A stretch of 64,000 bases of DNA, taken from contig JAHHHA010000005.1 of NCBI GenBank assembly GCA_019359615.1, positions 186,001 through 250,000 of the forward strand, read 5' to 3'. This stretch comes from Cyanosarcina radialis HA8281-LM2 (GTDB lineage Bacteria; Cyanobacteriota; Cyanobacteriia; Cyanobacteriales; CCAP-1448). Below the pieces are notes generated by a model, which saw only the letters and a list, made by a program, of their open reading frames with translations, searched no databases and was not told the origin of the DNA. Of the stretch, positions 1 to 64,000 are shown in pieces. Every line of letters starts with the position of its first letter. Position 1 is the first letter of the stretch. Made by a program: the position numbers and the translations under genes.

Positions 1-134
1 CTGACGTTGCGCCCCTTTGTATCGACTTCTCCGTCATCGTGGTCGGATGCCTCAGTATACCAAGGGCTAATCGCAGCCGTTGCTGTCAGCGATAGGGCTA
101 ATAGACCTACTCCAATAGCTTTTTTGAGATTCAT
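1..134 (-). CDS. DUF4331 family protein, N-terminal fragment (cut by window edge)
   Basis: Only the first 44 codons are in the window; the gene runs off the left edge. The start ATG has an AGAGGAG ribosome binding site 8 nt upstream. The product begins MNLKKAIGVGLLALSLTATA, a typical signal peptide, followed by EASDHDDGEVDTKGRN. This matches the start of the complete DUF4331 gene downstream (MNLKKTIGLSLLAL, then NASDHDDGEVDTKGRN), so the two are tandem paralogues. DUF4331 proteins are secreted proteins of unknown function; the acidic SDHDDGE segment follows the predicted cleavage site. Family assignment is firm from the paralogue; function is unknown. Confidence 0.85.
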   Translation of the reverse strand, partial: MNLKKAIGVGLLALSLTATAAISPWYTEASDHDDGEVDTKGRNV

Positions 135-233
135 TTGAGTTGCTCCTCTGATTGTCAGAATCAGTTATTTTTAGCGATCTTGAGGTTCGATCGACTTTTC
201 AGTTGCATTTTCTTGCCGTTAAATGCTCTGTTT

Positions 234-263
234 CCAGACCAAAACCTGCTCGTTTTTTGTTCG
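234..263 (-). promoter_or_regulatory. Upstream box 1 (CCAGACCAAAACCTGC), before the partial DUF4331 gene
   Basis: A 30-bp stretch ending 100 nt before the ATG at 134. It is 26/30 identical to 1795-1824, which lies upstream of the second DUF4331 gene, and its first 16 bp resemble 1973-1988, upstream of the sigma factor. The shared core on the + strand is CCAGACC-N-NAN-NCTGC. I infer a common promoter element or operator; whether the ECF sigma factor reads it is untested. Confidence 0.5.
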
Positions 264-342
264 TTTATGTCGCGAAAGACAAAACATCTCCCCCCAACTC
301 CCTTTCATGTTGTTGAAAAGGAGATGTTAATTCTTGATTGGT

Positions 343-390
343 GTTGGGTTGTAGGCGTACCCTGCGGGAAGGCTACGCCTACAACCCAAC
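343..390. repeat. Inverted repeat, 17-bp perfect arms
   Basis: Arms GTTGGGTTGTAGGCGTA (343-359) and its exact complement (374-390) flank a 14-nt spacer. Variants of the GTTGGGTT motif recur at 7856-7886 and 49599-49671. It lies between the two tandem DUF4331 genes and could act as a bidirectional terminator or mRNA end, though no T-run follows. Confidence 0.8.
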
Positions 391-415
391 CTACAATTCA
401 CCGTTTTTGACTTTT

Positions 416-443
416 GTACGGGCGCAAAGCTTTGCGCCCGTAC
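416..443. repeat. 28-bp perfect palindrome
   Basis: GTACGGGCGCAAAG is followed directly by its complement CTTTGCGCCCGTAC. It sits 15 bp beyond the stop codon of the complete DUF4331 gene and would form a very stable stem in RNA from either strand, so it probably marks that transcript's 3' end. Confidence 0.75.
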
Positions 444-458
444 GACTTTTGACTTGAT

Positions 459-1742
459 TTAATTCGGTTCGGCCAAGTAGGGGAAGTTCGCTAGCAACGG
501 TTGATGGCCCGTACCGCCAGCGTTAGGCCCTTCGTAAGAAACGTTATCGGTCTTGACTGCGCCATCCGATAAGACGCTTAAGGTGATATCGATTACGTCG
601 TCTTTGAGCATTCGACCGCGAATCGGGCTGAGTTTGCCATTGAGGGCGTTGCCATAGCCGCTGGGGCCGGTGGTATCGATTCGCATCACGTCGGGCAGAA
701 AAGCTCCCAAGAGGGCATTAGCTCGATCGTCGCTGTTGCCCAAAGCCTTTAAGGTTGCTTTGGCTTCGGCCACAATCGGCGCGGCGATTTTAGCAGCAGG
801 TTCTTTTCCTGCTAGGGCATCAGCTTGGAAATCAGGACCGACGCTGTTGTAAGCTGCCAATAGATTTTGACGGATTAGTAGGCCTTCAGCGATTCCAGGT
901 CGCGCTAGCTGCTCGAACTGCTTGTACTTGCCGCCTCTATCTGGGACTGAAATTGTTTCCCAAACATCAAATGTGGTCGCAGGCTTTTCCCCAAAAGTTT
1001 TAGTACCTTGGAGGAATTTAATCGGAACTCGCACCGCGATCGCATTGACGTTATAACCAGCGGCAAAATCATATCCAGGGCTGCGGAAACCGACTTTGGG
1101 ACCGAAACCAGCTAACCCAGCCCGAACGCGGAAAAACTGCTCGACATCGAAGAAGAAAGGGTCTTCTCGCAAACCAGCAAACACTGCTAATTTATTGCCC
1201 TCTACCGACATCTGGTTGATTATCGGTTCGGCATTGAGTGGGGTGGTGGTGTGTCCTGGAGATTTAATCGCCTTACCGCCTCGAATAATCGTTGCCGTAA
1301 TGCGTTGCTGTCCTTTATCGTTCGGTTCGCCAAATTCAAACCTCAGTACCACATCTTCTTTACCAGTAGCAGCAGCATCGTTATTGCCCACTCGCGTCAC
1401 TTTAAATTCGTAACGGGCGTTAGTGCTAAAGAAGTATTGTTGTCTGGCTAGCGATCGCGGATTGGTGTTCATGACCAAAACTAGATTATCGCCATCAGCA
1501 TTAGGGTTCTGGTCTTTTTCGCGGAAGACGTATAAATCGGTCAAACTCAGGTTGCGTCCCTTGGTATCCACCTCACCATCGTCGTGATCGGAAGCGTTGA
1601 TGTACTGGGGAATAGTGGTAACGCCCAAAGTTAAAGTTAGGGCCAGCAAACTTAAGCCAATAGTTTTTTTCAGATTCATTGGGGGAACTCTGAAAGAAAA
1701 GCGGGGTGAAGATTTGTCATCATCGGTCGTTCGATTTGCCAT
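459..1742 (-). CDS. DUF4331 family secreted protein
   Basis: Complete member of the DUF4331 family, 427 aa from the chosen start. The ATG at 1742 (MANRTTDDDK) is preceded by AAAGGAG with 6-nt spacing, the best ribosome site here. The alternative ATG at 1679 (MNLKKTIGLSLLAL) matches the start of the neighbouring paralogue but lacks a clear ribosome site. Either way a hydrophobic signal segment (MNLKKTIGLSLLALTLTLGV) precedes NASDHDDGEVDTKGRN, so the mature protein should be exported. Conserved blocks such as LSLTDLYVFR and the C-terminal LANFPYLAEPN fit the family. Biochemical function is unknown. It is transcribed divergently from an ECF sigma/anti-sigma pair, and a shared upstream box suggests it belongs to that regulon. 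Confidence 0.88.
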   Translation of the reverse strand: MANRTTDDDKSSPRFSFRVPPMNLKKTIGLSLLALTLTLGVTTIPQYINASDHDDGEVDTKGRNLSLTDLYVFREKDQNPNADGDNLVLVMNTNPRSLARQQYFFSTNARYEFKVTRVGNNDAAATGKEDVVLRFEFGEPNDKGQQRITATIIRGGKAIKSPGHTTTPLNAEPIINQMSVEGNKLAVFAGLREDPFFFDVEQFFRVRAGLAGFGPKVGFRSPGYDFAAGYNVNAIAVRVPIKFLQGTKTFGEKPATTFDVWETISVPDRGGKYKQFEQLARPGIAEGLLIRQNLLAAYNSVGPDFQADALAGKEPAAKIAAPIVAEAKATLKALGNSDDRANALLGAFLPDVMRIDTTGPSGYGNALNGKLSPIRGRMLKDDVIDITLSVLSDGAVKTDNVSYEGPNAGGTGHQPLLANFPYLAEPN

Positions 1743-1794
1743 ACTTGTCTCCTTTGGGTTTTGATTTATTTTCGATTCGCCTAATCCTCGGTTG

Positions 1795-1824
1795 CCAGAC
1801 CGAAAACTGCTCATTTTTTGCTCG
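1795..1824 (-). promoter_or_regulatory. Upstream box 2 (CCAGACCGAAAACTGC), before the complete DUF4331 gene
   Basis: Matches 234-263 at 26 of 30 positions. It lies 53 nt upstream of the ATG at 1742 or 116 nt upstream of the ATG at 1679; the latter distance is close to the 100 nt seen for the first paralogue. Likely part of a shared promoter or operator. Confidence 0.5.
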
Positions 1825-2165
1825 GTTTTGTGGTTAAATGCGATCGCAGGAACACAGCCAAGCTGAAGCTTTCACTCCTAACGGGGTGCAGCTATAGCAA
1901 CAAAGGGCTATGCGGTTGGCACTCGATCGATGTGGCTCGATCGATGCCTAGATGAAATTAATGTGGATAACTCCAGACCGTAGACTGCGGTAGCTTTTAA
2001 ACGCTTGGCTGGAGATTTTCCTTAAAGATCGCATTTTTCTCGATATGAGGTCATCGAATCAGTGAAATTTAGCAATCTACAGGTATATACGCAGGGTTCT
2101 TCGAGTTGGATCTATGAGGGCAAAAATTTTTTTTCGCCTAGCTATCAAAAGGTTGTTCTACTTAG
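1825..2165. promoter_or_regulatory. Divergent control region between DUF4331 and the sigma factor
   Basis: No gene is seen. It holds a direct repeat CTCGATCGATG at 1922-1932 and 1936-1946 (14-bp period), and a third copy of the shared box, CCAGACCGTAGACTGC, at 1973-1988 (14/16 identical to 1795-1810). A T-rich run occurs just before the sigma gene. Promoters for both directions must lie here; exact -35/-10 elements could not be assigned. Confidence 0.55.
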
Positions 2166-2732
2166 ATGAAAGCCCAACAAGATCTCGCTGAACCTGCTTG
2201 GTTGGCGCAGATTGCTCAGCAAGATCGAGCCGCCTTGAGCCAACTGTACGATCGCTACCACCGGATAATTTATGCGGTGGCTTTCCGGGTGCTGAATTCT
2301 GCCGAAGAAGCCGAGGAAGTCGTCATTGATGTGTTTTCTCAGGTATGGCGCACCGCAAATCGGTACGATCCAGAGCGATCGCGGGTAGATTCTTGGTTGT
2401 TCATGATGACTCGCTCTCGCGCCTTAGATCGGCTGCGGGCGTTGCAGCGGGCCGCAAAAGCGGTAGCAGCTTCGGTAGAAGTCGCCCAAATTCCTTTCTC
2501 GGCACAGATCCCAGATCCAATTGAAGACGTATTAATTAATGAGAGGCGCGATCGCGTTTTAGCAGCCCTGCAAGAACTGCCAGAAAATCAAAGGCTAGTT
2601 CTGGAGTTAGCTTACTACCAAGGGCTAACTCAGGCAGAAATTGCCGCTCGAACTGGCGAAGCTCTCGGCACGATTAAAACCCGAATTCGTCTGGGATTGA
2701 GCAAACTGCGGGGGATTATCGATTCCGTGTAG
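2166..2732 (+). CDS. ECF-type RNA polymerase sigma factor
   Basis: 188-aa sigma-70 family factor with the two-domain ECF layout. Sigma region 2 spans about residues 20-95 (LSQLYDRYHRIIYAVAFRVL, then DVFSQVWRTANRYDP), and sigma region 4 about 130-185 (ALQELPENQRLVLELAYYQG, then the helix-turn-helix TQAEIAARTGEALGTIKTRI). Region 3 is absent. The next gene, 118 bp downstream on the same strand, is a fused anti-sigma/cupin protein, so this resembles RpoE-ChrR type pairs, which in proteobacteria respond to singlet oxygen; the stimulus here is not shown. Likely autoregulated, since the upstream region carries the box shared with the DUF4331 genes. Confidence 0.92.
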   Translation: MKAQQDLAEPAWLAQIAQQDRAALSQLYDRYHRIIYAVAFRVLNSAEEAEEVVIDVFSQVWRTANRYDPERSRVDSWLFMMTRSRALDRLRALQRAAKAVAASVEVAQIPFSAQIPDPIEDVLINERRDRVLAALQELPENQRLVLELAYYQGLTQAEIAARTGEALGTIKTRIRLGLSKLRGIIDSV

Positions 2733-2850
2733 TCGATCGAGCTAGGATGGAGCTATAAAATGAATAAATATTTTTTATTTTAATAGCTATTATTTAAAAT
2801 GAACAGCAATCTCTCACCAGTTACCAGACGTATAGCGGGAGTAACGATCT

Positions 2851-3480
2851 ATGAAACCTGAAAACTTCAGCGAACTTGCTGCCCTATACGCGCTCGATCT
2901 GCTCGATGGGGATGATGTCCGTCTAATTGAAGACGACATCTTAGAAAATCCAGAGTTAGAAGCCGAGCTAGCACAATTTCAGGCAGCCGTTGCCACTATT
3001 CCTTACAGCACTCCTCTAGTGCCAGTTGCTCCCACTCTCAAAAATCGCTTATTCGATCGCATTGCGACAGAAAAATCCTCTCCCTTTTTTAAGAGGCATA
3101 AGGATATGGAAGGGGGAGAAGAGCGATTGAGTCTACCTTTTGTCTCGATATCGGATTTGACCGATCTAGCGGCTAAGGCTTCCTGGGAACCGCAACCAAT
3201 TCCAGGAGTAGAGGTGGCTAAAGTTCATGTAGACGCAGATAACCGCGAGATTGCTTTCTTCCTGCGAGCGGCTAATGGGGTAGAATTCCCCAGACACCAA
3301 CACGCCAGCCAGGAGGAGATTGCGATTTTAGAGGGCGATCTCTCGATCGACGGCGAGCCTTATGTTAGCGGCGATCGCATCCATTCAACTCCAGGTTCCG
3401 TTCACACCCCAACGACTAAAGCTGGTTGCTTAATCTTCGTCCGCACTTCGCTCGATGATGAAAATCTTCCCGATGGGTAA
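2851..3480 (+). CDS. Anti-sigma factor with C-terminal cupin (ChrR-like)
   Basis: 209 aa. An N-terminal helical anti-sigma domain (FSELAALYALDLLDGDDVRL and following, residues 1-75) is joined by a charged linker to a cupin (about 105-205). Cupin motif 1 is complete: G-x5-HQH-x4-E-x6-G around GVEFPRHQHASQEEIAILEG; motif 2 is GDRIHSTPGSVH. The N-terminal part lacks the HxxxCxxC zinc site of ChrR, so it is closer to zinc-free anti-sigma domains. It probably binds the sigma factor encoded just upstream and releases it when the cupin senses its signal. GGGAG precedes the ATG. The linker at 3076-3120 is purine-rich and may be repeat-derived. Confidence 0.85.
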   Translation: MKPENFSELAALYALDLLDGDDVRLIEDDILENPELEAELAQFQAAVATIPYSTPLVPVAPTLKNRLFDRIATEKSSPFFKRHKDMEGGEERLSLPFVSISDLTDLAAKASWEPQPIPGVEVAKVHVDADNREIAFFLRAANGVEFPRHQHASQEEIAILEGDLSIDGEPYVSGDRIHSTPGSVHTPTTKAGCLIFVRTSLDDENLPDG

Positions 3481-3499
3481 TTACATCAAAGGCTAAAAT

Positions 3500-3634
3500 G
3501 GTGCGTTACGACGGATTGTTAAATCTAGGTCAGAGTAAAGGTTATTGCCGTCTAACGCACCCTACTTTAATACAACAAATTCAGCTTGACACCCCAGTCA
3601 ATTCAGTAGGATGTGTTACGCAGCGTAACGCACC
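3500..3634. repeat. GTGCGTTACG inverted repeats
   Basis: GGTGCGTTACG at 3500-3510 pairs with CGTAACGCACC at 3624-3634, and a nested hairpin TGTTACG-CAG-CGTAACG lies at 3614-3630. It fills the gap between the anti-sigma gene and the DUF1611 gene; a dispersed non-coding repeat is likely. Confidence 0.6.
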
Positions 3635-3654
3635 ACCACAGCTTACATTTATTT

Positions 3655-4701
3655 ATGCTCAAAGCCGAACATCGAGTAGCCATCCTCCAACATGAAGGAC
3701 TCAAGGGAGTTCAAGGGAAAACTGGGCTGACATTGTTACGCTATAGCGAAGCCTCGATCGTGGCAGTTATCGATTATCAATCGGCGGGAGAATCTCTAGA
3801 GCAATTGACCGGAATTAAGCGGGATGTGCCAATCGTAGCCTCGGTAGCTGAGGCCCTATCTTACAATCCCGACGTGCTGGCGATTGGGATCGCTCCCTCT
3901 GGTGGAGCGATGCCAGATAGTTGGTGGCAAGAGGTGAAGCAAGCCGTAGTTGCTGGGTTGTCAGTGGTAAATGGCCTCCACACCCCCCTGGCTTCCCACC
4001 CAGATCTGCAAGTATCGCTAGGACCAGATCGATGGATTTGGGATGTCCGTCAAGAACCACCTGGATTGCAAGTTGGCAGCGGTAAGGCCAGATCGCTTCC
4101 TTGTTACCGCATTTTAACGGTGGGTACAGATATGGCGATCGGCAAAATGTCGGCTAATTTAGAATTACAGCGGGCCTCGAAACAGCGGGGTTGGCGCTCT
4201 AAATTTCTGGCCACCGGACAAGCAGGCTTGATGATCGCTGGCGACGGAGTAGCCCTCGATGCCGTGCGGGTAGACTTTGCGGCTGGAGCGATCGAACAAA
4301 TAGTCATGCGCTTCGGCTACGACTACGATATCTTATATGTCGAAGGACAAGGTTCGCTCCTGCATCCTGGTTCGACCGCCACCTTACCGCTGATGCGCGG
4401 CTCTCAACCGACTCACTTGATATTGGTACATCGCGCCGGACAAGATCTCGTTCGCAATTGCCCTGATGTCAAAATTCCCCTGCTCCCAGAAGTAATTCAG
4501 TTGTACGAAGCAGTAGCGCGTGCAGGTGGGGCGTTTCCCAGTACCAAAGTAGCTGCGATCGCTCTCAATACTGGTCATCTTAACCCCACAGCAGCCCAGC
4601 AAGCGATCGATCGAACCGCAGCCGAAACTGGATTGCCTTGCACCGATGTCGTCCGCTATGGGGGCGACAAACTCTTAGATGCCTTACAGCTAAATCTTTA
4701 G
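3655..4701 (+). CDS. DUF1611 (DgcN-like) P-loop protein
   Basis: 348 aa from ATG 3655 (MLKAEHRVAILQHEG); a more upstream ATG at 3613 would add 14 non-conserved residues encoded by the repeat. The N-terminal half is Rossmann-like (VLAIGIAPSGGAMPDSWW); the C-terminal half has a nucleotide-binding-like loop (TVGTDMAIGKMSANLEL) and the conserved VEGQGSLLHPG and LILVHRAGQD segments of DUF1611. Characterised relatives (DgcN) act in D-glutamate metabolism, usually with the epimerase-like DgcA; no dgcA neighbour is present here, so the substrate is uncertain. Confidence 0.82.
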   Translation: MLKAEHRVAILQHEGLKGVQGKTGLTLLRYSEASIVAVIDYQSAGESLEQLTGIKRDVPIVASVAEALSYNPDVLAIGIAPSGGAMPDSWWQEVKQAVVAGLSVVNGLHTPLASHPDLQVSLGPDRWIWDVRQEPPGLQVGSGKARSLPCYRILTVGTDMAIGKMSANLELQRASKQRGWRSKFLATGQAGLMIAGDGVALDAVRVDFAAGAIEQIVMRFGYDYDILYVEGQGSLLHPGSTATLPLMRGSQPTHLILVHRAGQDLVRNCPDVKIPLLPEVIQLYEAVARAGGAFPSTKVAAIALNTGHLNPTAAQQAIDRTAAETGLPCTDVVRYGGDKLLDALQLNL

Positions 4702-4727
4702 ATATAAAAATAATTAGATAATTCTTG

Positions 4728-4844
4728 TGGGATAGCCCTCTGGGCTGTCCCATGACGAGATGTGTCTGCACCCTAGTGCTTCGTCAAGGTAGAAGTGATG
4801 GCTAGCTCTCACCCCCAACCCCTCTCCCAAGCTTGGGAGAGGGG
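4728..4844. repeat. Two hairpin repeats
   Basis: TGGGATAGCCC-TCT-GGGCTGTCCCA (4728-4752, one G-T pair) and the perfect palindrome CCCCTCTCCCAAG/CTTGGGAGAGGGG (4819-4844). Members of both families recur: the first at 18956-18982 and 61601-61629, the second at 22681, 23194 and 47356. They lie between convergent genes and may end both transcripts. Confidence 0.75.
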
Positions 4845-4883
4845 AGAAACAACCTGTCAATTTGAAGCTGACAGACTACTAGC

Positions 4884-5669
4884 CTATTCCCCTTGCTGTT
4901 GGTAAGCCAAATAAACGGCCTCTAAAAATACCTCTGGCCTCAAACCTGCTGGAATTTGTTCTAGGGCGACGATTTTTCTGACTGGACGAGCCATTTGCAA
5001 GCTCAAGTCGGTTCTAGCTTGGGGTGACAGCGCCGTTCGCCGCTGTAAATATTCCCGAATGGCAGCAAAGTCATCGGGTAGCAATTGTGAGATATTTACC
5101 ATTTGCGGCAACTGAGTTGCTAGTTCTCTGGCCGGTGCGGAAATCGCAAAGCTGGCTGTCGCTACTAGGTATTCTTCCTGAATGACAATGGTTCCGGCTG
5201 CCCAATCTCCCAATCGTTTTTCCTTCGCACCAAAGATGATGAAAAATACTCCAATGAAGATGATGTCATCGATCGGCCTCAGAAGCGATCGCAAGGCTGC
5301 TTGTTGAATCCCAACTCGCCGCCCGTCATCTCTAATTACTCGAATTTTGGTATAGCGTTTTTCTGGAGTTTGTCCTTGCCACAACGTCTCAAATAAGACG
5401 AAATAGCCAGTATAAATAACATAGTTGAGCAATAAAAAAATCGCTCTAAACCAAAGCTTTAGGTCGTCACTACTGCCCGTTGTTGATTCTAGTATATTCG
5501 CTATTTGAGTGGAGAAAATAATCCAAATAAATCCGGTCAATAATATGGTTAAAGACAAGACGATATAATCGATTAGTAAAGCTAAAGTGCGATTGCCAAT
5601 TCCAGCAAGCGTAAATTCTAACTCTACACTTTCTGGAGTTTGAAGAGCGATCTTATTTAATAAGTGCAT
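4884..5669 (-). CDS. RDD family membrane protein
   Basis: 261 aa. Family features are visible: RTLALLIDYIVL in the first membrane helix, then GQTPEKRYTKIRVIRDDG, RSLLRPIDD, and KEKRLGDWAAGTIVI. About three to four membrane segments occupy residues 25-165; residues 175-261 form a soluble tail (LPQMVNISQLLPDDFAAIRE). RDD proteins are integral membrane proteins of mostly unknown role, sometimes linked to ion transport. It is preceded on the same strand by a frameshifted membrane gene, and a SpoIIM-type gene diverges beyond that; RDD and SpoIIM genes are often neighbours. Confidence 0.88.
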   Translation of the reverse strand: MHLLNKIALQTPESVELEFTLAGIGNRTLALLIDYIVLSLTILLTGFIWIIFSTQIANILESTTGSSDDLKLWFRAIFLLLNYVIYTGYFVLFETLWQGQTPEKRYTKIRVIRDDGRRVGIQQAALRSLLRPIDDIIFIGVFFIIFGAKEKRLGDWAAGTIVIQEEYLVATASFAISAPARELATQLPQMVNISQLLPDDFAAIREYLQRRTALSPQARTDLSLQMARPVRKIVALEQIPAGLRPEVFLEAVYLAYQQQGE

Positions 5670-5736
5670 ATTTTAAATTATGAATCGTAAATGATGAAAG
5701 CCGCACCGATTATTGAGGCTGAATAATAATTTTTAC

Positions 5737-6710
5737 TTACCAATTTTCTTCGGAACTAAGTTCGCGCAAATGCAATCCCAAGACTTCATTGCGAATGCGA
5801 AGATCGTAGTAAATAATGGCTTTTACACTTTGCCACAATGGTAATGCTAACAAATTTATTGCTAGCATTAATATATAAAAAACAACTATAGAAAATAATA
5901 ATATCCAAAAAATGTAAGCTGGAACGGGATTCAATATTATTTTGGACAGCATCTCGACAATAAATAAATTTTGAAATTCCACATAAAGCAATTGAGCGAC
6001 GATAAATATAGGCAAGTTAATCAAAAAAGTTACAATTTGGATTGTTTGAATGCGAAAAACAGAGCGGTTAGTTAACTGCCAACTTCTACTAATAGATCTG
6101 GTAGCCGATAAGTTTGGCTCGATCGCTAATAAAACTTCAGATATTATTAACTTAGAAGAAATCCAAGTCATGGTAGAAATCAAAACTAACCAGACAATTA
6201 TTATGACTAAAGGATTCTGCTCTAAAACGGTCGAACCTACTCTAGAAACTAATAAAATAATAGCAAATACCAGCGATAATAATAGATAAACTAATATAAA
6301 CCAGAAAAAATAATTAAAAATCCTAAAATTGAGGAAAACAAAAGACTCCAAAAGCGCTTTTTTACTTCCGCCCTAGCAGTTTTGATGCTTTTCGGTCGAT
6401 CGATCGATTCTCGAAATCCCAAACGCGAGATCGTTGCCGAATTAATTAAAGATCTACCGTGACAATAAAGCAGGAAGATCGACCACAGCGGTACGATTAA
6501 CCATAAGTCAGATAAGTCAAATCGGTCGTTAATAATCAGTAGCAGCAAGGGAGCGATCGCCAGCAAAGGCAGCAACGACCACAAAGTAGCTCTGAGGGCA
6601 AGACCGAGATATAACTTCAAATGCGATCGATAAAGCTTAACGCCAGCGGTGACAGCATTGCCAGCACTAAGCGGTCGCCAGGAATTGCCGGAACTGAGAT
6701 GGCCAGACAT
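5737..6710 (-). pseudogene. Polytopic membrane protein gene split by a frameshift
   Basis: Two overlapping frames together encode one membrane protein of about 325 aa. The 5' part (from 6710, MSGHLSSGNSWRPLSAGN) reads PLSAGNAVTAGVKLYRSHLK and ends in a stop at 6291. The 3' part continues the same hydrophobic protein and ends with the typical LWQSVKAIIYYDLRIRNE. The parts join if the T6 run at 6305-6310 (A6 on +) were T7: LIIF then FWFILVYLLLSL. The type is that of cyanobacterial proteins with a glycerophosphodiester-phosphodiesterase-like membrane domain. A real inactivation, sequencing error, or slippage at the T-run are all possible; no rescue signal was identified. Confidence 0.75.
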
Positions 6711-6789
6711 AGATCGAACTATCTGGGGAATTGAGAGCGATCGATGTTATTTTAGATTACTTTTAAAGATAAATCTGTGGCGAATTTGT

Positions 6790-7749
6790 ATGAACGTTCG
6801 GCGTTGGATCGCACGGCGGGAACCCAACTGGAAGCGTCTCGATACCCTGCTCGATCGAGTGGAAACTAAGGGGTTAAAGTCTTTAACAGCATTAGAAATC
6901 AAGGAATTAGCGAGCTTGTATCGATCGGTTTCTGCCGATCTCGCCCGCGCCCGCACCAACCAAGTCAGCAATACTTTGGTACAAAACCTGCAAATTCTGA
7001 CATCTCGCAGCTATAACCAAATTTATCAGGGTTCTCGCCGCCAAGAATGGCAAGCCTTGTTAGAGTTCTACCGCTGGGGTTTTCCGGCCGTAGTGCAACA
7101 GACTTGGAGATATACTGCTGCCGCCACGGCTTTGTTTTTGCTGGGATGTTTGGTGGCTTGGTGGTATACCTGGCAAGATCCGGTATTTTTATCCCTTTTA
7201 GTCCCAGAACGGCTAATTTCTCAAGTGCGCGATCGCCATGAGTTATGGATGGGTTCGATCGTTGGGATCGAGCCTTTAGCATCCACTGCCATTATGACTA
7301 ATAACTTACAAGTGTCTTTTGCCGCTGTGGCTGGTGGCATTACTGCTGGGGCGATTACGGCTTTTATGATGGTCTACAACGGACTCCATATCGGTGCTAT
7401 AGCCACGTTGGTAGGACAAAATAATTTGGCTTATCCTTTTTGGGCGTTCGTCTTTCCCCACGGTTCCCTAGAATTACCTGCCATCTTTTTTGCTGGCGGT
7501 GCGGGTTTCCTCCTTGCTAGAGCGATTTTGTTTCCTGGCAAATATCGCCGCGCTGATGCTTTAAAATTCTACGGCGATCGCGCGGTTAAATTAGTATTCG
7601 GCATCGTCCCGATGTTGATTATTGCTGGAGCGATCGAAGGATTTTTTTCACCTAGTCCTCTAGTTCCAGAAATATTTAAATACATTGTTGGCGTTGGGCT
7701 ATTTACTCTATTGTCGATCTATTGCCGTCGCCAAAGAGTGCAGCCTTAA
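6790..7749 (+). CDS. Stage II sporulation protein M (SpoIIM)/DUF95-like membrane protein
   Basis: 319 aa from ATG 6790 (MNVRRWIARREPNWKRLDTL), the conserved start; an upstream ATG at 6649 would overlap the divergent gene. An N-terminal helical region (EIKELASLYRSVSADLARAR, residues 35-65) precedes four to five membrane helices (FLLGCLVAWWYTW, AGAITAFMMVYNGLHIG, FVFPHGSLELPAIFFAGGAG, VPMLIIAGAIEGFF). The FPHGxxELPA motif is diagnostic of this family. The name comes from Bacillus sporulation, which cyanobacteria lack; the role here is unknown, probably membrane-associated together with the RDD protein. Confidence 0.88.
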   Translation: MNVRRWIARREPNWKRLDTLLDRVETKGLKSLTALEIKELASLYRSVSADLARARTNQVSNTLVQNLQILTSRSYNQIYQGSRRQEWQALLEFYRWGFPAVVQQTWRYTAAATALFLLGCLVAWWYTWQDPVFLSLLVPERLISQVRDRHELWMGSIVGIEPLASTAIMTNNLQVSFAAVAGGITAGAITAFMMVYNGLHIGAIATLVGQNNLAYPFWAFVFPHGSLELPAIFFAGGAGFLLARAILFPGKYRRADALKFYGDRAVKLVFGIVPMLIIAGAIEGFFSPSPLVPEIFKYIVGVGLFTLLSIYCRRQRVQP

Positions 7750-7855
7750 ATTTTATTTGAAATCCAACAAGTAACATCTACAGCGATTAGTAACTCGGCG
7801 AGCTAGAAAGTTGGTACTATTTACCGCATCAGTTGTAGGTTGGGTTGAACGGAGT

Positions 7856-7886
7856 GAAACCCAACACCCCAAGAATGTTGGGTTTC
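7856..7886. repeat. GAAACCCAACA hairpin
   Basis: Arms GAAACCCAACA and TGTTGGGTTTC with a 9-nt loop, within a longer unit that begins GTAGGTTGGGTTGAACGGAG at 7835. The same unit recurs at 49599. It lies between convergent genes and may serve as a transcript end. Confidence 0.7.
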
Positions 7887-7966
7887 AATTATGGTCGATC
7901 GACCGAATTTGATATAAAACGCTTTATTGACCACAGATGAACACAGATAAACACAGATGAAGATGT

Positions 7967-9541
7967 TTAACGGTTGACTAAAACCTCTTGTTTGTTATTA
8001 GAGGCAATTGGTGCTGCTAAAGCTTCTTCTATTTCCGCACGTCCCAAACGAGCCTCTAAAATCTTCATTACTTCTCTGCCGAAGTCGTTAGGATTTTGCT
8101 TCCAAGCTTGCAAGCATACTTCCCCAAAGAAGGAACCTAGAGGTTCTGGATTCCACAGCAGTTTTTTCGCCGTCCAGGGCATTAGGCTCATCGGATCGTA
8201 TCCGGGTTTGAGAATATTTTGCTCGAAAGCATATTCTTCTAAGTGCGTGTGCGGTTGCAGCCCGATGAAAAAGATGGCTGGTTCGACTTTATCAGCACCA
8301 AAAATATTTTCTAATTCGCGGTGATAGGCAACAGTCTGTCTGATGGTTTCTGGGCGTTCGTCGATGACGTTAAATGAGTAATTAACCGAAACCAAATCGT
8401 TAAAGCCCGCAGCTTTTAAATCGCGGCAATTTTCTAATACCGTCCGCAGGTTGTAACCCATGCGCATTTTTCGCACCAATTCTTGCGAACCGCTGGTGAT
8501 GCCAATTTCAAAATAGTTCATCCCGGTTTTCACCATCAGATCGCACAATCGAGGTGTCAGGTTGTCTGCTCGAATATATGCCGCCCAATGAATGTCGTCC
8601 ATGCCAGCGGCGAGAATTTTCTCTAGCAACTCCTCGGCATCGTCGATAAACTTGCGGGCGGGAATAAACTGGGCATCAGTAAACCAAAAATTGCGAATGC
8701 CGCGATCGTATAGTTGCCGCATCTCTGCTACCACTTCATCGGCGGGATTGATGCGTACTTGTTTGCCCTCGATTACCGTGTAAATGCAATAGCAGCAGTT
8801 GTGAGGACAGCCCCGCTTGGTTTGCACGCCGATGTAGAAATCTGGATCTTGCAGGTAGTAAGGCAATTCCGGCCAAATTGTCTCGATATAGTCGTAGTTG
8901 CAAGCAGTTTTTTCCATCGGGGTAGGGCGTTCGTGAATCATGCGATCGCGCGGCGTACTTTCCCCGACGACATAACAGCGTTCGTCGCTCAAATCCTGCC
9001 CTTGCAAAACCTTTTGGAGTAATGTTTCCCCTTCTCCTACAGAAACGATCGTCCCTGAAGGTAAGCTTTTGCCCAATTGCTCGTAAAACACGCTCACCGC
9101 ACCGCCCCCAACGATGGCACGAGCCTGCTGTTGATATCTTTTGGCTCGATTTAACCCGCGTTTAATTAAACCCAGGTTGCGCCAGAGTTCGGTATAGTAA
9201 GCTGCACTAATTCGCAGTCCGCCTAATGCTCCTCGCAATCTGATGAGGGGGTTAGGAGCGTAGTAGAATTCAAAAGCGTGTTGGAGTGGGTTGCCGCCTC
9301 TGCCGCCTACTGGTGCATAAATCTGGATATCTCGCCAAGAAAAGACTAGTAGAGTCGGTTGAAATTTGTCTACGCGGGCATCTAAGGCCCTAGCATAATC
9401 CAATGGCGGTACTGTTCCCAGATCGAAAATCTGCTGCTCGATTTGGGGGAAAAGTTTGTGGATATAATCTGCCAGGTAAACCACCCCGATCGGAAATATC
9501 GGATTGCAAGGAAGGCGAACGTAAAGAATGCGATTTTCCAT
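7967..9541 (-). CDS. B12-binding-type radical SAM protein
   Basis: 524 aa. The radical SAM motif CxxxCxxC is at C245, C249 and C252 (RGCPHNCCYCIY), binding a 4Fe-4S cluster and S-adenosylmethionine. The N-terminal 190 residues resemble a cobalamin-binding-like fold ending in the typical SVGEGE turn (residues 167-172). The C-terminal half continues the barrel (WAAYIRADNLTPRLCDLM, FEIGITSGSQELVRKMR). Similar cyanobacterial proteins have been given a name linking them to photosystem II high-light acclimation, which I recall but cannot verify. No ribosome site is evident before the ATG. It stands alone between convergent and same-strand genes. Confidence 0.85.
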   Translation of the reverse strand: MENRILYVRLPCNPIFPIGVVYLADYIHKLFPQIEQQIFDLGTVPPLDYARALDARVDKFQPTLLVFSWRDIQIYAPVGGRGGNPLQHAFEFYYAPNPLIRLRGALGGLRISAAYYTELWRNLGLIKRGLNRAKRYQQQARAIVGGGAVSVFYEQLGKSLPSGTIVSVGEGETLLQKVLQGQDLSDERCYVVGESTPRDRMIHERPTPMEKTACNYDYIETIWPELPYYLQDPDFYIGVQTKRGCPHNCCYCIYTVIEGKQVRINPADEVVAEMRQLYDRGIRNFWFTDAQFIPARKFIDDAEELLEKILAAGMDDIHWAAYIRADNLTPRLCDLMVKTGMNYFEIGITSGSQELVRKMRMGYNLRTVLENCRDLKAAGFNDLVSVNYSFNVIDERPETIRQTVAYHRELENIFGADKVEPAIFFIGLQPHTHLEEYAFEQNILKPGYDPMSLMPWTAKKLLWNPEPLGSFFGEVCLQAWKQNPNDFGREVMKILEARLGRAEIEEALAAPIASNNKQEVLVNR

Positions 9542-9675
9542 GGCGACGATCTACTGTTAGGGACAAGCTTCGTCCCTTTCAGGTTGGACTTGTTGACATA
9601 TCTTTACATTAACATTAAAACCTGAAAGCTGAGGTTTAACGATATCGATCGCCAGATGTATGGGACGAGAAAACT

Positions 9676-10068
9676 TCATAATTCATCATTCATATCCCAG
9701 CCCAGGCTGGTAGCGATTCGATCGGCCAGAGTCATTGGATCGAAGGGTTTGGCGATCACTCCGGCAATGCCTAACTGAGAAAACCGCGCTCGATCGGCTG
9801 GCTGGATCTTGGCGGTCAATAAAATTACGGGAATATCTTTAGTGGCAGAGTGATTTTGAAGCTGCTGAAAGGTTTCCACTCCATCCATATCTGGCATCGA
9901 AACGTCTAGCAAAATCGCATCGGGTTGTTTGGCGATCGCAATTTCTAATCCTTCACTACCAGAACTAGCAAGCAAAGTTTCCCAACCGCCGACATCTTCC
10001 AAACAGCCTTGTAGCACTTCTTGCACGACATCTTCATCATCAATTACCAGCACTCGTTTGGTTGCCAT
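9676..10068 (-). CDS. Single-domain response regulator
   Basis: 130-aa CheY-like receiver from ATG 10068 (MATKRVLVIDDEDVVQ); an in-frame ATG at 10083 is also possible. The acidic pair is IDDED, the phosphoacceptor Asp is in AILLDVSMPDMDG, and the conserved Lys in VIAKPFDP. There is no output domain. The gene overlaps the 3' end of the upstream kinase gene by 29 bp, so the pair is translationally linked and this is its likely phosphorylation partner. Confidence 0.93.
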   Translation of the reverse strand: MATKRVLVIDDEDVVQEVLQGCLEDVGGWETLLASSGSEGLEIAIAKQPDAILLDVSMPDMDGVETFQQLQNHSATKDIPVILLTAKIQPADRARFSQLGIAGVIAKPFDPMTLADRIATSLGWDMNDEL

Positions 10069-12055
10069 CTTCAGCCGTTCCACATTTACAAAGCGATGAA
10101 TCTGGTGGTACAGGTAAGGTGAAATAAAACGTACTACCTGCCCCCAAAATACTTTCTGCCCAGATGCGTCCGCCGTGTTGCTGGATGATACTGCGGCATA
10201 TGGTCAACCCCAACCCCGTACCTCCTTTTTTGCGAGAGTCTGAAGCATCTACCTGTTGAAATTGCCCGAAGACGCTCTCTAGCTTGTCAGCAGGAATTCC
10301 TCGCCCTTGGTCTTTAACTTGGAAGAGGACGTAGGGTGTCGGTTCTCCCGCGTTGGCGCTAGCCTGTGCGCTAGCACGTATCGCTTCGGCAGTTACCAAA
10401 ACGGTGCTGCACGGTTGAGAGAACTTGATGGCGTTACCGATCAGGTTGGTTAAAACTTGGACGATCGAGTCGGGGGCGGCCCAAACCTCAATTTTTAACG
10501 GCACGACCGATAGAGTAATGCCATGCTGTTCGGCGTTGCCCCGCATGGTATCTCCCGATTGCAGCATCAGGGTAGCGGCATCGCAGGGTTGCTTCACCAG
10601 GGCAACTCGACCGGATTCGAGTCGTCCTAGATCGAGAATATCATTGACGAGGCGAACTAGTCGATCGGTTTGAGTGGCCGCAATTTGCAACATCCGCTGG
10701 CCCCGCTGGGGTTTTCGATCGTAGACTCCATTAGCCACTAAACCCAAGGAACCGCGAATGGCAGTGAGGGGAGTGCGCAATTCGTGGCTGACGATCGAGA
10801 TAAATTCGTTTTTCATCTGGGCGATCGCCCGACTTTCGGTGATATCTTCTACCGTACCGACGTGTCCGGCGATCTCTTCCCTGGCAGCAGAGACGGGTGC
10901 AGTTCTCAGGCGGCAAAAGCGCACGGTGCCATCTGGCTTAACAAACCTGATTTCGCTAGAAAATTCTTGGTTGTCTGCGGTTGCTGCTTGCCATTGCTGG
11001 CTGAATTCGGCTCGATCTTCAGAGTGAATAAATCGCTGCCAACCATCTCCTAAAGCGGCTTCCCAAGTAAAGTCCCCGATTGCCTGACAGCGCGGATTAA
11101 CATAGATCCACGCTCCGGTAGCATCGGTTCTAAAAATGCCAATCGGTGAAGATTCGCTCAAGGAACGGAATAGAGCTTCGCTTTGCCGGAGGGCGTTTTC
11201 AATTCGCTGGCGTTCTGTGAGTTCTTCTTGGAGTTGCTGGTAAAGTTCCGATTGTTGGATGGCTATGGCTAATTGGGTAGCTAGTTGCTGTAATAAATTA
11301 ACTTCCCAGTCTTGCCAGGTTCTCGGCTGGCCGCATTGGTGAGCGATCAGCAGTCCCCAAAGATTATCTTTTTGGACGATCGGAATTACTAACTTAGCGC
11401 GAACTTGAATCTGGGCCAAAAAATCGACTAAACAGGGGACGACTTCGCCCCGATCTCGGTCTGCGAGGGTGTAAATTCGCCCTTGGAGGTAGTTATGGCG
11501 GGCTTCTTCGGGAAAAACTTCTTCGGGAAAAACGAAATCTAGAACTTTAATCCAGCCGGGAGAAGTAGCTTCAGCGATCGCGCTTCCCGTACCATTAGCC
11601 CAAACTCGATAAACCAAAACTCGATCGGCCTGAAGTAACGATCGAACTTCTTTTACGGTTGTCTGCAAAATTTCTCGCAAATCCAGAGACTTCCGAATTC
11701 GTTGGGCGGTTTCGGCTAACAATCGTTCTCGTTGTACCTGCTGGCGCAGTGCTACTTCAGCTTGTTGCGGTACTACTAATTCGAGAATGAGTAATTTGCC
11801 CAGACGGTGCAGCGTTCCCCAAACGAACTTGGTTTGCTTTCGATATTTGACTGCTAGTTCGAGCGGATGATTTGCCTCTTGATGTTTGTGAAGATATTGC
11901 TTGACTAGTTTGCTTTGTTTTTTGCCGAGGATGTCTTTGAGCTTCTTTTTTAATAATAACTGCGGGCGTTTGCCGATAATTTCCATCGCATCGCCACTCA
12001 CTTGTTGAATGGTGAGATGAGATCCTTTCAAAACTAGTAATAAGCGATCGGGCAT
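10040..12055 (-). CDS. Sensor histidine kinase with phytochrome-like GAF and PAS domains
   Basis: 671 aa, soluble. Order: an N-terminal PAS_2-like region (residues 1-95, LLLVLKGSHLTIQQVSGDAM); a GAF domain (about 125-275) of the phytochrome/cyanobacteriochrome type with the typical LVIPIVQKDNLWGLLIAHQC; PAS (295-415, ending GTVEDITES); HisKA with His in IVSHELRTPL (about 430); and HATPase with KDQGRGIP and GTGLGLTICRS. In the GAF, C208 (PCLVDFL) falls where bilin-binding GAFs carry the chromophore Cys, but the usual next His is Leu. A 15-bp tandem duplication gives FPEEVFPEE. A dispersed 37-bp repeat is embedded in the HATPase loop. The adjacent receiver gene is the likely partner. Confidence 0.9.
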   Translation of the reverse strand: MPDRLLLVLKGSHLTIQQVSGDAMEIIGKRPQLLLKKKLKDILGKKQSKLVKQYLHKHQEANHPLELAVKYRKQTKFVWGTLHRLGKLLILELVVPQQAEVALRQQVQRERLLAETAQRIRKSLDLREILQTTVKEVRSLLQADRVLVYRVWANGTGSAIAEATSPGWIKVLDFVFPEEVFPEEARHNYLQGRIYTLADRDRGEVVPCLVDFLAQIQVRAKLVIPIVQKDNLWGLLIAHQCGQPRTWQDWEVNLLQQLATQLAIAIQQSELYQQLQEELTERQRIENALRQSEALFRSLSESSPIGIFRTDATGAWIYVNPRCQAIGDFTWEAALGDGWQRFIHSEDRAEFSQQWQAATADNQEFSSEIRFVKPDGTVRFCRLRTAPVSAAREEIAGHVGTVEDITESRAIAQMKNEFISIVSHELRTPLTAIRGSLGLVANGVYDRKPQRGQRMLQIAATQTDRLVRLVNDILDLGRLESGRVALVKQPCDAATLMLQSGDTMRGNAEQHGITLSVVPLKIEVWAAPDSIVQVLTNLIGNAIKFSQPCSTVLVTAEAIRASAQASANAGEPTPYVLFQVKDQGRGIPADKLESVFGQFQQVDASDSRKKGGTGLGLTICRSIIQQHGGRIWAESILGAGSTFYFTLPVPPDSSLCKCGTAEDGNQTSAGN
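10350..10386. repeat. 37-bp dispersed repeat inside a kinase gene (copy 1)
   Basis: 35 of 37 bases match 32633-32669. It contains a doubled GCGCTAGC. On the minus strand it encodes AIRASAQASANA within the HATPase domain of the surrounding kinase, keeping the reading frame. Confidence 0.8.
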
Positions 12056-12442
12056 TTAAGCGGGGATTTATGTAACTTTGCTCTAAACTAGCAGCCTAAT
12101 TCTAACTCCAGATCGAGCTTGTCAAGCTGTCAGCAAGGCGATCGCTCTGGTGAAATGAGTCGATGGGTGGGTCAAAAGACTTGGGGAGTCTGCCCCCCAA
12201 ACCCCCCATTGAGGGACGGCTGCGTCCCCTCTCGCCCCTTTTTAAGGGGGTGCGAGGATGTCAGCATCAAATCGAGAACCGCTATCTATCATATTTACAG
12301 AGTTAATTTCACGGCGATCGCTGTTTGACATCCTATGCGTTTCGAGTCTGATGTGAATTGCTGCGTTCCTCGGTAGGATCTAATGAATTACCATCGTCAA
12401 GTCAACGATCGAGTATGGCAGCAAATTAACGATCGGCAATAA
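12056..12442. other. Intergenic region between divergent kinase and SDR genes
   Basis: No convincing gene. It contains a C/G-rich repeat-like segment at 12180-12260 (CCCCCCAAACCCCCCATTG, then a CCCCTTTTTAAGGGGG hairpin) and should hold promoters for both flanking genes, which could not be pinpointed. Confidence 0.5.
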
Positions 12443-13255
12443 ATGAGCAAATTTGACAGTCGAGTAGTCTTAATTACAGGAGCATCTGCTGGGATCGGTG
12501 CAGCTTTAGCTAGGGAATTTGCCTCTGAAGGAGCTAATCTAGTTTTATTAGCGCGGCGCATAGAGCAGTTAAAGGCGATCGCCGATACGATCGATCCTAC
12601 GGGGAAAAGAGTGCTTTGTCTTACCTGCGATGTCACTCAAAATGGAGAGGTAGAAAAAGCTGTAGAATTTGCTCGTACTAAGTTTGGCAATATCGATATC
12701 GCGATCGCCAATGCTGGTTGGTCTTTGAAAGGCAATTTAGAAGAACTAAGTTTATCCGATTATCGCCGTCAATGGGAAACTAATGTATTTGGCGTACTCC
12801 GCACTATTTACGCCACTTTAGCTGACTTGAAAACAACTAAAGGTCGGTTAGTAATTATCAGCAGTGTCAAAAGTTATCTGGCTTTTCCTGGCGATTCTCC
12901 TTACAGTACCAGTAAATTTGCCCTTAGAGCTTTATGTCTGTCTTTATCAAAAGAATTAGCCCCATATGGAGTTTCTGTGACTCATGTATGTCCCGGCTAC
13001 GTCGCCACTGAGATCCGACGGGTAGATAATCGAGGTGTTTTCCAGCCAGATTGGTCAGATCCAGCGTCTCCCAAACTGTTAAAAACTCCCGAACAAACCG
13101 CTAAAGAGATTGTTAAAGCGATCGATCGAAGACAAACAGAACAAGTCCTTACTCTTTACGGCAAATTAGCGGTTTTAATGCAACGACATTTCCCTTGGCT
13201 GCTGTCATGGATAATTTCGAGGTGGGAAATTAAGGTAGTTGCTAAGAAGAACTAG
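12443..13255 (+). CDS. Short-chain dehydrogenase/reductase (SDR)
   Basis: 270 aa classical SDR. NAD(P)-binding TGASAGIGAALAREF is at residues 13-27; the NAG-type motif is IANAGWS; the catalytic Ser is in IISSVKSY and Tyr-x3-Lys is YSTSK. The extended C-terminus (LMQRHFPWLLSWIISRW) is hydrophobic and may contact membranes or lipid substrates. The substrate cannot be inferred. It is monocistronic, with a short decayed ORF immediately downstream. Confidence 0.9.
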   Translation: MSKFDSRVVLITGASAGIGAALAREFASEGANLVLLARRIEQLKAIADTIDPTGKRVLCLTCDVTQNGEVEKAVEFARTKFGNIDIAIANAGWSLKGNLEELSLSDYRRQWETNVFGVLRTIYATLADLKTTKGRLVIISSVKSYLAFPGDSPYSTSKFALRALCLSLSKELAPYGVSVTHVCPGYVATEIRRVDNRGVFQPDWSDPASPKLLKTPEQTAKEIVKAIDRRQTEQVLTLYGKLAVLMQRHFPWLLSWIISRWEIKVVAKKN

Positions 13256-13266
13256 AGTCAGGAACG

Positions 13267-13484
13267 ATGGCAACGAGAATGAACTCCAACAACCTTGAGA
13301 ACCAGCAATCGATCTGGTTGGAGGGGAGATCGACATCCCAACTACTGGCAAGTTTATCATCGTCTTTAAGGATGAAGCTACGGCCGATCCGCAAGCGCTC
13401 CAGTCTACCCTGAACGATGTAGCAGAACTTCGCCCAAGCCCCACAGTAAGACCTAGCACCCCAACCACTAAAAATTCTCGGTAG
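13267..13484 (+). pseudogene. Frameshifted small protein resembling a peptidase I9 propeptide
   Basis: An ATG at 13267 preceded by AGGA opens MATRMNSNNLENQQSI and then leaves frame. Shifting by one base near 13310 gives DLVGGEIDIPTTGKF, then IIVFKDEATADPQALQSTLN and a stop at 13482. That second frame is open only from 13299 and has no start codon. The FIIVFKDEA pattern resembles the first strand of inhibitor I9/subtilisin propeptide domains. A frameshifted remnant is the simplest reading. The next small gene carries a related-looking fold. Confidence 0.45.
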
Positions 13485-13565
13485 CAATGCGATCGATATC
13501 CCTTTAGAGACGTAGCTTCAAGTCCTAAGCGTTGTTCTGGTTAACTGAAGTGCTAGAATCAGTTT

Positions 13566-13587
13566 ACTGATTTGTAATCGAATCAGT
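13566..13587. promoter_or_regulatory. Dyad ACTGATT-N8-AATCAGT
   Basis: Perfect 7-bp arms with an 8-nt spacer, about 30 bp upstream of the small I9-like gene; CTGATTTGTAA is also directly repeated at 13567-13577 and 13591-13601. This could be an operator site. Confidence 0.4.
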
Positions 13588-13615
13588 AAGCTGATTTGTA
13601 AGCGGATTGAGTGCT

Positions 13616-13861
13616 ATGTTAAATGGGATAAAATCACTCATCGTTACCGTGACCGACGACCAACTGGAAAACATCGATCGGGTTGCCGATCGGCTAGCCG
13701 CTAAGGGACTTAAGGTAGAGCGAGTGTTGCCGATGACGGGAGTAATTGTGGGAACATCTACTCCCAAACAGATATCCGCTTTGGAACAGATAGATGGAGT
13801 GATGAGTGTTGAAGAAGAGGGGGTGGCTTATCTTCCTCATCCAACTGCACCCGTTCAATAA
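13616..13861 (+). CDS. Small protein resembling a peptidase I9-type propeptide/inhibitor
   Basis: 81 aa from ATG 13616; a TTG at 13607 is possible but neither has a clear ribosome site. The pattern LIVTVTDDQLENIDRVADRL, LPMTGVIVGTST, ALEQIDGVMSVEEE gives a beta-alpha-beta-beta-alpha-beta layout as in I9 propeptides, which act as intramolecular chaperones and inhibitors of subtilases. No protease gene is adjacent, so it may be a stand-alone inhibitor or unrelated ferredoxin-like fold. Preceded by a dyad that may control it. Confidence 0.6.
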   Translation: MLNGIKSLIVTVTDDQLENIDRVADRLAAKGLKVERVLPMTGVIVGTSTPKQISALEQIDGVMSVEEEGVAYLPHPTAPVQ

Positions 13862-14055
13862 ATCTTTTTGAAGTCATTTATTTTTTCTCGATCTGTACCA
13901 AAGATATTGTTCTGAATGCCAAAAATCTTCTGCGAATCGCTTGTTGTAAAGAATGCTCGATTCGACTGCAAATCACTTCTGGTCGATCGACTCTTTGATA
14001 TAGCATTTCTCGCCAAGAAACACCCCCCTTTATTCAGAGCAGTAATAGTAAATTT

Positions 14056-14292
14056 ATGATTCAAGTAATTATTAGTCCCCCATCTGTATTGGAAACAGGT
14101 ATAAAAGTAGAACGAGTTGATAACTTCAGGTTGTTTAAATTTACCGATGAGCTTCAAACTCGTCTTGAAGAACTGCTGGAAAACAATAAAACTGGTTCCT
14201 TAAATTCAGATGAAAAAGCAGAGCTAAATAGCATTCAAGAACTCGATCGCCTTTTTACTTATCTCAACTCTCTCCTAATTGCCCAGCAATGA
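14056..14292 (+). CDS. Conserved small protein coupled to an HNH nuclease
   Basis: 78 aa, mostly helical and charged after a short N-terminal strand (IQVIISPPSVLETGIKVERV). The segment FTDELQTRLEELLENNKTG and DEKAELNSIQELDRLF is typical of small cyanobacterial proteins found directly before HNH nuclease genes. Its stop overlaps the next start as ATGA, so the two are translationally coupled. No domain of known function is recognised; a partner or control role for the nuclease is an inference. Confidence 0.75.
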   Translation: MIQVIISPPSVLETGIKVERVDNFRLFKFTDELQTRLEELLENNKTGSLNSDEKAELNSIQELDRLFTYLNSLLIAQQ

Positions 14293-14747
14293 CAATTAAC
14301 GAAATTACTAGGCAATATGTCCGAAACCGGGCAAACTACCTGTGCGAGTATTGTCATTCTCCTGAAAAAATCAGCACCTCTCGTTTTACTATCGACCACA
14401 TTCAGCCCCGTTCGCTGGGCGGTGCTGATGACGCTAACAACTTAGCTCTTGCTTGTAGCCGCTGCAACCAGCGTCGGTATAATTTTATTGTTGGACGCGA
14501 TCTAGAAACATCATCAACGTTGCCTTTATTCAATCCGCGTCAACAACTCTGGTCGGAGCATTTTATCTGGACGACAAACGCGACAAAGATTTTAGGTGTA
14601 ACAGCCGTTGGTCGAGCTACTTGCGATCGCTTAGATCTAAATGACGAACGCTATCGGGGCGAGAGATCGATTCAAGAAGCTCGAAATTTATGGGTAGCGG
14701 CAGGTTGGCATCCACCAGTAGACGATCCGCAACAAACGGAAATTTAA
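14289..14747 (+). CDS. HNH endonuclease
   Basis: 152 aa. The HNH/zinc motif is complete: CEYCHSPEK (CxxC, residues 18-21), FTIDHIQPRSLGG with the catalytic DH pair, N-LAL, and ACSRCNQRR (second CxxC). The C-terminal half has RGERSIQEARNLWVAAGWHP, typical of this cyanobacterial subgroup. It should cleave DNA with a metal ion. The gene overlaps the 78-aa gene by 4 bp. It may be a restriction-type, mobile or toxin-like nuclease; nothing here decides among these. Confidence 0.88.
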   Translation: MTINEITRQYVRNRANYLCEYCHSPEKISTSRFTIDHIQPRSLGGADDANNLALACSRCNQRRYNFIVGRDLETSSTLPLFNPRQQLWSEHFIWTTNATKILGVTAVGRATCDRLDLNDERYRGERSIQEARNLWVAAGWHPPVDDPQQTEI

Positions 14748-14885
14748 CCACAATAAAGCTAGCAGGCAGAGAGCCGCATTTTTTCAATCAAAAGGTAGAT
14801 GCGATCGCACTGGCTTATGCTTTTTGATAGAGAATAATTCGATCGCTTTAATGTAAGGTGGCGGCGATTTAGATATACTCTCCGA

Positions 14886-17800
14886 ATGCGGAACCAGAGC
14901 AACGACCGACCTCAGATGGCAAACAATATTCCAAGCGATCGCTCGACGCTGCTGTCAACTTCAGAACCGATCGCTGCTGTCATCCTGCAATTAGCCGATG
15001 GGACGATCGCCGCGTGCAATCCGGCAACCGCAGAGATCTTGGGCTACACCGCTGAGGAACTCATCGGTAAAACCCCGTTCGATTTGACCTGGCAAACGAT
15101 TTATGCAGATGGTTCGGCTTTTTTACCAGCCGATTATCCGGCTATTATTGCTTGCCAAACCGGGCAACCTTGTATTCAGGTTAGCATGGGCTTTTATCGC
15201 CCAGACCGGGAGTTGATTTGGCTGAAGCTAGACGCGCAACCCTTGTTTCGAGCTAGCGAATCCGCCCCTTATGCAGTGGTGACGACGATTTCAAAGCTCG
15301 CCGAGCCAAACAGCTTGCCCCCAAGCGCTCCCGATTGCCAACTAACTGAAGCCGCTTTGCGAGAGAGCGAAGCTAGGTTCCGCCAAATTGCCGAAACGAT
15401 CGAAGATGTCTTTTGGATTTCAAATCCTTGGGAGCGGCAGATTTATTATCTCAGCCCTGCTTACGAGCGGATCTGGGGTCGCTCGCGCGAGCGAGCTTAT
15501 ACCGATTACCAAAGTTGGTATGAAAGCATCCATCCCGAAGATCGCCCGCGCTTGCAAGCTGCTTTTTTTCAGCAAATTCAAGCGGGTAACTTTGATGCCG
15601 AATACCGGATCGTTCGTCCCGACGGCTCGATGAGATGGATTCACGATCGCGGTTTTGCTGTCAAAGATGAATTCGGCAACTGCAAACAAGTGGTAGGGAT
15701 TGCCGAAGATATTACAGAGCGCCAGCAAGCCGCAGCCATTTTGGGAGAAACCGAGCAACGCCTGCAAAATATAGTTGCTAACGTCCCCTCGATCGTCTGG
15801 ACGGCGGCTCCCGACGGGACGATTAACTGGGCGAGCGACGGCTGGTATGCCTATACGGGCATTACTCCAGAGCAGAACGCCCGCGACTGGCCGCAAGTGC
15901 TGCATCCCGACGATCTCGATCGCTGCCTGACTCAGTGGCATCGGGCCTTAGAAGAGGGCAGGGAATACAAAATTGAAGTGCGGAATCGGCGGCACGATGG
16001 CGAGTACCGCTGGTTTCTGACTCAAGCTACACCGAGACGCGATCGCACTGGTCGGATTATCGCCTGGTTCGGCTCGACTACCGATATCGACGATCGCAAA
16101 CAAGCCGAAGAGAGCCTGCGCCAGAGCGAAGAATTCAAAAATCGAATGTTAGATAGCAGTCCCGACTGCATCAAAGTTCTAGATCTAGACGGGCAGTTGA
16201 CGTACATGAATGCAGGTGGGATGTGCCTGATGGAGATCGACGATTTCGCTTGCTACCATAACGCTGAATGGCTCGGCTTCTGGCAAGGGAAAGACCGATA
16301 TCGAGCAGAAGCCGCACTCGCCAGTGCTAAAGCTGGTGAAATGGCTGTATTTCAGGGATATTGTCCGACGGCCAAAGGCACGCCGAAATGGTGGGAAGTA
16401 ATTGTCAGTCCCATTTTCGACGGTACGGGACGGGTAGAAAAGGTATTGTCGCTCTCGCGAGATATCACCGCTCGCCAACAAACCGAAATCGCCTTGCGGG
16501 AAAATGAAGAACGGTTGCGGTTGGCTCTAACCGCTGCCAACCAGGGGTTGTACGACTTAAATATCCAAACCGGAGAGGCGATCGTCTCGCCGCAATACGC
16601 TCTGATGTTGGGCTACGACCCGCTGGAGTTTGAGGAAAACAATGCCAAGTGGCAAGAACGCACCCATCCCGACGATCGAGAGCGAGTCAGCCGAGCCTAC
16701 GAAGATTACATTGCTGGTAGGAGCAATCGCTACGAAGTGGAATTCCGGCAGCGCACAAAATTGGGCAATTGGAAATGGATTTTATCGATCGGCAGCATTG
16801 TGGAATGGGACGACGATGTAGAACCGCTACGGCTGTTGGGGACACACACAGATATTAGCGATCGCAAGCAGACCGAAATGGCGCTCCAAGAGAGCGAAAC
16901 TAGGCTCCAACTGGCGTTGATAGCAGGCAGGATGGGAATCTTCGACTGGAACGTGCCTACGGGGGCAGTAGTCTGGTCGGAGGACCATTACACCTTGCTC
17001 GGTTTCAGACCAGGTACGATCGAACCCACCTATCAAATTTGGGCTGAGTGCGTTCATCCAGATGATTTACAGACCGTCGAGGCTGCTATTCAACAAGCTA
17101 TGGCGCAACAGACAGAATATTGCCAGCAGTACCGGGTAATCTGGCCCGACGGTAGCGTCCATTGGGTTGAGGGGCGAGGACAAGTTTTCTACGACACCAG
17201 GGGTCGGTGCGTGCGGATGCTCGGTGTCCTGATAGACGTTAGCGATCGTCAACAAGCCGAACTAGCCTTAAGAGATAGCGAAGAACGCTGTCGCTACCTG
17301 GTAGAGTCAATTCCCCAATTGGTGTGGACGGCCGATCGATCGGGGGTATTACTAGACGTAAATCAACGCTGGATCGACTACACGGGCGTAACCCTAGCCC
17401 AAATTCACCTCGATGGCTGGGCAAGCATCGTTCACCCCGACGACGCACTAGCCATGAACGATCGCTGGCTGGCGGCCCAGACCGCAGGGAGCCACTATCA
17501 AGCCGAAGGTCGGATGCGGCGGGCAGATGGCATCTATCGCTGGCACTTGCATCAAGCTATGCCGTTAAAAGACGATCGCGATCGAATCGTCAAATGGTTT
17601 GGCACGGCGACCGATATTCACGATCGAATAGAATTGGAAAGGCAACGCGATCGCCTGCTGGCACAAGAACGAGAAGCCAGGACAGAAGCCGAACGGGCCA
17701 ACCGCTTGAAGGATGAATTTCTGGCAGTGGTATCCCACGAGTTGCGCACGCCCCTGAATCCGATTTTGGGTTGGGTGCAAATCTTGCAAAGAGGCAAGTT

Positions 17801-18929
17801 TAACGAATCTCGCCTCACCGAAGGCTTAGCCGCGATCGAACGCAACGCCAAACAGCAATCTCAATTAATTGAAGATTTGCTCGATATTTCTCGCGTCATG
17901 CGAGGCAAACTAACGCTCAAGTCAATTCCTCTGAGTTTACTCCCGGTTATTTCCACTGCTTTAGAAACCGTTCGCTTAGGAGCAGAGGCTAAAGGACTTC
18001 AACTTTACCTGCAACTCGATGCCAACGTCGGCCGCATCTTGGGAGATGCAGGGCGATTGCAACAAGTAATGTGGAATCTGTTCTCGAACGCCGTCAAGTT
18101 TACTCCCAAAGGGGGACGAATCGAGGTGCGACTGGAAAGGGTGGTGGAGAGAGGGGGAGATGGGGAGATGGGGAGATGGGGAGATGGGGAGAGAGGGAGA
18201 GAAACAGGAGAGGTATCTGCAATCTCTACTGTCAAAGCTTTTGCCCAGATAAGAGTTGCAGATACGGGGAAAGGCATCAGCGCGGAGTTTTTGCCTTACG
18301 TGTTCGACTATTTCCGTCAAGAAGATAGCTCTAGCACCCGTCACTTTGGCGGATTGGGGTTAGGAATGTCTATTGCCCGTCAAATTGTCGAAATGCACGG
18401 CGGGACGATTTGGGTAGAGAGTCCCGGTGAAGGGCATGGTGCAACTTTCTTCGTGCAGTTCCCGCTGCTGCCAGAGACCATCGTTCCTCAACCAAAACTA
18501 GAAATACCTGCGACCGAGTTATCCGACTCGTTACCTTTAGCGGGCATTCGAGTGTTAGTGGTGGATGACGATACCGATAATCTCCAGTTCTTAACGTTGT
18601 TCCTGCAAGAAAACGGCGCTATTGTCACTGCCGCTGCCTCGGCTTCAGAAGGCTTAAAGATCGCCCAGCAATCCCCTCCAGATCTTCTTCTCAGCGATAT
18701 TGGGATGCCAGAGATGGATGGTTACAGCTTGCTAGCAGCCATTCGGTCTTTGCCCGCTGAAATTGCCAGCGTGCCCGCGATCGCTTTAACTGCCTACGCC
18801 CAAGAAATCGATCGTCACCGGGCCCTAGCGGTTGGCTTTCAAGAACACCTAGCAAAACCGATCGAATCAGATTTACTGCTCGCTAAAATCTTGGCAGCGA
18901 TCGATCGTTCTAAACGTTCTGCCCCCTAA
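14886..18929 (+). CDS. Multi-PAS hybrid sensor histidine kinase/response regulator
   Basis: 1347 aa and soluble. Seven PAS/PAC units can be counted, beginning near residues 20, 163, 287, 413, 540, 669 and 794, each followed by a DITxRQ-type linker. HisKA has its His in VVSHELRTPLNPIL (about 950); HATPase shows VADTGKGIS and GGLGLGMSIARQ; a C-terminal receiver has VVDDDTDN, Asp in LLLSDIGMPEMDG, and Lys in HLAKPIES. A low-complexity insertion (about residues 1087-1113) rich in Gly, Glu and Arg sits in the HATPase domain. Starts at 14886 or 14916 (MANNIPS) are both possible. A cytoplasmic sensor integrating several signals; the ligands are unknown. Confidence 0.93.
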   Translation: MRNQSNDRPQMANNIPSDRSTLLSTSEPIAAVILQLADGTIAACNPATAEILGYTAEELIGKTPFDLTWQTIYADGSAFLPADYPAIIACQTGQPCIQVSMGFYRPDRELIWLKLDAQPLFRASESAPYAVVTTISKLAEPNSLPPSAPDCQLTEAALRESEARFRQIAETIEDVFWISNPWERQIYYLSPAYERIWGRSRERAYTDYQSWYESIHPEDRPRLQAAFFQQIQAGNFDAEYRIVRPDGSMRWIHDRGFAVKDEFGNCKQVVGIAEDITERQQAAAILGETEQRLQNIVANVPSIVWTAAPDGTINWASDGWYAYTGITPEQNARDWPQVLHPDDLDRCLTQWHRALEEGREYKIEVRNRRHDGEYRWFLTQATPRRDRTGRIIAWFGSTTDIDDRKQAEESLRQSEEFKNRMLDSSPDCIKVLDLDGQLTYMNAGGMCLMEIDDFACYHNAEWLGFWQGKDRYRAEAALASAKAGEMAVFQGYCPTAKGTPKWWEVIVSPIFDGTGRVEKVLSLSRDITARQQTEIALRENEERLRLALTAANQGLYDLNIQTGEAIVSPQYALMLGYDPLEFEENNAKWQERTHPDDRERVSRAYEDYIAGRSNRYEVEFRQRTKLGNWKWILSIGSIVEWDDDVEPLRLLGTHTDISDRKQTEMALQESETRLQLALIAGRMGIFDWNVPTGAVVWSEDHYTLLGFRPGTIEPTYQIWAECVHPDDLQTVEAAIQQAMAQQTEYCQQYRVIWPDGSVHWVEGRGQVFYDTRGRCVRMLGVLIDVSDRQQAELALRDSEERCRYLVESIPQLVWTADRSGVLLDVNQRWIDYTGVTLAQIHLDGWASIVHPDDALAMNDRWLAAQTAGSHYQAEGRMRRADGIYRWHLHQAMPLKDDRDRIVKWFGTATDIHDRIELERQRDRLLAQEREARTEAERANRLKDEFLAVVSHELRTPLNPILGWVQILQRGKFNESRLTEGLAAIERNAKQQSQLIEDLLDISRVMRGKLTLKSIPLSLLPVISTALETVRLGAEAKGLQLYLQLDANVGRILGDAGRLQQVMWNLFSNAVKFTPKGGRIEVRLERVVERGGDGEMGRWGDGERGRETGEVSAISTVKAFAQIRVADTGKGISAEFLPYVFDYFRQEDSSSTRHFGGLGLGMSIARQIVEMHGGTIWVESPGEGHGATFFVQFPLLPETIVPQPKLEIPATELSDSLPLAGIRVLVVDDDTDNLQFLTLFLQENGAIVTAAASASEGLKIAQQSPPDLLLSDIGMPEMDGYSLLAAIRSLPAEIASVPAIALTAYAQEIDRHRALAVGFQEHLAKPIESDLLLAKILAAIDRSKRSAP
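18144..18222 (+). repeat. GGGGAGAT tandem repeat within a kinase gene
   Basis: An eight-base unit GGGGAGAT is repeated about four to five times and then degenerates. It adds about 25 residues to the HATPase domain without breaking frame. The same purine-rich motif occurs in non-coding DNA at 32855-32900, 38940-38980 and (complement) 44500-44560. Confidence 0.8.
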
Positions 18930-18934
18930 AAGTG

Positions 18935-18982
18935 GGGCAGGCATCCTGCCCGCTTGTGGGATAGCCAAGATGGCTATCCCAC
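18935..18982. repeat. Two hairpins after the hybrid kinase gene
   Basis: GGGCAGG-CAT-CCTGCCC (18935-18951) and GTGGGATAGCC-AAGAT-GGCTATCCCAC (18956-18982) start just after the stop codon. They probably form the transcript end, although no T-run follows. Relatives lie at 4728, 57504 and 61601. Confidence 0.75.
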
Positions 18983-19165
18983 AAGAATTACCCCACGATC
19001 TTTTTCCTTTCTCTTTAATACCAAATCCAGTTCTCATACCATCCTTTCAGCCCTCTCCCACCCCCCTGCTTGGTGCAAGCTGCGCGAACAAACAGGGGTC
19101 GGGGTGAGGTCGCCGATGGGGAGAGTAGGAGAAGGCGATTTGCTATAACTTCTACTATCTAGCCT

Positions 19166-19522
19166 TTAGCGAGAATAGTTGTCGGAGTTACCAGTATCGT
19201 TCTTGAAGGCATCAACGGTTCTTTTAGCCGTGTCTTTATACATCTCACCCATATCTTTCACGGCTTGGGCTGATTCTCCGGCAATGTTTTTCACTCGTTC
19301 GCCAGGAGCATTTTCCGTGGCGCGGCCTTCTTGCTTCCACTGGGCATTAGTTTCAGGTCGATCGAAATAGCGATCGCTAGAGTTGGAGCGATCGTTTCCC
19401 AGACTGACATTGGTATTGAGCAGGAAAAATCCTACTAACAAGGCTGCCAAAAACTGTTTGGCGGGAAACTGCTCGATCAGAAAATTGAAGGGGGCGATCG
19501 TCCAGGCAATCAACTTTTTCAT
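19166..19522 (-). CDS. Small exported or membrane-anchored hypothetical protein
   Basis: 118 aa. ATG 19522 is chosen because GGAG lies 6 nt upstream; an ATG at 19534 is in frame but has no site. Residues 20-42 (FPAKQFLAALLVGFFLLNTN) form a single membrane helix or signal peptide. The rest is polar and charged (RSNSSDRYFDRPETNAQW) with a helical C-terminus (GERVKNIAGESAQAVKDMGE). No known domain; the amphipathic tail resembles stress-induced proteins of the CsbD/LEA kind only in composition. Confidence 0.75.
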   Translation of the reverse strand: MKKLIAWTIAPFNFLIEQFPAKQFLAALLVGFFLLNTNVSLGNDRSNSSDRYFDRPETNAQWKQEGRATENAPGERVKNIAGESAQAVKDMGEMYKDTAKRTVDAFKNDTGNSDNYSR

Positions 19523-19808
19523 CACATACTCCATTAGTACATTCTCAATCCGAAATCCAGACTAACTAGCCCAAAAATAATGTTCCTCTACCATAAGTCG
19601 TAAGCTTTTTAAGATCGGGGATGAAGAATGAGAAAACGTAGATTAATCAGTCTAAAGATATAAAATTTACCAGCGATCGGTCTAGATTTTGCTTGAGATA
19701 TCGATCGTAATTCTCACCGCAAGTAGAGAAAGCCAGACAAAGCATTTTCTAAGCTGGAAAAAGACTCTTTTCAAGTCAAATTTATCATTAAAAATAAAAG
19801 GAGCAGTC

Positions 19809-20177
19809 ATGAGCCATCACTCATCAATACATCAACTGAGCCAAGAAATGCAGCAGTGCATTCAAAACTGCTGGGATTGTTACAGTCTTTGCCTCAATAC
19901 TGCCACTACTTACTGCTTGCAACAAGGAGGACACCACGTAGAAGCTGCTCACCTCCAATTAATGCTTGATTGTGCAGAAATTTGTCAAACCAGTGCTAAT
20001 TTCATGCTGCGGAGTTCCAGTTTCCACGAGCGAATTTGCGGTATTTGTGCGGAAATATGCGATCGCTGCGATCGAGATTGTCAAAAGTTCGGCGACGATC
20101 TGCAAATGCAAGCTTGCGCCGATATCTGCCGTCGTTGTGCCGAATCGTGCCAGCAAATGGCAATGGCAAGAGTTTAA
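19809..20177 (+). CDS. Four-helix bundle copper-binding protein (Csp-like)
   Basis: 122 aa from ATG 19809, with AAAGGAG 5 nt upstream. I count 16 Cys spaced along helices (CIQNCWDCYSLC, CAEIC, CGICAEICDRCDRDC, CADICRRCAESC), the pattern of the Csp copper-storage family, whose tetramers bind many Cu(I) ions inside the helix bundle. There is no signal peptide, so it should be cytosolic like Csp3. It would buffer or store copper. A heavy-metal chaperone gene lies about 1.6 kb downstream. Confidence 0.9.
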   Translation: MSHHSSIHQLSQEMQQCIQNCWDCYSLCLNTATTYCLQQGGHHVEAAHLQLMLDCAEICQTSANFMLRSSSFHERICGICAEICDRCDRDCQKFGDDLQMQACADICRRCAESCQQMAMARV

Positions 20178-20292
20178 TTTAAGTAATAAGCTTGCCCTGA
20201 GCAACGCCGAAGGGTAATAAGTGAGAGAAGAACTGGAAGGCTTCTTACTTATTACCTTTGTTTGGTAATTTCAACAGCAGAGGTAAACTAAG

Positions 20293-20634
20293 ATGGTAGA
20301 CAAAAGTGTTACTAAAGTTGATGCCGAGTTTTCTCCTAAAGGTGAAATGGGGCAAAAGTATTTAGCATCGGGGGTCAAGCTTTCTTTGCGCCTGTGGGAA
20401 AACGAACGACCTGGAGAAATGAAACCCGCAACTAGTCGAGATTATGAAACTGCTGGCTATGTAATTCAAGGACGCGCTCAGTTGCATCTCGAAGGGCAAA
20501 CAATATTACTAGAACCCGGTAGTTCTTGGATCGTACCTTCAGGGGCAAAGCACGCTTACCAAATTTTAGAATCTTTTACAGCAGTAGAAGCAACTTGTCC
20601 GCCAGCAGAAGTTAAAGGACGCGATCCGCAGTAA
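20293..20634 (+). CDS. Cupin domain protein
   Basis: 113 aa single cupin. The core reads GYVIQGRAQLHLEGQTILLEP, then GSSWIVPSGAKHAYQI, matching the second cupin motif (PxG-x2-H). The first motif is weak: the expected HxH is absent (ATSRDYETAGYVIQG), so the metal site is incomplete. The function is unknown. It follows the copper-storage gene on the same strand and has a clear terminator after it. Confidence 0.85.
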   Translation: MVDKSVTKVDAEFSPKGEMGQKYLASGVKLSLRLWENERPGEMKPATSRDYETAGYVIQGRAQLHLEGQTILLEPGSSWIVPSGAKHAYQILESFTAVEATCPPAEVKGRDPQ

Positions 20635-20668
20635 CTAAGAATACAGAAGTTCAGAAGTTAGAAACTTT

Positions 20669-20707
20669 AAATTCTCCCTTTCCTTTTAGAAGAGGGAGAA
20701 TTTATTT
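20669..20707 (+). terminator. Rho-independent terminator after the cupin gene
   Basis: Perfect 11-bp arms AAATTCTCCCT (20669-20679) and AGGGAGAATTT (20693-20703) with a 13-nt loop, followed by ATTTT. It lies 35 bp after the stop codon and, being symmetric, could also stop the Hlip transcript from the other side. Confidence 0.75.
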
Positions 20708-20822
20708 TAATCGACAGTATTAGGGGAGCTTTCCTAGTCCTTAACGATCGATCCGTCAATTTTAATTGGATCGTCTATTTTTTTAGGATCTAGGTCGTCA
20801 AATCGGTCTAACTACTAAGGAT

Positions 20823-21032
20823 TTAGTAAGAGATAAAATGCAGCACGTCCCGAAGAACGCTGTAACCAGCTAAATCCCAAAGCAAGTAAGCCAAAAAACC
20901 AACCATGGCCAAGCGTCCGTTCCAAAGTTCGGCTTGGGGGTTCCAACCAAATATGAAAGCGTTGCGATCTGTACCATTATAAGCTCTAGCAACCGGAGGA
21001 TTGCTAGTAGTTGTTTCAGGGTTAGTAGTCAT
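20823..21032 (-). CDS. High-light-inducible protein (Hlip/SCP, chlorophyll a/b-binding-like)
   Basis: 69 aa. One membrane helix carries the chlorophyll-binding signature: WNPQAELWNGRLAMVGFLAY (ExxNGRxAMxGF), followed by LLWDLAGYSVLRD. The polar N-terminus (residues 1-28) faces the cytosolic side. Hlips dimerise, bind chlorophyll and carotenoid, and protect photosystem assembly under high light and other stress. AGGA lies 10 nt before the ATG. No clear HLR1 element was found upstream. Confidence 0.93.
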   Translation of the reverse strand: MTTNPETTTSNPPVARAYNGTDRNAFIFGWNPQAELWNGRLAMVGFLAYLLWDLAGYSVLRDVLHFISY

Positions 21033-21508
21033 GCGTTCTGTTCCTAGAAAAGTGGTTTGCTACCTTCATACTATTGATTCAATAAATGCTTGTTTTCTAT
21101 CTAAGGTATTAGTTTGATTGGAATTTTAGAAATTTATGCGATCGATATTTGATAATTGCAACTAGTTTTTTATACTTTGAATGTAACAATAAAATGTTTG
21201 ATATTCAGTGCCTATGCCTTTTTTAAAATAAATTTTTATCTTCAATTATAAACTGTTGGGCTTAAGTGTAACCAGATTTTATGTGCTTGAGACTGGATCG
21301 ATAATAACTATCTCAAGCAAATCGATCGAGTATTACTGTTTTGCACCCGATCGCAATGCTTTTTATGCAAAACAGCACTTAGGTAGCAATTGCAGATATA
21401 TTTCTTTAGTTAGAAAATCTCAAAATTAAAATCGTACCCCAGGAAGAGGCGCGATGGCAGCAATTTGCAGAATATAAGTGAAAGCAACTCAACAAAAGGA
21501 AAATAGAT
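21033..21508. other. AT-rich intergenic region with two strong stem-loops
   Basis: No gene is seen. It contains the Hlip promoter on one side. Two stem-loops occur close together: TGCTTGAGA (21284-21292) with TCTCAAGCA (21311-21319), and CTGTTTTGCA (21336-21345) with TGCAAAACAG (21366-21375). They could belong to a 5' leader of the 54-aa gene or to a small RNA. Confidence 0.45.
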
Positions 21509-21673
21509 ATGAGTCAGTCTAAATCTACTAATGAAAAGCATCCCGATAATGCCGTTCCTGTAGGAGGCGATCCGATTACTCCTTCGGTCGGAACAGCGCT
21601 TACAGGTATAGGAGTCCTAACCGCGATCGTTGCGCCGATATTAGCAATCTGTATCGGGATTATTAGACCCTAA
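21509..21673 (+). CDS. 54-aa single-pass membrane protein
   Basis: A small ORF with a good ribosome site (AAAGGAAAATAGAT before ATG). The product starts with a polar region (MSQSKSTNEKHPDNAVPVGG) and has a single hydrophobic helix at residues 28-52 (TALTGIGVLTAIVAPILAIC, then IGIIRP). It is similar in form to small thylakoid or photosystem-associated proteins, but I do not recognise it. It lies between the Hlip and heavy-metal chaperone genes. Confidence 0.6.
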   Translation: MSQSKSTNEKHPDNAVPVGGDPITPSVGTALTGIGVLTAIVAPILAICIGIIRP

Positions 21674-21765
21674 TTTTAATAATGTCTAATCCGAGCGTGG
21701 GGTAAAGCCCGCTACTGCGGGCTAAATAAAGAAGAGCTTGTTATCAACCAACTGAGAACTTTAAA

Positions 21766-21987
21766 ATGGCACTCGAACTGAAAATTTCTAATATTAAGTG
21801 TTCTGACTGCATCGAGACAATTGAAGAAGCGATCGCGATCGTCGATCCTAACGCCCAAGTGCAAATAAATGAAGAGTTAAAAACAGTTAGAGTGGAACCT
21901 AAAGATCCACAGCAGGCGATCGCATCTGAAGAATCTATTAAGCAAGCTATAACTGCTGCGGGTTATCAAATTATTCCTACCTCTTGA
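21766..21987 (+). CDS. Heavy-metal-associated (HMA) domain protein, CopZ/Atx1-like
   Basis: 73 aa single HMA domain. The metal site is C12-x-x-C15 (NIKCSDCIETIEEAI), with the ferredoxin-like ending SIKQAITAAGYQII. The Met usual in MxCxxC is replaced by Ile. It should bind Cu(I) or a similar soft metal and pass it to a P-type ATPase or, here possibly, the nearby Csp-like store. No ATPase gene is in the window. Confidence 0.85.
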   Translation: MALELKISNIKCSDCIETIEEAIAIVDPNAQVQINEELKTVRVEPKDPQQAIASEESIKQAITAAGYQIIPTS

Positions 21988-22133
21988 CCGAGTGAGCGAC
22001 AACAGGCGAATCTGGCTGGAAGAAACCCGCCCTGCCACAGCGATAAGCGATCGCCTGCTATCTTTGTTGCATCCGAGTAAAAATTAAACCTGGCATTTAT
22101 TAGTTAAGTGGGATCGCGATTTGAGAATATCAG

Positions 22134-22403
22134 TTATGGAAAATAGCGATAAATATCTTTACGGTGTAGCACTCGTTGAAATGTAACTGTTTCACCATCA
22201 AACATCAGACCAATTCGATAATCACCTATCCGAATCCGATAAGCATTTTCGTATCCTTTTAACTTAGTTAAATTGGCGATTTACTCAAAGCTGAAAATAT
22301 TTGGTATTTCTTCAAATACGAGTGACTCGATCGATTCAAAGTATGGGGTACTTTTAAGATTTTTGAGATCTTTCAGAAAGCTAGGTAGGTACTGTGTATT
22401 CAC
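22134..22403 (-). pseudogene. RelE/ParE-type toxin with an in-frame stop
   Basis: Starts at a GTG (22403) overlapping the antitoxin stop as GTGA. Codons 1-40 read MNTQYLPSFLKDLKNLKSTP and SLVFEEIPNIFSFE, then TAA at 22283-22281, then IANLTKLKGYENAYRIRIGD and YRIGLMFDGETVTFQRVLHR with KDIYRYFP. The second half is the typical RelE C-terminus. A CAA to TAA change would explain the stop. Toxin activity is probably lost, unless the stop is read through. Confidence 0.75.
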
Positions 22404-22603
22404 TCTTTCTTAAGTTCTGCTAAGGCTTCACTGATGCTACGCGGTGTTTCGCCTTGGACTTCCTTCATAGCCAGAATTAGGGCTTCATCTTCAATAACTT
22501 CCAACAGGTGTTGATAATCATTAAAATCTATCACGACTTGCTGGATATTACCTTCAGCGTCAGCAATTAGTTTTCTGACAAATGGATATTTATCTACTTC
22601 CAT
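22400..22603 (-). CDS. RelB/Phd-like antitoxin
   Basis: 67 aa. Helical and acidic, with the pattern VVIDFNDYQHLLEVIEDEAL and EALAELKKE typical of cyanobacterial antitoxins that precede RelE-like toxins. The stop overlaps the toxin GTG start. It should bind and neutralise the toxin and repress its own promoter. It remains intact although the toxin has a stop codon. Confidence 0.78.
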   Translation of the reverse strand: MEVDKYPFVRKLIADAEGNIQQVVIDFNDYQHLLEVIEDEALILAMKEVQGETPRSISEALAELKKE

Positions 22604-22680
22604 CTGATTTTTAGCCTGTTTGTTGCTGTCATCTTATCAGTGTAGCGCGATCGCAGTCCTTGGGTTGACCTCTCCCCCAG

Positions 22681-22703
22681 CCCCTCTCCTGCAAGGAGAG
22701 GGG
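22681..22703. repeat. CCCCTCTCCT hairpin
   Basis: CCCCTCTCCT-GCA-AGGAGAGGGG, part of a dispersed unit that also occurs at 23194-23216 and, in variants, at 4819, 35515 and 47356. The two local copies flank the DUF559 gene. Confidence 0.8.
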
Positions 22704-22753
22704 AGCCGGAATTTCCCCCTTCCCTTGCTCTTAAGGGGGCAGGGAGGTTAGGT

Positions 22754-23149
22754 TTATTCAGCACAAGCGATCGCAATGCGCTTCAAAACACTCTCAATAT
22801 TTTGTCTGACTTCTTCATTTTTAATTCTCAGCAAGCGTAATCCCCGTGCTGATAAGATGCGATCGCGATCGGCATCGTATTCAGTTTGCTGTTCGTGAAT
22901 TTCTCCATCAACTTCGATTATCAACCCAGCCGCATGACAGTAGAAATCGGCAATAAATCCATCAATAATTTGCTGGCGGCGAAAGTGAAAACCCTGCAAG
23001 CGATTAGTTCGCAGGTGTTGCCAAAGTATTTTCTCTTCCGCTGTCATTTGATGGCGCAATTCTTTGGCACGTTGGATTTTGGTTGGGGAAACATTTTGTC
23101 CGATAACAATATTTTGATTTACTTCTTTTTTAGGTGTGAAATTATTCAT
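22754..23149 (-). CDS. DUF559 domain protein (Vsr-like nuclease fold)
   Basis: 131 aa. DUF559 motifs are clear: AKELRHQMTAEEKILWQHLR, GFHFRRQQIIDGFIADFYC, and LIIEVDGEIHEQQTEYDADR, where the Asp and Glu form the PD-(D/E)xK-like metal site. The C-terminus LRIKNEEVRQNIESVL is also typical. The fold is related to very-short-patch repair endonucleases, but activity of DUF559 proteins is mostly untested. The gene is flanked by two copies of the same hairpin repeat, a possible sign of mobility or simple repeat spread. Confidence 0.9.
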   Translation of the reverse strand: MNNFTPKKEVNQNIVIGQNVSPTKIQRAKELRHQMTAEEKILWQHLRTNRLQGFHFRRQQIIDGFIADFYCHAAGLIIEVDGEIHEQQTEYDADRDRILSARGLRLLRIKNEEVRQNIESVLKRIAIACAE

Positions 23150-23193
23150 TTATGTTAAAGATGAAAATAGGTTGTGGCTGACCTCTCCCCCAG

Positions 23194-23293
23194 CCCCTCT
23201 CCTGCGAGGAGAGGGGAGCCAGAGTTTCCCCTTCCCTTGATTTTCCCCCTTCCCTTGATTTTCCCCCTTCCCTTGATTTTCCCCCTTCCCTTG
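23194..23293. repeat. Hairpin plus 18-bp tandem repeat
   Basis: The hairpin CCCCTCTCCT-GCG-AGGAGAGGGG (23194-23216) is followed by about 3.7 copies of an 18-bp unit, CCCCCTTCCCTTGATTTT, at 23227-23293. Confidence 0.85.
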
Positions 23294-23306
23294 CAGGGTA
23301 GGGGGG

Positions 23307-23528
23307 TTAGGTCTTTCCAGATTTTTGCTGAGAGGCGGGATTTGTTACTGGACAGCTAATACTTTGAGTTTGAGTCTGCTTTTGGGTATTAGCATTAGCA
23401 ACTGCAAACCCAGCGCCGAAGGAAATACCCGCACCGAGAAGAAGGGCTAGCAGAGTTTCTGAGAGGCGTAGGTTAACAGACAGTACAGACTTTTCTTCTG
23501 ACTGATGGAAATTATTATTTGGTATCAT
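23307..23528 (-). CDS. Small single-pass membrane protein
   Basis: 73 aa with one hydrophobic helix at about residues 22-45 (LSETLLALLLGAGISFGAGF) and a Gln/Thr-rich tail (NTQKQTQTQSISCPVTNPAS). AGGAATCAATACC precedes the ATG. No family recognised; its 3' end lies against repeat DNA, so the tail could be repeat-derived. Confidence 0.55.
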   Translation of the reverse strand: MIPNNNFHQSEEKSVLSVNLRLSETLLALLLGAGISFGAGFAVANANTQKQTQTQSISCPVTNPASQQKSGKT

Positions 23529-23651
23529 GGTATTGATTCCTGTAGAAGGGAATTAAATTGCGAACTTTGCCAGTGCTGACCGCGAATCAGTGCTGGCTTG
23601 CTATTTGAGTGCAGTGGTTTGTCATTTTCTTGCTGGGAAATTCTTCCTCCT

Positions 23652-24239
23652 TTATTTCTCAATCTTGTTCTTACTGGACAGCCAAACATTTGCCACTTTG
23701 ATTTGAACGAATGCCCAAAACAACTCTAAGAGATACTGAATTCTCTTGAATCTGATAAACCATAAAGGTTTTTTAGCTTTTGTCAATCGGTGAAGCCTTT
23801 CTTGAAAGTCAGCGTAACGATCTTCAGGTAAAAGCCTGTAGATTATACTTGCTGCTGGCGATAAGTTTTTAATTTTTATGTGTTTATTACTCGTCTGTAG
23901 TCCAGGTACTTCTATACCCAGCCATTGGTTAAGTTGCAAGAGCCACGAGAAGAGACAATACATTAGGTACAGCAATCCGAAAGCCACCAGTCCACTTGCC
24001 AATATTACTATCAAGATACTTATCCATTCCTTGCCACTGAAAAATCCTAGCCAGAGCCCCATTAGGTAGATTGAAAAGATACTCATTAGCCCTACAAATA
24101 CCAGCATCAACCAATACAATTTTTTTACTAGTTCTGCTATACAAATCATTAGATCGAGCAAGATCCCAGCTTCTTTATGCAGTACCCACAACGCTAGGAA
24201 CAACCACACTAGCTGTCCTGAATTCTTCTTTTTTGCCAT
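23652..24239 (-). CDS. Membrane protein in a PadR operon
   Basis: 195 aa. Three hydrophobic helices in the first half (VWLFLALWVLHKEAGILLDL, LMLVFVGLMSIFSIYLMGLW, ISILIVILASGLVAFGLLYL), then a soluble part with LLPEDRYADFQERLHRLTKA and a final helical region. It begins 1 bp after the stop of a PadR-family regulator. Such pairs are common, with the membrane protein often the regulated partner. Function unknown. Confidence 0.75.
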   Translation of the reverse strand: MAKKKNSGQLVWLFLALWVLHKEAGILLDLMICIAELVKKLYWLMLVFVGLMSIFSIYLMGLWLGFFSGKEWISILIVILASGLVAFGLLYLMYCLFSWLLQLNQWLGIEVPGLQTSNKHIKIKNLSPAASIIYRLLPEDRYADFQERLHRLTKAKKPLWFIRFKRIQYLLELFWAFVQIKVANVWLSSKNKIEK

Positions 24240-24240
24240 A

Positions 24241-24594
24241 TTAAGCTCCTTCTAAAATAGAGGAACCTTCTGCTGCTCTAGCAGCTAGTGAAACACGGTA
24301 ATCTCGAACTTCTTTGAGCGTTATTGCTCCCAGACCTGTCATTTTGTAATACTTTCGTCTAGCGCCACCTGTTACCTCCTGCTCGTCACCCCAACGCCAA
24401 ACGATCAGTCCCTTTTTCTCTAGCCTATTTAAAGCTGGATACAAACTACCGAAACCTAGTTCGCTAGGTCTGCCCAGATTTAGCTCGTCAAGAATTTCTA
24501 GCCCATAGAGTTCGCGTCTTCCAAGACAAGTGAGAATATCTTCGTCTATGGCTGAAAGTCTTACTGGCTCTTCTGGTTGAGATTTTTTGCCCAT
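24241..24594 (-). CDS. PadR family transcriptional regulator
   Basis: 117 aa from ATG 24594 (MGKKSQPEEPVRLSAIDEDI), with AAGGA before it; a longer form from 24720 would read through repeat DNA. The winged helix is clear: ILTCLGRRELYGLEILDEL, then GFGSLYPALNRLEKKGLIVW, and GARRKYYKMTGLGAITLKEV. PadR proteins usually repress neighbouring genes until a ligand binds. It should control itself and the membrane protein that follows. Confidence 0.9.
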   Translation of the reverse strand: MGKKSQPEEPVRLSAIDEDILTCLGRRELYGLEILDELNLGRPSELGFGSLYPALNRLEKKGLIVWRWGDEQEVTGGARRKYYKMTGLGAITLKEVRDYRVSLAARAAEGSSILEGA

Positions 24595-24950
24595 AATCCT
24601 TAGTTGATTTAGAAGAACTTTACAATCCCATAGTATATTAAAAACATATAAGTATCCATCTTTTTCTAAGATTGACTTTTCACTGCATTGGCAAGACCCC
24701 TCTCCAAACCTCTCCCCCACAGGGGGAGCTTATAGGTGTATGTTTTCAAAAATTGGCTCTGTGAGGGATTAGTAGACGACGAAAACAATGGCTTTTCTTC
24801 CCCTGCTCCCCCTGCATCCCCTGCTCCAGAACCACCCCAAATCTCAAAAACATACCCTTGAAAGCACAGGGGGAGAGGCTTTGAATGGCTTCAGTTCGAT
24901 CGCCTTTCGCCTTTCTCCCCCTTCCCTCGCTCCTTAAAGGGGTTGGGGGG
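24595..24950. other. Intergenic region between PadR and acnB
   Basis: No gene is seen. It contains CCCCTCTCC- and CCCCCT-rich repeat fragments (24695-24735, 24915-24955) and, near its left end, the PadR operon promoter. Repeat DNA reaches up to the stop codon of acnB. Confidence 0.5.
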
Positions 24951-27557
24951 TTAGGTCACAGCCGCAGGCATACCCAAAATATCCTCAATGCGGGGCATTT
25001 CTTCTAGGGGAATGACGCGCCCTTCATCCTCAAAACCAGCAATGCGATCGAAGTTTAAATATCGATACAAATCGCCAGCAAACGGATTAATTTTCTTCGC
25101 CACTACATCTAGATATTCCTGAACCGTGGGAATCCGCCCCAACAGGGCGCAAACTGCGGCTAATTCCGCCGAACCGAGATAGACTCGCGCATCTTTGCCC
25201 ATCCGGTTGTTGAAGTTGCGAGTCGAAGTGGAAAATACCGTCGTGCCGTCGTTTACTCGCGCTTGATTGCCCATACACAAACTGCATCCCGGCATTTCCG
25301 TTCTTGCGCCCGCCGCGCCAAAAACGCTGTAAACACCTTCTTCTTTTAATTCGTGTTCGTCCATCCGCGTCGGGGGACAAATCCACAGGCGAGTTTTTAC
25401 CGATCCAGCACCTTCTAACACTTTGGCAGTGGCGCGATAATGACCGATATTGGTCATGCAAGAACCGATGAATACTTCTTGCACCGGATCGTTAGCAACT
25501 TCCGACAGTAACTTGATATTATCTGGATCGTTAGGTGCAGCTACGATCGGTTCTTTAATTTCGTTCAAATCGATTTCGATGACTTCAGCATACTCAGCAT
25601 CCGCATCGGCTGACATTAACACCGGATTGGCCAACCATTCTTCCATTTTGGCAACGCGACGCATAATGGTTCGGGCATCTTGATAGCCTCGTGCGACCAT
25701 GTTTTTCATCAGTGCCACGTTGGAACGCAGATACTCGGAAACTGTCTCGATACTCAGCTTAATCGTGCAACCCGCACAAGAACGTTCTGCCGTGGCATCG
25801 GTTAATTCAAACGCTTGTTCGACTTTCAAATCTGGCAAGCCTTCAATTTCCATAATGCGCCCGGAGAAGACGTTTTTCTTGTTCTGCTTTTCGACGGTGA
25901 GCAAGCCTTTTTGAATCGCGACGTAGGGAATGGCGTTGACAATATCTCGCAGCGTCACCCCAGGTTGCAGTTCGCCTTTGAATCGCACTAACACTGACTC
26001 CGGCATATCCAACGGCATCACCCCCAACGCCGCCGCAAACGCTACCAATCCCGAACCAGCGGGGAAGGAAATGCCCAAGGGGAAGCGGGTATGAGAGTCG
26101 CCCCCAGTTCCTACCGTATCTGGCAATAACATCCGATTCAGCCAAGAATGAATGATCCCGTCTCCAGGGCGCAAGGCCACACCGCCACGAGAGGCGAAGA
26201 AGTCGGGCAAATCGTGGTGAGTTTTGATATCGACGGGTTTGGGATAAGCTGCCGTGTGACAAAAACTCTGCATCACCAAATCGGCACTGAAACCCAGACA
26301 AGCCAGTTCTTTGAGTTCGTCGCGCGTCATCGGCCCGGTGGTATCTTGAGAACCAACCGTTGTCATGTGTGGAGTGCAAGCAGTTCCAGGGCGAACTCCG
26401 GGTAAACCGCAAGCTTTGCCCACCATTTTTTGCGCTAGGGTGTAGCCTTTGCCAGTTTCAACGGGCGCTTGGGGACGAGTGAAGGTGGTACTGGGTGACA
26501 ATCCCAGGGCCTCGCGGGTTTTGTCAGTCAGGCTGCGTCCGATCAGTAGGGGAATTCTGCCGCCTGCCCGCACTTCATCTACTATGGTTTCTGGTTTGAG
26601 GGTGAAGGTGGAAATAATTTCCCCATTTTCGTTGGTAATTTCTCCTTTGTAGGGATGGATGGTAATTACCGTGCCAGTTTCCATCTCGGAGACATCGCAC
26701 TCAATCGGTAAAGCACCCGCATCTTCAGCCGTGTTAAAGAAGATCGGCGCGATCGCACTTCCTAATATATACCCCCCTGCCCGCTTGTTCGGCACGAACG
26801 GGATATCGTTGCCGACGTGCCACAATACCGAGTTGATCGCCGATTTGCGCGACGAACCCGTACCGACGACATCGCCGACAAAAGCGACGGGATGCCCTTT
26901 TTGTTTCAGTTGAGCGATGGTTTCGACGCTTCCCGGTTGCCTGGATTCCAACATCACCAAGGCGTGTAAGGGAATATCTGGCCGAGTAGTGGCGTGGGGT
27001 GCGGGGGATAAGTCGTCGGTATTGATTTCTCCAGGTACTTTGAAGACGGTAACGGTAATTGCTTCCGGCAATTTGGGGCGAGAAGTAAACCATTCCGCAT
27101 TTGCCCAAGAATCGACTACTTGCTTGGCGTAGGGATTGGTATCTGCTAGGGCAATGACATCGTGATAGGCATCAAACATTAACAGCGTCTTGCTTAAAGC
27201 AGCAGCAGCGGCAGATGCTATGGCTGCATCTCTCGATTGCAGCAAACTAATTAAAGACTGCACGTTATAGCCGCCCATCATCGTTCCCAATAGGTATACG
27301 GCAGCTTGAGGTTTGATTAAAGGGCAAGTAGTTTCACCCTTGGCAACGGCAGTTAAAAAGGAAGCTTTGACATAAGCCGCCGGATCGACACCAGGGGGAA
27401 CGCGATCGCGCAATAATTCCAGTAATGTCTCTTTTTCACCTGCTGGCGGGTTTTTCAGGAGTTCGCACAATCCCTCTGTCTGTTTGGCATCCAACGGCAG
27501 CGGGGGAATACCCAGTGCTTCTCGTTCGGCAACGTGTTGGCGATAAGATTCAAGCAT
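24951..27557 (-). CDS. acnB: Aconitate hydratase B
   Basis: 868 aa from ATG 27557 ([16 protein letters not shown]), the normal length. Domain order is that of AcnB: a HEAT-like N-terminal domain (1-155), the swivel domain (about 165-375, [20 protein letters not shown]) ahead of the catalytic core (390-860). Cluster ligands are C in [13 protein letters not shown] and the pair in GCSLCMGNQ. It interconverts citrate and isocitrate, and can also act on 2-methylisocitrate. This is the usual cyanobacterial aconitase; it supplies isocitrate for 2-oxoglutarate synthesis. Single gene. Confidence 0.97.
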
Positions 27558-27871
27558 TTTTAACTCTCTACAGTCGGCGATCGACACTACTACTAATTAT
27601 TGTGGCTAAAAGAGATAGCATTTGTAAGCTTTGCTGCAACTGCCATCCAAAATTCCCATTTTAAAAACATTTTTTCTTAGAGTCCGCGCAGTCGGACTTC
27701 GTTTGTATAGCCGCGACTTCATTCGCCAGGTGCAAGTAGTCTCGGTCTGGCTGAAAAGGTCGCCATTCACTATTTTCATTGATTAGGATAGCAGTATAAA
27801 GCTCGATAAAAATATTAAATAACAGAAACTATAAAACTTAGACGATCGAAGATAATTGCAGGAGTTAATCT
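27558..27871. other. Intergenic region upstream of acnB and the phosphoesterase gene
   Basis: No gene is seen. The divergent promoters should lie here. It contains a degenerate copy of the GTCCGCGCAG repeat (27680-27710) related to those at 48907 and 60443. Confidence 0.5.
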
Positions 27872-28756
27872 ATGAAATTCGTTTTAATTTCTAATATCCT
27901 AGAACATCAAGCCTTTGCTGATTTCGTCAGGGCGGCGATCGCAGCTTATCCGGGAGCAGAATTTTTGGTAGCAGGCGATCTCCTCAATATTTTCCCAGAA
28001 CCAGGGGAAGACTTACAGGGTTCGATCTTCTACGAACTCTATGGCGACACCATCGTTACCGAAATGGACAAGCTGGTACAAACTAGGTTTAAACACCCAG
28101 AACAATCTGGATTCATCCAACCGCTCAAACAGATGTTTTCACCCCAAGGCGATCGCTTCTTGGAAGCACAAAATATAGCCTGGAGACGCTATCAAAAACT
28201 GTTCGCCACTTTAGAGAAGTCGATCGAGGGGAGCAAATTTCATTTTATTCCCGGCAATATGGATTATCCCCAGATTGGGAATAGCCTGACTAAAAATTCT
28301 TATCGCCTGCATCAGATCGATCGCGATGTATTTGAAAAAGACGGCGTGCGGATCGGGGGATTAGGTGGAATTCCCAATACAGTTCATCCCTTCAAAGGAG
28401 TGGTAGAAATTTCCCCCTACGAAATGAGTGAGGCGGAATACGCTAGCAGACTTCACGATCTCTGGGGAGTTGACGTTTTAGTTACTCATGTTTGCCCGGA
28501 AGAATGCCCGATCGTTAATAATTTTTTTGCCAGCAGCCCTTTAAAGTTACTGATCTGTCGAGCGCCATTTAATTTTAGAAAACAAAGCGATTTTCGCGGA
28601 CAGATGGAAATTGAATCTATAGGCGATAAATGCGTTATTAAAGTTCGCCCATTCGATTATCCAAGCAATCATGCATTTGTCATCGATCTAGTACCAGGAA
28701 AAATCAATCCTCCATCTGTTGAGATGTTCAGTTGGAATTCTACTTTAACTACTTAG
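27872..28756 (+). CDS. Metallophosphoesterase-like protein with degenerate metal sites
   Basis: 294 aa. The overall calcineurin-like layout is visible: start MKFVLISNILEHQAF, VAGDLLN, IPGNMDYPQI, and VLVTHVCPEECP. Several metal ligands of active enzymes are changed: the first DxH is SNI, GNHD is GNMD, and the final GHxH is absent. GD in AGDL and H in THV remain. A binding or regulatory role is as likely as catalysis. The start has an AGGAG site (GCAGGAGTTAATCT). It is transcribed alone. Confidence 0.75.
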   Translation: MKFVLISNILEHQAFADFVRAAIAAYPGAEFLVAGDLLNIFPEPGEDLQGSIFYELYGDTIVTEMDKLVQTRFKHPEQSGFIQPLKQMFSPQGDRFLEAQNIAWRRYQKLFATLEKSIEGSKFHFIPGNMDYPQIGNSLTKNSYRLHQIDRDVFEKDGVRIGGLGGIPNTVHPFKGVVEISPYEMSEAEYASRLHDLWGVDVLVTHVCPEECPIVNNFFASSPLKLLICRAPFNFRKQSDFRGQMEIESIGDKCVIKVRPFDYPSNHAFVIDLVPGKINPPSVEMFSWNSTLTT

Positions 28757-28787
28757 GTACGGAAGGTTGGGCGATCGCTGCCACATA

Positions 28788-29675
28788 TCATAACAGTTTT
28801 ATTTGTTTGAGATCGTCGATCGGTTCCTCAAAAGAGCAAGAACCAAAAGAACGGAAGAAATGCTGTCTGGATGCTTCTACTTCAGAGATATTCAAATAGC
28901 GATCGCGCCAATAAACTCCATCTTGATGCCATTTAAAACTTGTAACTGAAGATTCCGCTAGTAGTTCTATTCCCTCTGTCAGCGTCACTTTTTGATAATA
29001 AGCTAAAGCAGCTAAAAAAGCAACATTTAGAAAGCCGTACATCTGTGCTGATGGGCTATTTGGCTCATAAGTTAAGCGATATTTTCCCAGTAATGGGTGA
29101 TGCAAGCCAGCGGTAGCTTTAAATGGGATTTTAGCTGCGGCAAATGCCAAGATCGATCGGCAAATTCGATCGCTTTCAGGAAAAGCTTCAGCCGTTATTC
29201 CTCCAGTCCGAATCTTTGCGGCTGCATTCGTCGATGCCAGAACCTCTAGATAGCTGTCAAGATTACTAGTAAAAGGAATTTCAAAAAAGGCTTCAACTCT
29301 TAGCGGAAGCCGAGGGATTATGTTGGCAATTTCTGGGGGAGAGACAGGAGAAAATTCTAGGGAGGCGATCGCAATATTGTCATGTTCGATCGCAGCTTTT
29401 ACCTGTGATAAATCCGCTTCCCAATCTTGAGAAATAATGGTACTCAAAGTCCATTGTCTGGGTTGGCTATCTTTTGACGCTAACGTTGGTAATAGTCCTA
29501 AAAACTCATTCAATCTAGAGGCTGGTAATATAAAACGTCCTAGCATCCAAGCGTCAGCAGATCGACAATAGCGATCGTAATTTGTCATGGCTGCTGGTAG
29601 ATCGAGTTTAGCTGGTGGAAACAGTCCAGCATAGTCTACGATCGATTCCAGCAGAGTTTTAACAGATGCCAGCAT
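28788..29675 (-). CDS. Conserved hypothetical protein, possible TIM-barrel fold
   Basis: 295 aa, soluble. Recognisable blocks are ESIVDYAGLFPPAKLDLPAA near the start, IPFKATAGLHHPLLGKYRLT at about residues 185-205, and AYYQKVTLTEGIELLAESSV. The alternation of short strands and helices (VEAFFEIPF, AAKIRTGGI, PFKATAGLHHP) fits a TIM-barrel enzyme, but I recognise no characterised family. It is followed on the same strand, 43 bp before, by the DUF29 operon's end. Confidence 0.7.
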   Translation of the reverse strand: MLASVKTLLESIVDYAGLFPPAKLDLPAAMTNYDRYCRSADAWMLGRFILPASRLNEFLGLLPTLASKDSQPRQWTLSTIISQDWEADLSQVKAAIEHDNIAIASLEFSPVSPPEIANIIPRLPLRVEAFFEIPFTSNLDSYLEVLASTNAAAKIRTGGITAEAFPESDRICRSILAFAAAKIPFKATAGLHHPLLGKYRLTYEPNSPSAQMYGFLNVAFLAALAYYQKVTLTEGIELLAESSVTSFKWHQDGVYWRDRYLNISEVEASRQHFFRSFGSCSFEEPIDDLKQIKLL

Positions 29676-29719
29676 TTGGTATTACCTTATAGATGCTAAA
29701 TTGACTAATTATTGGGATG

Positions 29720-29842
29720 CTATATACCTGCAAGAGTTTCCAAAAATGTTCCATATAAGCCGATAAATATATCGCGATCGCTATTGCCTCTAACAGCTAG
29801 TCCAAACGTCTGAAATTCTTCATCAAAGACAATTGCTTTCAT
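29720..29842 (-). CDS. 40-aa ORF coupled to the DUF29 gene
   Basis: ATG overlaps the DUF29 stop as ATGA. The product starts MKAIVFDEEFQTFGLAVRGN and ends IFIGLYGTFLETLAGI. The ribosome site AGAAGGA lies inside the end of the DUF29 gene. No family is recognised. Coupled position and ribosome site support translation, but it may also be the truncated start of a longer gene. Confidence 0.5.
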   Translation of the reverse strand: MKAIVFDEEFQTFGLAVRGNSDRDIFIGLYGTFLETLAGI

Positions 29843-30303
29843 CCTTCTACTTCCTCCAACAATTCACTTGAATCGCCAGGGTAAAAGCTATCGCTTAGAA
29901 TTTCCTCTAAACCATAAAGACATTCTTGAGGAAAAATTTTTGCTGGCAGGTTCGTTTCTCCCATAGCTAAATCTTTGCCATTTTCATAAGTTTCTAACAG
30001 CGCCTCTTTCAAGTAAGGCTTAAGGCTAGGATTATCATTAATTAAGCGTAATAGATCGCGACGTTGAACTCTAATTGTTGCCAACCAACTGCGACTGCGG
30101 CGTTCTGATTGATATTCCCATTTCAATAAATGTCCGATTAATATGCTCAAGCGACTTCGTAATTCCTGCCGTTGCTGTTTCCCCAAAGATTCGATTTCCT
30201 CAATCAGATTCGGTAAGTCAAGTTGACTCCATTGATGACTTTGGAGTAAGGCAGCTTGCTTTTGCGTCCAGGAGTAAAAATCTGTTTCGTAAAGATCTTT
30301 CAT
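29839..30303 (-). CDS. DUF29 family protein
   Basis: 154 aa. Typical DUF29 opening YETDFYSWTQKQAALLQSHQ, then LIEEIESLGKQQRQELRSRL and LIGHLLKWEYQSERRSRSW. These helical proteins are very common in cyanobacteria and of unknown function. Its ATG overlaps the stop of the preceding kinase (TAATG), and its stop overlaps the next small ORF. Confidence 0.92.
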   Translation of the reverse strand: MKDLYETDFYSWTQKQAALLQSHQWSQLDLPNLIEEIESLGKQQRQELRSRLSILIGHLLKWEYQSERRSRSWLATIRVQRRDLLRLINDNPSLKPYLKEALLETYENGKDLAMGETNLPAKIFPQECLYGLEEILSDSFYPGDSSELLEEVEG

Positions 30304-31400
30304 TATTCAGCATTCATAGGTAATTCAATTCGCACTGTTGTGCCTCGATCGATCGTACTATTTACTTCTAATTTGCCTCCATGTAACTCAGTTAAGCGTT
30401 TAGCGATCGTCAATCCCAATCCGGAACCTTCTTGGGCGTGCAATTGGCGATCGAACTGCATATATGCTCCCAAATTAGCCATCTGTTCGGCCGTCATACC
30501 TCTACCGCGATCGCTAATTTCTACAATAAACTTATTTGACTCTAAAGTATTAATTACTCGTACTGGCGTGCCGACCGATGAATATTTGAAAGCATTATCA
30601 ATAATCTCTTCGACAATCGTATTTAAACTACTATCGGATATGTTAACTGTAGCTGCTTTTAGATCTAAAAATAAATCCGCATCTCTACTTGCTTTTTTAG
30701 CCTTTTGCTTAGCTAGTTCGGTAATCGATGTGACGGGGAAATCCGTATAGCTTGTTCGCAACATCTCGATCTTTTTCGGATCTTTAGAAGTAATTTCAAT
30801 TTCGGCATATAACAAAAATTTTTGAATCAAATCTTGTAATCTTTGAGCAGATAAATAAATTAATTCTGCCATCTCGCTAACTTCTGCGGCTGACATTGAA
30901 TCGGCCGATAGCATCAGCAATTCTGCCGAGCCTAAAATTCCGTTTAAGGGGGTTCTCAGTTCGTGAGGCAACGATAAAGTAATACTATGACGTAAATTAT
31001 CGAGCTTTTCTTCGGTTTTTTGCTCGATCGCTTCTTGTTTGGCTAGCTGAGTGTTAATCGCTTTCAGCAATTCCTCTCTGGTAAACGGTTTAGTTAAATA
31101 ATCGCTCGCTCCCAACTCCATTCCCTGACGAAAATCTTCCTTTGCTGATTTAGCTGTTAGAAAGATTACCGGAATTGTTGCCGTCAAGCGATCTTGTCGT
31201 AAATTCTCTAAAACCGTATAACCATCCATTTCCGGCATCATTAAATCGCAAATAATCAAATCAGGAATTAGCTCTTTGGCTAACTGCAATCCCCTCGCAC
31301 CATTATCAGCACCGATCGCATCAAAATCTTCTAATTTCAGAAATCTAACAATATTAGCTCTGACTGCTTCTTCATCTTCGATCGCTAAAATCTTTTTCAC
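30303..31400 (-). CDS. Receiver-histidine kinase hybrid
   Basis: 365 aa. N-terminal receiver (AIEDEEAVRANI, Asp in LIICDLMMPEMDGY, Lys in DYLTKPFTREE), then a short linker, HisKA with His in SLPHELRTPLNGILG (about 149), and HATPase (ISDRGRGMT, GSGLGLTIAKR). No sensor domain, so input comes through phosphorylation of its receiver. It starts 11 bp after the stop of a PAS kinase, the probable phosphodonor, and overlaps the DUF29 gene by one base. Confidence 0.93.
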   Translation of the reverse strand: MKKILAIEDEEAVRANIVRFLKLEDFDAIGADNGARGLQLAKELIPDLIICDLMMPEMDGYTVLENLRQDRLTATIPVIFLTAKSAKEDFRQGMELGASDYLTKPFTREELLKAINTQLAKQEAIEQKTEEKLDNLRHSITLSLPHELRTPLNGILGSAELLMLSADSMSAAEVSEMAELIYLSAQRLQDLIQKFLLYAEIEITSKDPKKIEMLRTSYTDFPVTSITELAKQKAKKASRDADLFLDLKAATVNISDSSLNTIVEEIIDNAFKYSSVGTPVRVINTLESNKFIVEISDRGRGMTAEQMANLGAYMQFDRQLHAQEGSGLGLTIAKRLTELHGGKLEVNSTIDRGTTVRIELPMNAE

Positions 31401-31411
31401 TATCTTGCTCC

Positions 31412-32836
31412 TTAGAATTTACAAGGCACGATCGCTGTAAAAGTCGTGCCGAAGCCAACTTGGCTATTAACGCTAATTTTTCCTTTGTGCAGATCGACCA
31501 TAGTTTTAACGATAAATAAACCCAAGCCAGTGCCAGAAATATTACCTACATTTCTACCTCGGTGAAAAGATTCAAATAGCTTGGCTTGGTCTTCTAGAGG
31601 AATGCCTATACCAGAATCTTGAATTTGAAAAATGGCTTCGCGATCGTTGCAGTCGAGATCGAATTTAACTATTCCCCCTTGAGGTGAATATTTCATCGCA
31701 TTTGATAATAGATTGCTCAGGATATGTCTCAATAACTTCTCATCCATAAAAACATTTTTACAATCTCCAAAGTTAGTAAAAAATATCTGATGCTTGTTAC
31801 CAGCCGTAAGCTGCATTTCTGAGACTAGATTCTGGCAGAATTTCTCTAAATCTAAAGTTGCTGGATTAAACTGTAATTTTCCTGACTCAGCTTTCTCGAT
31901 TGCCAAGACATCTTCCAGAAGTTCCGTCATCCGCTTAGTAGCCGTGCCAATTTGGCCAAATAACTCCGATTTTTCGGCTGGAGGTAGCTTGTCTGCATAA
32001 TATTCTAACAATTCTGCTGACGATAAAATGGTAGCTAAGGGAGTGCGAAATTCATGAGATGTCATCGAAATGAAGCGAGATTTGAGTTCGTTGAGTTCCT
32101 TTTCTTGAGCCAGAGCATTGCGAATTTCGATCTCCGCTTGTTTGCGCATCGTTACGTCATGAATTACCCGACAAAACCCTTTGAGCGAGCCATCTCGATC
32201 GCGCCTAGAGATCGTCACCACATTAGCCCAAAATACCGAACCATCTTTACGCAGCCGCCAACCTTCCTCTTCATAACGGCCTTGAGCCTCAGTTAAGATT
32301 AATTCATAATCGGGATGACCGCACTCAATGTCTTCATCAACGTAAAAGCGAGAAAAATGCTGACCGATAATTTCTTCGGCTGTATATCCCTTAATCCGCT
32401 CGGCTCCAGCATTCCAGGTAACAATATAACCTTGAGGATCGAGCAGATAAATAGCGTAATCTTTAACGGTTTCTACTAAGTAACGAAAGTTGGTTTCGCT
32501 CTCTTGCTGCTTGGCATCAGCAAGTTGTCGTAAGGCAAGTTCGGATTGCAGTTCTCGATCGATTGCGAGCAGTTGGCGATCGCATTCTTTAAGTTTAGAG
32601 GTCAACTCACCTTCAATTTGCTGCCGTTTGGCGCGTTGGCGCGAGCCTGTGCGGTAGCACGTATCGCTTTTAGCTAAGGTGACAGAACGACGCATAACAG
32701 CAGTAGCAAATCTCACAGTTTCTACCAGTTGCTCGCGCAGCCGCTGCTGTCGGCGCTGCCAAATCGAGCTTGTCAGCAAAAAGCTAAAAATTCCTCCAAC
32801 GAGAAATGCGATCGCCAGCCAAAAGTTGTCTATCAT
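31412..32836 (-). CDS. Membrane-anchored PAS sensor histidine kinase
   Basis: 474 aa from ATG 32836 (MIDNFWLAIAFLVGGIF); an upstream ATG at 32932 lies in repeat DNA. One membrane helix (residues 5-22), a coiled-coil linker (60-115), PAS (115-235, GAERIKGYTAEEIIGQHFSR), HisKA with MTSHEFRTPLATIL (about 265), and HATPase (IQDSGIGIPLEDQ, GTGLGLFIVKT). A 37-bp dispersed repeat encodes SDTCYRTGSRQRAK in the linker. First gene of a likely operon with the receiver-kinase and DUF29 genes. Confidence 0.92.
   Translation of the reverse strand: MIDNFWLAIAFLVGGIFSFLLTSSIWQRRQQRLREQLVETVRFATAVMRRSVTLAKSDTCYRTGSRQRAKRQQIEGELTSKLKECDRQLLAIDRELQSELALRQLADAKQQESETNFRYLVETVKDYAIYLLDPQGYIVTWNAGAERIKGYTAEEIIGQHFSRFYVDEDIECGHPDYELILTEAQGRYEEEGWRLRKDGSVFWANVVTISRRDRDGSLKGFCRVIHDVTMRKQAEIEIRNALAQEKELNELKSRFISMTSHEFRTPLATILSSAELLEYYADKLPPAEKSELFGQIGTATKRMTELLEDVLAIEKAESGKLQFNPATLDLEKFCQNLVSEMQLTAGNKHQIFFTNFGDCKNVFMDEKLLRHILSNLLSNAMKYSPQGGIVKFDLDCNDREAIFQIQDSGIGIPLEDQAKLFESFHRGRNVGNISGTGLGLFIVKTMVDLHKGKISVNSQVGFGTTFTAIVPCKF
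32633..32669. repeat. 37-bp dispersed repeat inside a kinase gene (copy 2)
   Basis: Two mismatches from 10350-10386. Here it is read in a different frame, giving DTCYRTGSRQRA, yet keeps the gene open. Confidence 0.8.
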
Positions 32837-32849
32837 GCTGTTGTAACCT

Positions 32850-33010
32850 TTGAGAGAGAGGGCGAGAGGGGGAGGCAGGGGAGGCAGGGGAAGCAGAGGA
32901 GAATTTTTAACTCCACACTCAACACTCCACACTTAACACTTCTAAAGCACTCAACACTCAACACTTAACACTCCACACTTCCTAAACTTCTGACTTCTGA
33001 CTTCTGACTT
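32850..33010. repeat. Low-complexity repeat block
   Basis: Mixed short tandem motifs: GGGGAGGCAG, CTCAACACTCCACACT and TTCTGACTTCTGAC. The same motifs occur at 34275-34365, 40648-40803, 44420-44560 and 55080-55120, so they are a spreading repeat set in this genome. Confidence 0.8.
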
Positions 33011-33118
33011 CTGACTTCTTACCCTATATTCCTATTCCCTGTTTCTGCCCGATCGTTTAACCTGGAAAAGCGAGTATAGCGATGTCGATCGCATCTACAG
33101 GAGTGTAATTCGAGCGTG

Positions 33119-34255
33119 ATGTTTGATTGTGTTATTGTTGGGGCTGGTCCTGCGGGTGGAACTGCTGCTTATCACCTGGCGAAAAAGGGACGTTCTGTAG
33201 TCGTACTGGAAAAGGCAACTCTGCCTCGATACAAGCCTTGTGGTGGTGGAGTCTCTCCGGTAGTGCAAGAATGGTTTGATTTTGATTTTACCCCTGCCAT
33301 TTCCACCAAAGCTAATACCATTCGCTACACCTGGAAAATGGAAGATCCGGTGGAAGTGGAACTCAAAACCAAAGAACCGATCTGGATGGTACGGCGGGAT
33401 ATATTCGACCATTTTTTGATCCAGCAAGCTCAAAGTCAAGGCGCAGAACTGCGAGATAACACCGAAGTTACAGGAATTGAGTTTAAAAGCGACCATTGGC
33501 AAGTCAACACGCCCAACGGTCCGGTTACAGGCCGCTATCTGATCGCCGCCGATGGCGCTAAAGGCCCGATGGCTAAATGGTTGGGCTTCAAAGATCGCAA
33601 GCGACGGTTAGCTGGGGCGTTAGAAGTAGAAACACCAGCCCCCATCGGGAACAGCCCCCAAGTGTTCTTTGAATTCGGCATGGTGAAAAACGGCTATATC
33701 TGGAACTTTCCCAAAGCCGACGGCTATTCGATCGGGGTGGGAACGTTTATCGGCGGCGAACCCCAAGATTTTAAAGGGATTCTAACTGAGTACGGACAAA
33801 AAATGTTTGGGGTTGATGTCAATGCCTCCAAGCAATACGGTCATGCCCTGTGTTTGTGGGATGGCGATCAAAAGCTGCATACTCAAAATGCCATCTTAGC
33901 CGGAGAAGCTGCTTGCGTCGTCGATCCGTTCACGGCTGAAGGGATTCGTCCTTCCATCTTTAGCGGGTTGAAGGCAGCAGAAGCCATAGATCGAGCGATC
34001 GCTGGCGATGGCAATGCCTTAGAAAAATACACCCAAGTTATCAGCGAACAATGGGGAACCGATATGAAGTGGGCCCAGCGCCTAGCTGGAGTGTTTTATC
34101 GCATTCCGAAAGTTGGTTACAGAGTCGGCGTGAAAAGACCAGGCGCTACCATCACCATGACCAAAATCTTGTGCGGCGAATTGCGTTACTCAGAAGTTGC
34201 TCGCTTGGCGATCGAGAAGCTCAGCGGTAATTTGATTCCAGGTATGGGAAGGTAG
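33119..34255 (+). CDS. Geranylgeranyl reductase family FAD-dependent oxidoreductase
   Basis: 378 aa from ATG 33119; a GTG lies directly before it. FAD-binding GxGxxG is VIVGAGPAGGTAAYHLAKKG (residues 5-25), followed by the family motif PRYKPCGGGVSP, then VRRDIFDHFL, and the second FAD contact ILAGEAACVVDPFTAEGIRP. The family includes ChlP, which reduces geranylgeranyl groups for chlorophyll and tocopherol; ChlP is usually longer and starts differently, so this is more likely a paralogue acting on another isoprenoid or quinone-linked substrate. Confidence 0.85.
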   Translation: MFDCVIVGAGPAGGTAAYHLAKKGRSVVVLEKATLPRYKPCGGGVSPVVQEWFDFDFTPAISTKANTIRYTWKMEDPVEVELKTKEPIWMVRRDIFDHFLIQQAQSQGAELRDNTEVTGIEFKSDHWQVNTPNGPVTGRYLIAADGAKGPMAKWLGFKDRKRRLAGALEVETPAPIGNSPQVFFEFGMVKNGYIWNFPKADGYSIGVGTFIGGEPQDFKGILTEYGQKMFGVDVNASKQYGHALCLWDGDQKLHTQNAILAGEAACVVDPFTAEGIRPSIFSGLKAAEAIDRAIAGDGNALEKYTQVISEQWGTDMKWAQRLAGVFYRIPKVGYRVGVKRPGATITMTKILCGELRYSEVARLAIEKLSGNLIPGMGR

Positions 34256-34375
34256 AAGAGGGGGAGAGGGGGAAGAAAAGTCAAAAGTCAAAAGTCAAAA
34301 ATTAATTCTAAACTTCTGACTTCTGACTCCTGACTCCTGACTTCTGAACTCCTGAACTTCTGAACGCCTAAAGCA

Positions 34376-35491
34376 ATGACCAAAGCAAAAGCTTTATTAG
34401 ATCGGGGAATCGAACGGTTTGAGGCGCGGGATTTTCTAGGAGCGATCGCGCTCTTGGATGAAGCTATTGCCCTAGATCCAAACTGTGGAGATGCTTGGTC
34501 TTGTCGCGGTTTATCCCTCGGACATCTCCAGCGGTATGCTGAATCTTTAGCCAGTTTCGATCGCGCTCTCGAATTAGATCCGACAGACCGCCGTTCCTGG
34601 TTTAACCGCAGTTTGGTACTCACCGATCTGGGCGAGCATAAAGAAGCGATCGCTAGCTTAGATCGACTTTTAGAACTTTACCCCTTCGATTATGAAGCCT
34701 GGGACTCTAAAGGGAACTCTCTGGTGACTTTAGGAAGATATACCGATGCCCTCAACGCTTACGAACGCGCTCTAGAATTCAACCCCAGCTACTACAAAGC
34801 CTTTACCAACCGAGGTACTGCTCTCATTCATCTCAAACGCTTTAAAGCCGCGATCCGCAGTTACGACCAGGCGATTAGCCTCCAACCGGACGATCCGATG
34901 GTGTGGTACAACCGGGGTTGCGGCTTGATGTCGTGCGCCAACCCAGAAGAAGCGATCGCCAGCTTCGATAAAGCCATTGAAATCGACCCGAATCACTCCC
35001 CTAGCTGGACTAATCGGGGAACGATGCTGGCGAAACTGGAACGGGAAAAAGAAGCTTTAGAATCCTACGAGCGATCGGTGAAAATCGATCCTAGCGATAC
35101 CCACGCTTGGAACAATCGAGGAATTACCTTGCGACGTTTGGGAAAACCGAAAGAAGCGATCGCTTCCTACGATCGAGCGGTAGAATGCGACCCCAACAAC
35201 TACGAAGCTTGGGACAATCGAGGCTACGCCTTAGCCAAAATCGGCAAATATCAGGAGGCTCACGCCAGCATCGATCGTGCTCTAGAAATCAACCCCCATC
35301 ACGTCAACGGCATCTACAACAAGGGTTATTGTTATGCTTGCCAAGGGAAAACTACCCTAGCAGTAGATTGTTTGGCTAAGGCCATTAAGATGAATCCTGC
35401 TAAGTATCTTCCGGCTGCTAAAACCGATCCAGATTTGAAGAGTTTGCGAAAAAATCAGCGGTTTCAAGCCATCCTCAAAGGGCAATTTTGA
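34376..35491 (+). CDS. TPR-repeat protein
   Basis: 371 aa, almost wholly tetratricopeptide repeats: about ten 34-residue units, for example AIASFDKAIEIDPNHSPSWT and ALESYERSVKIDPSDTHAWN. No signal peptide or membrane segment, so a cytosolic scaffold. The final section (YLPAAKTDPDLKSLRKNQRF) is the usual capping end. Partners are unknown. Confidence 0.92.
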   Translation: MTKAKALLDRGIERFEARDFLGAIALLDEAIALDPNCGDAWSCRGLSLGHLQRYAESLASFDRALELDPTDRRSWFNRSLVLTDLGEHKEAIASLDRLLELYPFDYEAWDSKGNSLVTLGRYTDALNAYERALEFNPSYYKAFTNRGTALIHLKRFKAAIRSYDQAISLQPDDPMVWYNRGCGLMSCANPEEAIASFDKAIEIDPNHSPSWTNRGTMLAKLEREKEALESYERSVKIDPSDTHAWNNRGITLRRLGKPKEAIASYDRAVECDPNNYEAWDNRGYALAKIGKYQEAHASIDRALEINPHHVNGIYNKGYCYACQGKTTLAVDCLAKAIKMNPAKYLPAAKTDPDLKSLRKNQRFQAILKGQF

Positions 35492-35673
35492 ATCATCGCC
35501 CTCACCCTAAATCCCTCTCCCACGGGAGAGGGACGAAAGACTCTAACCACCTGAATTGGTCATGGAGAATTGCTGGCGGCTGAACTGGGAACTGGTTTGA
35601 CTCCGGCTCTCCTTCTCCCTGGGGAGAAGGGGTTGGGGGATGAGGGCAGTTATAAAGCCCGATATTCCTTGTT

Positions 35674-36936
35674 TTAAAATTCTGCATTGCCCTGCACGAT
35701 CTGTTTTAAAGTAGTAAACGTCTCTAAGCCGATCGCTCCGCGCCGCAATCCTTTTTGGTTAGACATTCCCAAGAAAATCGCATCACCTCGTTTGGGATTG
35801 CGGCAAAACCTGGGAGAAGAGTTGATATAAAGCGAAGCGCTATCTATACCCAAAGCAAACTGGCGGCTTTCTTGGTAAGATTCAGTTACCAAACAGTCGG
35901 CGTGGCGGCTGCTGTATTGATTGATCCAAGCGATCCCTTCTTCTAAGTCATCCACCAGCTTGAAAGCCACGATTTTATGCAAGTAAGACTGACTCCACTC
36001 AGCTTCTGTTGCCAGCACCAACAAATCGGGAAAACTATCTACCAATTCCGCATCACCGCGCAGTTCAAACCCTTTTTCTTTCAAGCTATTCCACAGCATC
36101 GACAAGCAAGAGGGCTTTTGATTGCGATCGATCAACACTTTTTCGATCGCGTTTACTGGATCTGGCTCGCTGGCATGGCTGTCTAAAATCGCCCAGCGGG
36201 TCATATCTAAACTGCCGCTAGCAGACCAATAGAGATAGCAATTACCCATAGCCGATCTTAAAACTGGGGCGGTTGCCTGTTGCATCACCTGCTGGATCAA
36301 ACTCGGACGGCCGTAAGGAATGACGAGATTGATGTATTTGTCTTGAGTGACTAAATCTTGAATCGAACTTCCTTGTTCTGTGGGCAAGAGTTCTACCGAG
36401 CCTAACGGCAAGCCTGTATCTTCCAGTGCCGTTTTCAAAGCCTGAACGATGACGGCGTTAGAATTACTCGCTTCGCTACCACCTCTGAGGATTAAGCTGT
36501 TGCCTGTTTTGAGACACAAACCTGCCGCTATCGCTCCTAAATCGGGAAAGGCTTCGTAAATTAAAGCGATCGTTCCCAGCGGCATCAATTGGCTGTAAGT
36601 TTGAGCGCGATCTAGTTGATGAGAACTATTCAGCACTCGCCGAATCGGATCGGACAACTCGCCAATCCGCTGCAAAATGTCGATCGTGGTTTGCAATCTC
36701 TCTGGAGTCAGCTTCAGCCATTCGATCGCGATCTCTGGCACTGCCATTTCTCTACTGGCTTCTAAATCCAAAGTGTTAGCTTCTAAAATGTCATCGAAGG
36801 AATTAGACAGCGCTTGGGCCATCGCTTGAATTCCCAAGCTGCGATCTACTCCCTTGGCAGTTGCTAGTTCTAAGGAAGCTTGATAAGCGCTGCGCACCGC
36901 AGTCATAGAATCGGAAGCAAGGCTGTAAGCACTCAT
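35674..36936 (-). CDS. Gamma-glutamyl phosphate reductase (ProA)-like protein lacking the catalytic Cys
   Basis: 420 aa from ATG 36936 (MSAYSLASDSMTAVRSAY). The fold follows ProA: PLGTIALIYEAFPDLGAIAA, LKTGNSLILRGGSEASNSN, VIPYGRPSL, ILDSHASEPDPVNAIEKVLI, and YSSRHADCLVTES. In working ProA the active-site Cys precedes the NAxE motif (VCNAxE); here that position is Val261. The GPR signature near the C-terminus is also altered (INQYSSRHADC). It is probably a non-catalytic or repurposed paralogue; cyanobacteria often carry a second ProA-like gene. The upstream Zn-ribbon gene ends 11 bp before its start. Confidence 0.82.
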   Translation of the reverse strand: MSAYSLASDSMTAVRSAYQASLELATAKGVDRSLGIQAMAQALSNSFDDILEANTLDLEASREMAVPEIAIEWLKLTPERLQTTIDILQRIGELSDPIRRVLNSSHQLDRAQTYSQLMPLGTIALIYEAFPDLGAIAAGLCLKTGNSLILRGGSEASNSNAVIVQALKTALEDTGLPLGSVELLPTEQGSSIQDLVTQDKYINLVIPYGRPSLIQQVMQQATAPVLRSAMGNCYLYWSASGSLDMTRWAILDSHASEPDPVNAIEKVLIDRNQKPSCLSMLWNSLKEKGFELRGDAELVDSFPDLLVLATEAEWSQSYLHKIVAFKLVDDLEEGIAWINQYSSRHADCLVTESYQESRQFALGIDSASLYINSSPRFCRNPKRGDAIFLGMSNQKGLRRGAIGLETFTTLKQIVQGNAEF

Positions 36937-36947
36937 CTTTACCATGA

Positions 36948-37355
36948 TTAACGTCGATAAGCTAGCCAGACCATTATGGCTGGTAGGATTGCTAGCATTA
37001 GCGCCAGGATCGCCCACAAGATTGCATTAATACTTCCTGACGAACGCAGTGCTAGAGGCAACCAGACCATTAACAAAACTACAACAATCCCCACCACCAA
37101 GGGCAAGTAACTGACTCCGATCTTGGCATGGGCAGTATTCCAACGATGGCCCATCCAGCGCCAAGAACGCTTATATGGATAGCTGGTAGCTAGTTGCTCG
37201 ATCGCATATCCATTCTCTTCCACCACAAAAATCTGCTGGCAGCGATTACAGCCGAAAGCTTCCGTCAGCGTAATCGGCACCAATAGTCCCCTTCGTCCAC
37301 AGGGGCAAGGATACTCAGTGTTTAAGTCTATCTTCTGAGGTTTGTGAGATGGCAC
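36948..37355 (-). CDS. Zinc-ribbon membrane protein
   Basis: 135 aa from a GTG start. N-terminal zinc ribbon with CPCGRRG and CNRCQQI (CxC and CxxC, residues 17-39), then two membrane helices (YLPLVVGIVVVLLMVWLPLA and ILWAILALMLAILPAIMVW). Same strand and 11 bp upstream of the ProA-like gene, so probably cotranscribed. No characterised homologue recognised. Confidence 0.75.
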   Translation of the reverse strand: MPSHKPQKIDLNTEYPCPCGRRGLLVPITLTEAFGCNRCQQIFVVEENGYAIEQLATSYPYKRSWRWMGHRWNTAHAKIGVSYLPLVVGIVVVLLMVWLPLALRSSGSINAILWAILALMLAILPAIMVWLAYRR

Positions 37356-37621
37356 AAGCAGTTGGTGACATACTCTTGTTTTTCGATTCCGGTTATCGAT
37401 CGCAGATCGCCATCGATTCAGGCATCAAATCTGCTATTGCGTCGATCTATTTGAACTTCATAAGCTGGATTTATTGCTTGCTCGATCCAAGCGATCGACT
37501 CGCTTTACCACGAACGATTATACCATTTCTAAATAAATGGGTGAGATCGTCCCTGTCAAAATTTGGGCATAGCTGCCAAAAATCCCAGTTAACGAGTCTA
37601 AATCTAAAGATTATTTACAAA

Positions 37622-37692
37622 GCGGGTAACGCGATTCGAACGCGCGACATTCACCTTGGCAAGGTGACGCTCTACCACTGAGCTATACCCGC
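37622..37692 (-). tRNA. tRNA-Gly (GCC)
   Basis: 71 nt. Acceptor stem GCGGGTA pairs with TACCCGC; D-arm GCTCAGTGGTAGAGC; anticodon arm CACCTTGCCAAGGTG with anticodon GCC; T-arm GCGCGTTCGAATCGCGT. CCA is not encoded. Confidence 0.97.
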
Positions 37693-37827
37693 AAAATTCA
37701 CTGAATATCTATCGTCTCACAATTACTACTGTTTGTCAACTTCATGTAGGAGTTCAGAAGTCAGGAGTCAAGAGTTAATTTCCTCCCCATCACCCCATCA
37801 CCCCATCACCCCATCTCCCATTGCGGT

Positions 37828-38412
37828 TCAAACTTCTCCTGGGGCTTCCATTTCTGCATGGTAAGCAGAAACGGGTAGCGCTGGGGTTTCTTTATTTCCA
37901 GGATCGTAGTCGCGATCGACACCAGATGGCTTAATCTTGTAAACTTGGGTCATGAGACTGGCCATTTCTAAGGCATTCATCCCATAATCCCAACCCTTGT
38001 TACTTTTGATGCCCGCGCGTTCTAGGGCTTGCGGCATCGTATCTGCGGTCAAGATGCCAAAAATTACTGGTACGCCAGTTTGAAAGCTAGCAGCAGCAAT
38101 TCCTTTAGCTCCTTCAGCCGCCACGTAATCGAAGTGAGGAGTTTGGCCTCTAATTAGCGCCCCCAAGCAAATTACAGCATGATAGCGACCTGTTAGCGCC
38201 ATCTGGCGAGCTACCATCGGTAACTCGAAACTTCCAGGTACCCAAACGTAATCGACCTGAGTTCCTTGGGGATTGACATCAACCCCGTGGCGTTTCAGAC
38301 AATCTTGACACCCCTCTAAGAGCTTGCCAGTTACTAGATCGTTAAATCGACTGATGATAATGGCAAACCGCAGAGAGCCGTCTTGAGTAAAAGTTCCCTC
38401 AAAAACTGCCAT
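37828..38412 (-). CDS. ribH: 6,7-dimethyl-8-ribityllumazine synthase
   Basis: 194 aa from ATG 38412 ([18 protein letters not shown]). Family motifs: [56 protein letters not shown] with the catalytic His, and [17 protein letters not shown]. It condenses the ribitylamino uracil with dihydroxybutanone phosphate in riboflavin synthesis and forms icosahedral or pentameric shells. The C-terminus (about 35 residues after [11 protein letters not shown]) extends beyond most bacterial RibH. Neighbouring psbZ is a common cyanobacterial arrangement. Confidence 0.96.
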
Positions 38413-38576
38413 GACGATCTCAATAATGGGTAGATTGAAAATTCGCAATTGTCAATCCGCAATTGGCAATTCAAATATCGAAACTGCGAATTGCGAATTG
38501 TTAACTGCGAATTGCTTTGACTGCTGACAACTCAATACTAGCGAGAGCGATCGCAAATCTTTATTCTTAAAGCTGA

Positions 38577-38777
38577 CTAAACCACCAAAAAGTTTAAGAC
38601 ACCCACTAAAATGACAAGAGCAGCCCAGGCAATAGAGCCGACGTAGATCAGATTTTTCGACCGCTCCCAGTTCTGAGGTGCAGCATAGGCAACCGGAACG
38701 CCAACCACCATGACAAACGATAAAACTACCAAAGCCGTTAGTGCTAGGTTAAAGACGAGTTGAAAAATGATAGACAT
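38577..38777 (-). CDS. psbZ: Photosystem II protein Z
   Basis: 66 aa with two membrane helices: [20 protein letters not shown], then a short loop with [20 protein letters not shown] and [13 protein letters not shown]. The length and the loop fit PsbZ (Ycf9), which stabilises PSII-PSI supercomplex and light-harvesting interactions at the edge of the PSII core. Sits upstream of ribH on the same strand. Confidence 0.95.
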
Positions 38778-39133
38778 TTATTAATTCTCCCAAGACAGCA
38801 AGAAACTTTATTTAGTTCTGAGCGAGATAGTTTTGAGGGAACAGAGGTTGTTTGAAAACTCTGCATTCTACACTCGGCACTTTATGCTCGCTTTGGCCCT
38901 GAGTAGTACGCTACCAAAAATTGACCCTCTTGGGAAAGGGGGAGAGGGAGATGGGGAGATGGGGAGAGAGGGCGAGGAAAACAATTGGCCCTGTTTTACA
39001 CCTATCCGCTACATCCTCCTGCCACACTTGTCACTTCTTCAACTTCTGTCTTCTTTCCTTCTGCACGAGACGTTGCCTGCAACGTCTCTACATTCTGAAC
39101 TTCTGAACTCCTGAACTTCTGAACTTCTGAGAA
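38778..39133. other. Intergenic region upstream of psbZ and the DHH fusion gene
   Basis: No gene is seen. It holds the GGGGAGAT tandem motif (38935-38980), a perfect hairpin GAGACGTTGC-CT-GCAACGTCTC (39067-39088), and CTGAACTTCTGAAC repeats up to the next start codon. The psbZ promoter should be at the left end. Confidence 0.55.
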
Positions 39134-41998
39134 ATGGATTTAATTTTGTGCCACACTACCGCCGATTTTGATGCGTTGGGAGCAGCAGTAGGATTAACGC
39201 GCTTGCATCAGGGCGCTAAGGTAGTGCTGGCTGGAGGCACTCATCCAGCGGTGGGAGATTTTTTGGCTTTGTATCGGGATGAATACGCTCTCATCGAACG
39301 CCGCTCGGTTAATCCCAAACAGATTAGATCGCTCATTATTGTCGATACTCAACAGCGCGATCGCTTGGGAAAAGTAGCTGAGTGGTTAGACTTACCTCAC
39401 CTCAAATCGATTCAAGTTTACGACCATCACCCCCACGCTCAAAGCGATATTCCTGCCACGAAAGTACAAATCGAACCAGTAGGAGCCACGACAACTCTAA
39501 TTGCCGAAAAATTGCAGCAGCAGCAAGTTCGACTGACCCCAGCCGAGGCCACAGTTATGGCTTTGGGGATTCATGTCGATACTGGCTCTCTGACCTTTGA
39601 GGGGGCAACCGCTCGCGATGCGTCGGCTTTGGCGTGGCTGATGGCCCGAGGGGCAAACGTGCGGGCGATCGCCGATTATCTCGATCCAGGGTTTTCACCG
39701 CAGTTACAGCGCCTCTTGCCAGTAGCTTTGTCAACCTTAGAGAGCGAAACGCTCAGGGGTTACAAAGTAGCTTGGGTGCTGCTGAAAACCGACGGTTATA
39801 TTCCTGGGTTATCGAGCTTGGCATCCCGGCTGATGGAAATTACCGAAAGCGATGCCTTGCTGTTAGCCGCTGCCGATCCTTGGGGCGAAAGCGGAGAAGA
39901 GAGGTTAACAGTAATTGGGCGATCGCAAATCGATCGACTCGATCTCAACGATTTATTCCAACCCTTGGGAGGTGGGGGACACGCTCAAGCTGCATCCCTG
40001 ATTTGGCGAGGGAGGGACGCATCAGCGACATTAGGCACCTTGGTCGATCGACTGCGAGATGCGATCCCTCACCCCCTGACGGCGCGGGAGTTGATGTCAT
40101 CGCCCGTGCGGACGGTTAGACCCGAAACTACCATCGGCGAAGCCCAAAGAATTCTGTTGCGATACGGTCATTCTGGACTTTCGGTAGTCAACGATCGCGA
40201 TTTACTGGTGGGAATTATCTCGCGCCGCGATATCGACTTAGCGCTACATCACGGTTTCAGCCATGCCCCAGTTAAGGGCTACATGACTGACAATCCCAAG
40301 ACGATTACCTCCGATACGCTGCTGCCAGAAATCGAGTCGTTAATGGTGACATACGATATCGGTCGTCTCCCCGTACTAGAGGCAGGGCAGTTAGTTGGAA
40401 TTGTCACCCGTACCGACGTGTTGCGCCAACTCTTACAGGGCAGGGAAGGAGAGAGGGCGAGAGAGCGAGAGGGCGAGAAAGAGGGAAGTTACCCGGCTGT
40501 GCCTTCACCTCCAGATCTGCTATCGTTACTGCGCGATCGCATAGCACCGCAATTATGGGAATTATTAGCCCAAGCCAGCCACCAAGCCGAACGAAAAGGT
40601 TGGCAGCTTTATTTGGTAGGGGGAGCAGTACGAGATTTATTGTTAGAAGTCAGGAGTTCGGGAGAAAGTCAGGAGTCAGGAGTCAGGAGTCAGGAGGAAG
40701 CAAGAGAAGAATTATTAACTCAACACTCAACACTCAACACTCCACACTCAACACTCAACACTCCACACTCAACACTCAACACTCAACACTCCACACTTCA
40801 TACTTCTTTAACAGATCTCGATCTGGTAGTCGATGGTTTTCACCGAGTTGCTGATGTGGGGGCTGGAGTAGAACTGGCTAGCGCTCTGCAAAATCTTCAC
40901 CCTGAAGCCCGCTTAGAAGTCCATGGAGCCTTCCAAACGGCCGCCTTGTTGTGGCACAAACATCCGGTGTTTGATTCCTTGTGGGTCGATATTGCCACCG
41001 CCAGAACTGAATTTTACCCCTACCCAGCAGCTAATCCCGAAGTAGAGGCCAGTTCGATTCGCCAAGATCTTTACCGTCGAGATTTCACCATCAATGCTTT
41101 GGCGATCGGACTGACAAATCCTCGTGCTGGAGAAATACTCGATTTTTTTGGTGGCTGGCTCGACTTGCAGAATCGCCAAATCCGAGTTTTACACGCCAAT
41201 AGCTTAATTGAAGATCCTACCCGGATCTATCGAGCGGTACGATTTGCCGTCCGCTTGGGTTTTGAGATCGAACCGCAAACCGAAGGATATATTCGTTATG
41301 CGATCGACAGTGGCATTTACGAGCGATCGCTTTTGGCCGATCGTAAAACCCCAGCTTTACAAACCCGCCTCAAAGCAGAACTCAAGTACATTTTGCAGGC
41401 TTCTTATTGGGAAAAAGCTTTAAAACTCCTGGCCTCTTTGGGGGCGCTCAAGTGCCTCCATTCCCATCTAGAACTAGACGATCGCCTGTGGTGGCAAGTA
41501 CGATTGGCAGACCGCTGGTTGCGTCGATTCGACCCTAAATTAACCTTAAGTCATTGGCAGATACGTTTAGAAGTCCTAATTGCTTGCCTTGCCCCTGGGG
41601 AGCGAGGTTTAGTAGCTAGCAATCTCCAACTGCCCGCTGACAGTATCGAACGATTGCAAAAACTAGCTGCGGCTAAAGCCCAAATCGACAGGTCATTGCC
41701 GACTTGTCAACGTCCCAGTCAAGTAGTACGAGTGCTGAGTCAGTATGAATTGCCCGCTTTAATTTTAATTGCGGTTCAAAGCGGACGTTCCACCCGGCAA
41801 AAAATTTGGCAATATCTCACTCATTGGGTTAACGTTCGATCGCTTTTAAACGGCAACGATCTCAAGACATTGGGATATCGGCCGGGACCTCTATACAAGC
41901 AAATTATCGACGACCTGCTAGCAGCCACTTTAGATGGAGTTATCAGGGATCGCCCCACGGCTGAAACTTTTTTGTTAAAACATTATCCAAAATCCTAA
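39134..41998 (+). CDS. DHH/CBS/tRNA nucleotidyltransferase-poly(A) polymerase fusion
   Basis: 954 aa. Domains: DHH phosphoesterase (1-300; ADFDALGAAVGLTRLH, VYDHHPHAQSD, GGGGHAQAAS), two CBS repeats (315-430; GYMTDNPKTITSD), and a class II nucleotidyltransferase (475-950; LYLVGGAVRDLLLE, TDLDLVVDG, RRDFTINALAIGL, EDPTRIYRAVRFAVRLGFEI). The last part adds C and/or A to tRNA 3' ends or makes poly(A). Low-complexity insertions lie at about 436-465 and 506-556; the second sits between the GGxVRD motif and the catalytic DxD. Codons stay in frame. The fusion type is known in cyanobacteria. Confidence 0.9.
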   Translation: MDLILCHTTADFDALGAAVGLTRLHQGAKVVLAGGTHPAVGDFLALYRDEYALIERRSVNPKQIRSLIIVDTQQRDRLGKVAEWLDLPHLKSIQVYDHHPHAQSDIPATKVQIEPVGATTTLIAEKLQQQQVRLTPAEATVMALGIHVDTGSLTFEGATARDASALAWLMARGANVRAIADYLDPGFSPQLQRLLPVALSTLESETLRGYKVAWVLLKTDGYIPGLSSLASRLMEITESDALLLAAADPWGESGEERLTVIGRSQIDRLDLNDLFQPLGGGGHAQAASLIWRGRDASATLGTLVDRLRDAIPHPLTARELMSSPVRTVRPETTIGEAQRILLRYGHSGLSVVNDRDLLVGIISRRDIDLALHHGFSHAPVKGYMTDNPKTITSDTLLPEIESLMVTYDIGRLPVLEAGQLVGIVTRTDVLRQLLQGREGERAREREGEKEGSYPAVPSPPDLLSLLRDRIAPQLWELLAQASHQAERKGWQLYLVGGAVRDLLLEVRSSGESQESGVRSQEEAREELLTQHSTLNTPHSTLNTPHSTLNTQHSTLHTSLTDLDLVVDGFHRVADVGAGVELASALQNLHPEARLEVHGAFQTAALLWHKHPVFDSLWVDIATARTEFYPYPAANPEVEASSIRQDLYRRDFTINALAIGLTNPRAGEILDFFGGWLDLQNRQIRVLHANSLIEDPTRIYRAVRFAVRLGFEIEPQTEGYIRYAIDSGIYERSLLADRKTPALQTRLKAELKYILQASYWEKALKLLASLGALKCLHSHLELDDRLWWQVRLADRWLRRFDPKLTLSHWQIRLEVLIACLAPGERGLVASNLQLPADSIERLQKLAAAKAQIDRSLPTCQRPSQVVRVLSQYELPALILIAVQSGRSTRQKIWQYLTHWVNVRSLLNGNDLKTLGYRPGPLYKQIIDDLLAATLDGVIRDRPTAETFLLKHYPKS
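40648..40803 (+). repeat. In-frame tandem repeats in the nucleotidyltransferase domain
   Basis: A GTCAGGA heptamer repeated about five times (40673-40695) is followed by CTCAACACTCAACACTCCAC-type repeats (40717-40795). Translated, they give a run of ESG/SQE and then repeated STLNTPH/STLNTQH heptads. The same DNA motifs occur in non-coding blocks. Confidence 0.9.
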
Positions 41999-42171
41999 AA
42001 GATCTGCAAATTGTTGGTTATTCTTTTCCCGAACCTCTGGACATTCCAAGGTTTGGGGGATATTTTATAGCCATTCTGGTGTTGGATGAGGTAAACTTTG
42101 ACCCTTCGGCAACGATCGGGGTTAACCTCTCCCCAAACTCTTTTTGCCCTCACCCCGCCTTTCCCCCAAAT

Positions 42172-43965
42172 ATGAACACTACGACCAGGCCAGTTCTGAA
42201 AAACGGTCAATATATTCTCAAAAATAGACTGCGTAAAGGTATTTTTAGCGTTACTTATCGAGCCACTGACAGTCAATCTGGGCAAACGGTGGCGATTAAA
42301 ACTCTTAACGACAGGCTGCCCCAACAGCGAAATTTGACCCGATTCAAACAGCAATTTCTTCTTACTGCCCAAAAGTTGGCTGCGATCGAACATCCCCATT
42401 TGGCGAGGGTGCTGGATTATTTTGAAGAAGGAGAAAAACCCTACTTGGTGATGGCTTACCTGCCAGGGCAAACTCTAGAAGAACTCGTTTCGACACCTCA
42501 ACCTCTAACCGTATCTGTTGCCATTCACTACATTCGTCAGATCGCCCAAGCAGTCGGTGTCTTACACCAGCATGGTCTACTCCACCAAGATCTCAGGCCC
42601 CAAAATATCATTCAGCCTTTGGGTAAAGATACTTTAGTGCTAACTGAATTCGACCTGGGCAGTAATTTAACTGATGGGAGCGGGCAAACTCAAGTTAATC
42701 TTTTATCGACTGGATACGCCCCCCCAGAAAAATACAGCTTGTCGGCTCAACTCACGCCAGCAGCAGATATTTACTCTCTGGCAGCTACTTTGTATTTTTT
42801 GCTCGTCGGACAACCCCCAATACCAGCACCAGTCAGGGCCAGCTATTTGGAAAAGTCTCTTCATGGCAATAGGGGTAAAATTGGCGATCGCTTGTTAACC
42901 CCAACTCTAAGACAAGCTCGACCTCGCTTGAATTCAGCCGTCGAACTGGCGATCGTGCGAGGCCTGCAAGTATCTCCCTTAGAGCGTCCCCAAACCGTCA
43001 AATCTTGGTTAGCCATCCTGCCTAGAACCCAACCTCCTACTATTAGCAATAGCTCGGAACGACGAGCGATCGCCGTTGACTTCGATTTTGGCAGGCGATT
43101 TGGGGAACAAGGAACTCAGAAGATTTTAGACGCGATACGTGCTAATGCACAGGCTAACACCAACGAGTCATCGGCCCATCAGGCTGACGATTCCACTAGT
43201 GCTACTGTCGTGCCCATCGATCGAGATTTAAGAGCAAAAGAGCCAACTGTAGTTCCAGAGCTTCCCCCTGCTGTCGATTTGACCCCTCCAGAGCCAGAGT
43301 TGGAATCGACAGAAAACGATTTGGAGGTGGCAACCGATCGAGACTTTACCGTCGCAGAGCGATCGATCGACCTGGAAACCCAAACTTCGAGCGCTCCAGT
43401 CGAGCCAGAGCTAAAAACAATAAAACCATCGCTGAGTCTCAAAACTCGATCGGGTAACATCTTCGTCATCCTCACCGACAAGAAAAAACCCACTGTCGAT
43501 CTCGTCCCTAGCTTGAGGGATTTTTCTGAAGCAGCGATCTCCAACTCAGCAACTCCAGCCCCGCAGAATTTAGAGATGAAACAGCCATCGGCGAGCGCTG
43601 ATGGTAACATCGGATCGGGCAGTGCGTTGAAACTAGAAGAGGCGATCGCTACTCCTGCAAAGCAGGCCGAGGAAAACAACAATCCCCTTCCTACCCCACC
43701 TTTAGAGGCAGTGGTCAACCAAAAACCGAGTCAAAAGCCGAGCGGTAACGGAACGAAAAAATTACTCCTGCGATCGCTAATTATGACCTGGGCCGTGGCA
43801 GCCTCGGCTGGGATCGGCTTCGGTTTAGCTTTGCGGTTTAATCGACCTATAGTGGCTGGTTCTACTATTCTTCATACCGATCAATCCTTTCCACCGCGCG
43901 AGCTATGGCCGATTAAAGAAGGTCAAAACTCAAAAGATAGGCTAGGCAAGCCTATTCGCAATTAA
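42172..43965 (+). CDS. Serine/threonine protein kinase with C-terminal membrane anchor
   Basis: 597 aa from ATG 42172 (MNTTTRPVLKNGQYILKN). Kinase domain about 14-290: ATP Lys43 in VAIKTL, catalytic loop HQDLRPQN (HRD with Gln for Arg, D140), metal-binding Asp in TEFDLG, and APE-like APPEKYS. The glycine loop is weak (RKGIFSVTYRA). A long acidic low-complexity region (320-550) leads to one membrane helix near the C-terminus (SLIMTWAVAASAGIGFGLAL), leaving a short tail. A PP2C phosphatase is encoded 2.4 kb downstream. Confidence 0.88.
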   Translation: MNTTTRPVLKNGQYILKNRLRKGIFSVTYRATDSQSGQTVAIKTLNDRLPQQRNLTRFKQQFLLTAQKLAAIEHPHLARVLDYFEEGEKPYLVMAYLPGQTLEELVSTPQPLTVSVAIHYIRQIAQAVGVLHQHGLLHQDLRPQNIIQPLGKDTLVLTEFDLGSNLTDGSGQTQVNLLSTGYAPPEKYSLSAQLTPAADIYSLAATLYFLLVGQPPIPAPVRASYLEKSLHGNRGKIGDRLLTPTLRQARPRLNSAVELAIVRGLQVSPLERPQTVKSWLAILPRTQPPTISNSSERRAIAVDFDFGRRFGEQGTQKILDAIRANAQANTNESSAHQADDSTSATVVPIDRDLRAKEPTVVPELPPAVDLTPPEPELESTENDLEVATDRDFTVAERSIDLETQTSSAPVEPELKTIKPSLSLKTRSGNIFVILTDKKKPTVDLVPSLRDFSEAAISNSATPAPQNLEMKQPSASADGNIGSGSALKLEEAIATPAKQAEENNNPLPTPPLEAVVNQKPSQKPSGNGTKKLLLRSLIMTWAVAASAGIGFGLALRFNRPIVAGSTILHTDQSFPPRELWPIKEGQNSKDRLGKPIRN

Positions 43966-44095
43966 CAATTCGCAATTCGCAATTGTTACAGCAAATTGCG
44001 AATTGACATATTGTTTGGTAACAGAGGATTGAGAAACCAAGCTATAATTTTTGGCAGAGATGTAAAGAATTTTTGCGATAAATAAAAATTTTGTG

Positions 44096-44419
44096 ATGAG
44101 TAATCCTGTAGTTCACGCCTTTTTTGTGGGCAGAGCCTTAGCGGAAGCTGTCAACCAGCAATTAGAAAACGCTCTTACCAATACTTTGAGCGAGCTAGGA
44201 AAATTTGATGCCGAACAAAAAGAACGGTGGCGGCAATTCACTCAAGAAGTCATGGAGCGAGCCGAACGCGACGCAGCAGTGACAGGCGCTCAAACCAGCG
44301 TTTCCTCTCCTGGAGTGCAGTCAGGAGTGGGAGATCTGCAAGCAACTATTGACGAACTGCGAGCGGAAATTGCCCGTTTGCGGGCCGAGTTGCAACGCTA
44401 TCGCAATCGAACGCTTTAA
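44096..44419 (+). CDS. DUF6825-like thylakoid-associated protein
   Basis: 107 aa from ATG 44096; a GTG precedes it. The N-terminus MSNPVVHAFFVGRALAEAVN and the helical middle (SELGKFDAEQKERWRQFTQE) fit a conserved cyanobacterial/plastid family described as thylakoid-associated. The C-terminus is a coiled coil (DLQATIDELRAEIARLRAEL). Role unknown. Followed by repeat DNA. Confidence 0.75.
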   Translation: MSNPVVHAFFVGRALAEAVNQQLENALTNTLSELGKFDAEQKERWRQFTQEVMERAERDAAVTGAQTSVSSPGVQSGVGDLQATIDELRAEIARLRAELQRYRNRTL

Positions 44420-44586
44420 GGAAGTGTTGAGTGTTAAGTGTGGAGTGTGGAGTTTAAGAAGTGTTGAGTGTTAAGCGTGGAGTGTGGAGTTAAAAATTCT
44501 CTCCCTCTTCCCATCTCCCCATCCCCCCATCTCCCCATCCCCCCATCTCCCCATCTCGCCCATCTAAGATAAAGTTAGGAAATTGA
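44420..44586. repeat. Low-complexity repeat block
   Basis: GTGTTGAGTGTTAAGTGTGG repeats (complement of the CTCAACACT set) followed by CCCCATCTCC tandem units. It fills the space between the thylakoid-associated protein gene and the ABC1 kinase gene; the kinase promoter or leader must be in or next to it. Confidence 0.8.
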
Positions 44587-46371
44587 GTGCCTGTTCTGCC
44601 CGATCGCGCCGTCACCTCGAATAAGTACATGGAACACCACGTAAAACTGAGGCGTTCCAGTAACAACGCTCTGCCAAATCCCGTCGGAAAAACCTACAAC
44701 CAGAAAGCTTATCGGTGGAATCGCAAACGTTACTCCCGCCAGCGGCGTTTTGTTGACATTTGGGCTTTTGTCATTGCCCTAATGACTGGTTTATGGCTCA
44801 ACCGCAAACCCTGGAGTTATCCAGGTGGGTTTACTGAAGCCAAACAAGCTGCTAGAAGAAGGCAGCAAGCTATTTGGATTCGCGAAAGCTTTTTGGACTT
44901 AGGCCCGACTTTCATCAAGCTCGGACAGTTCTTTTCTACCCGCGCCGACCTATTTCCGGCAGAATACGTCGAGGAACTCTCTAAACTTCAAGATAAAGTG
45001 CCTGCTTTCAGCTACGAACAGGTAGAGGAAATTATCGAGCAGGATTTGGGCAAGAAAGTACCAGAACTATTTAGCAGTTTCGATCCCATTCCTCTGGCTG
45101 CTGCTAGCTTGGGGCAAGTCCATAAAGCTCAGTTGCATAGCGGTGAAGAAGTAGCGATTAAAATCCAACGCCCTGGATTGCGCCAATTATTTACGATCGA
45201 CTTAGCTATTCTTAAAGGAATTGCCCGTTATTTCCAAAACCATCCCGATTGGGGCCGGGGTCGAGATTGGCTGGGAATTTATGAAGAGTGCTGCCGCATT
45301 CTGTGGGAAGAAATTGACTACCTCAATGAAGGTCGCAATGCCGATACATTTAGAAGAAACTTTCGTCCCTACGATTGGGTGCTAGTACCTCGAATTTTTT
45401 GGCGGTATACCTCGCCGAGGGTGTTGACGTTAGAGTATATTCCAGGCATTAAAATCAGTCATTATGAAGGTTTAGAAGCCGCTGGTTTAGATCGGAAAGT
45501 GCTGGCTCAACTCGGTGCTAGAGCCTATCTCCATCAAATCCTCGATAACGGTTTTTTCCATGCCGACCCCCATCCTGGCAATATCGCTGTCAGCCCGGAG
45601 GGAAGTTTGATATTCTATGATTTCGGGATGATGGGGCAAATTAGTCCGATTACTCGCGAAAAACTGATGGATACTTTATTTGGGATCGCGCAAAAAGATG
45701 GCGAGAGAGTGATGAATTCTCTGGTAGCATTAGGGGCGCTGGCAGAGGCTGAAGATATGGGACCAGTACGGCGATCGATCCAATATATGTTGGATAATTT
45801 TATGGATAAGCCGTTTGAAACTCAATCGGTCAGTCAAATTAGCGACGATCTCTACGAGATTGCCTACGACCAGCCTTTTCGCTTTCCAGCGACTTTCACT
45901 TTTGTGATGCGAGCTTTTTCGACCCTAGAAGGTGTCGGTAAAGGCTTAGATCCAGAGTTTAACTTTATGGAGGTTGCACAACCATTTGCAATGCAGCTTA
46001 TGGCAAATAGTAACGGTTCTTACGACGGTAATAGTTTCTTGGGCGAACTGGGCAGGCAAGCAGCCCAAGTCGGCTCGACGGCTTTGGGTTTACCTCGCCG
46101 GATTGAAGATACAATTGACAAGTTAGAGCGCGGCGACCTGCGAGTGCGGGTACGTTCGATCGAATCAGACCGAATTTTACGCCGCCTCAGTAGCATTCAG
46201 CTAGGAACCAACTATACTTTACTAATTAGTGCTTTCACTTTGTCAGCCACGATTTTGTTCGTCAACAACCAACCTTGGCTGGCTTTAGGAGTGGCGGTAG
46301 TAGCCATTACTTTGTTAGTAATACTCATCCGGCTGCTAATGCGCCTCGACCGTTTCGATCGAATGTTCTGA
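44587..46371 (+). CDS. ABC1/UbiB (AarF) family atypical kinase
   Basis: 594 aa from GTG 44587; ATG 44629 (MEHHVKLRRSSN) is an alternative. The family KxGQ motif is TFIKLGQFFSTRADLFPAEY (about 115); other conserved parts are PLAAASLGQVHKAQL, VAIKIQRPG, EEIDYLNEGRNA, FHADPHPGNIAV and IFYDFGMMG. Two membrane helices at the C-terminus (NYTLLISAFTLSATILFVNN, LGVAVVAITLLVILIRLL). Members support prenylquinone metabolism in membranes; plastid relatives act in plastoglobules and thylakoids. ADP/ATP binding is expected. Confidence 0.93.
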   Translation: MPVLPDRAVTSNKYMEHHVKLRRSSNNALPNPVGKTYNQKAYRWNRKRYSRQRRFVDIWAFVIALMTGLWLNRKPWSYPGGFTEAKQAARRRQQAIWIRESFLDLGPTFIKLGQFFSTRADLFPAEYVEELSKLQDKVPAFSYEQVEEIIEQDLGKKVPELFSSFDPIPLAAASLGQVHKAQLHSGEEVAIKIQRPGLRQLFTIDLAILKGIARYFQNHPDWGRGRDWLGIYEECCRILWEEIDYLNEGRNADTFRRNFRPYDWVLVPRIFWRYTSPRVLTLEYIPGIKISHYEGLEAAGLDRKVLAQLGARAYLHQILDNGFFHADPHPGNIAVSPEGSLIFYDFGMMGQISPITREKLMDTLFGIAQKDGERVMNSLVALGALAEAEDMGPVRRSIQYMLDNFMDKPFETQSVSQISDDLYEIAYDQPFRFPATFTFVMRAFSTLEGVGKGLDPEFNFMEVAQPFAMQLMANSNGSYDGNSFLGELGRQAAQVGSTALGLPRRIEDTIDKLERGDLRVRVRSIESDRILRRLSSIQLGTNYTLLISAFTLSATILFVNNQPWLALGVAVVAITLLVILIRLLMRLDRFDRMF

Positions 46372-46393
46372 GCACCAATTGCTGCATATTGTT

Positions 46394-47146
46394 ATGAAAT
46401 GTCGCTTCACTGGCCTTACTGATACGGGAATGGTTCGCAGTGTCAACCAGGATAATCACTATATCGATGGCAAAGATCGATATGGAATCGTGGCCGATGG
46501 CATGGGAGGACACGCAGGCGGTCAGGAAGCCAGTCGGATCGCTACTCAGTCGATCCATAGTTCTCTCGATCGATGTTGGGAATGGCCCGAAGATTCGGTC
46601 ATTTTGCTACAGCAAGCCCTGTTAGATGCTAACCAAGACATCATTGAGGATCAAAACGAGCATCCCGAACGAGCCGATATGGGCACTACCGCAGTCGTGG
46701 TGATGCTGCGAGAAGATAAGCTGTGGTACGCCCACGTCGGAGACTCTCGCTTGTACCTGTGGCGAGACGGCCAACTCAAACAGGTGACAGAAGACCACAC
46801 CTGGGTTTCTAGAGCGATGAGGATTGGCGATTTGACCCCAGAGGAAGCGCGATCGCATCCTTGGCGGCACGTCTTATCTCAATGCTTGGGCCGTAAGGAT
46901 TTGCGACAAATCGACGTGGAAGCTTTAGAGGTAAAACCAGGCGATCGCCTCCTGCTCTGTAGCGACGGTTTGACCGAAGAATTACCGGATACTTCGATCG
47001 CCTCCTATTTCCAATCTGACTCTGACGACGAGCAGAGAGCAACTAATCTAATTAAAGCTGCCAAAGAAAAAGGCGGTAGGGACAATATTACGGTGGTAAT
47101 CGTTGAGATTGAGGCAGACAATGCCGACCTGTCGGAGGAGAAATAA
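46394..47146 (+). CDS. PP2C-type protein phosphatase
   Basis: 250 aa from ATG 46394 (MKCRFTGLTDTGMVRSVN). Motifs: RSVNQDN, GIVADGMGGHAGGQEAS (metal-binding Asp), GTTAVVVMLREDKLWYAHVG, DSRLYLWRDGQL, LLLCSDGLTEELPD and GGRDNITVVIVEI. It dephosphorylates Ser/Thr residues using Mn or Mg. It lies in a group with a Ser/Thr kinase and an ABC1 kinase on the same strand; it could reverse that kinase's action. Confidence 0.95.
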   Translation: MKCRFTGLTDTGMVRSVNQDNHYIDGKDRYGIVADGMGGHAGGQEASRIATQSIHSSLDRCWEWPEDSVILLQQALLDANQDIIEDQNEHPERADMGTTAVVVMLREDKLWYAHVGDSRLYLWRDGQLKQVTEDHTWVSRAMRIGDLTPEEARSHPWRHVLSQCLGRKDLRQIDVEALEVKPGDRLLLCSDGLTEELPDTSIASYFQSDSDDEQRATNLIKAAKEKGGRDNITVVIVEIEADNADLSEEK

Positions 47147-47257
47147 TTTATTCGGGCATGGGCTTCGGCAGGCTCAGCCGAACGAGAATGGCGCATAGCG
47201 CATTGGTAGCCCTTTCAAGGTGTATTTCTCGATCGGCGTAAGTCATATATAACTTGG

Positions 47258-47289
47258 GATAGACGTAGCTATGCTGCGTCTATCTTTTT
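47258..47289 (+). terminator. Rho-independent terminator
   Basis: Stem GATAGACGTAGC (47258-47269) with GCTGCGTCTATC (47273-47284), one G-T pair, loop TAT, followed by TTTTT. It lies 111 bp after the phosphatase gene and should end that transcript. Confidence 0.75.
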
Positions 47290-47741
47290 ATGCGGATGAG
47301 CGCGATCGTCAAGTTTAATAGCAAATCCGGTTCTCATACCATCCATTGCTGCCCTCACCCCCAACCCCTCTCCCACGGGAGAGGGGAGCCGCAGGCTCCT
47401 TTGAGGGGAAACCAGCTTTTGCTAAACGGATTTCGTATAAGTACCCGCTCCTATCCCCCATGCCCATGCCCCATGCCCTATGCCCTATCTCCCTAATTAT
47501 CTGAGTACATATACTCGATAGTTCGTACCGAGCAGTTTTTTTTGTAACACCTTTATACTTTTATGTTCGGAAGGGAACTCTAGAAGATATAGTTCCATCT
47601 TTGCTAATATCGGAGAATATAGAGTGGTCATTTTGTCAAACTTTTGTTATCTTTCTTCATAAGAGAGGCATAAGTGCGGAAATTCCCCTCTAGATCTCGT
47701 ATAACCTGTCAACCTTATTTACCGATATCAGGAGTCATACT
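47290..47741 (+). promoter_or_regulatory. Upstream region of nblA
   Basis: No gene is seen. The first part (47345-47485) is dispersed repeat, including CCCCTCTCCC-ACG-GGAGAGGGG. The remaining 240 bp is AT-rich and should contain the nblA promoter. GTA-N9-TAC at 47546-47560 is one base longer than the NtcA consensus (GTA-N8-TAC), so NtcA control is not established. AGGAG lies 7 nt before the nblA ATG. Confidence 0.5.
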
Positions 47742-47936
47742 ATGTCCCAACCTAACGAACTATCACTAGAACAGCAGTTCAGCATCAAATCCTTTGAAAC
47801 CCAGGTGCAAAACCTCGATCGCGAGCAAGCCCAACAATTTTTGGTGCAGCTTTACAGACAAATGATCGTCCAAGAAGCCACATACAAAAATCTGCTAAAG
47901 CACCAGTGGGGACTAGAACCTTACAAAGCGGAGTAG
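47742..47936 (+). CDS. nblA: Phycobilisome degradation protein NblA
   Basis: 64 aa. NblA features: LSLEQQFSIKSFETQVQNLD, then REQAQQFLVQLYRQMIVQEA and YKNLLKHQWG. It is a small helical dimer that links phycobiliproteins to the Clp protease and triggers phycobilisome breakdown in nitrogen or sulfur starvation. It stands alone, with a good AGGAG site. Confidence 0.96.
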   Translation: MSQPNELSLEQQFSIKSFETQVQNLDREQAQQFLVQLYRQMIVQEATYKNLLKHQWGLEPYKAE

Positions 47937-48267
47937 TGCTTCTTTTACAGGAGGCGACCTCCTTCTCTCGCTTGGTTCCAGCGTGGAAATGAGCCGGGGA
48001 TGCTGGGGCGTCAACTTTAACTTCAAACTGCGGCTGAGCCAGCCAACTTAAAAGTAAGTGTTAAATACCTTTGAATTTATTGCCCGTTTAAATAAAATTT
48101 AATTATTTAATTAATTATTCTTAAGAAAGAATCGATCGCTAGCAGTTCAAAAGCTGCGGATTTACAAAACTTCTCGATTCGCGTTCTGCGGTAAATTCAA
48201 AACCTATTGCTCCAACTGTTTTATAGGCTACGATTGGAATAGCCCTATTACTGTTGGAGGTAATCTC
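47937..48267. other. Intergenic region between nblA and the VWA genes
   Basis: No gene is seen. A short hairpin AGGAGG-CGA-CCTCCT (47949-47963) lies 12 bp after nblA and may end its transcript. The rest is AT-rich and contains the VWA promoter; GGAGG at 48256-48260 is the ribosome site of the next gene. Confidence 0.5.
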
Positions 48268-48873
48268 TTGGTTCAAGACCGCGATTACACCTTAATCATC
48301 GACAAAAGCGGCAGTATGTCTACCCCCGATCAAAAGGGGGGTAAGAGTCGCTGGGATGCAGCGCAAGAGTCTACTTTAGCGCTAGCGAGAAAATGCGAAC
48401 AATTCGATCCCGATGGGATTACGGTTTACTTATTTTCTGGCAGATTCAAACGCTACGACGACGTTACCTCTAGCAGGGTGGCACAAATCTTCCAAGAAAA
48501 CGAACCCTCTGGGACTACCGATCTAGCTGGGGTTTTACAAGATGCTACCAATAGTTACTTTCGCCGCAAAGCTGCCGGACAAAGTAAACCTAATGGTGAA
48601 ACCATTTTGGTCATTACAGATGGGGAACCAGACGATCGCAAGGCAGTGATGCGAGTAATTATCGAAGCCTCTCGCCACATGGATCGAGATGAAGAGTTGG
48701 CAATTTCGCTGATTCAAGTTGGTAATGACAATACGGCAACTCGATTTTTGAAAGCGTTAGACGACGAACTCACGAGTGCCGGAGCTAAATTTGACCTGGT
48801 GGATACGATAACGCTTGAGGATATGGAAAACTTTACCTTAACTGAAGTTTTGCTCAATGCGATCGCCGATTGA
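48268..48873 (+). CDS. VWA domain protein (TerY-like), copy 1
   Basis: 201 aa, starting at TTG 48268; no ATG lies nearby, but GGAGG with 7-nt spacing supports the TTG. The von Willebrand A fold has an intact MIDAS: DKSGSMS (DxSxS), Thr in GTTDL, Asp in ITDGEPDD. It is soluble. The next gene is a near copy. Such single-domain VWA proteins act in metal-dependent protein assemblies; TerY relatives join tellurite and stress-response complexes, but no ter genes are present. Confidence 0.9.
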   Translation: MVQDRDYTLIIDKSGSMSTPDQKGGKSRWDAAQESTLALARKCEQFDPDGITVYLFSGRFKRYDDVTSSRVAQIFQENEPSGTTDLAGVLQDATNSYFRRKAAGQSKPNGETILVITDGEPDDRKAVMRVIIEASRHMDRDEELAISLIQVGNDNTATRFLKALDDELTSAGAKFDLVDTITLEDMENFTLTEVLLNAIAD

Positions 48874-48906
48874 TACTAAATTCGCATTGATAACTCTGTT
48901 TATGAT

Positions 48907-48953
48907 GGCGGTTGAAACCGCAGCTACACGATCGAAGTCCGCCTGCGCGGACT
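48907..48953. repeat. 47-bp dispersed repeat (copy 1)
   Basis: GGCGGTTGAAACCGCAGCTA and on to GCCTGCGCGGACT. 44 of 47 bases match 60443-60489, which lies within a coding region. It separates the two VWA genes. Confidence 0.8.
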
Positions 48954-48964
48954 AAAAGGAAACT

Positions 48965-49567
48965 ATGATGGAAAACCGCGATTACACCTTAATTATTGAC
49001 AAAAGTGGTAGTATGTCTACCCCCGATCAGCCAGGGGGTAGAAGTCGTTGGGACGCAGCCCAAGAGTCTACTTTGGCGCTGGCGAGAAAATGCGAACAAT
49101 TCGACCCGGATGGCATTACCGTTTACTTATTTTCTAGTAGATTCAAGCGGTACGATAATGTTAACTCCAGCAAGGTCGCTCAAATTTTTCAGGAAAACGA
49201 TCCGGCTGGTACTACTAACTTAGCTGCTGTCTTACAAGATGCTGCTAACAATTACTTTCAAAAGAAAGCCGCAGGGCAAACGAAAACCGGGGAAACAATT
49301 GTAGTGATTACAGATGGGGAGCCAGACGATCGCAAAGGAGTAATGCGAGCGATTATCGAAGCATCCCGTCAAATGGAACGAGATGAAGAATTAGCCATCT
49401 CGATGATTCAAGTCGGTTCGGACGCGACTGCCTCTCGCTTCTTAAAAGCTTTAGATGATGAGTTGCAAGGTGCTGGAGCTAAGTTTGATATTTGCGACAC
49501 GGTTACGATGGACGACATGGCAGATATGACCCTCGCTGAAGTCTTGCTCAATGCCGTGAGTGACTGA
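48965..49567 (+). CDS. VWA domain protein (TerY-like), copy 2
   Basis: 200 aa from ATG 48965 (MMENRDYTLIIDKSGSMS), with AAAGGA just upstream. It matches copy 1 at most positions over its full length, with the same MIDAS residues (DKSGSMS, GTTNL, ITDGEPDD). Differences cluster in surface segments (KPNG versus KTG near residue 115, and the C-terminal LEDMENFTL versus MDDMADMTL). A recent tandem duplication whose copies may form heteromers. Confidence 0.92.
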   Translation: MMENRDYTLIIDKSGSMSTPDQPGGRSRWDAAQESTLALARKCEQFDPDGITVYLFSSRFKRYDNVNSSKVAQIFQENDPAGTTNLAAVLQDAANNYFQKKAAGQTKTGETIVVITDGEPDDRKGVMRAIIEASRQMERDEELAISMIQVGSDATASRFLKALDDELQGAGAKFDICDTVTMDDMADMTLAEVLLNAVSD

Positions 49568-49598
49568 TATCAAATCCAGTCGATCGACCATAATTAAT

Positions 49599-49671
49599 GT
49601 AGGTTGGGTTGAACGGAGTGAAACCCAACATTCCGGGAGAGTTGGGTTTTGCTGCGCTCAACCCAACCTAC
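49599..49671. terminator. Large inverted repeat between convergent genes
   Basis: Outer arms GTAGGTTGGGTTGA and TCAACCCAACCTAC enclose a second stem, AAACCCAAC with GTTGGGTTT. It sits 31 bp after the VWA gene and 12 bp after the hemC stop codon, so probably a bidirectional terminator; related to repeats at 343 and 7835. Confidence 0.65.
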
Positions 49672-49683
49672 GATCTCCTCTTC

Positions 49684-50655
49684 TTAAGCTCCGCGCTGAA
49701 TCTGGGTGAAGATTTCATCTAGGATTTCCTGCGCCCCTTGTTGTCGCAACTTGTGGGCTAGTTCGATCCCCATTTGTTCGGCGTTAACCGCAGCGTCAGT
49801 AATGCTATCTTTGACCAATTGTTGGCCATCTAAACTGGCAACCAAACCGATCAAAGTCAGGTTATCGCCGTCAAAAGAAGTGTTAACTCCGATGGGAACT
49901 TGGCAACCGCCTTCTAATTCTCTTAAAAAAGCTCGCTCGGCATAGCAGCGTTGAGCGGTAGGCGTGTGTTCTAAAGCTTTGAGTAACTCCAACACTTCGG
50001 CATCGTCGCCGCGACATTCGATCCCCAGAGCGCCTTGCCCGACCGCGTGGAGAGAAACTTCGGCTGGAATGACTTGATGGACTCTATCGCCCATCCCCAA
50101 TCTTTGCAAGCCAGCTACCGCTAAAATAATACCGTCGTACTCGCCAGCGTCTAGTTTGGCTAAGCGAGTATTCAAGTTACCTCGAACATCTTTAAACGTC
50201 AGATGGGGAAAGTAGTGACGCAGTTGTGCCAATCTTCGCAGGGAAGATGTGCCAATGACTGCACCCGTTGGTAGGGTTGCCAGTTGTTTGTCTCGATGCT
50301 TTTCGTTGACTACCAGGGCATCAGCGGGGTTTTCCCGCTCGGTAACGCACCCCAAAACTAAGCCTGTTGGTAAGTTGGTGGGGAGATCTTTCAGAGAATG
50401 AACGGCAAAGTCGATCTCATTCTGGATCATGCCAGTTTCTAGTTCTTTGGTAAATAGTCCCTTATCGCCGATCTTGGCTAGGGCGACATCTAAAATTTTG
50501 TCCCCTTGGGTACTCATCGTGTGTACTTCAAAGGTGCGATTGGGGAAATATTTCTGTAGTTGTTCTTGCACCCAATAAGTTTGGACCAGGGCCAATTGGC
50601 TTTTACGAGAACCGATGCGAATCGTGCGAGTAGGAGCAGAAATTGTTGGGGACAT
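49684..50655 (-). CDS. hemC: Hydroxymethylbilane synthase (porphobilinogen deaminase)
   Basis: 323 aa from ATG 50655 ([18 protein letters not shown]). Motifs: [64 protein letters not shown], and the cofactor attachment loop [12 protein letters not shown] with the dipyrromethane-binding Cys. It joins four porphobilinogen units into hydroxymethylbilane for heme, chlorophyll and bilin synthesis. Confidence 0.97.
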
Positions 50656-51129
50656 AAGAGCGATCGAGCTTGGTGGAGCAAAAAAAGTCACCTATTCTAG
50701 GCTACCGCAGGAGGTGATGAGTTTAGTTAATGGAAGGGCAGCATTTGCGATCGATCTCGACCTCGCACGCGGATGTTATTGCCCAAATGCTCGGCCCGTC
50801 CGAAGTTTGGTTAATTTGGCAACTGTAAAATTGACTTTCGAGCTATTGTTATTCAGTAAGAGAAAATTAGTCTTTTTGTAGTTGTCGAATTCCTATCTCT
50901 CGGTAGGGAAAAGTAAGACTGCCGAACTAGCCGAGTATTTAGCCTAGCGGCTGCGAGACTTGGGTGTTAAACCTGAAGTTTAAAAGTTAAAAAAGAAAGT
51001 TCAAAATTATATTTAGGTGGTATCTCCGGAATCTGCTTTTACTCTATTGGATATAATAAAAAAACGTTCCTTTCCAGTCTTGAATTACCCCGAACAGCCG
51101 ATCTAAACATCTTTTGAGGAGAAAGCTAG
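50656..51129. other. Intergenic region with a possible Uma2-type gene remnant
   Basis: No intact gene. A short ATG reading frame at 50717 has AGGAGG only 2 nt ahead and no family resemblance. At 50915-50983 the + strand reads KTAELAEYLA, stop, RLRDLGVKPEV, stop, which resembles the C-terminal end of Uma2/DUF820 nucleases; one stop interrupts it. The rest should hold promoters for hemC and the chaperone operon. Confidence 0.4.
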
Positions 51130-51969
51130 ATGCGCTCTGACAGAAGCCATAGTGTCAATGAATTTAAAAAGTTATTTCCTAATTACGCCGCCGGAATTCT
51201 ATTGTTACTGGCAGCGATCGCAGTATTTTTGTTAGGTTTATTCCCGCATTCAACGACTGACGATCGATTTGTCATTGCGGCAATTTTATTCGTTGGTGCT
51301 TGTGTTTTACTCGCTTGGACTCATCAACAAAATATCGAGCATAGCTATTTAGAAAGCTTGCCTAAATCGATCGACGAGATCAAAAAAGTCGGTCGAGAAT
51401 ATTATAAAAATACGGCAGCAATTCAAGATAATAGTGTATTCGTTAAGGAGCTATACGAAAAAATCGATCGATCTGATAATGGACTAATAGAGCTAAGAAA
51501 ATATTTAGAAGAATTACTGATAAAGCAGCGACAAGAAAATGGCAATCTGCAACGCAAGATAGAAAGTTGGCAAACAGCAGCGATCGGTTTCTTTCAAATG
51601 TTGGAACGAGCTATAGATTACGAGAAAAAAGAAAAAAATAAACGTCTTTTGGAGAAAATTATAACTGAGTTTGAACGCAGTTTAATGAATTTAGGACTAG
51701 AGCGGATAATTCCTCAAGTTAACGAACCGATAAACGAGATCTTCCACGAAGTCGTCGATGAAATAGAGTCAAATGAAGTCGTTTCAGGTACTATTTTAAA
51801 ATGCTACAGTTGGGGTTATCGAATTGGGGATACCGTGTTGGACAGGGCGCAGGTAGCTTTGGCCCAGTCGCTAGAAGATCGAGAACCAGCGATTCTACCT
51901 GCTGAAAGCCAAGCTGAAGAAAATGAATCGATCGCCGCTGCAAACGAATTAGAAATAACAGGACAATAA
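51130..51969 (+). CDS. Membrane-anchored GrpE-like protein
   Basis: 279 aa. Two N-terminal membrane helices (AAGILLLLAAIAVFLLGLFP and FVIAAILFVGACVLLAWTHQ, residues 19-63), a coiled-coil region (80-165, ELRKYLEELLIKQRQENGNL), and a C-terminal GrpE-like beta wing (about 185-260; LGLERIIPQVNEPINEIFHE, TILKCYSWGYRIGDTVLDRA). The wing is where GrpE contacts DnaK. An Hsp70 gene begins 3 bp after its stop. I infer a membrane-bound nucleotide exchange factor dedicated to that Hsp70. Confidence 0.8.
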   Translation: MRSDRSHSVNEFKKLFPNYAAGILLLLAAIAVFLLGLFPHSTTDDRFVIAAILFVGACVLLAWTHQQNIEHSYLESLPKSIDEIKKVGREYYKNTAAIQDNSVFVKELYEKIDRSDNGLIELRKYLEELLIKQRQENGNLQRKIESWQTAAIGFFQMLERAIDYEKKEKNKRLLEKIITEFERSLMNLGLERIIPQVNEPINEIFHEVVDEIESNEVVSGTILKCYSWGYRIGDTVLDRAQVALAQSLEDREPAILPAESQAEENESIAAANELEITGQ

Positions 51970-51972
51970 CCC

Positions 51973-53715
51973 ATGGATATGAATAAAAATTATGCTATTG
52001 GTATCGATCTCGGAACGTCTACTTCCGAAATTTGCGTATATAGAAACGACGAACCATTTCCGATTGGCGATCCTAATTGGCGATCGCCGATCGTCCCTTC
52101 ACTAATTGCCATTAACAAAAAAGGCGAATTATTAATAGGAGAAGAGGCACGCGGTTTAGTAGATGTATCCGGGCAAGGCATCCGCGAAATCAAACGCAAA
52201 ATGGGAACTGGAGAAACGATTAAGCTGCTCGATCGAGAGTATCGCCCGGAAGAAGTTTCCGCTTTAATTCTTCGCAAGCTCAAAGAAAATGCTGAAGAAG
52301 CTTTAGGAATTACCATTGAAGAAGTGGTGCTATCGGTTCCAGCTAACTTTCCCGATGCTGCTAGACAAGCTACCCTCAATGCTGGCGAATTAGCCGGACT
52401 CAAAATTATGCGCTTGATCAACGAGCCAACAGCCGCTGCCCTAGCTTTTGGAATTAAAAATATTGGCGTTGAAGAACAATTGGCAATTTTTGACTTCGGT
52501 GGGGGAACACTAGATATAACTATCTTAGAGATGGTGGCTGGTGTCCTTGATGTCAGGTGCAGTTTTGGCAACCCTCAACTAGGGGGTAAAGATTTTGATG
52601 AAGCAATGATGACTTTACTGCTGCAAAAATTAGAAGCTGTTAACCCAGGAGTAGAAATTTCTGATATTGCTTATCGGGCACTGAAGGAAGTAGCAGAGAA
52701 AACGAAAAAGGCACTTTCGACAGATAGCTTTCATCGAGTGAGAGTCCCTTATTTTGCCACTTGCAACGGTAAATCGATCGATTTAGACGTGGAAGTGACG
52801 CGGGCAGAATTCGAGATGGCAATCGCTCCTTTATTGGAACAAGCTAGAGAGTGCATCCGGCAAGCGCTAGCTGCCAGACAACTGCGTCCGAGCGCGATCG
52901 ATCGCATCTTACTCGTAGGAGGAACGACTTATATCCCAGCGGTGCGGGAATTAGTCACAGAAATGTTTGGCAAAGAACCAAAAGCTGATGTCAACCCCGA
53001 TTTAGCCGTAGGAATTGGCGCTGCGATTCAAGCAGCACTAGCTCAAGGTTTAATTAATGAAGAATCTGGAGTTATTCTCACCGATGTGGCTCCTTTTGGC
53101 TTGGGAATCGATATCGTTACCAGAATCGGCGGGCAATATATATTAACGTACGAACCTTTAATTCAACCAAACACGACAATTCCCTACTCTACCAAGAAAA
53201 CTTATCGCTTGCTCCACGCCGAACAAGAGCAAGTAGAAATTCGCCTTTATCAAGATAATACGGGCAAAGCTAAATTACCCAGCGAAACCATCTACACCGG
53301 AATTTCTGGCGAAATTATCGATATTCCTCCCGCCGCTGATGGCAATGCCTATCCTATAGAAGTCGAATTTTCTTACGATATCAATGGCATAGCTAAGTTA
53401 AAAGCGACGATATCTGGAACTAGTAAAAGTATAGAAATTACCTACGATCGCTCTCCCCAACGGATGGATGTTCAAGACAAATTTAACGCCACTGCACGAA
53501 TTAAAGATTTATGGAAACAAAATGCTAGAGCGAAACAGTATGAAGCCGTGATTAACAAAGCCGAACGATTTCTCTCCACTATTCCCCCTCAAGAAAGAGA
53601 ACCTTTATCTCAAATCGCGATCGATCTTAAAGTTGCCCTCGCTACTGACAACGTAGAACAAATTGAAAAATGGGGAAATATTTTAGTAGATACCATGTTT
53701 GAAATGGGATTGTAA
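51973..53715 (+). CDS. Hsp70 (DnaK-like) chaperone, short C-terminus
   Basis: 580 aa. Nucleotide-binding domain 1-385 with all three Hsp70 signatures: AIGIDLGTSTSEICVY, IFDFGGGTLDITILEM, and ILLVGGTTYIPAVRELV, plus LINEPTAAALAFG. The linker and beta substrate domain follow (ILTDVAPFGLGIDIV, about 375-490). The lid is shorter than in DnaK and ends FEMGL, without an EEVD-like tail. ATPase is expected to be active. The flanking GrpE-like and J-like genes make an accessory Hsp70 set separate from the housekeeping dnaK locus. Confidence 0.93.
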   Translation: MDMNKNYAIGIDLGTSTSEICVYRNDEPFPIGDPNWRSPIVPSLIAINKKGELLIGEEARGLVDVSGQGIREIKRKMGTGETIKLLDREYRPEEVSALILRKLKENAEEALGITIEEVVLSVPANFPDAARQATLNAGELAGLKIMRLINEPTAAALAFGIKNIGVEEQLAIFDFGGGTLDITILEMVAGVLDVRCSFGNPQLGGKDFDEAMMTLLLQKLEAVNPGVEISDIAYRALKEVAEKTKKALSTDSFHRVRVPYFATCNGKSIDLDVEVTRAEFEMAIAPLLEQARECIRQALAARQLRPSAIDRILLVGGTTYIPAVRELVTEMFGKEPKADVNPDLAVGIGAAIQAALAQGLINEESGVILTDVAPFGLGIDIVTRIGGQYILTYEPLIQPNTTIPYSTKKTYRLLHAEQEQVEIRLYQDNTGKAKLPSETIYTGISGEIIDIPPAADGNAYPIEVEFSYDINGIAKLKATISGTSKSIEITYDRSPQRMDVQDKFNATARIKDLWKQNARAKQYEAVINKAERFLSTIPPQEREPLSQIAIDLKVALATDNVEQIEKWGNILVDTMFEMGL

Positions 53716-53762
53716 ATTATGAGTTTGATTTTTAACTTTTGACTTTTGACTTTTGCTATATT

Positions 53763-55076
53763 ATGGTTTACGAACTATATCAAACCCTCGAAGTATCGCC
53801 TCAAGCCGAGCTAGAAGAAATTCGGCGCTCTTACTATCGGCTAGTCCGAAAATATTCGCCAGAAAGACATCCAGAACGATTTCAAGTCATCCGAGAAGCT
53901 TATGAAACGCTCTCAGATAAGCAAGCGAGGCAAAATTACGATGCCCTGCAAAAATATGGCGATGAAATTCAAGTTCTGATCGAGCAAGCTGAAGCTTGCA
54001 TGAGTGAAGAAAAGTGGACGATGGCGATCGATTTGTTAAAACGCATTCTTACTTTAGCACCTGGTGCAGATGCGGCTCGCAATCGTTTAGGGATTTGCTA
54101 TATTCATAGCAAGAATTGGGACTTTGCAGTTAAAGTGTTTCGTGCCTTAACCAAAATTAATCCCCACGTTCCGCTTTATTGGTTGAATTTTGGTTATGCC
54201 TACAAGCAGCAAGCCGATATTTTAGATAACGAAGATTATCGGCGAGGGCAATTGTACCATCAGGCTCGCGAATGCTTTCAAGTATGTACCAAGCTAGAAT
54301 CTTTCAATCCAGAACCTTATGTAGAAATAGCTCGTACCTATTTAGAAGAAAGTAATTATGCTGAATCTTTAGTTTGGTCCGAACGTGCAATTGGTGCTGA
54401 CGGTAAAACTGATTTTCAAGATTTTGATACTCTATTTTTTATTTGTATTATTTACTGGCGGAGCGGCGAGTTTGCCCATATCGATCGCACCGCCCAAAGA
54501 ATTATTTCTTTATTACCTGCTAATGATGATGCCCGTAAATATGCCGCAGCCAGATTTTTTAATATGGGTTTAGACATATTTAAATTCGGCGTTAAACAAG
54601 TTAATTATAGTTTGTTTAGAGCGGCATCTAAATTTCTCAAAGCAGCTAAAGACTTTGACCCTAACGATATTGAAATCAAAGATTTATATCAAAATGTTGA
54701 ATTAATGGTTGCGGGAGTAGATAGCTTGGAAATAATTAGACAAGATTCTACGATCGTCAATGAATTAAAAAGTTTGTGCGAATTTATTTTAGCCGATCGC
54801 TGCTATTATTTTGAATCTGATGAAGAGAAGAACAAAATCTACGATCGCCTGATGGAAGAAATTTTTGCTAATCCACCTAACTTGATTCTAGATTCAGTCA
54901 AGAAAATCAAATATAACTATCTAGCGATCTATCAGCTAAATAGCGACCTATTCGGGCAAATCGAACAGGCTATTTATCAGTGGTATACCCACCAGTCTTC
55001 TGGCAATTACAACTCTTTTTCAGGAATCGGCAAGGAAATTGCTTCAACTTTAAAAAAATGGCTGAAGTGGCGGTAA
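53763..55076 (+). CDS. J-domain-like/TPR protein lacking the HPD motif
   Basis: 437 aa from ATG 53763 (MVYELYQTLEVSPQAELE). Residues 1-65 form a J domain by helix pattern (EIRRSYYRLVRKYSPERHPE, RFQVIREAYETLSDKQARQN), but the loop carries SPE where all active J domains have HPD, so it should not stimulate ATPase in the usual way. TPR-like helices follow (EKWTMAIDLLKRILTLAPGA, EPYVEIARTYLEESNYAESL). No membrane helix. It may recruit clients or hold the Hsp70 rather than drive its cycle. Third gene of the operon, 47 bp after the Hsp70 gene. Confidence 0.85.
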   Translation: MVYELYQTLEVSPQAELEEIRRSYYRLVRKYSPERHPERFQVIREAYETLSDKQARQNYDALQKYGDEIQVLIEQAEACMSEEKWTMAIDLLKRILTLAPGADAARNRLGICYIHSKNWDFAVKVFRALTKINPHVPLYWLNFGYAYKQQADILDNEDYRRGQLYHQARECFQVCTKLESFNPEPYVEIARTYLEESNYAESLVWSERAIGADGKTDFQDFDTLFFICIIYWRSGEFAHIDRTAQRIISLLPANDDARKYAAARFFNMGLDIFKFGVKQVNYSLFRAASKFLKAAKDFDPNDIEIKDLYQNVELMVAGVDSLEIIRQDSTIVNELKSLCEFILADRCYYFESDEEKNKIYDRLMEEIFANPPNLILDSVKKIKYNYLAIYQLNSDLFGQIEQAIYQWYTHQSSGNYNSFSGIGKEIASTLKKWLKWR

Positions 55077-55168
55077 AAGACAGAAGTTCAGGAGTGCAGA
55101 AGTTCAGAAGTTCAGAATTCACAAAGCAAAAGTTAAAATCCTTCTCTTCTGTCCGTCTGTAACTCAAA

Positions 55169-55747
55169 TTAGCTCATTCTCTGCTTGACCAGCATCATCA
55201 GTTGGCTGACTTGCTTTTTCAACAAGTCGATTTCTCCTTGCATGGTTTCATTTTTTTGAGTTAATCTTTGCACTACAGCTTTTAATTGCTGAATTTCTTC
55301 TGCGGCTGCGTGGGGAATCGATCCTCCTAAATTGCGATCGCTAGACCGATTGGCTAATTTTTGATGCCGCAACTTGGCTTTAGAAGCTGCCGCTCTAATT
55401 GCTGAGATTAAAGCTTTTTGGTCGAAAGGCTTTTCAATAAACTCAAAATATTCTTCCAGATTGGGAATTTTATTGACGATCTCAGCTTTCCGACCCGACA
55501 TGACGATTAAAGGAGTAGCTTGAACTTCTCGATCTGTTTCTAGTTGTTCTAAAACTTCCCAACCATTCATGCGGGGCATGAAGCAATCTAACAAAATTAA
55601 GTGCGGACGTTCTTGGCGAATGAGATTTAGCCCTTGAATGCCGTCTTGAGCTTCTAAAACATCAAAGGTATTATGAGGGAGCATTTCTCGGATTTGCATC
55701 CGAATCACTTTGCCGTCATCAACAATTAGGACTTTTTGTTTTGCCAT
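55169..55747 (-). CDS. Response regulator with C-terminal coiled coil
   Basis: 192 aa. Receiver about 1-125: LIVDDGKVIRMQ, phosphoacceptor Asp in LILLDCFMPRMNG, Lys in FIEKPFDQ. A Lys/Arg-rich linker is followed by a coiled coil (EEIQQLKAVVQRLTQKNETM and the following helix) that could mediate dimerisation. No DNA-binding domain. It converges on the chaperone operon and need not be functionally linked to it. Confidence 0.9.
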   Translation of the reverse strand: MAKQKVLIVDDGKVIRMQIREMLPHNTFDVLEAQDGIQGLNLIRQERPHLILLDCFMPRMNGWEVLEQLETDREVQATPLIVMSGRKAEIVNKIPNLEEYFEFIEKPFDQKALISAIRAAASKAKLRHQKLANRSSDRNLGGSIPHAAAEEIQQLKAVVQRLTQKNETMQGEIDLLKKQVSQLMMLVKQRMS

Positions 55748-55889
55748 GGCCGCATTGGGAAATTTAAATGGGATAAAATTTTGGCTTCATATATCTTTAT
55801 AATTCCCAGATAGGATGGGTAAATTAAACTGAGAAAGAAATTTTGAAGCCCCTATGCCTGCGGACACCCCTTTTGGTGAGGTTAAATCG

Positions 55890-56663
55890 ATGCAACGGAG
55901 AATTATTGCCACTGTTATTCTACTCACAACTAATATAACTGCGCCAGCCCTGGCAGAAAATCCTGCCCAGACGATGCAATTGCTGTCTAAAAAACAGTGT
56001 CCGCAGTGCGAACTCAGCGGGGCTGGATTGACCATGGCAGAGTTATCTGGTGCTAATCTCAACAGTGCTGACTTGCAGCGGGCCAATCTCAGCCGCACTA
56101 ACCTCAGCGGTGCCGACTTGAGAAACGCTAATCTCAGAGGCGCTTCGCTCTATGGTGCTAACCTGATGGGGGCAGACCTGACTGGGGCAGACCTGACTGG
56201 GGCAGATTTACGGGATGCCTATTTGGTCAATGCCAATTTAGTTGGGGTCGATCTCAAGACGGTTTACTTGCAGGGAGCCATCGGCGTTCCCAGCTATGCT
56301 GGTACGCCGGAAGACTTCTATCGATGGGCGGTGGCAGAGTCTCAAAAAGGCAACGAGTTAGGAGCGATCGAGCATTACGATCGAGTCATAGCTGTAAAGG
56401 CTGATTTTGCGCCTGCTTACCTCGGTCGGGGAGTATCTCGCTATCGCTTAGGAGATGAGGCTGGAGCCATTCAAGATGTCAAGACAGCTAGCAAGTTGTT
56501 TTCTACCCAAGGTAATACTCAGGGCTATCAGGCAGCCGAAAACTTCATTAAAGGCGTAGAACTAGCCCGCCAGCCCCCGAAAAAAGAACGTGAAGGAGGA
56601 GGTGGTGGTTTCCTCAATTTTCTAGGAGGCATTGGGTCGTTCCTGTTGCAGTTACTCCTATAG
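55890..56663 (+). CDS. Exported pentapeptide-repeat/TPR protein
   Basis: 257 aa from ATG 55890, with GAGGTT upstream; an ATG at 55854 is less likely. Signal peptide MQRRIIATVILLTTNITAPA with cleavage near ALAEN. A CPQC pair follows, then about 16 pentapeptide repeats A(D/N)LxX (residues 47-130), which form a right-handed beta helix. A TPR-like part (165-225, GAIEHYDRVIAVKADFAPAY) and a Gly-rich hydrophobic tail complete it. Likely periplasmic or lumenal; partner unknown. Confidence 0.9.
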   Translation: MQRRIIATVILLTTNITAPALAENPAQTMQLLSKKQCPQCELSGAGLTMAELSGANLNSADLQRANLSRTNLSGADLRNANLRGASLYGANLMGADLTGADLTGADLRDAYLVNANLVGVDLKTVYLQGAIGVPSYAGTPEDFYRWAVAESQKGNELGAIEHYDRVIAVKADFAPAYLGRGVSRYRLGDEAGAIQDVKTASKLFSTQGNTQGYQAAENFIKGVELARQPPKKEREGGGGGFLNFLGGIGSFLLQLLL

Positions 56664-56703
56664 GCTGCTTATCGATCGCTTGCGTGCGATATTATGGCTA
56701 AAT

Positions 56704-57468
56704 CTAAGGACTCGCCATCTGCACCACCTTCTCTAACAGCCAAGGTGCAAACCGCTGACACCAAATCGCTAGATAACTTTGCCAGCCGACTAAAATTTCC
56801 TCAGCGTCTTTTTGCAGTCCAATCGTCAGGGATCTAGCAACTTGTTCCGGGGCTATAGCTCTAACCCAACGAAATAACTCGAAGTCGCGCACCATATCGG
56901 TATCCGTTAGGGAAGGCATCAAGGCGACAACCTGAATATTGTGTTCGGCTAGTTCGCGGCGCAAGGCTTGAGTAAATCCTAAAAGGGCAAACTTAGTCGC
57001 CGAATAAGTCGCCATTGTCGGCGCAGCTACTTTTCCCATTAAGCTAGAAACGTTGACAATCGTTCCCTCTTTTTGACTCGCCATCCGCCTGGCCAGCAGA
57101 TGAGTCATGTTGTAAGTGCCTAACAAATTCAGGGTTAGCTCTTGTTGCACCTGGGGTAATTTAGATTGCAAAAAGTTGCTTTGGTAAGCTACTCCAGCAC
57201 AATTGACTAACAGATGAATTGGCCCGTAAGTGCGCCAAGCTTGAGCCAAGGCAATATTAACTTCTACTGTCTGCGTCAAATCGATCGCTAACACCACAGC
57301 TTCTACTGCCATCGACTCAATTTCGCTGGCCACTTCAGCTAACTTTTCTCGGTTGCGTGCTACCAAGATCAGCCGCTGCATTCCTTGGCGGGCTAGTTCT
57401 AGAGCAATCGCTCGCCCGATTCCTCGTGAAGCCCCTGTAACTAGAGCCACTTTGCCGTGAATATCCAT
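56704..57468 (-). CDS. Short-chain dehydrogenase/reductase (SDR)
   Basis: 254 aa. NAD(P) site VALVTGASRGIGRAIALELA (residues 7-26), NCAG motif, catalytic Ser in NVSSLMG, Tyr-x3-Lys in YSATK. The C-terminus is typical of 3-ketoacyl-type SDRs (LPSLTDTDMVRDFE). Substrate cannot be inferred. Different in sequence from the SDR at 12443. Confidence 0.9.
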   Translation of the reverse strand: MDIHGKVALVTGASRGIGRAIALELARQGMQRLILVARNREKLAEVASEIESMAVEAVVLAIDLTQTVEVNIALAQAWRTYGPIHLLVNCAGVAYQSNFLQSKLPQVQQELTLNLLGTYNMTHLLARRMASQKEGTIVNVSSLMGKVAAPTMATYSATKFALLGFTQALRRELAEHNIQVVALMPSLTDTDMVRDFELFRWVRAIAPEQVARSLTIGLQKDAEEILVGWQSYLAIWCQRFAPWLLEKVVQMASP

Positions 57469-58590
57469 CAGTTTTTACCTCCAAAATTTTACAGGCGGAG
57501 CAGGGCAGGCAAGATGCCTGCCTCACAAGAATTCAATCGAGCATTGGTATGAAGCTTGAGAGCGATGACAAATCAACCCAGGGCAAATTTCCTGGTGTTT
57601 AGACGGGGAAGTATTACCCAATTTGGTTTTGAGAGCTTTGTATTTCTTGAGTCCGCGCAGGCAGGCGGTGGTTTTATAGCCCTGCCTTTAGTCTCCAGGC
57701 AATTTCTGAATCTATCTGCGAGGAGAACTTTTTACAGCGGAGCGAGAGGCTGTAACACTAGCAAAAAGAAATGAATAGGCTCATAGGTTATACCTCTCCT
57801 AGAGTCGAGTGTCGATCGAAACGATTAACCAAGCACACTCTAACAACTAAATCAAGCCTGTGCAACATTTTTTAATAAATTTTTTTAATATTTCTTTACA
57901 ATTGAGAATCGGCGATCGCCTCTACCAACAACCTAGATTTACCCGACGCGGAGCTTCCGGTTACTAATTCCCTAATCCTATAGCCGATAATCGATCCCCT
58001 TTCTCAAACGGGCAATTTTCTCAAACCCCAGTTTAGCTAACATTTTTTCATAAGTTTTTCTAAATACTTGAGTAACCAATGTATCGCTTGTCTCTCAATT
58101 CGATCGTTCCTGAAAAAATTGTCATCTTAAATACATAGGTTTGACATCAAAAAGACACATAGCTAGGCAGACATAAATATTTATGGTTGAGGTGAGGGCA
58201 GAGAAAAGACTAGAAATAGCTTAATTTCCCCAAGACAAGTAGAATAGCGATCGAAAGTCATCGATGACTGAATCTCACTTAAAGCGAGTTCTGACATTTG
58301 AGCCGATATCGATCGCCCTCAGCCTTTTGGGTTTCGCACCGAGAACTAGTCTCAACTCCAGCTTGAAGTCAAACTTTTGTAAAGATCTATGTAAATCTCA
58401 GACCGGGCGGTTGTTTTTGAGAAATTCCCATCGCTGGGTCGCGATTCCCTGGCAGATGAGGTGTAAAGAGGATGTTGTCAGTCTCACTTCAGCGTTTTTT
58501 TATCTAATTTGTTTTATCGATGGCTACCGACTCTGATATAAGTTAGATATTAAGCTTTGTAAGATTTTCTAAGATTAGGGAGATTCCAAC
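57469..58590. other. 1.1-kb region upstream of cpcG
   Basis: No convincing gene. It has the hairpin GGCAGGCA-AGA-TGCCTGCC (57504-57522), a degenerate GTCCGCGCAG repeat (57650-57700), and then mostly AT-rich DNA with T/A runs (57860-57900). Two short ATG frames (57556 and 58264) lack family resemblance and ribosome sites. The long distance suggests an extended promoter or leader for the linker gene; GGGAG lies 10 nt before the GTG start. Confidence 0.45.
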
Positions 58591-59346
58591 GTGGCAATTC
58601 CTTTATTAAGCTACGCCCCCAAGAGTCAAAATCAACGGGTGGCGGGATATGAAACCCCTGGTGACGAACAACCGAGAACTTATACCACCGATAACATCCT
58701 CTCTCCTGGAGATATGGGTGTCTTGATCGAAGCCGCCTATCGTCAAATCTTTTTCCATGCCTTCAAGTGGGATCGCGAAGTGGCGCTGGAGTCTCAACTC
58801 CGTAACGGTCAGATTACCGTCCGCGACTTCATTCGCGGATTGCTGTTGTCTAAAACCTACTACAACAGCTTCTACGAAAAGAATAGCAACTACCGCTTTG
58901 TCGAACACTGCGTCCAAAAGGTGCTAGGGCGCGATGTCTACAGCGAACGGGAAAAGATTGCTTGGTCGATCGTGGTCGCTAATAAGGGAATCGCTGGCTT
59001 AGCCGATGCCCTATTGAACAGCGAAGAGTACCTGTCTAACTTCGGTTACAATACCGTTCCCTATCAGCGGCGGCGAATTCTGCCAGGTCGGGCGCAGGGC
59101 GAACTTCCATTTAACATCAAGTCTCCGCGCTACGATGCCTACCACCGCGCTCAGTTAGGCTTCCCTCAAATTGTTTGGCAGATGGAAGTCAAGAGTTTTG
59201 TGCCCCAAGACAAGCGGGCCAAAGCTGGCGATCCTTCTCTGTACAAATCTTTGGCGCAAGGCATTAATTTACCAACGAGCGTCCCACCCAGAGTTACAGC
59301 GTCAAATATAGGCGATTACGAATCTAAAGTACCTCGTCGCCGTTAG
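58591..59346 (+). CDS. cpcG: Phycobilisome rod-core linker polypeptide
   Basis: 251 aa from GTG 58591. A PBS-linker domain spans about 10-180: [73 protein letters not shown]. The C-terminal part ([20 protein letters not shown], then [13 protein letters not shown]) lacks a membrane helix, so it is the CpcG1 kind that attaches rods to the allophycocyanin core rather than the membrane-bound CpcL kind. It stands alone, away from a cpc operon. Confidence 0.94.
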
Positions 59347-59482
59347 AGAAGTGTGAAGTTTGTAGGGGCAAAGCATTTGGACGGTTAGTTATTGGCATGG
59401 AGCTAAGACTTATCGCCGAACGCTTTGCCCGCAGTTGAGTGTTGAGTGTTGAGTTAACGAAAGTTGATTCAGCACTTAACAC

Positions 59483-60526
59483 TCAATTTTGTTTGAGGCG
59501 ATGGCGCAGCACGTCTAATAGGGTGGTGAAGTTTGGGGGTAAAGGAGCGATCGCGCAAATCTCAGTTCCCAATTGGGGATGTTGTAAAGTCAGCCGCCAA
59601 GCATGAAGAGCTTGTCCTGAAAGGTTCACACCGATCGATCGCCCAGAACTGTAAACCGGATCTCCAACGATAGGATGACCGATATGGGAACTGTGAACCC
59701 GAATTTGATGGGTGCGTCCGGTTTCTAGTTGAAAGTGCATCAAAGTATAATTACCCAGCCGTTCTTTGACTTGCCAGCGAGTAACCGCAGGGCGGCCGCC
59801 TTTGGTTTCTGGCACTACAGCCATTTTCTGGCGATCGACTCGATGGCGACCGATGGGGAAGTCAATTGTGCCGCTATCGGCTCGCGGAGAACCATAGACG
59901 ATACCTAAGTATTCTCGACGGGCAGTTTTAGCTTTGATTTGAGCTTGCAAGTGTTGGTGGGCAAAATCATTTTTGGCAATAGCGATCGCCCCAGTGGTAT
60001 CTTTATCCAAACGGTGGACGATTCCTGGGCGTTGCACCCCACCGATGCCGGAGAGATCGTGGCAATGAGCCAAAATTGCATTTACTAACGTTCCCGCCTC
60101 ATGGCCCGCCGCTGGATGCACGACTAACCCAGCAGGTTTGTTGACGATCAGCAAGCAGTCATCTTCGTAGAGAATATCGAGGGGAATAGCTTCTGGTTGC
60201 AAGTCGAGAGGTTGAGATGCCGGGATTGTAAGATGGATGCGATCGCCTGGTTTGAGTTTGGTATTTTTGTTCGTACAGATGCGATCGTTAAGTCGCACGC
60301 AGCTTTGAGCGATCGATTTTTGCAGTCGGGCGCGAGATAGATCGGGTAACTGACTGGCTAGCCAGAGATCGAGGCGGTTGATTTTGCCTTGTGCTTCGAC
60401 TTGCAGATCGATTTCTAACTCAGTTGGCGATCCATTGACCCTGGCGGTTGAAACCGCAGCTACACAGTCAAAGTCCGCCTGCGCGGACTCAAGACTAAAC
60501 GATCGATCGCTATTCTTATGCTCCAT
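59483..60526 (-). CDS. RluA-family pseudouridine synthase with repeat-derived N-terminus
   Basis: 347 aa from ATG 60526 (MEHKNSDRSFSLESAQAD). S4 domain at about 50-95 (INRLDLWLASQLPDLSRARL), then the catalytic domain with GIVHRLDKDTTG carrying the active-site Asp, VVHPAAGHEAGTLVNAILAH, and QLETGRTHQIRVHSSHIGHP. It isomerises uridines in large rRNA or tRNA. Residues 13-28 are encoded by a dispersed 47-bp repeat (60443-60489), so the functional protein may begin later. The start overlaps the upstream ammonia-lyase gene by 11 bp. Confidence 0.9.
   Translation of the reverse strand: MEHKNSDRSFSLESAQADFDCVAAVSTARVNGSPTELEIDLQVEAQGKINRLDLWLASQLPDLSRARLQKSIAQSCVRLNDRICTNKNTKLKPGDRIHLTIPASQPLDLQPEAIPLDILYEDDCLLIVNKPAGLVVHPAAGHEAGTLVNAILAHCHDLSGIGGVQRPGIVHRLDKDTTGAIAIAKNDFAHQHLQAQIKAKTARREYLGIVYGSPRADSGTIDFPIGRHRVDRQKMAVVPETKGGRPAVTRWQVKERLGNYTLMHFQLETGRTHQIRVHSSHIGHPIVGDPVYSSGRSIGVNLSGQALHAWRLTLQHPQLGTEICAIAPLPPNFTTLLDVLRHRLKQN
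60443..60489. repeat. 47-bp dispersed repeat (copy 2), within a coding region
   Basis: Three mismatches from 48907-48953. Read on the minus strand it gives ESAQADFDCVAAVSTA in the pseudouridine synthase N-terminus. Confidence 0.8.
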
Positions 60527-61493
60527 ACCCCCCAAATATTTTCCCAACTCGAGTCAAATCGACGTTACCGCCGCTGATAATGACACCGATTCTAGCTCCT
60601 GGTGCTTTCACTGCCCCGCCAAGTAATGCCGCTGCTGCTAGCGCTCCTGTTGGTTCTACTACTATTTTCAAGCGTTCCCACAACAAGAACATAGTGCGGA
60701 CAATGGCCGCTTCCGATACTGTCACCATATCATCGACGTAATTTAGCACCAAAGGAAAGGTAATTCGACCCAAACTGGGAGTACGCGCCCCATCCGCAAT
60801 GGTATCGGCTCGCTCGATCGTTTGCAGGGTTCGGCTGTGAAAGGAACGGGTAGCATCGTCGGCCAGTTCTGGTTCTACCCCGATCGCTTTACACTCAGGT
60901 AAAAGAGTTTTGGCAGCAATGGCACTGCCAGAGAGCAATCCGCCACCGCCGCAACCGACTAAGAGTAAATCTAGTTCGCCGACTTCTTCGATTAGTTCTT
61001 TGGCGGCTGTCCCCTGACCCGCAACGATCTGAGGGTGGTCGTAGGGCGGAATTATGGTTAAACCTCTTTCTTGGGCTAAAGCTTGGGTTAATTCTTCTCG
61101 TTTGCTTTCTTGACGTTGGTATAAAATTACTTCCGCCCCGTACCCCCTAGTAGCTGCAAGCTTGACGGCGGGCGCGTCGTCAGGCATGACGATGGTAGCA
61201 GGAACGCCCAGCAATTGTCCGGCCAGGGCAATCGCTTGGGCGTGATTTCCCGAAGAAAAGGTGATAACACCTTGTTGTTTTTGGGCTGCCGATAGCTGCG
61301 AGAGCGCGTTGTAAGCCCCCCGAAACTTAAAAGCACCCGCGCGTTGGAAGTTCTCGCATTTAAAGAAGACTTGGCTATTAGTTAGTCGATCGACTGTAGT
61401 TGATGTGAAAACAGGCGTTCGACGAGCTACGCCAGCCAAACGTCGAGCGGCGGCTTCGATGTCAGCGAAAGTAACAGAGTGAGGCTTTAGCAT
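60516..61493 (-). CDS. Threonine/serine dehydratase or hydroxyaspartate ammonia-lyase (PLP fold II)
   Basis: 325 aa. PLP Lys in FKFRGAYNAL (about residue 60), substrate loop SSGNHAQAIA, glycine loop GCGGGGLLSG, and the C-terminal SGGNVDL. There is no ACT regulatory domain, so it resembles biodegradative threonine deaminase TdcB or serine racemase/threo-hydroxyaspartate dehydratase rather than IlvA. Function among these cannot be decided. It overlaps the next gene by 11 bp. Confidence 0.88.
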   Translation of the reverse strand: MLKPHSVTFADIEAAARRLAGVARRTPVFTSTTVDRLTNSQVFFKCENFQRAGAFKFRGAYNALSQLSAAQKQQGVITFSSGNHAQAIALAGQLLGVPATIVMPDDAPAVKLAATRGYGAEVILYQRQESKREELTQALAQERGLTIIPPYDHPQIVAGQGTAAKELIEEVGELDLLLVGCGGGGLLSGSAIAAKTLLPECKAIGVEPELADDATRSFHSRTLQTIERADTIADGARTPSLGRITFPLVLNYVDDMVTVSEAAIVRTMFLLWERLKIVVEPTGALAAAALLGGAVKAPGARIGVIISGGNVDLTRVGKIFGGYGA

Positions 61494-61600
61494 TAGACCT
61501 CATGCAAAAGTGAAAAAATTATTGTTTATCAGACTAAAGCCCTCAAAGCCCTAACTTATTACTTATTACTTATATAGCCAGTCTAAATTATTCATGAAAT

Positions 61601-61647
61601 TGTGGGATAGCCGTCCCGGCTGTCCCACAGGCAGGCAGGATGCCTGC
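61601..61647. repeat. Two adjacent hairpins
   Basis: TGTGGGATAGCCG-TCC-CGGCTGTCCCACA (61601-61629, one G-T pair), then GCAGGCA-GGA-TGCCTGC (61631-61647). Same families as 4728, 18935-18982 and 57504. Confidence 0.8.
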
Positions 61648-61680
61648 GCTACAAGATTGTTCGCCAATGAAATAGACTCG

Positions 61681-62346
61681 CTATATCTTAACCGCACACC
61701 CAAGCTGTTGGGGATCTTGCGTATCTATAACATAAATAGCATAGTTTTGGAGAACATCGATCGCGGCTCGCTGGACGTTAGGTTCGACAAAATCGTGAAA
61801 CAGAATAATCGCTCCTGGCTTTAAGTAGGGAGCCACAATTTCTAATTCTGACTTCACTCCTTCGTAGTCGTGAAGGCTATCTTGAAAAAATAGATCTGGT
61901 ACTACCTTTTCTAATACTTTGGGCATCATTTCTGTCGATGGTTGTCCGCGATGCAATTCGACGCGCGATCGCAAATTCTTAGGAATATACTTGCCAGCAT
62001 GAGAATAAAGATCGAACGTATAAACCTTGCCAGAATTGCCAATATCTTCTAAAGCCGCAGCTAAATAAGCTGTAGAATACCCCCAATAAGTCCCCGTTTC
62101 AAATACGCAATCGGTCTTGATGGCTCTACATATATTATACAAAGCTTGAGCGGTATCTGGATGCACCGTATTCGAGCGAGCCAATCCTCGGATGATGTTC
62201 CTAATTACCTTAAGGGGGATAAACTGACGCAACCAATACTCCCGTTGTCGAATGACATCTACAGCATCAATAGCACTAAGATAGGTAAAATCATCGGGGA
62301 TATGACAATGGGTTTTCAGGAGATGATGAAGGCTAATAACTTCCAC
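61681..62346 (-). CDS. Class I SAM-dependent methyltransferase
   Basis: 221 aa. SAM site VFETGTYWGYSTAYLAAALE (about 82-101), the acidic strand end VYTFDLYSHAGK, and the Asp-containing LFFQDSLHDYEGVKSELEIV, which recall O-methyltransferases with a D-x-D metal/sugar site. First in a same-strand group with a TylF-like methyltransferase and a glycosyltransferase, suggesting modification of a glycan or small metabolite. Confidence 0.85.
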   Translation of the reverse strand: MEVISLHHLLKTHCHIPDDFTYLSAIDAVDVIRQREYWLRQFIPLKVIRNIIRGLARSNTVHPDTAQALYNICRAIKTDCVFETGTYWGYSTAYLAAALEDIGNSGKVYTFDLYSHAGKYIPKNLRSRVELHRGQPSTEMMPKVLEKVVPDLFFQDSLHDYEGVKSELEIVAPYLKPGAIILFHDFVEPNVQRAAIDVLQNYAIYVIDTQDPQQLGCAVKI

Positions 62347-62367
62347 GATCTATGGCAATGAATTTTC

Positions 62368-63114
62368 TCAAGATGGCTTAACAAACTGCCGACCAGTATA
62401 GTCTAAATAGTGTAATTTAGGATCGATCTGGCGGTGCTGGAAAAATTCGGTAACGGCCTTTCTCGCTCCTGCCCAGTGACCGTAATCGTCGATTTGAATT
62501 ACGCCCCCTGGACTGACGCGATCGTACAAATGCTCTAGGCAGGATTTGACGCTTTCGTACCAATCGCCATCAACGTGCAGCACGGCAATTTTCTCCACCT
62601 CAGCCACGGGCAGAGTATCTTGAAATAGTCCTTTGATGAGGCGGGAACGTTCTAAAATTCCGCATTGCTGGAACAGATTTTCTACCTCTGACAACTCGCC
62701 TCGGCACTTGCCAGTCCAGAATTTAGCTCGATCGTAGTCGGGATCGGCAGCGGTTGGCGGCGGTAAACCCTCAAAAGTATCGAACACCCATAACTGGCGA
62801 TTTGAGTTCAGGCGATTGAGAGTTAACCCCATGAAGGCAGCACTACCCCCAAGGGCCGTGCCGCATTCAACTACGTCGCCAGGAATTTGGCGATCGATCG
62901 CGTATTTAATCGCCCGTTCCAGCCCGCGCAACCGGGCAGTCGAACAACTAGTGTAGGGACGAATGAGGCGATAGTTTTTGGCAAACTCTGTCGGCAAGAT
63001 AGCATCAGCTATCCGGTTGGGAAGATCGCGCCATTGCCGCCACTTGGAGGAAATCTTATCGATCGAGAGCGTGGAAAAATTCAAGTTTTTATTCTCAATT
63101 GTATGGATGGACAA
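62368..63114 (-). CDS. TylF/MycF-type macrocin O-methyltransferase
   Basis: 248 aa. Family features: DRQIPGDVVECGTALGGSAA (SAM site), LWVFDTFEGLPPPTAADPDY, VLHVDGDWYESVKSCLEHLY and VIQIDDYGHWAGARKAV. These Mg-dependent enzymes methylate sugar hydroxyls in glycosylated products. Lies between a glycosyltransferase and another methyltransferase on the same strand (21-22 bp gaps), so probably one operon. Confidence 0.92.
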   Translation of the reverse strand: MSIHTIENKNLNFSTLSIDKISSKWRQWRDLPNRIADAILPTEFAKNYRLIRPYTSCSTARLRGLERAIKYAIDRQIPGDVVECGTALGGSAAFMGLTLNRLNSNRQLWVFDTFEGLPPPTAADPDYDRAKFWTGKCRGELSEVENLFQQCGILERSRLIKGLFQDTLPVAEVEKIAVLHVDGDWYESVKSCLEHLYDRVSPGGVIQIDDYGHWAGARKAVTEFFQHRQIDPKLHYLDYTGRQFVKPS

Positions 63115-63136
63115 TTTATACAGTAAAGGTTAAAGG

Positions 63137-64000
63137 TTAAGGCGGAAATTTCCCCCTTTTCGCATCATCTTCGATCGCTCGTTCGTAAGCTAAGGCAATT
63201 TTATCGGCGGCGCTAGCCCAGGTGTATGTTTGCGCTTTTTGGTTGGCAGCTTCCCCCAACCGCCTCGCTAGTAATTCGTCGTTTGCCAGACGTTCCAAAC
63301 AGTCGGTTAAGGCGGCAATATCGCCTACTGGTACGGTTAGACCATCAACGCCGCTTTCAATCAAATCTGCCATGCCACAGATATTAGTAGTGACAATTGC
63401 CAATCCCATGGCGGCCGCTTCGATCGTTACTAAAGGTTGTCCTTCAAAATAGGAAGGTAACGCGAAGATGGAATTTTGGCGGTAAAGTTCGATGAGTTCC
63501 TCGTTGCTCGATAGTTGGGGAATTACCTTAACTCGATGACGCAGATCTGGAGCAAACTCTGCTAATACTATATCGGGATCGAGACTGCATCCAGCTACAG
63601 TAAACGACAGAGACGAGTGACGTTGCATCACCTGACTGACGGCGGGCACTAAATCTAACTTGCCCTTTCTTAACGACCACGTACCTAGAAATAAAATTCC
63701 AGAGCGAGGATAGCCCGATTTGACGGCGGCATTACCAGCTAAAATAAACTCCGGCTCGACACCGCTGTGATGTTGCGTCAGCCGATTTCCAGGCACACCC
63801 ATTTGTTTCAAATAAGCGATGTCTTCAGAATTAGAGCAGATAATATGATTGGCGTGCCGCAGTCCGTAGGTTGACTGTAAGGTTAAAATATCGACGTACC
63901 GCAGAGATAAGGGGATCGGCAGATTTTTTTGCCTGTTATAGGCGATCGTTGCTTGTCGATTGCGTTTTTGGATGCCATAAGAAAATAGCACCACTGGCGG
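63137..64000 (-). CDS. Glycosyltransferase family 4 protein, 5' end outside the window
   Basis: 288 codons are present and the frame stays open to the window edge, so the true start lies beyond it. GT-B fold C-terminal domain: GILFLGTWSLRKGKLDLVPA, then IFALPSYFEGQPLVTIEAAA with the E-x7-E motif (FALPSYFEGQPLVTIEA), and MADLIESGVDGLTVPVGDIA. It transfers a sugar from a nucleotide donor; acceptor unknown. First gene of the methyltransferase group. Confidence 0.9.
   Translation of the reverse strand, partial: PPVVLFSYGIQKRNRQATIAYNRQKNLPIPLSLRYVDILTLQSTYGLRHANHIICSNSEDIAYLKQMGVPGNRLTQHHSGVEPEFILAGNAAVKSGYPRSGILFLGTWSLRKGKLDLVPAVSQVMQRHSSLSFTVAGCSLDPDIVLAEFAPDLRHRVKVIPQLSSNEELIELYRQNSIFALPSYFEGQPLVTIEAAAMGLAIVTTNICGMADLIESGVDGLTVPVGDIAALTDCLERLANDELLARRLGEAANQKAQTYTWASAADKIALAYERAIEDDAKRGKFPP

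Follow-up and report, generated by a model that had tools for sequence, protein, structure and literature searches.

Positions 51130-55076 of the window, by which we mean the whole 64,000-nucleotide stretch of Cyanosarcina radialis HA8281-LM2 DNA analysed here, hold a cassette of three genes encoding a GrpE-like protein, an Hsp70 and a J/TPR protein. We propose, with a probability of about three in four, that they form an accessory Hsp70 machine, complete in itself and of the HscC/DjlC kind, which, unlike E. coli HscC, has its own GrpE, and in which the tripeptide SPE of the J domain still triggers the Hsp70. The first-pass annotation of this DNA had offered the operon as a candidate for an undescribed system, and this wording is too strong, since the system appears to be a variant of the HscC/DjlC kind that is coupled to a GrpE; HscC-like operons with such a coupling may already have been described, in the Barriot 2020 survey or elsewhere. 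The features on which the argument draws are as follows.

51116-51121, forward strand: GAGGAG, Shine-Dalgarno-like, 5' of gene 1 (read from the sequence)
51130-51969, forward strand: gene 1, GrpE-like putative exchange factor, 279 aa, with N-terminal membrane anchor (Pfam GrpE; fold match)
51187-51243, forward strand: gene 1 hydrophobic stretch 1, residues 20-38 (mean Kyte-Doolittle 2.82)
51268-51324, forward strand: gene 1 hydrophobic stretch 2, residues 47-65 (mean Kyte-Doolittle 2.27)
51697-51867, forward strand: gene 1 beta wing of the GrpE type with six predicted strands, residues 190-246 (from the model, where ten-residue blocks have a mean pLDDT of about 75-90)
51973-53715, forward strand: gene 2, HscC-type Hsp70, 580 aa (Pfam HSP70; HscC-type L1,2, lid and lobe I; tree)
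52411-52413, forward strand: gene 2 Arg147, equivalent of DnaK R167, which pairs with the third HPD residue (alignment to E. coli DnaK)
53110-53169, forward strand: gene 2 L1,2 loop of SBD-beta, enlarged, with 20 residues versus 13 in DnaK (alignment-based)
53716-53762, forward strand: 47-bp spacer with tandem TTTTGAC-like heptamers, ahead of the gene 3 ATG (read from the sequence)
53763-55076, forward strand: gene 3, J/TPR co-chaperone, 437 aa from ATG (Pfam DnaJ and TPR families; model)
53856-53864, forward strand: gene 3 residues 32-34, SPE in place of HPD, with the five-residue loop RHPER leading on to helix III (sequence and alignment)
53919-54998, forward strand: gene 3 TPR-like helical solenoid, residues 53-412 (model; PDB matches to TPR superhelices)

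All three genes are open and their motifs intact, with 3 bp between genes 1 and 2 and 47 bp between genes 2 and 3; a TTG at 53739 is a possible alternative start for gene 3. The order and spacing, as well as the short-lid Hsp70, the SPE and the two hydrophobic stretches, are just as the first-pass annotation had described them.

Gene 2 matches Pfam HSP70 with E=2.9e-112 and the DnaK NCBIfam model with 399.9 bits, under the cut-off of 648, and its length falls inside the 550-580 aa range given for HscC (PMC8215388). From the DnaK-507 position onward, the lid comprises 83 residues in both gene 2 and E. coli HscC versus 132 in E. coli DnaK, and the DnaK 507-560 region comprises 43 residues in the former two versus 54 in DnaK, in agreement with the deletion of about nine residues in lid helix B by which HscC is recognized. 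The L1,2 insertion relative to E. coli DnaK is seven residues in gene 2 and four in E. coli HscC, within the four to eight expected of HscC. In a 71-row Hsp70 alignment, in which L098 and G118 represent a single gene and three rows (L115, L139 and L175) are joined or partial, the L1,2 region measures 26 residues in all seven rows of the DnaK/HscA type and 30-36 residues in all 64 others, E. coli HscC included. Gene 2 and E. coli HscC also share a deletion in the nucleotide-binding domain at DnaK 76-101 (3 of 26 positions filled in each), which is not unique to HscC. In unrooted trees the two share one side of the DnaK/HscA clan (100/100), but they lie far apart and are not sisters.

The GrpE signature loop is kept and exposed in gene 2, whereas it is mostly missing in E. 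coli HscC. Of the cleft salt bridges (DnaK numbering), the R55-E267 pair is retained and R56 is gone; most HscCs are described as having neither bridge, and some as retaining one (PMC8215388). Aligned to E. coli DnaK, gene 2 retains the equivalents of R167, N170, T173, Q378, L391, D393 and P419, and those of D211 and D477 are absent. Retention of the GrpE loop was also considered as proof of a neighbouring GrpE and rejected, since Myxococcota loci retain the loop and no GrpE was found beside their Hsp70.

Gene 3 matches Pfam DnaJ (E=2.8e-15, 56.6 bits) and TPR families, and its predicted model is all-helical (mean pLDDT 89.2), with a TPR solenoid that is presumably the region binding a client or partner. 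The canonical HPD motif is absent from its J domain. A genome contig scan with the single J/TPR protein as query returned no relatives, a plasmid search gave two records only, matching the J domain alone (13% of the query), and P0001, used as sole query among 60 relatives, gave matches in 13 of the remaining 59 genomes, at 24-34% identity and mostly over fewer than 120 residues. Relatives were therefore traced via the J domain. The window J domain belongs to a subfamily, mostly SPE or PPE with a shortened loop, that includes E. coli DjlB and DjlC, which carry HPE. The loop has five residues in 69 of the 70 non-HPD J domains of the scan as counted by script, and by eye also in the 70th (L101, a regex mis-hit); in DjlB and DjlC the HPE is followed by TDPQG, likewise of five residues, and the two proteins score 55.8 and 45.7 bits, respectively, with the non-HPD model, compared with 34.5 and 23.6 bits with the HPD model. 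Since the sample covers 80 of 118 relatives, and one of the two peptide patterns itself demands a non-HPD short loop, our counts describe the class rather than its frequency.

The first-pass annotation took the loss of HPD to imply a different cycle. In a reading close to this, the gene 3 protein carries a genuine type IV pseudo-J domain, which docks on the Hsp70 without triggering hydrolysis and only brings it to clients, while turnover is governed by the GrpE or by a canonical J protein in trans. The argument for it is that SPE also loses His33, which counts against our main reading: H to Q changes abolish activity or DnaK stimulation in systems cited by PMC8215388, HPE is seemingly the sole tolerated HPD replacement according to a 2026 review (PMC13254874), and Pam16-like proteins, in which HPD is likewise replaced, provide a precedent (PMC13254874). 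None of the papers seen in the open-access literature searched assays a J domain with SPE or PPE. However, the third residue of the triad is still acidic (Glu) and, unlike in a pseudo-J, both this acid and its partner Arg remain; among pairs whose third residue is acidic, 63 of 64 have this Arg. The window J domain, moreover, falls in the subfamily of DjlB and DjlC, and DjlC, with a related loop, is reported to stimulate the HscC ATPase (PMC8215388, PMC13254874). The gene also neighbours that of its own Hsp70, and the distance from a non-HPD J to an Hsp70 is at most 2.6 kb in 59 of the 68 scanned loci having one, which is unlike decay. A pseudo-J role is therefore unlikely, and the step from a lost HPD to a different cycle is not supported.

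The count of 63 of 64 refers to Hsp70 position 167 (DnaK numbering) and was made with L115 (joined frame) dropped, L139 masked at the site, and L072 and L090 left out as duplicates of the genes L098 and L097. Gln occupies position 167 in four PAH pairs, and one PPH pair has His there together with R378, whereas L198 combines a PPE J domain with Leu at 167 and an arginine at position 378. We therefore rejected a strict one-to-one correspondence of the J acid with R167; in L198 the arginine may have moved. Judged from the sequences, two families appear to have changed the J-Hsp70 trigger contact on both sides together, and the putative independent co-changes number two, or three if the changes in L172 and L198 were separate. 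These natural co-changes resemble suppressors obtained in the laboratory: J-protein D35 bonds DnaK R167 (PMC8215388), and the suppressor pairs D35N/R167H and D35N/R167A are known (Suh 1998, Kluck 2002 and Kityk 2018, as cited in PMC8215388, PMC5519331 and PMC13012618). Fisher's test of the association between the J acid and position 167 gives p = 5e-7 (with L115), a value that we set aside because the pairs share kinship.

Gene 1 matches Pfam GrpE (E=2.1e-13, 50.7 bits; curated cut-off 25.8), and solved GrpE structures rank first among the matches to its predicted model (1dkg_B, E=1.6e-7, probability 1.00), which bears out the GrpE fold suggested by the first-pass annotation. The sequence is divergent, with 16-25% identity to its 11 best solved-structure matches, and E. 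coli HscC has been inferred to work without GrpE (PMC8215388); both points would suit a membrane receptor that docks the Hsp70 rather than an exchange factor. Such a role is quite improbable, given that GrpE helices and a wing are predicted and that a GrpE lies beside most Hsp70s of the class, mostly without membrane helices: within 344 bp in 62 of 70 pairs, L115 retained and weak matches included, and over the profile threshold in 60 of the 70. As GrpE is common and the membrane helices are mostly absent, the conserved part is the GrpE fold and not the anchor. The membrane tether of the earlier description thus holds for the window protein, but not as a general trait, since helices are present in 4 of the 15 assessable cyanobacterial GrpE-like proteins of the window type (the window's included) and missing in the other 11; tethering as a defining feature was rejected on this ground.

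We infer the following cycle for the proposed HscC/DjlC-like machine. The J/TPR protein would bind a client via its TPR solenoid and hand it to the Hsp70, and the SPE loop would then trigger ATP hydrolysis, with Glu34 in the role of DnaJ Asp35, contacting Arg147, with Pro keeping the loop geometry and with Ser in place of His33. The dedicated GrpE would act to reset this Hsp70, which retains the exposed GrpE loop and the R55-E267 pair. Because the GrpE is anchored in a membrane in the host strain, exchange and client release might take place there, making the membrane the probable site of action, although many relatives are without the anchor.

The GrpE-like, Hsp70 and J/TPR order is kept in all six genomes with the J/TPR gene among the 388 genomes of the order searched, a recurrence that exceeds chance, so that the homologues are indeed found together and the single machine that the first-pass annotation read from the tight spacing gains support. 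In one of the six (G641) the contig ends inside the GrpE-like gene, and the J/TPR stop is the gene's own end. In two others genes are broken, the J/TPR gene having an internal stop in G315, and the Hsp70 being split and the J/TPR gene shortened in G636; the machine therefore seems dispensable in some hosts. The rarity of the cassette and these broken genes might suggest cargo that is decaying or selfish and currently without a role in most of its hosts, but this is very improbable, since the window genes are intact and the wider class occurs in many bacterial phyla with conserved loops and contact residues.

Compared with E. coli HscC-DjlB/DjlC, the window system has in common a short Hsp70 (580 versus 556 aa) with the same type of L1,2 insertion and the lid and lobe I deletions, an xPE J domain with a five-residue loop, and a link to the membrane. 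It differs in that the operon encodes a GrpE and the Hsp70 retains the GrpE loop and one salt-bridge pair; the anchor is on the GrpE rather than on the J protein, where DjlB and DjlC carry tail anchors (PMC8215388); the triad is SPE rather than HPE; the C-terminal part of the J protein is a TPR solenoid; and its genes are consecutive and share a strand, whereas E. coli hscC is on the opposite strand from djlB and djlC. For E. coli K-12 without hscC, djlB and djlC, sensitivity to Cd has been reported (PMC8215388). With DnaK-DnaJ-GrpE it shares the three functions and the seven residue equivalents listed above, but it is without HPD, has a loop of 5 rather than 11 residues, the L1,2 insertion and a short lid, and does not retain the D211 and D477 equivalents. 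The C21 operon of the same genome (J98, GrpE, Hsp70) is likewise an accessory set with a five-residue-loop J domain without HPD; unlike the window, its triad is PAH with Gln at Hsp70 167, its GrpE is without membrane helices and its J protein, of 98 aa, is without TPR. Dedicated GrpEs for DnaK paralogues are already known, as a GrpE-DnaK2 bicistron is reported in Myxococcus xanthus (PMC11019930).

More tentatively, and with slightly less than even odds, these loci could represent a large parallel class of bacterial Hsp70 machines in which xPE on a shorter loop has replaced HPD as the J trigger, mostly with a dedicated GrpE, and in which two or three lineages changed the trigger acid and/or the Hsp70 arginine as a pair (PAH/Q167; PPH/H167+R378; L198 PPE/L167+R378). 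HPD would then be replaceable, and HscC-type machines would commonly use GrpE, with E. coli as the exception. If so, the changed pairs would be naturally orthogonal J-Hsp70 pairs and the counterpart in evolution of the laboratory D35N suppressors. Whether HPD deviations reflect accident or selection has been called enigmatic (PMC13254874), and a conserved xPE class beside its own Hsp70, usually with GrpE, in many phyla argues for selection. The xPE pairs offer ready test material for J triggering without His, with or without the acid-arginine bridge, and the GrpE-coupled class calls into question the view, drawn from E. coli in PMC8215388, that HscC-type Hsp70s work without an exchange factor.

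Around 13 loci of the window type, genes up to about 5 kb away were inspected by eye, and only the cassette recurs, save among the close relatives Brasilonema, Scytonema and Tolypothrix; we therefore propose no client. As a separate observation, the one literature match on GrpE/DnaK/J and conflict systems concerns DnaJ and phage sensing.

The three open reading frames that the first-pass annotation had proposed at window 51130-55076 (forward strand) were borne out in position, with spacers of 3 and 47 bp, and gene 3 most likely starts at ATG 53763, TTG 53739 being a possible alternative. Gene 1 matched Pfam GrpE (E=2.1e-13), gene 2 HSP70 (E=2.9e-112), and gene 3 DnaJ (E=2.8e-15) together with TPR. 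The AlphaFold2 model of gene 1, built from four sequences, was modest overall (mean pLDDT 63.5, pTM 0.39) and stronger over the helices and wing at residues 165-250 (block mean pLDDT 74-89). The GrpE-like fold suggested earlier for this protein was recovered by Foldseek against the PDB, where all 11 matches at E<=0.001 were GrpE entries, 1dkg_B being the best. The J/TPR model was good (mean pLDDT 89.2) and similar to TPR superhelices. Between the Hsp70 and J/TPR genes lie TTTTGAC-like heptamers in tandem (window 53723-53757), while window 48268-49567 encodes two very similar vWA-like proteins in tandem (201 and 200 aa), neighbored by protein kinase, ABC1-like and PP2C-like genes (all named by eye).

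The same three-gene order was expected in other genomes, and it was found there. Long matches to the J/TPR gene occurred in 4 of 386 phylum genomes and 6 of 388 order genomes (own genome counted in both), and in all six order genomes the Hsp70 and GrpE-like genes precede it in identical order, although G641 starts, at the edge of its contig, inside the GrpE-like gene. Damage is seen in two of these cassettes: a stop within J/TPR (G315), and a split Hsp70 with a J/TPR that is missing an inner part (G636). A second scan of genome contigs, queried with 10 aligned J domains that lack HPD, returned 118 relatives, of which the best 80 were retained for analysis.

Among these best 80 of 118 loci, 68 encode at least one non-HPD J domain (70 such domains in total) and 12 only HPD J domains. 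The 70 triads are PPE (31), SPE (29), PPH (2), PAH (2), with a single case each of PPD, HPE, NPE, APE, SPD and PPS; among their hosts are Cyanobacteriota, Bacillota, Chloroflexota, Acidobacteriota, Myxococcota, Pseudomonadota, Armatimonadota, Planctomycetota and Spirochaetes. By script, 69 of the 70 domains have a 5-residue loop between the third triad residue and the aromatic residue of helix III; in the remaining one (L101), a regex mis-hit, it also measures 5 by eye. HPD domains from the same locus set (n=14) have loops of 7-14 residues. E. coli DjlB and DjlC have an HPE triad and a loop of 5 residues, and for both the non-HPD model outscores the HPD model (55.8 vs. 34.5 and 45.7 vs. 23.6 bits, respectively), whereas DnaJ shows the opposite (58.9 vs. 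108.5 bits). Because the short loop and the higher non-HPD scores are common to DjlB and DjlC, the window SPE domain is, judging by sequence, of the DjlB/DjlC type. In Fischerella muscicola (L115:7851-9545), one ORF runs from an Hsp70 part into a J part without the first helices, with SPE retained, which may be a deletion or a fusion.

A review reports that D35 of HPD bonds R167 and Q378 of DnaK (PMC8215388). Position 167 (DnaK numbering) was read in 70 J-Hsp70 pairs, from which L115 is then left out since its joined frame gave no alignment there. Of the 64 pairs with an acidic third triad residue, 63 have Arg at this position; with a non-acidic one, the position is other than Arg in 5 of 5, namely Gln in four PAH pairs (L074, L093, L173, and L175) and His, with Arg at 378, in one PPH pair (L172). 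The lone exception among the acidic pairs is a planctomycetotal locus (L198:5768-9683), whose Hsp70 carries AEPT, Leu167 and Arg378 and adjoins a PPE J protein and a protein of 726 aa that matches GrpE; here, the Arg may have shifted to 378, the second residue that D35 bonds. At L172:7983-10361, two PPH J proteins stand in tandem after the single His167 Hsp70.

The HSP70, GrpE and J matches listed in the window's own genome (G000) comprise housekeeping genes and, on contig C21, another accessory operon, whose J triad is PAH and whose Hsp70 has Gln167:

L074:5232-8534 (G000, C21): accessory operon encoding, in order, a J protein (98 aa), a GrpE and an Hsp70 (594 aa)

Among 194 genomes of the phylum, six (own genome counted) have strong matches to the 98-aa J protein. 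All six genomes examined with this PAH J gene, two of which (G000 and G225) are already among the four PAH pairs, also encode a Q167 Hsp70, and in G188, G058 and G112 (a partial match) the two genes are not adjacent. The six DnaK-type Hsp70s read for comparison have Arg at 167. Since the PAH clade is widely separated from L172 (a very long row) and L198 in the Hsp70 tree, the sequences suggest at least two, perhaps three, independent co-changes. According to two reports, DnaK R167H or R167A and DnaJ D35N compensate each other (PMC5519331, PMC13012618), and the pattern at J35 and Hsp70 167, judged from few events, looks like a natural version of this compensation. Next after the C21 operon comes a gene for a 146-aa protein in which CxxC motifs and TPR-like repeats can be seen by eye.

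In a 71-row Hsp70 alignment, the L1,2 region (DnaK 393-418) has 26 residues in all seven DnaK/HscA-type rows, among them L136 and L165, whose partner J genes encode HPD. Each of the 64 other rows, E. coli HscC included, has 30-36. A 60-row maximum-likelihood tree (rerun with 50 rows) placed the DnaK/HscA rows together in a single clan (100/100); the window Hsp70 and E. coli HscC fell outside it and were not sisters, the tree being unrooted and the HscC row long. The window Hsp70 (580 aa) resembles HscC in its lobe I deletion and equal lid length but, unlike HscC, retains both the exposed GrpE loop and the residue pair R55-E267, and so departs from two features reported for HscC, an absent GrpE loop and absent salt bridges. 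A review states that E. coli HscC is without the GrpE signature and infers that HscCs in general have no interaction with GrpE (PMC8215388).

GrpE was detected by local profile in 47 of 70 non-redundant J-Hsp70 pairs, above the Pfam cut-off in 13 further pairs, and under it in two (L144 and L172), and in all 62 it lies on the same strand within 344 bp of the Hsp70. It was sought beside the other eight pairs and not found (L109, L112, L113, L116, L117, L141, L176, and L202); among these, L202 passed in a smaller search, the L141 contig appears by eye to open inside a GrpE-like C-terminus, and L113 lies at the end of its contig. Myxococcota account for five of the eight, including L176, the row nearest E. 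coli HscC. A large protein at L112:2205-5237, encoded ahead of an SPE J-Hsp70 pair from Myxococcales, presumably resembles DUF4157-type proteins. A 226-aa protein elsewhere in G000 (L075:4388-5068, contig C10) joins what looks by eye like an XRE-type helix-turn-helix to a GrpE-like C-terminus (PF01025, E=6.3e-6).

By motif and structure, the window machine is most likely a variant of the HscC/DjlC kind and would work alike. In the open-access full texts searched, we found descriptions neither of HscC-type operons coupled to a GrpE nor of natural covariation between J35 and Hsp70 167. Alongside the observed folds, residues, gene order and conservation of the cassette, we infer kinetic steps, client and site: most likely, the J/TPR protein delivers a client to Hsp70, contact of its Glu34 (third residue of SPE) with Arg147 (DnaK R167) would trigger hydrolysis, and GrpE, membrane-anchored in this strain, would release ADP and client at the membrane. 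The different cycle once deduced from the loss of HPD survives only as a rival, in which a pseudo-J domain docks Hsp70 without triggering hydrolysis.

As to the anchor, the window GrpE-like protein has hydrophobic stretches at residues 20-38 and 47-65. Two such N-terminal stretches also occur in G315, G118, G636 and L110 (Armatimonadota), and none in G411 and ten other cyanobacterial GrpE-like proteins (L099-L102, L104-L108, and L115; that of L106 short, possibly incomplete). A membrane role, as first proposed, is plausible for the window cassette, but the tether does not define the class, being present in 4 of the 15 cyanobacterial GrpE-like proteins assessed. The L172 GrpE-like protein has one stretch at the same threshold. 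The J proteins of L107, L121 and L172 (both copies) have one near the C-terminus, as DjlB and DjlC of E. coli do; in several others, some from Myxococcota, such stretches lie further in. The anchor therefore sits on varying subunits, or on none.
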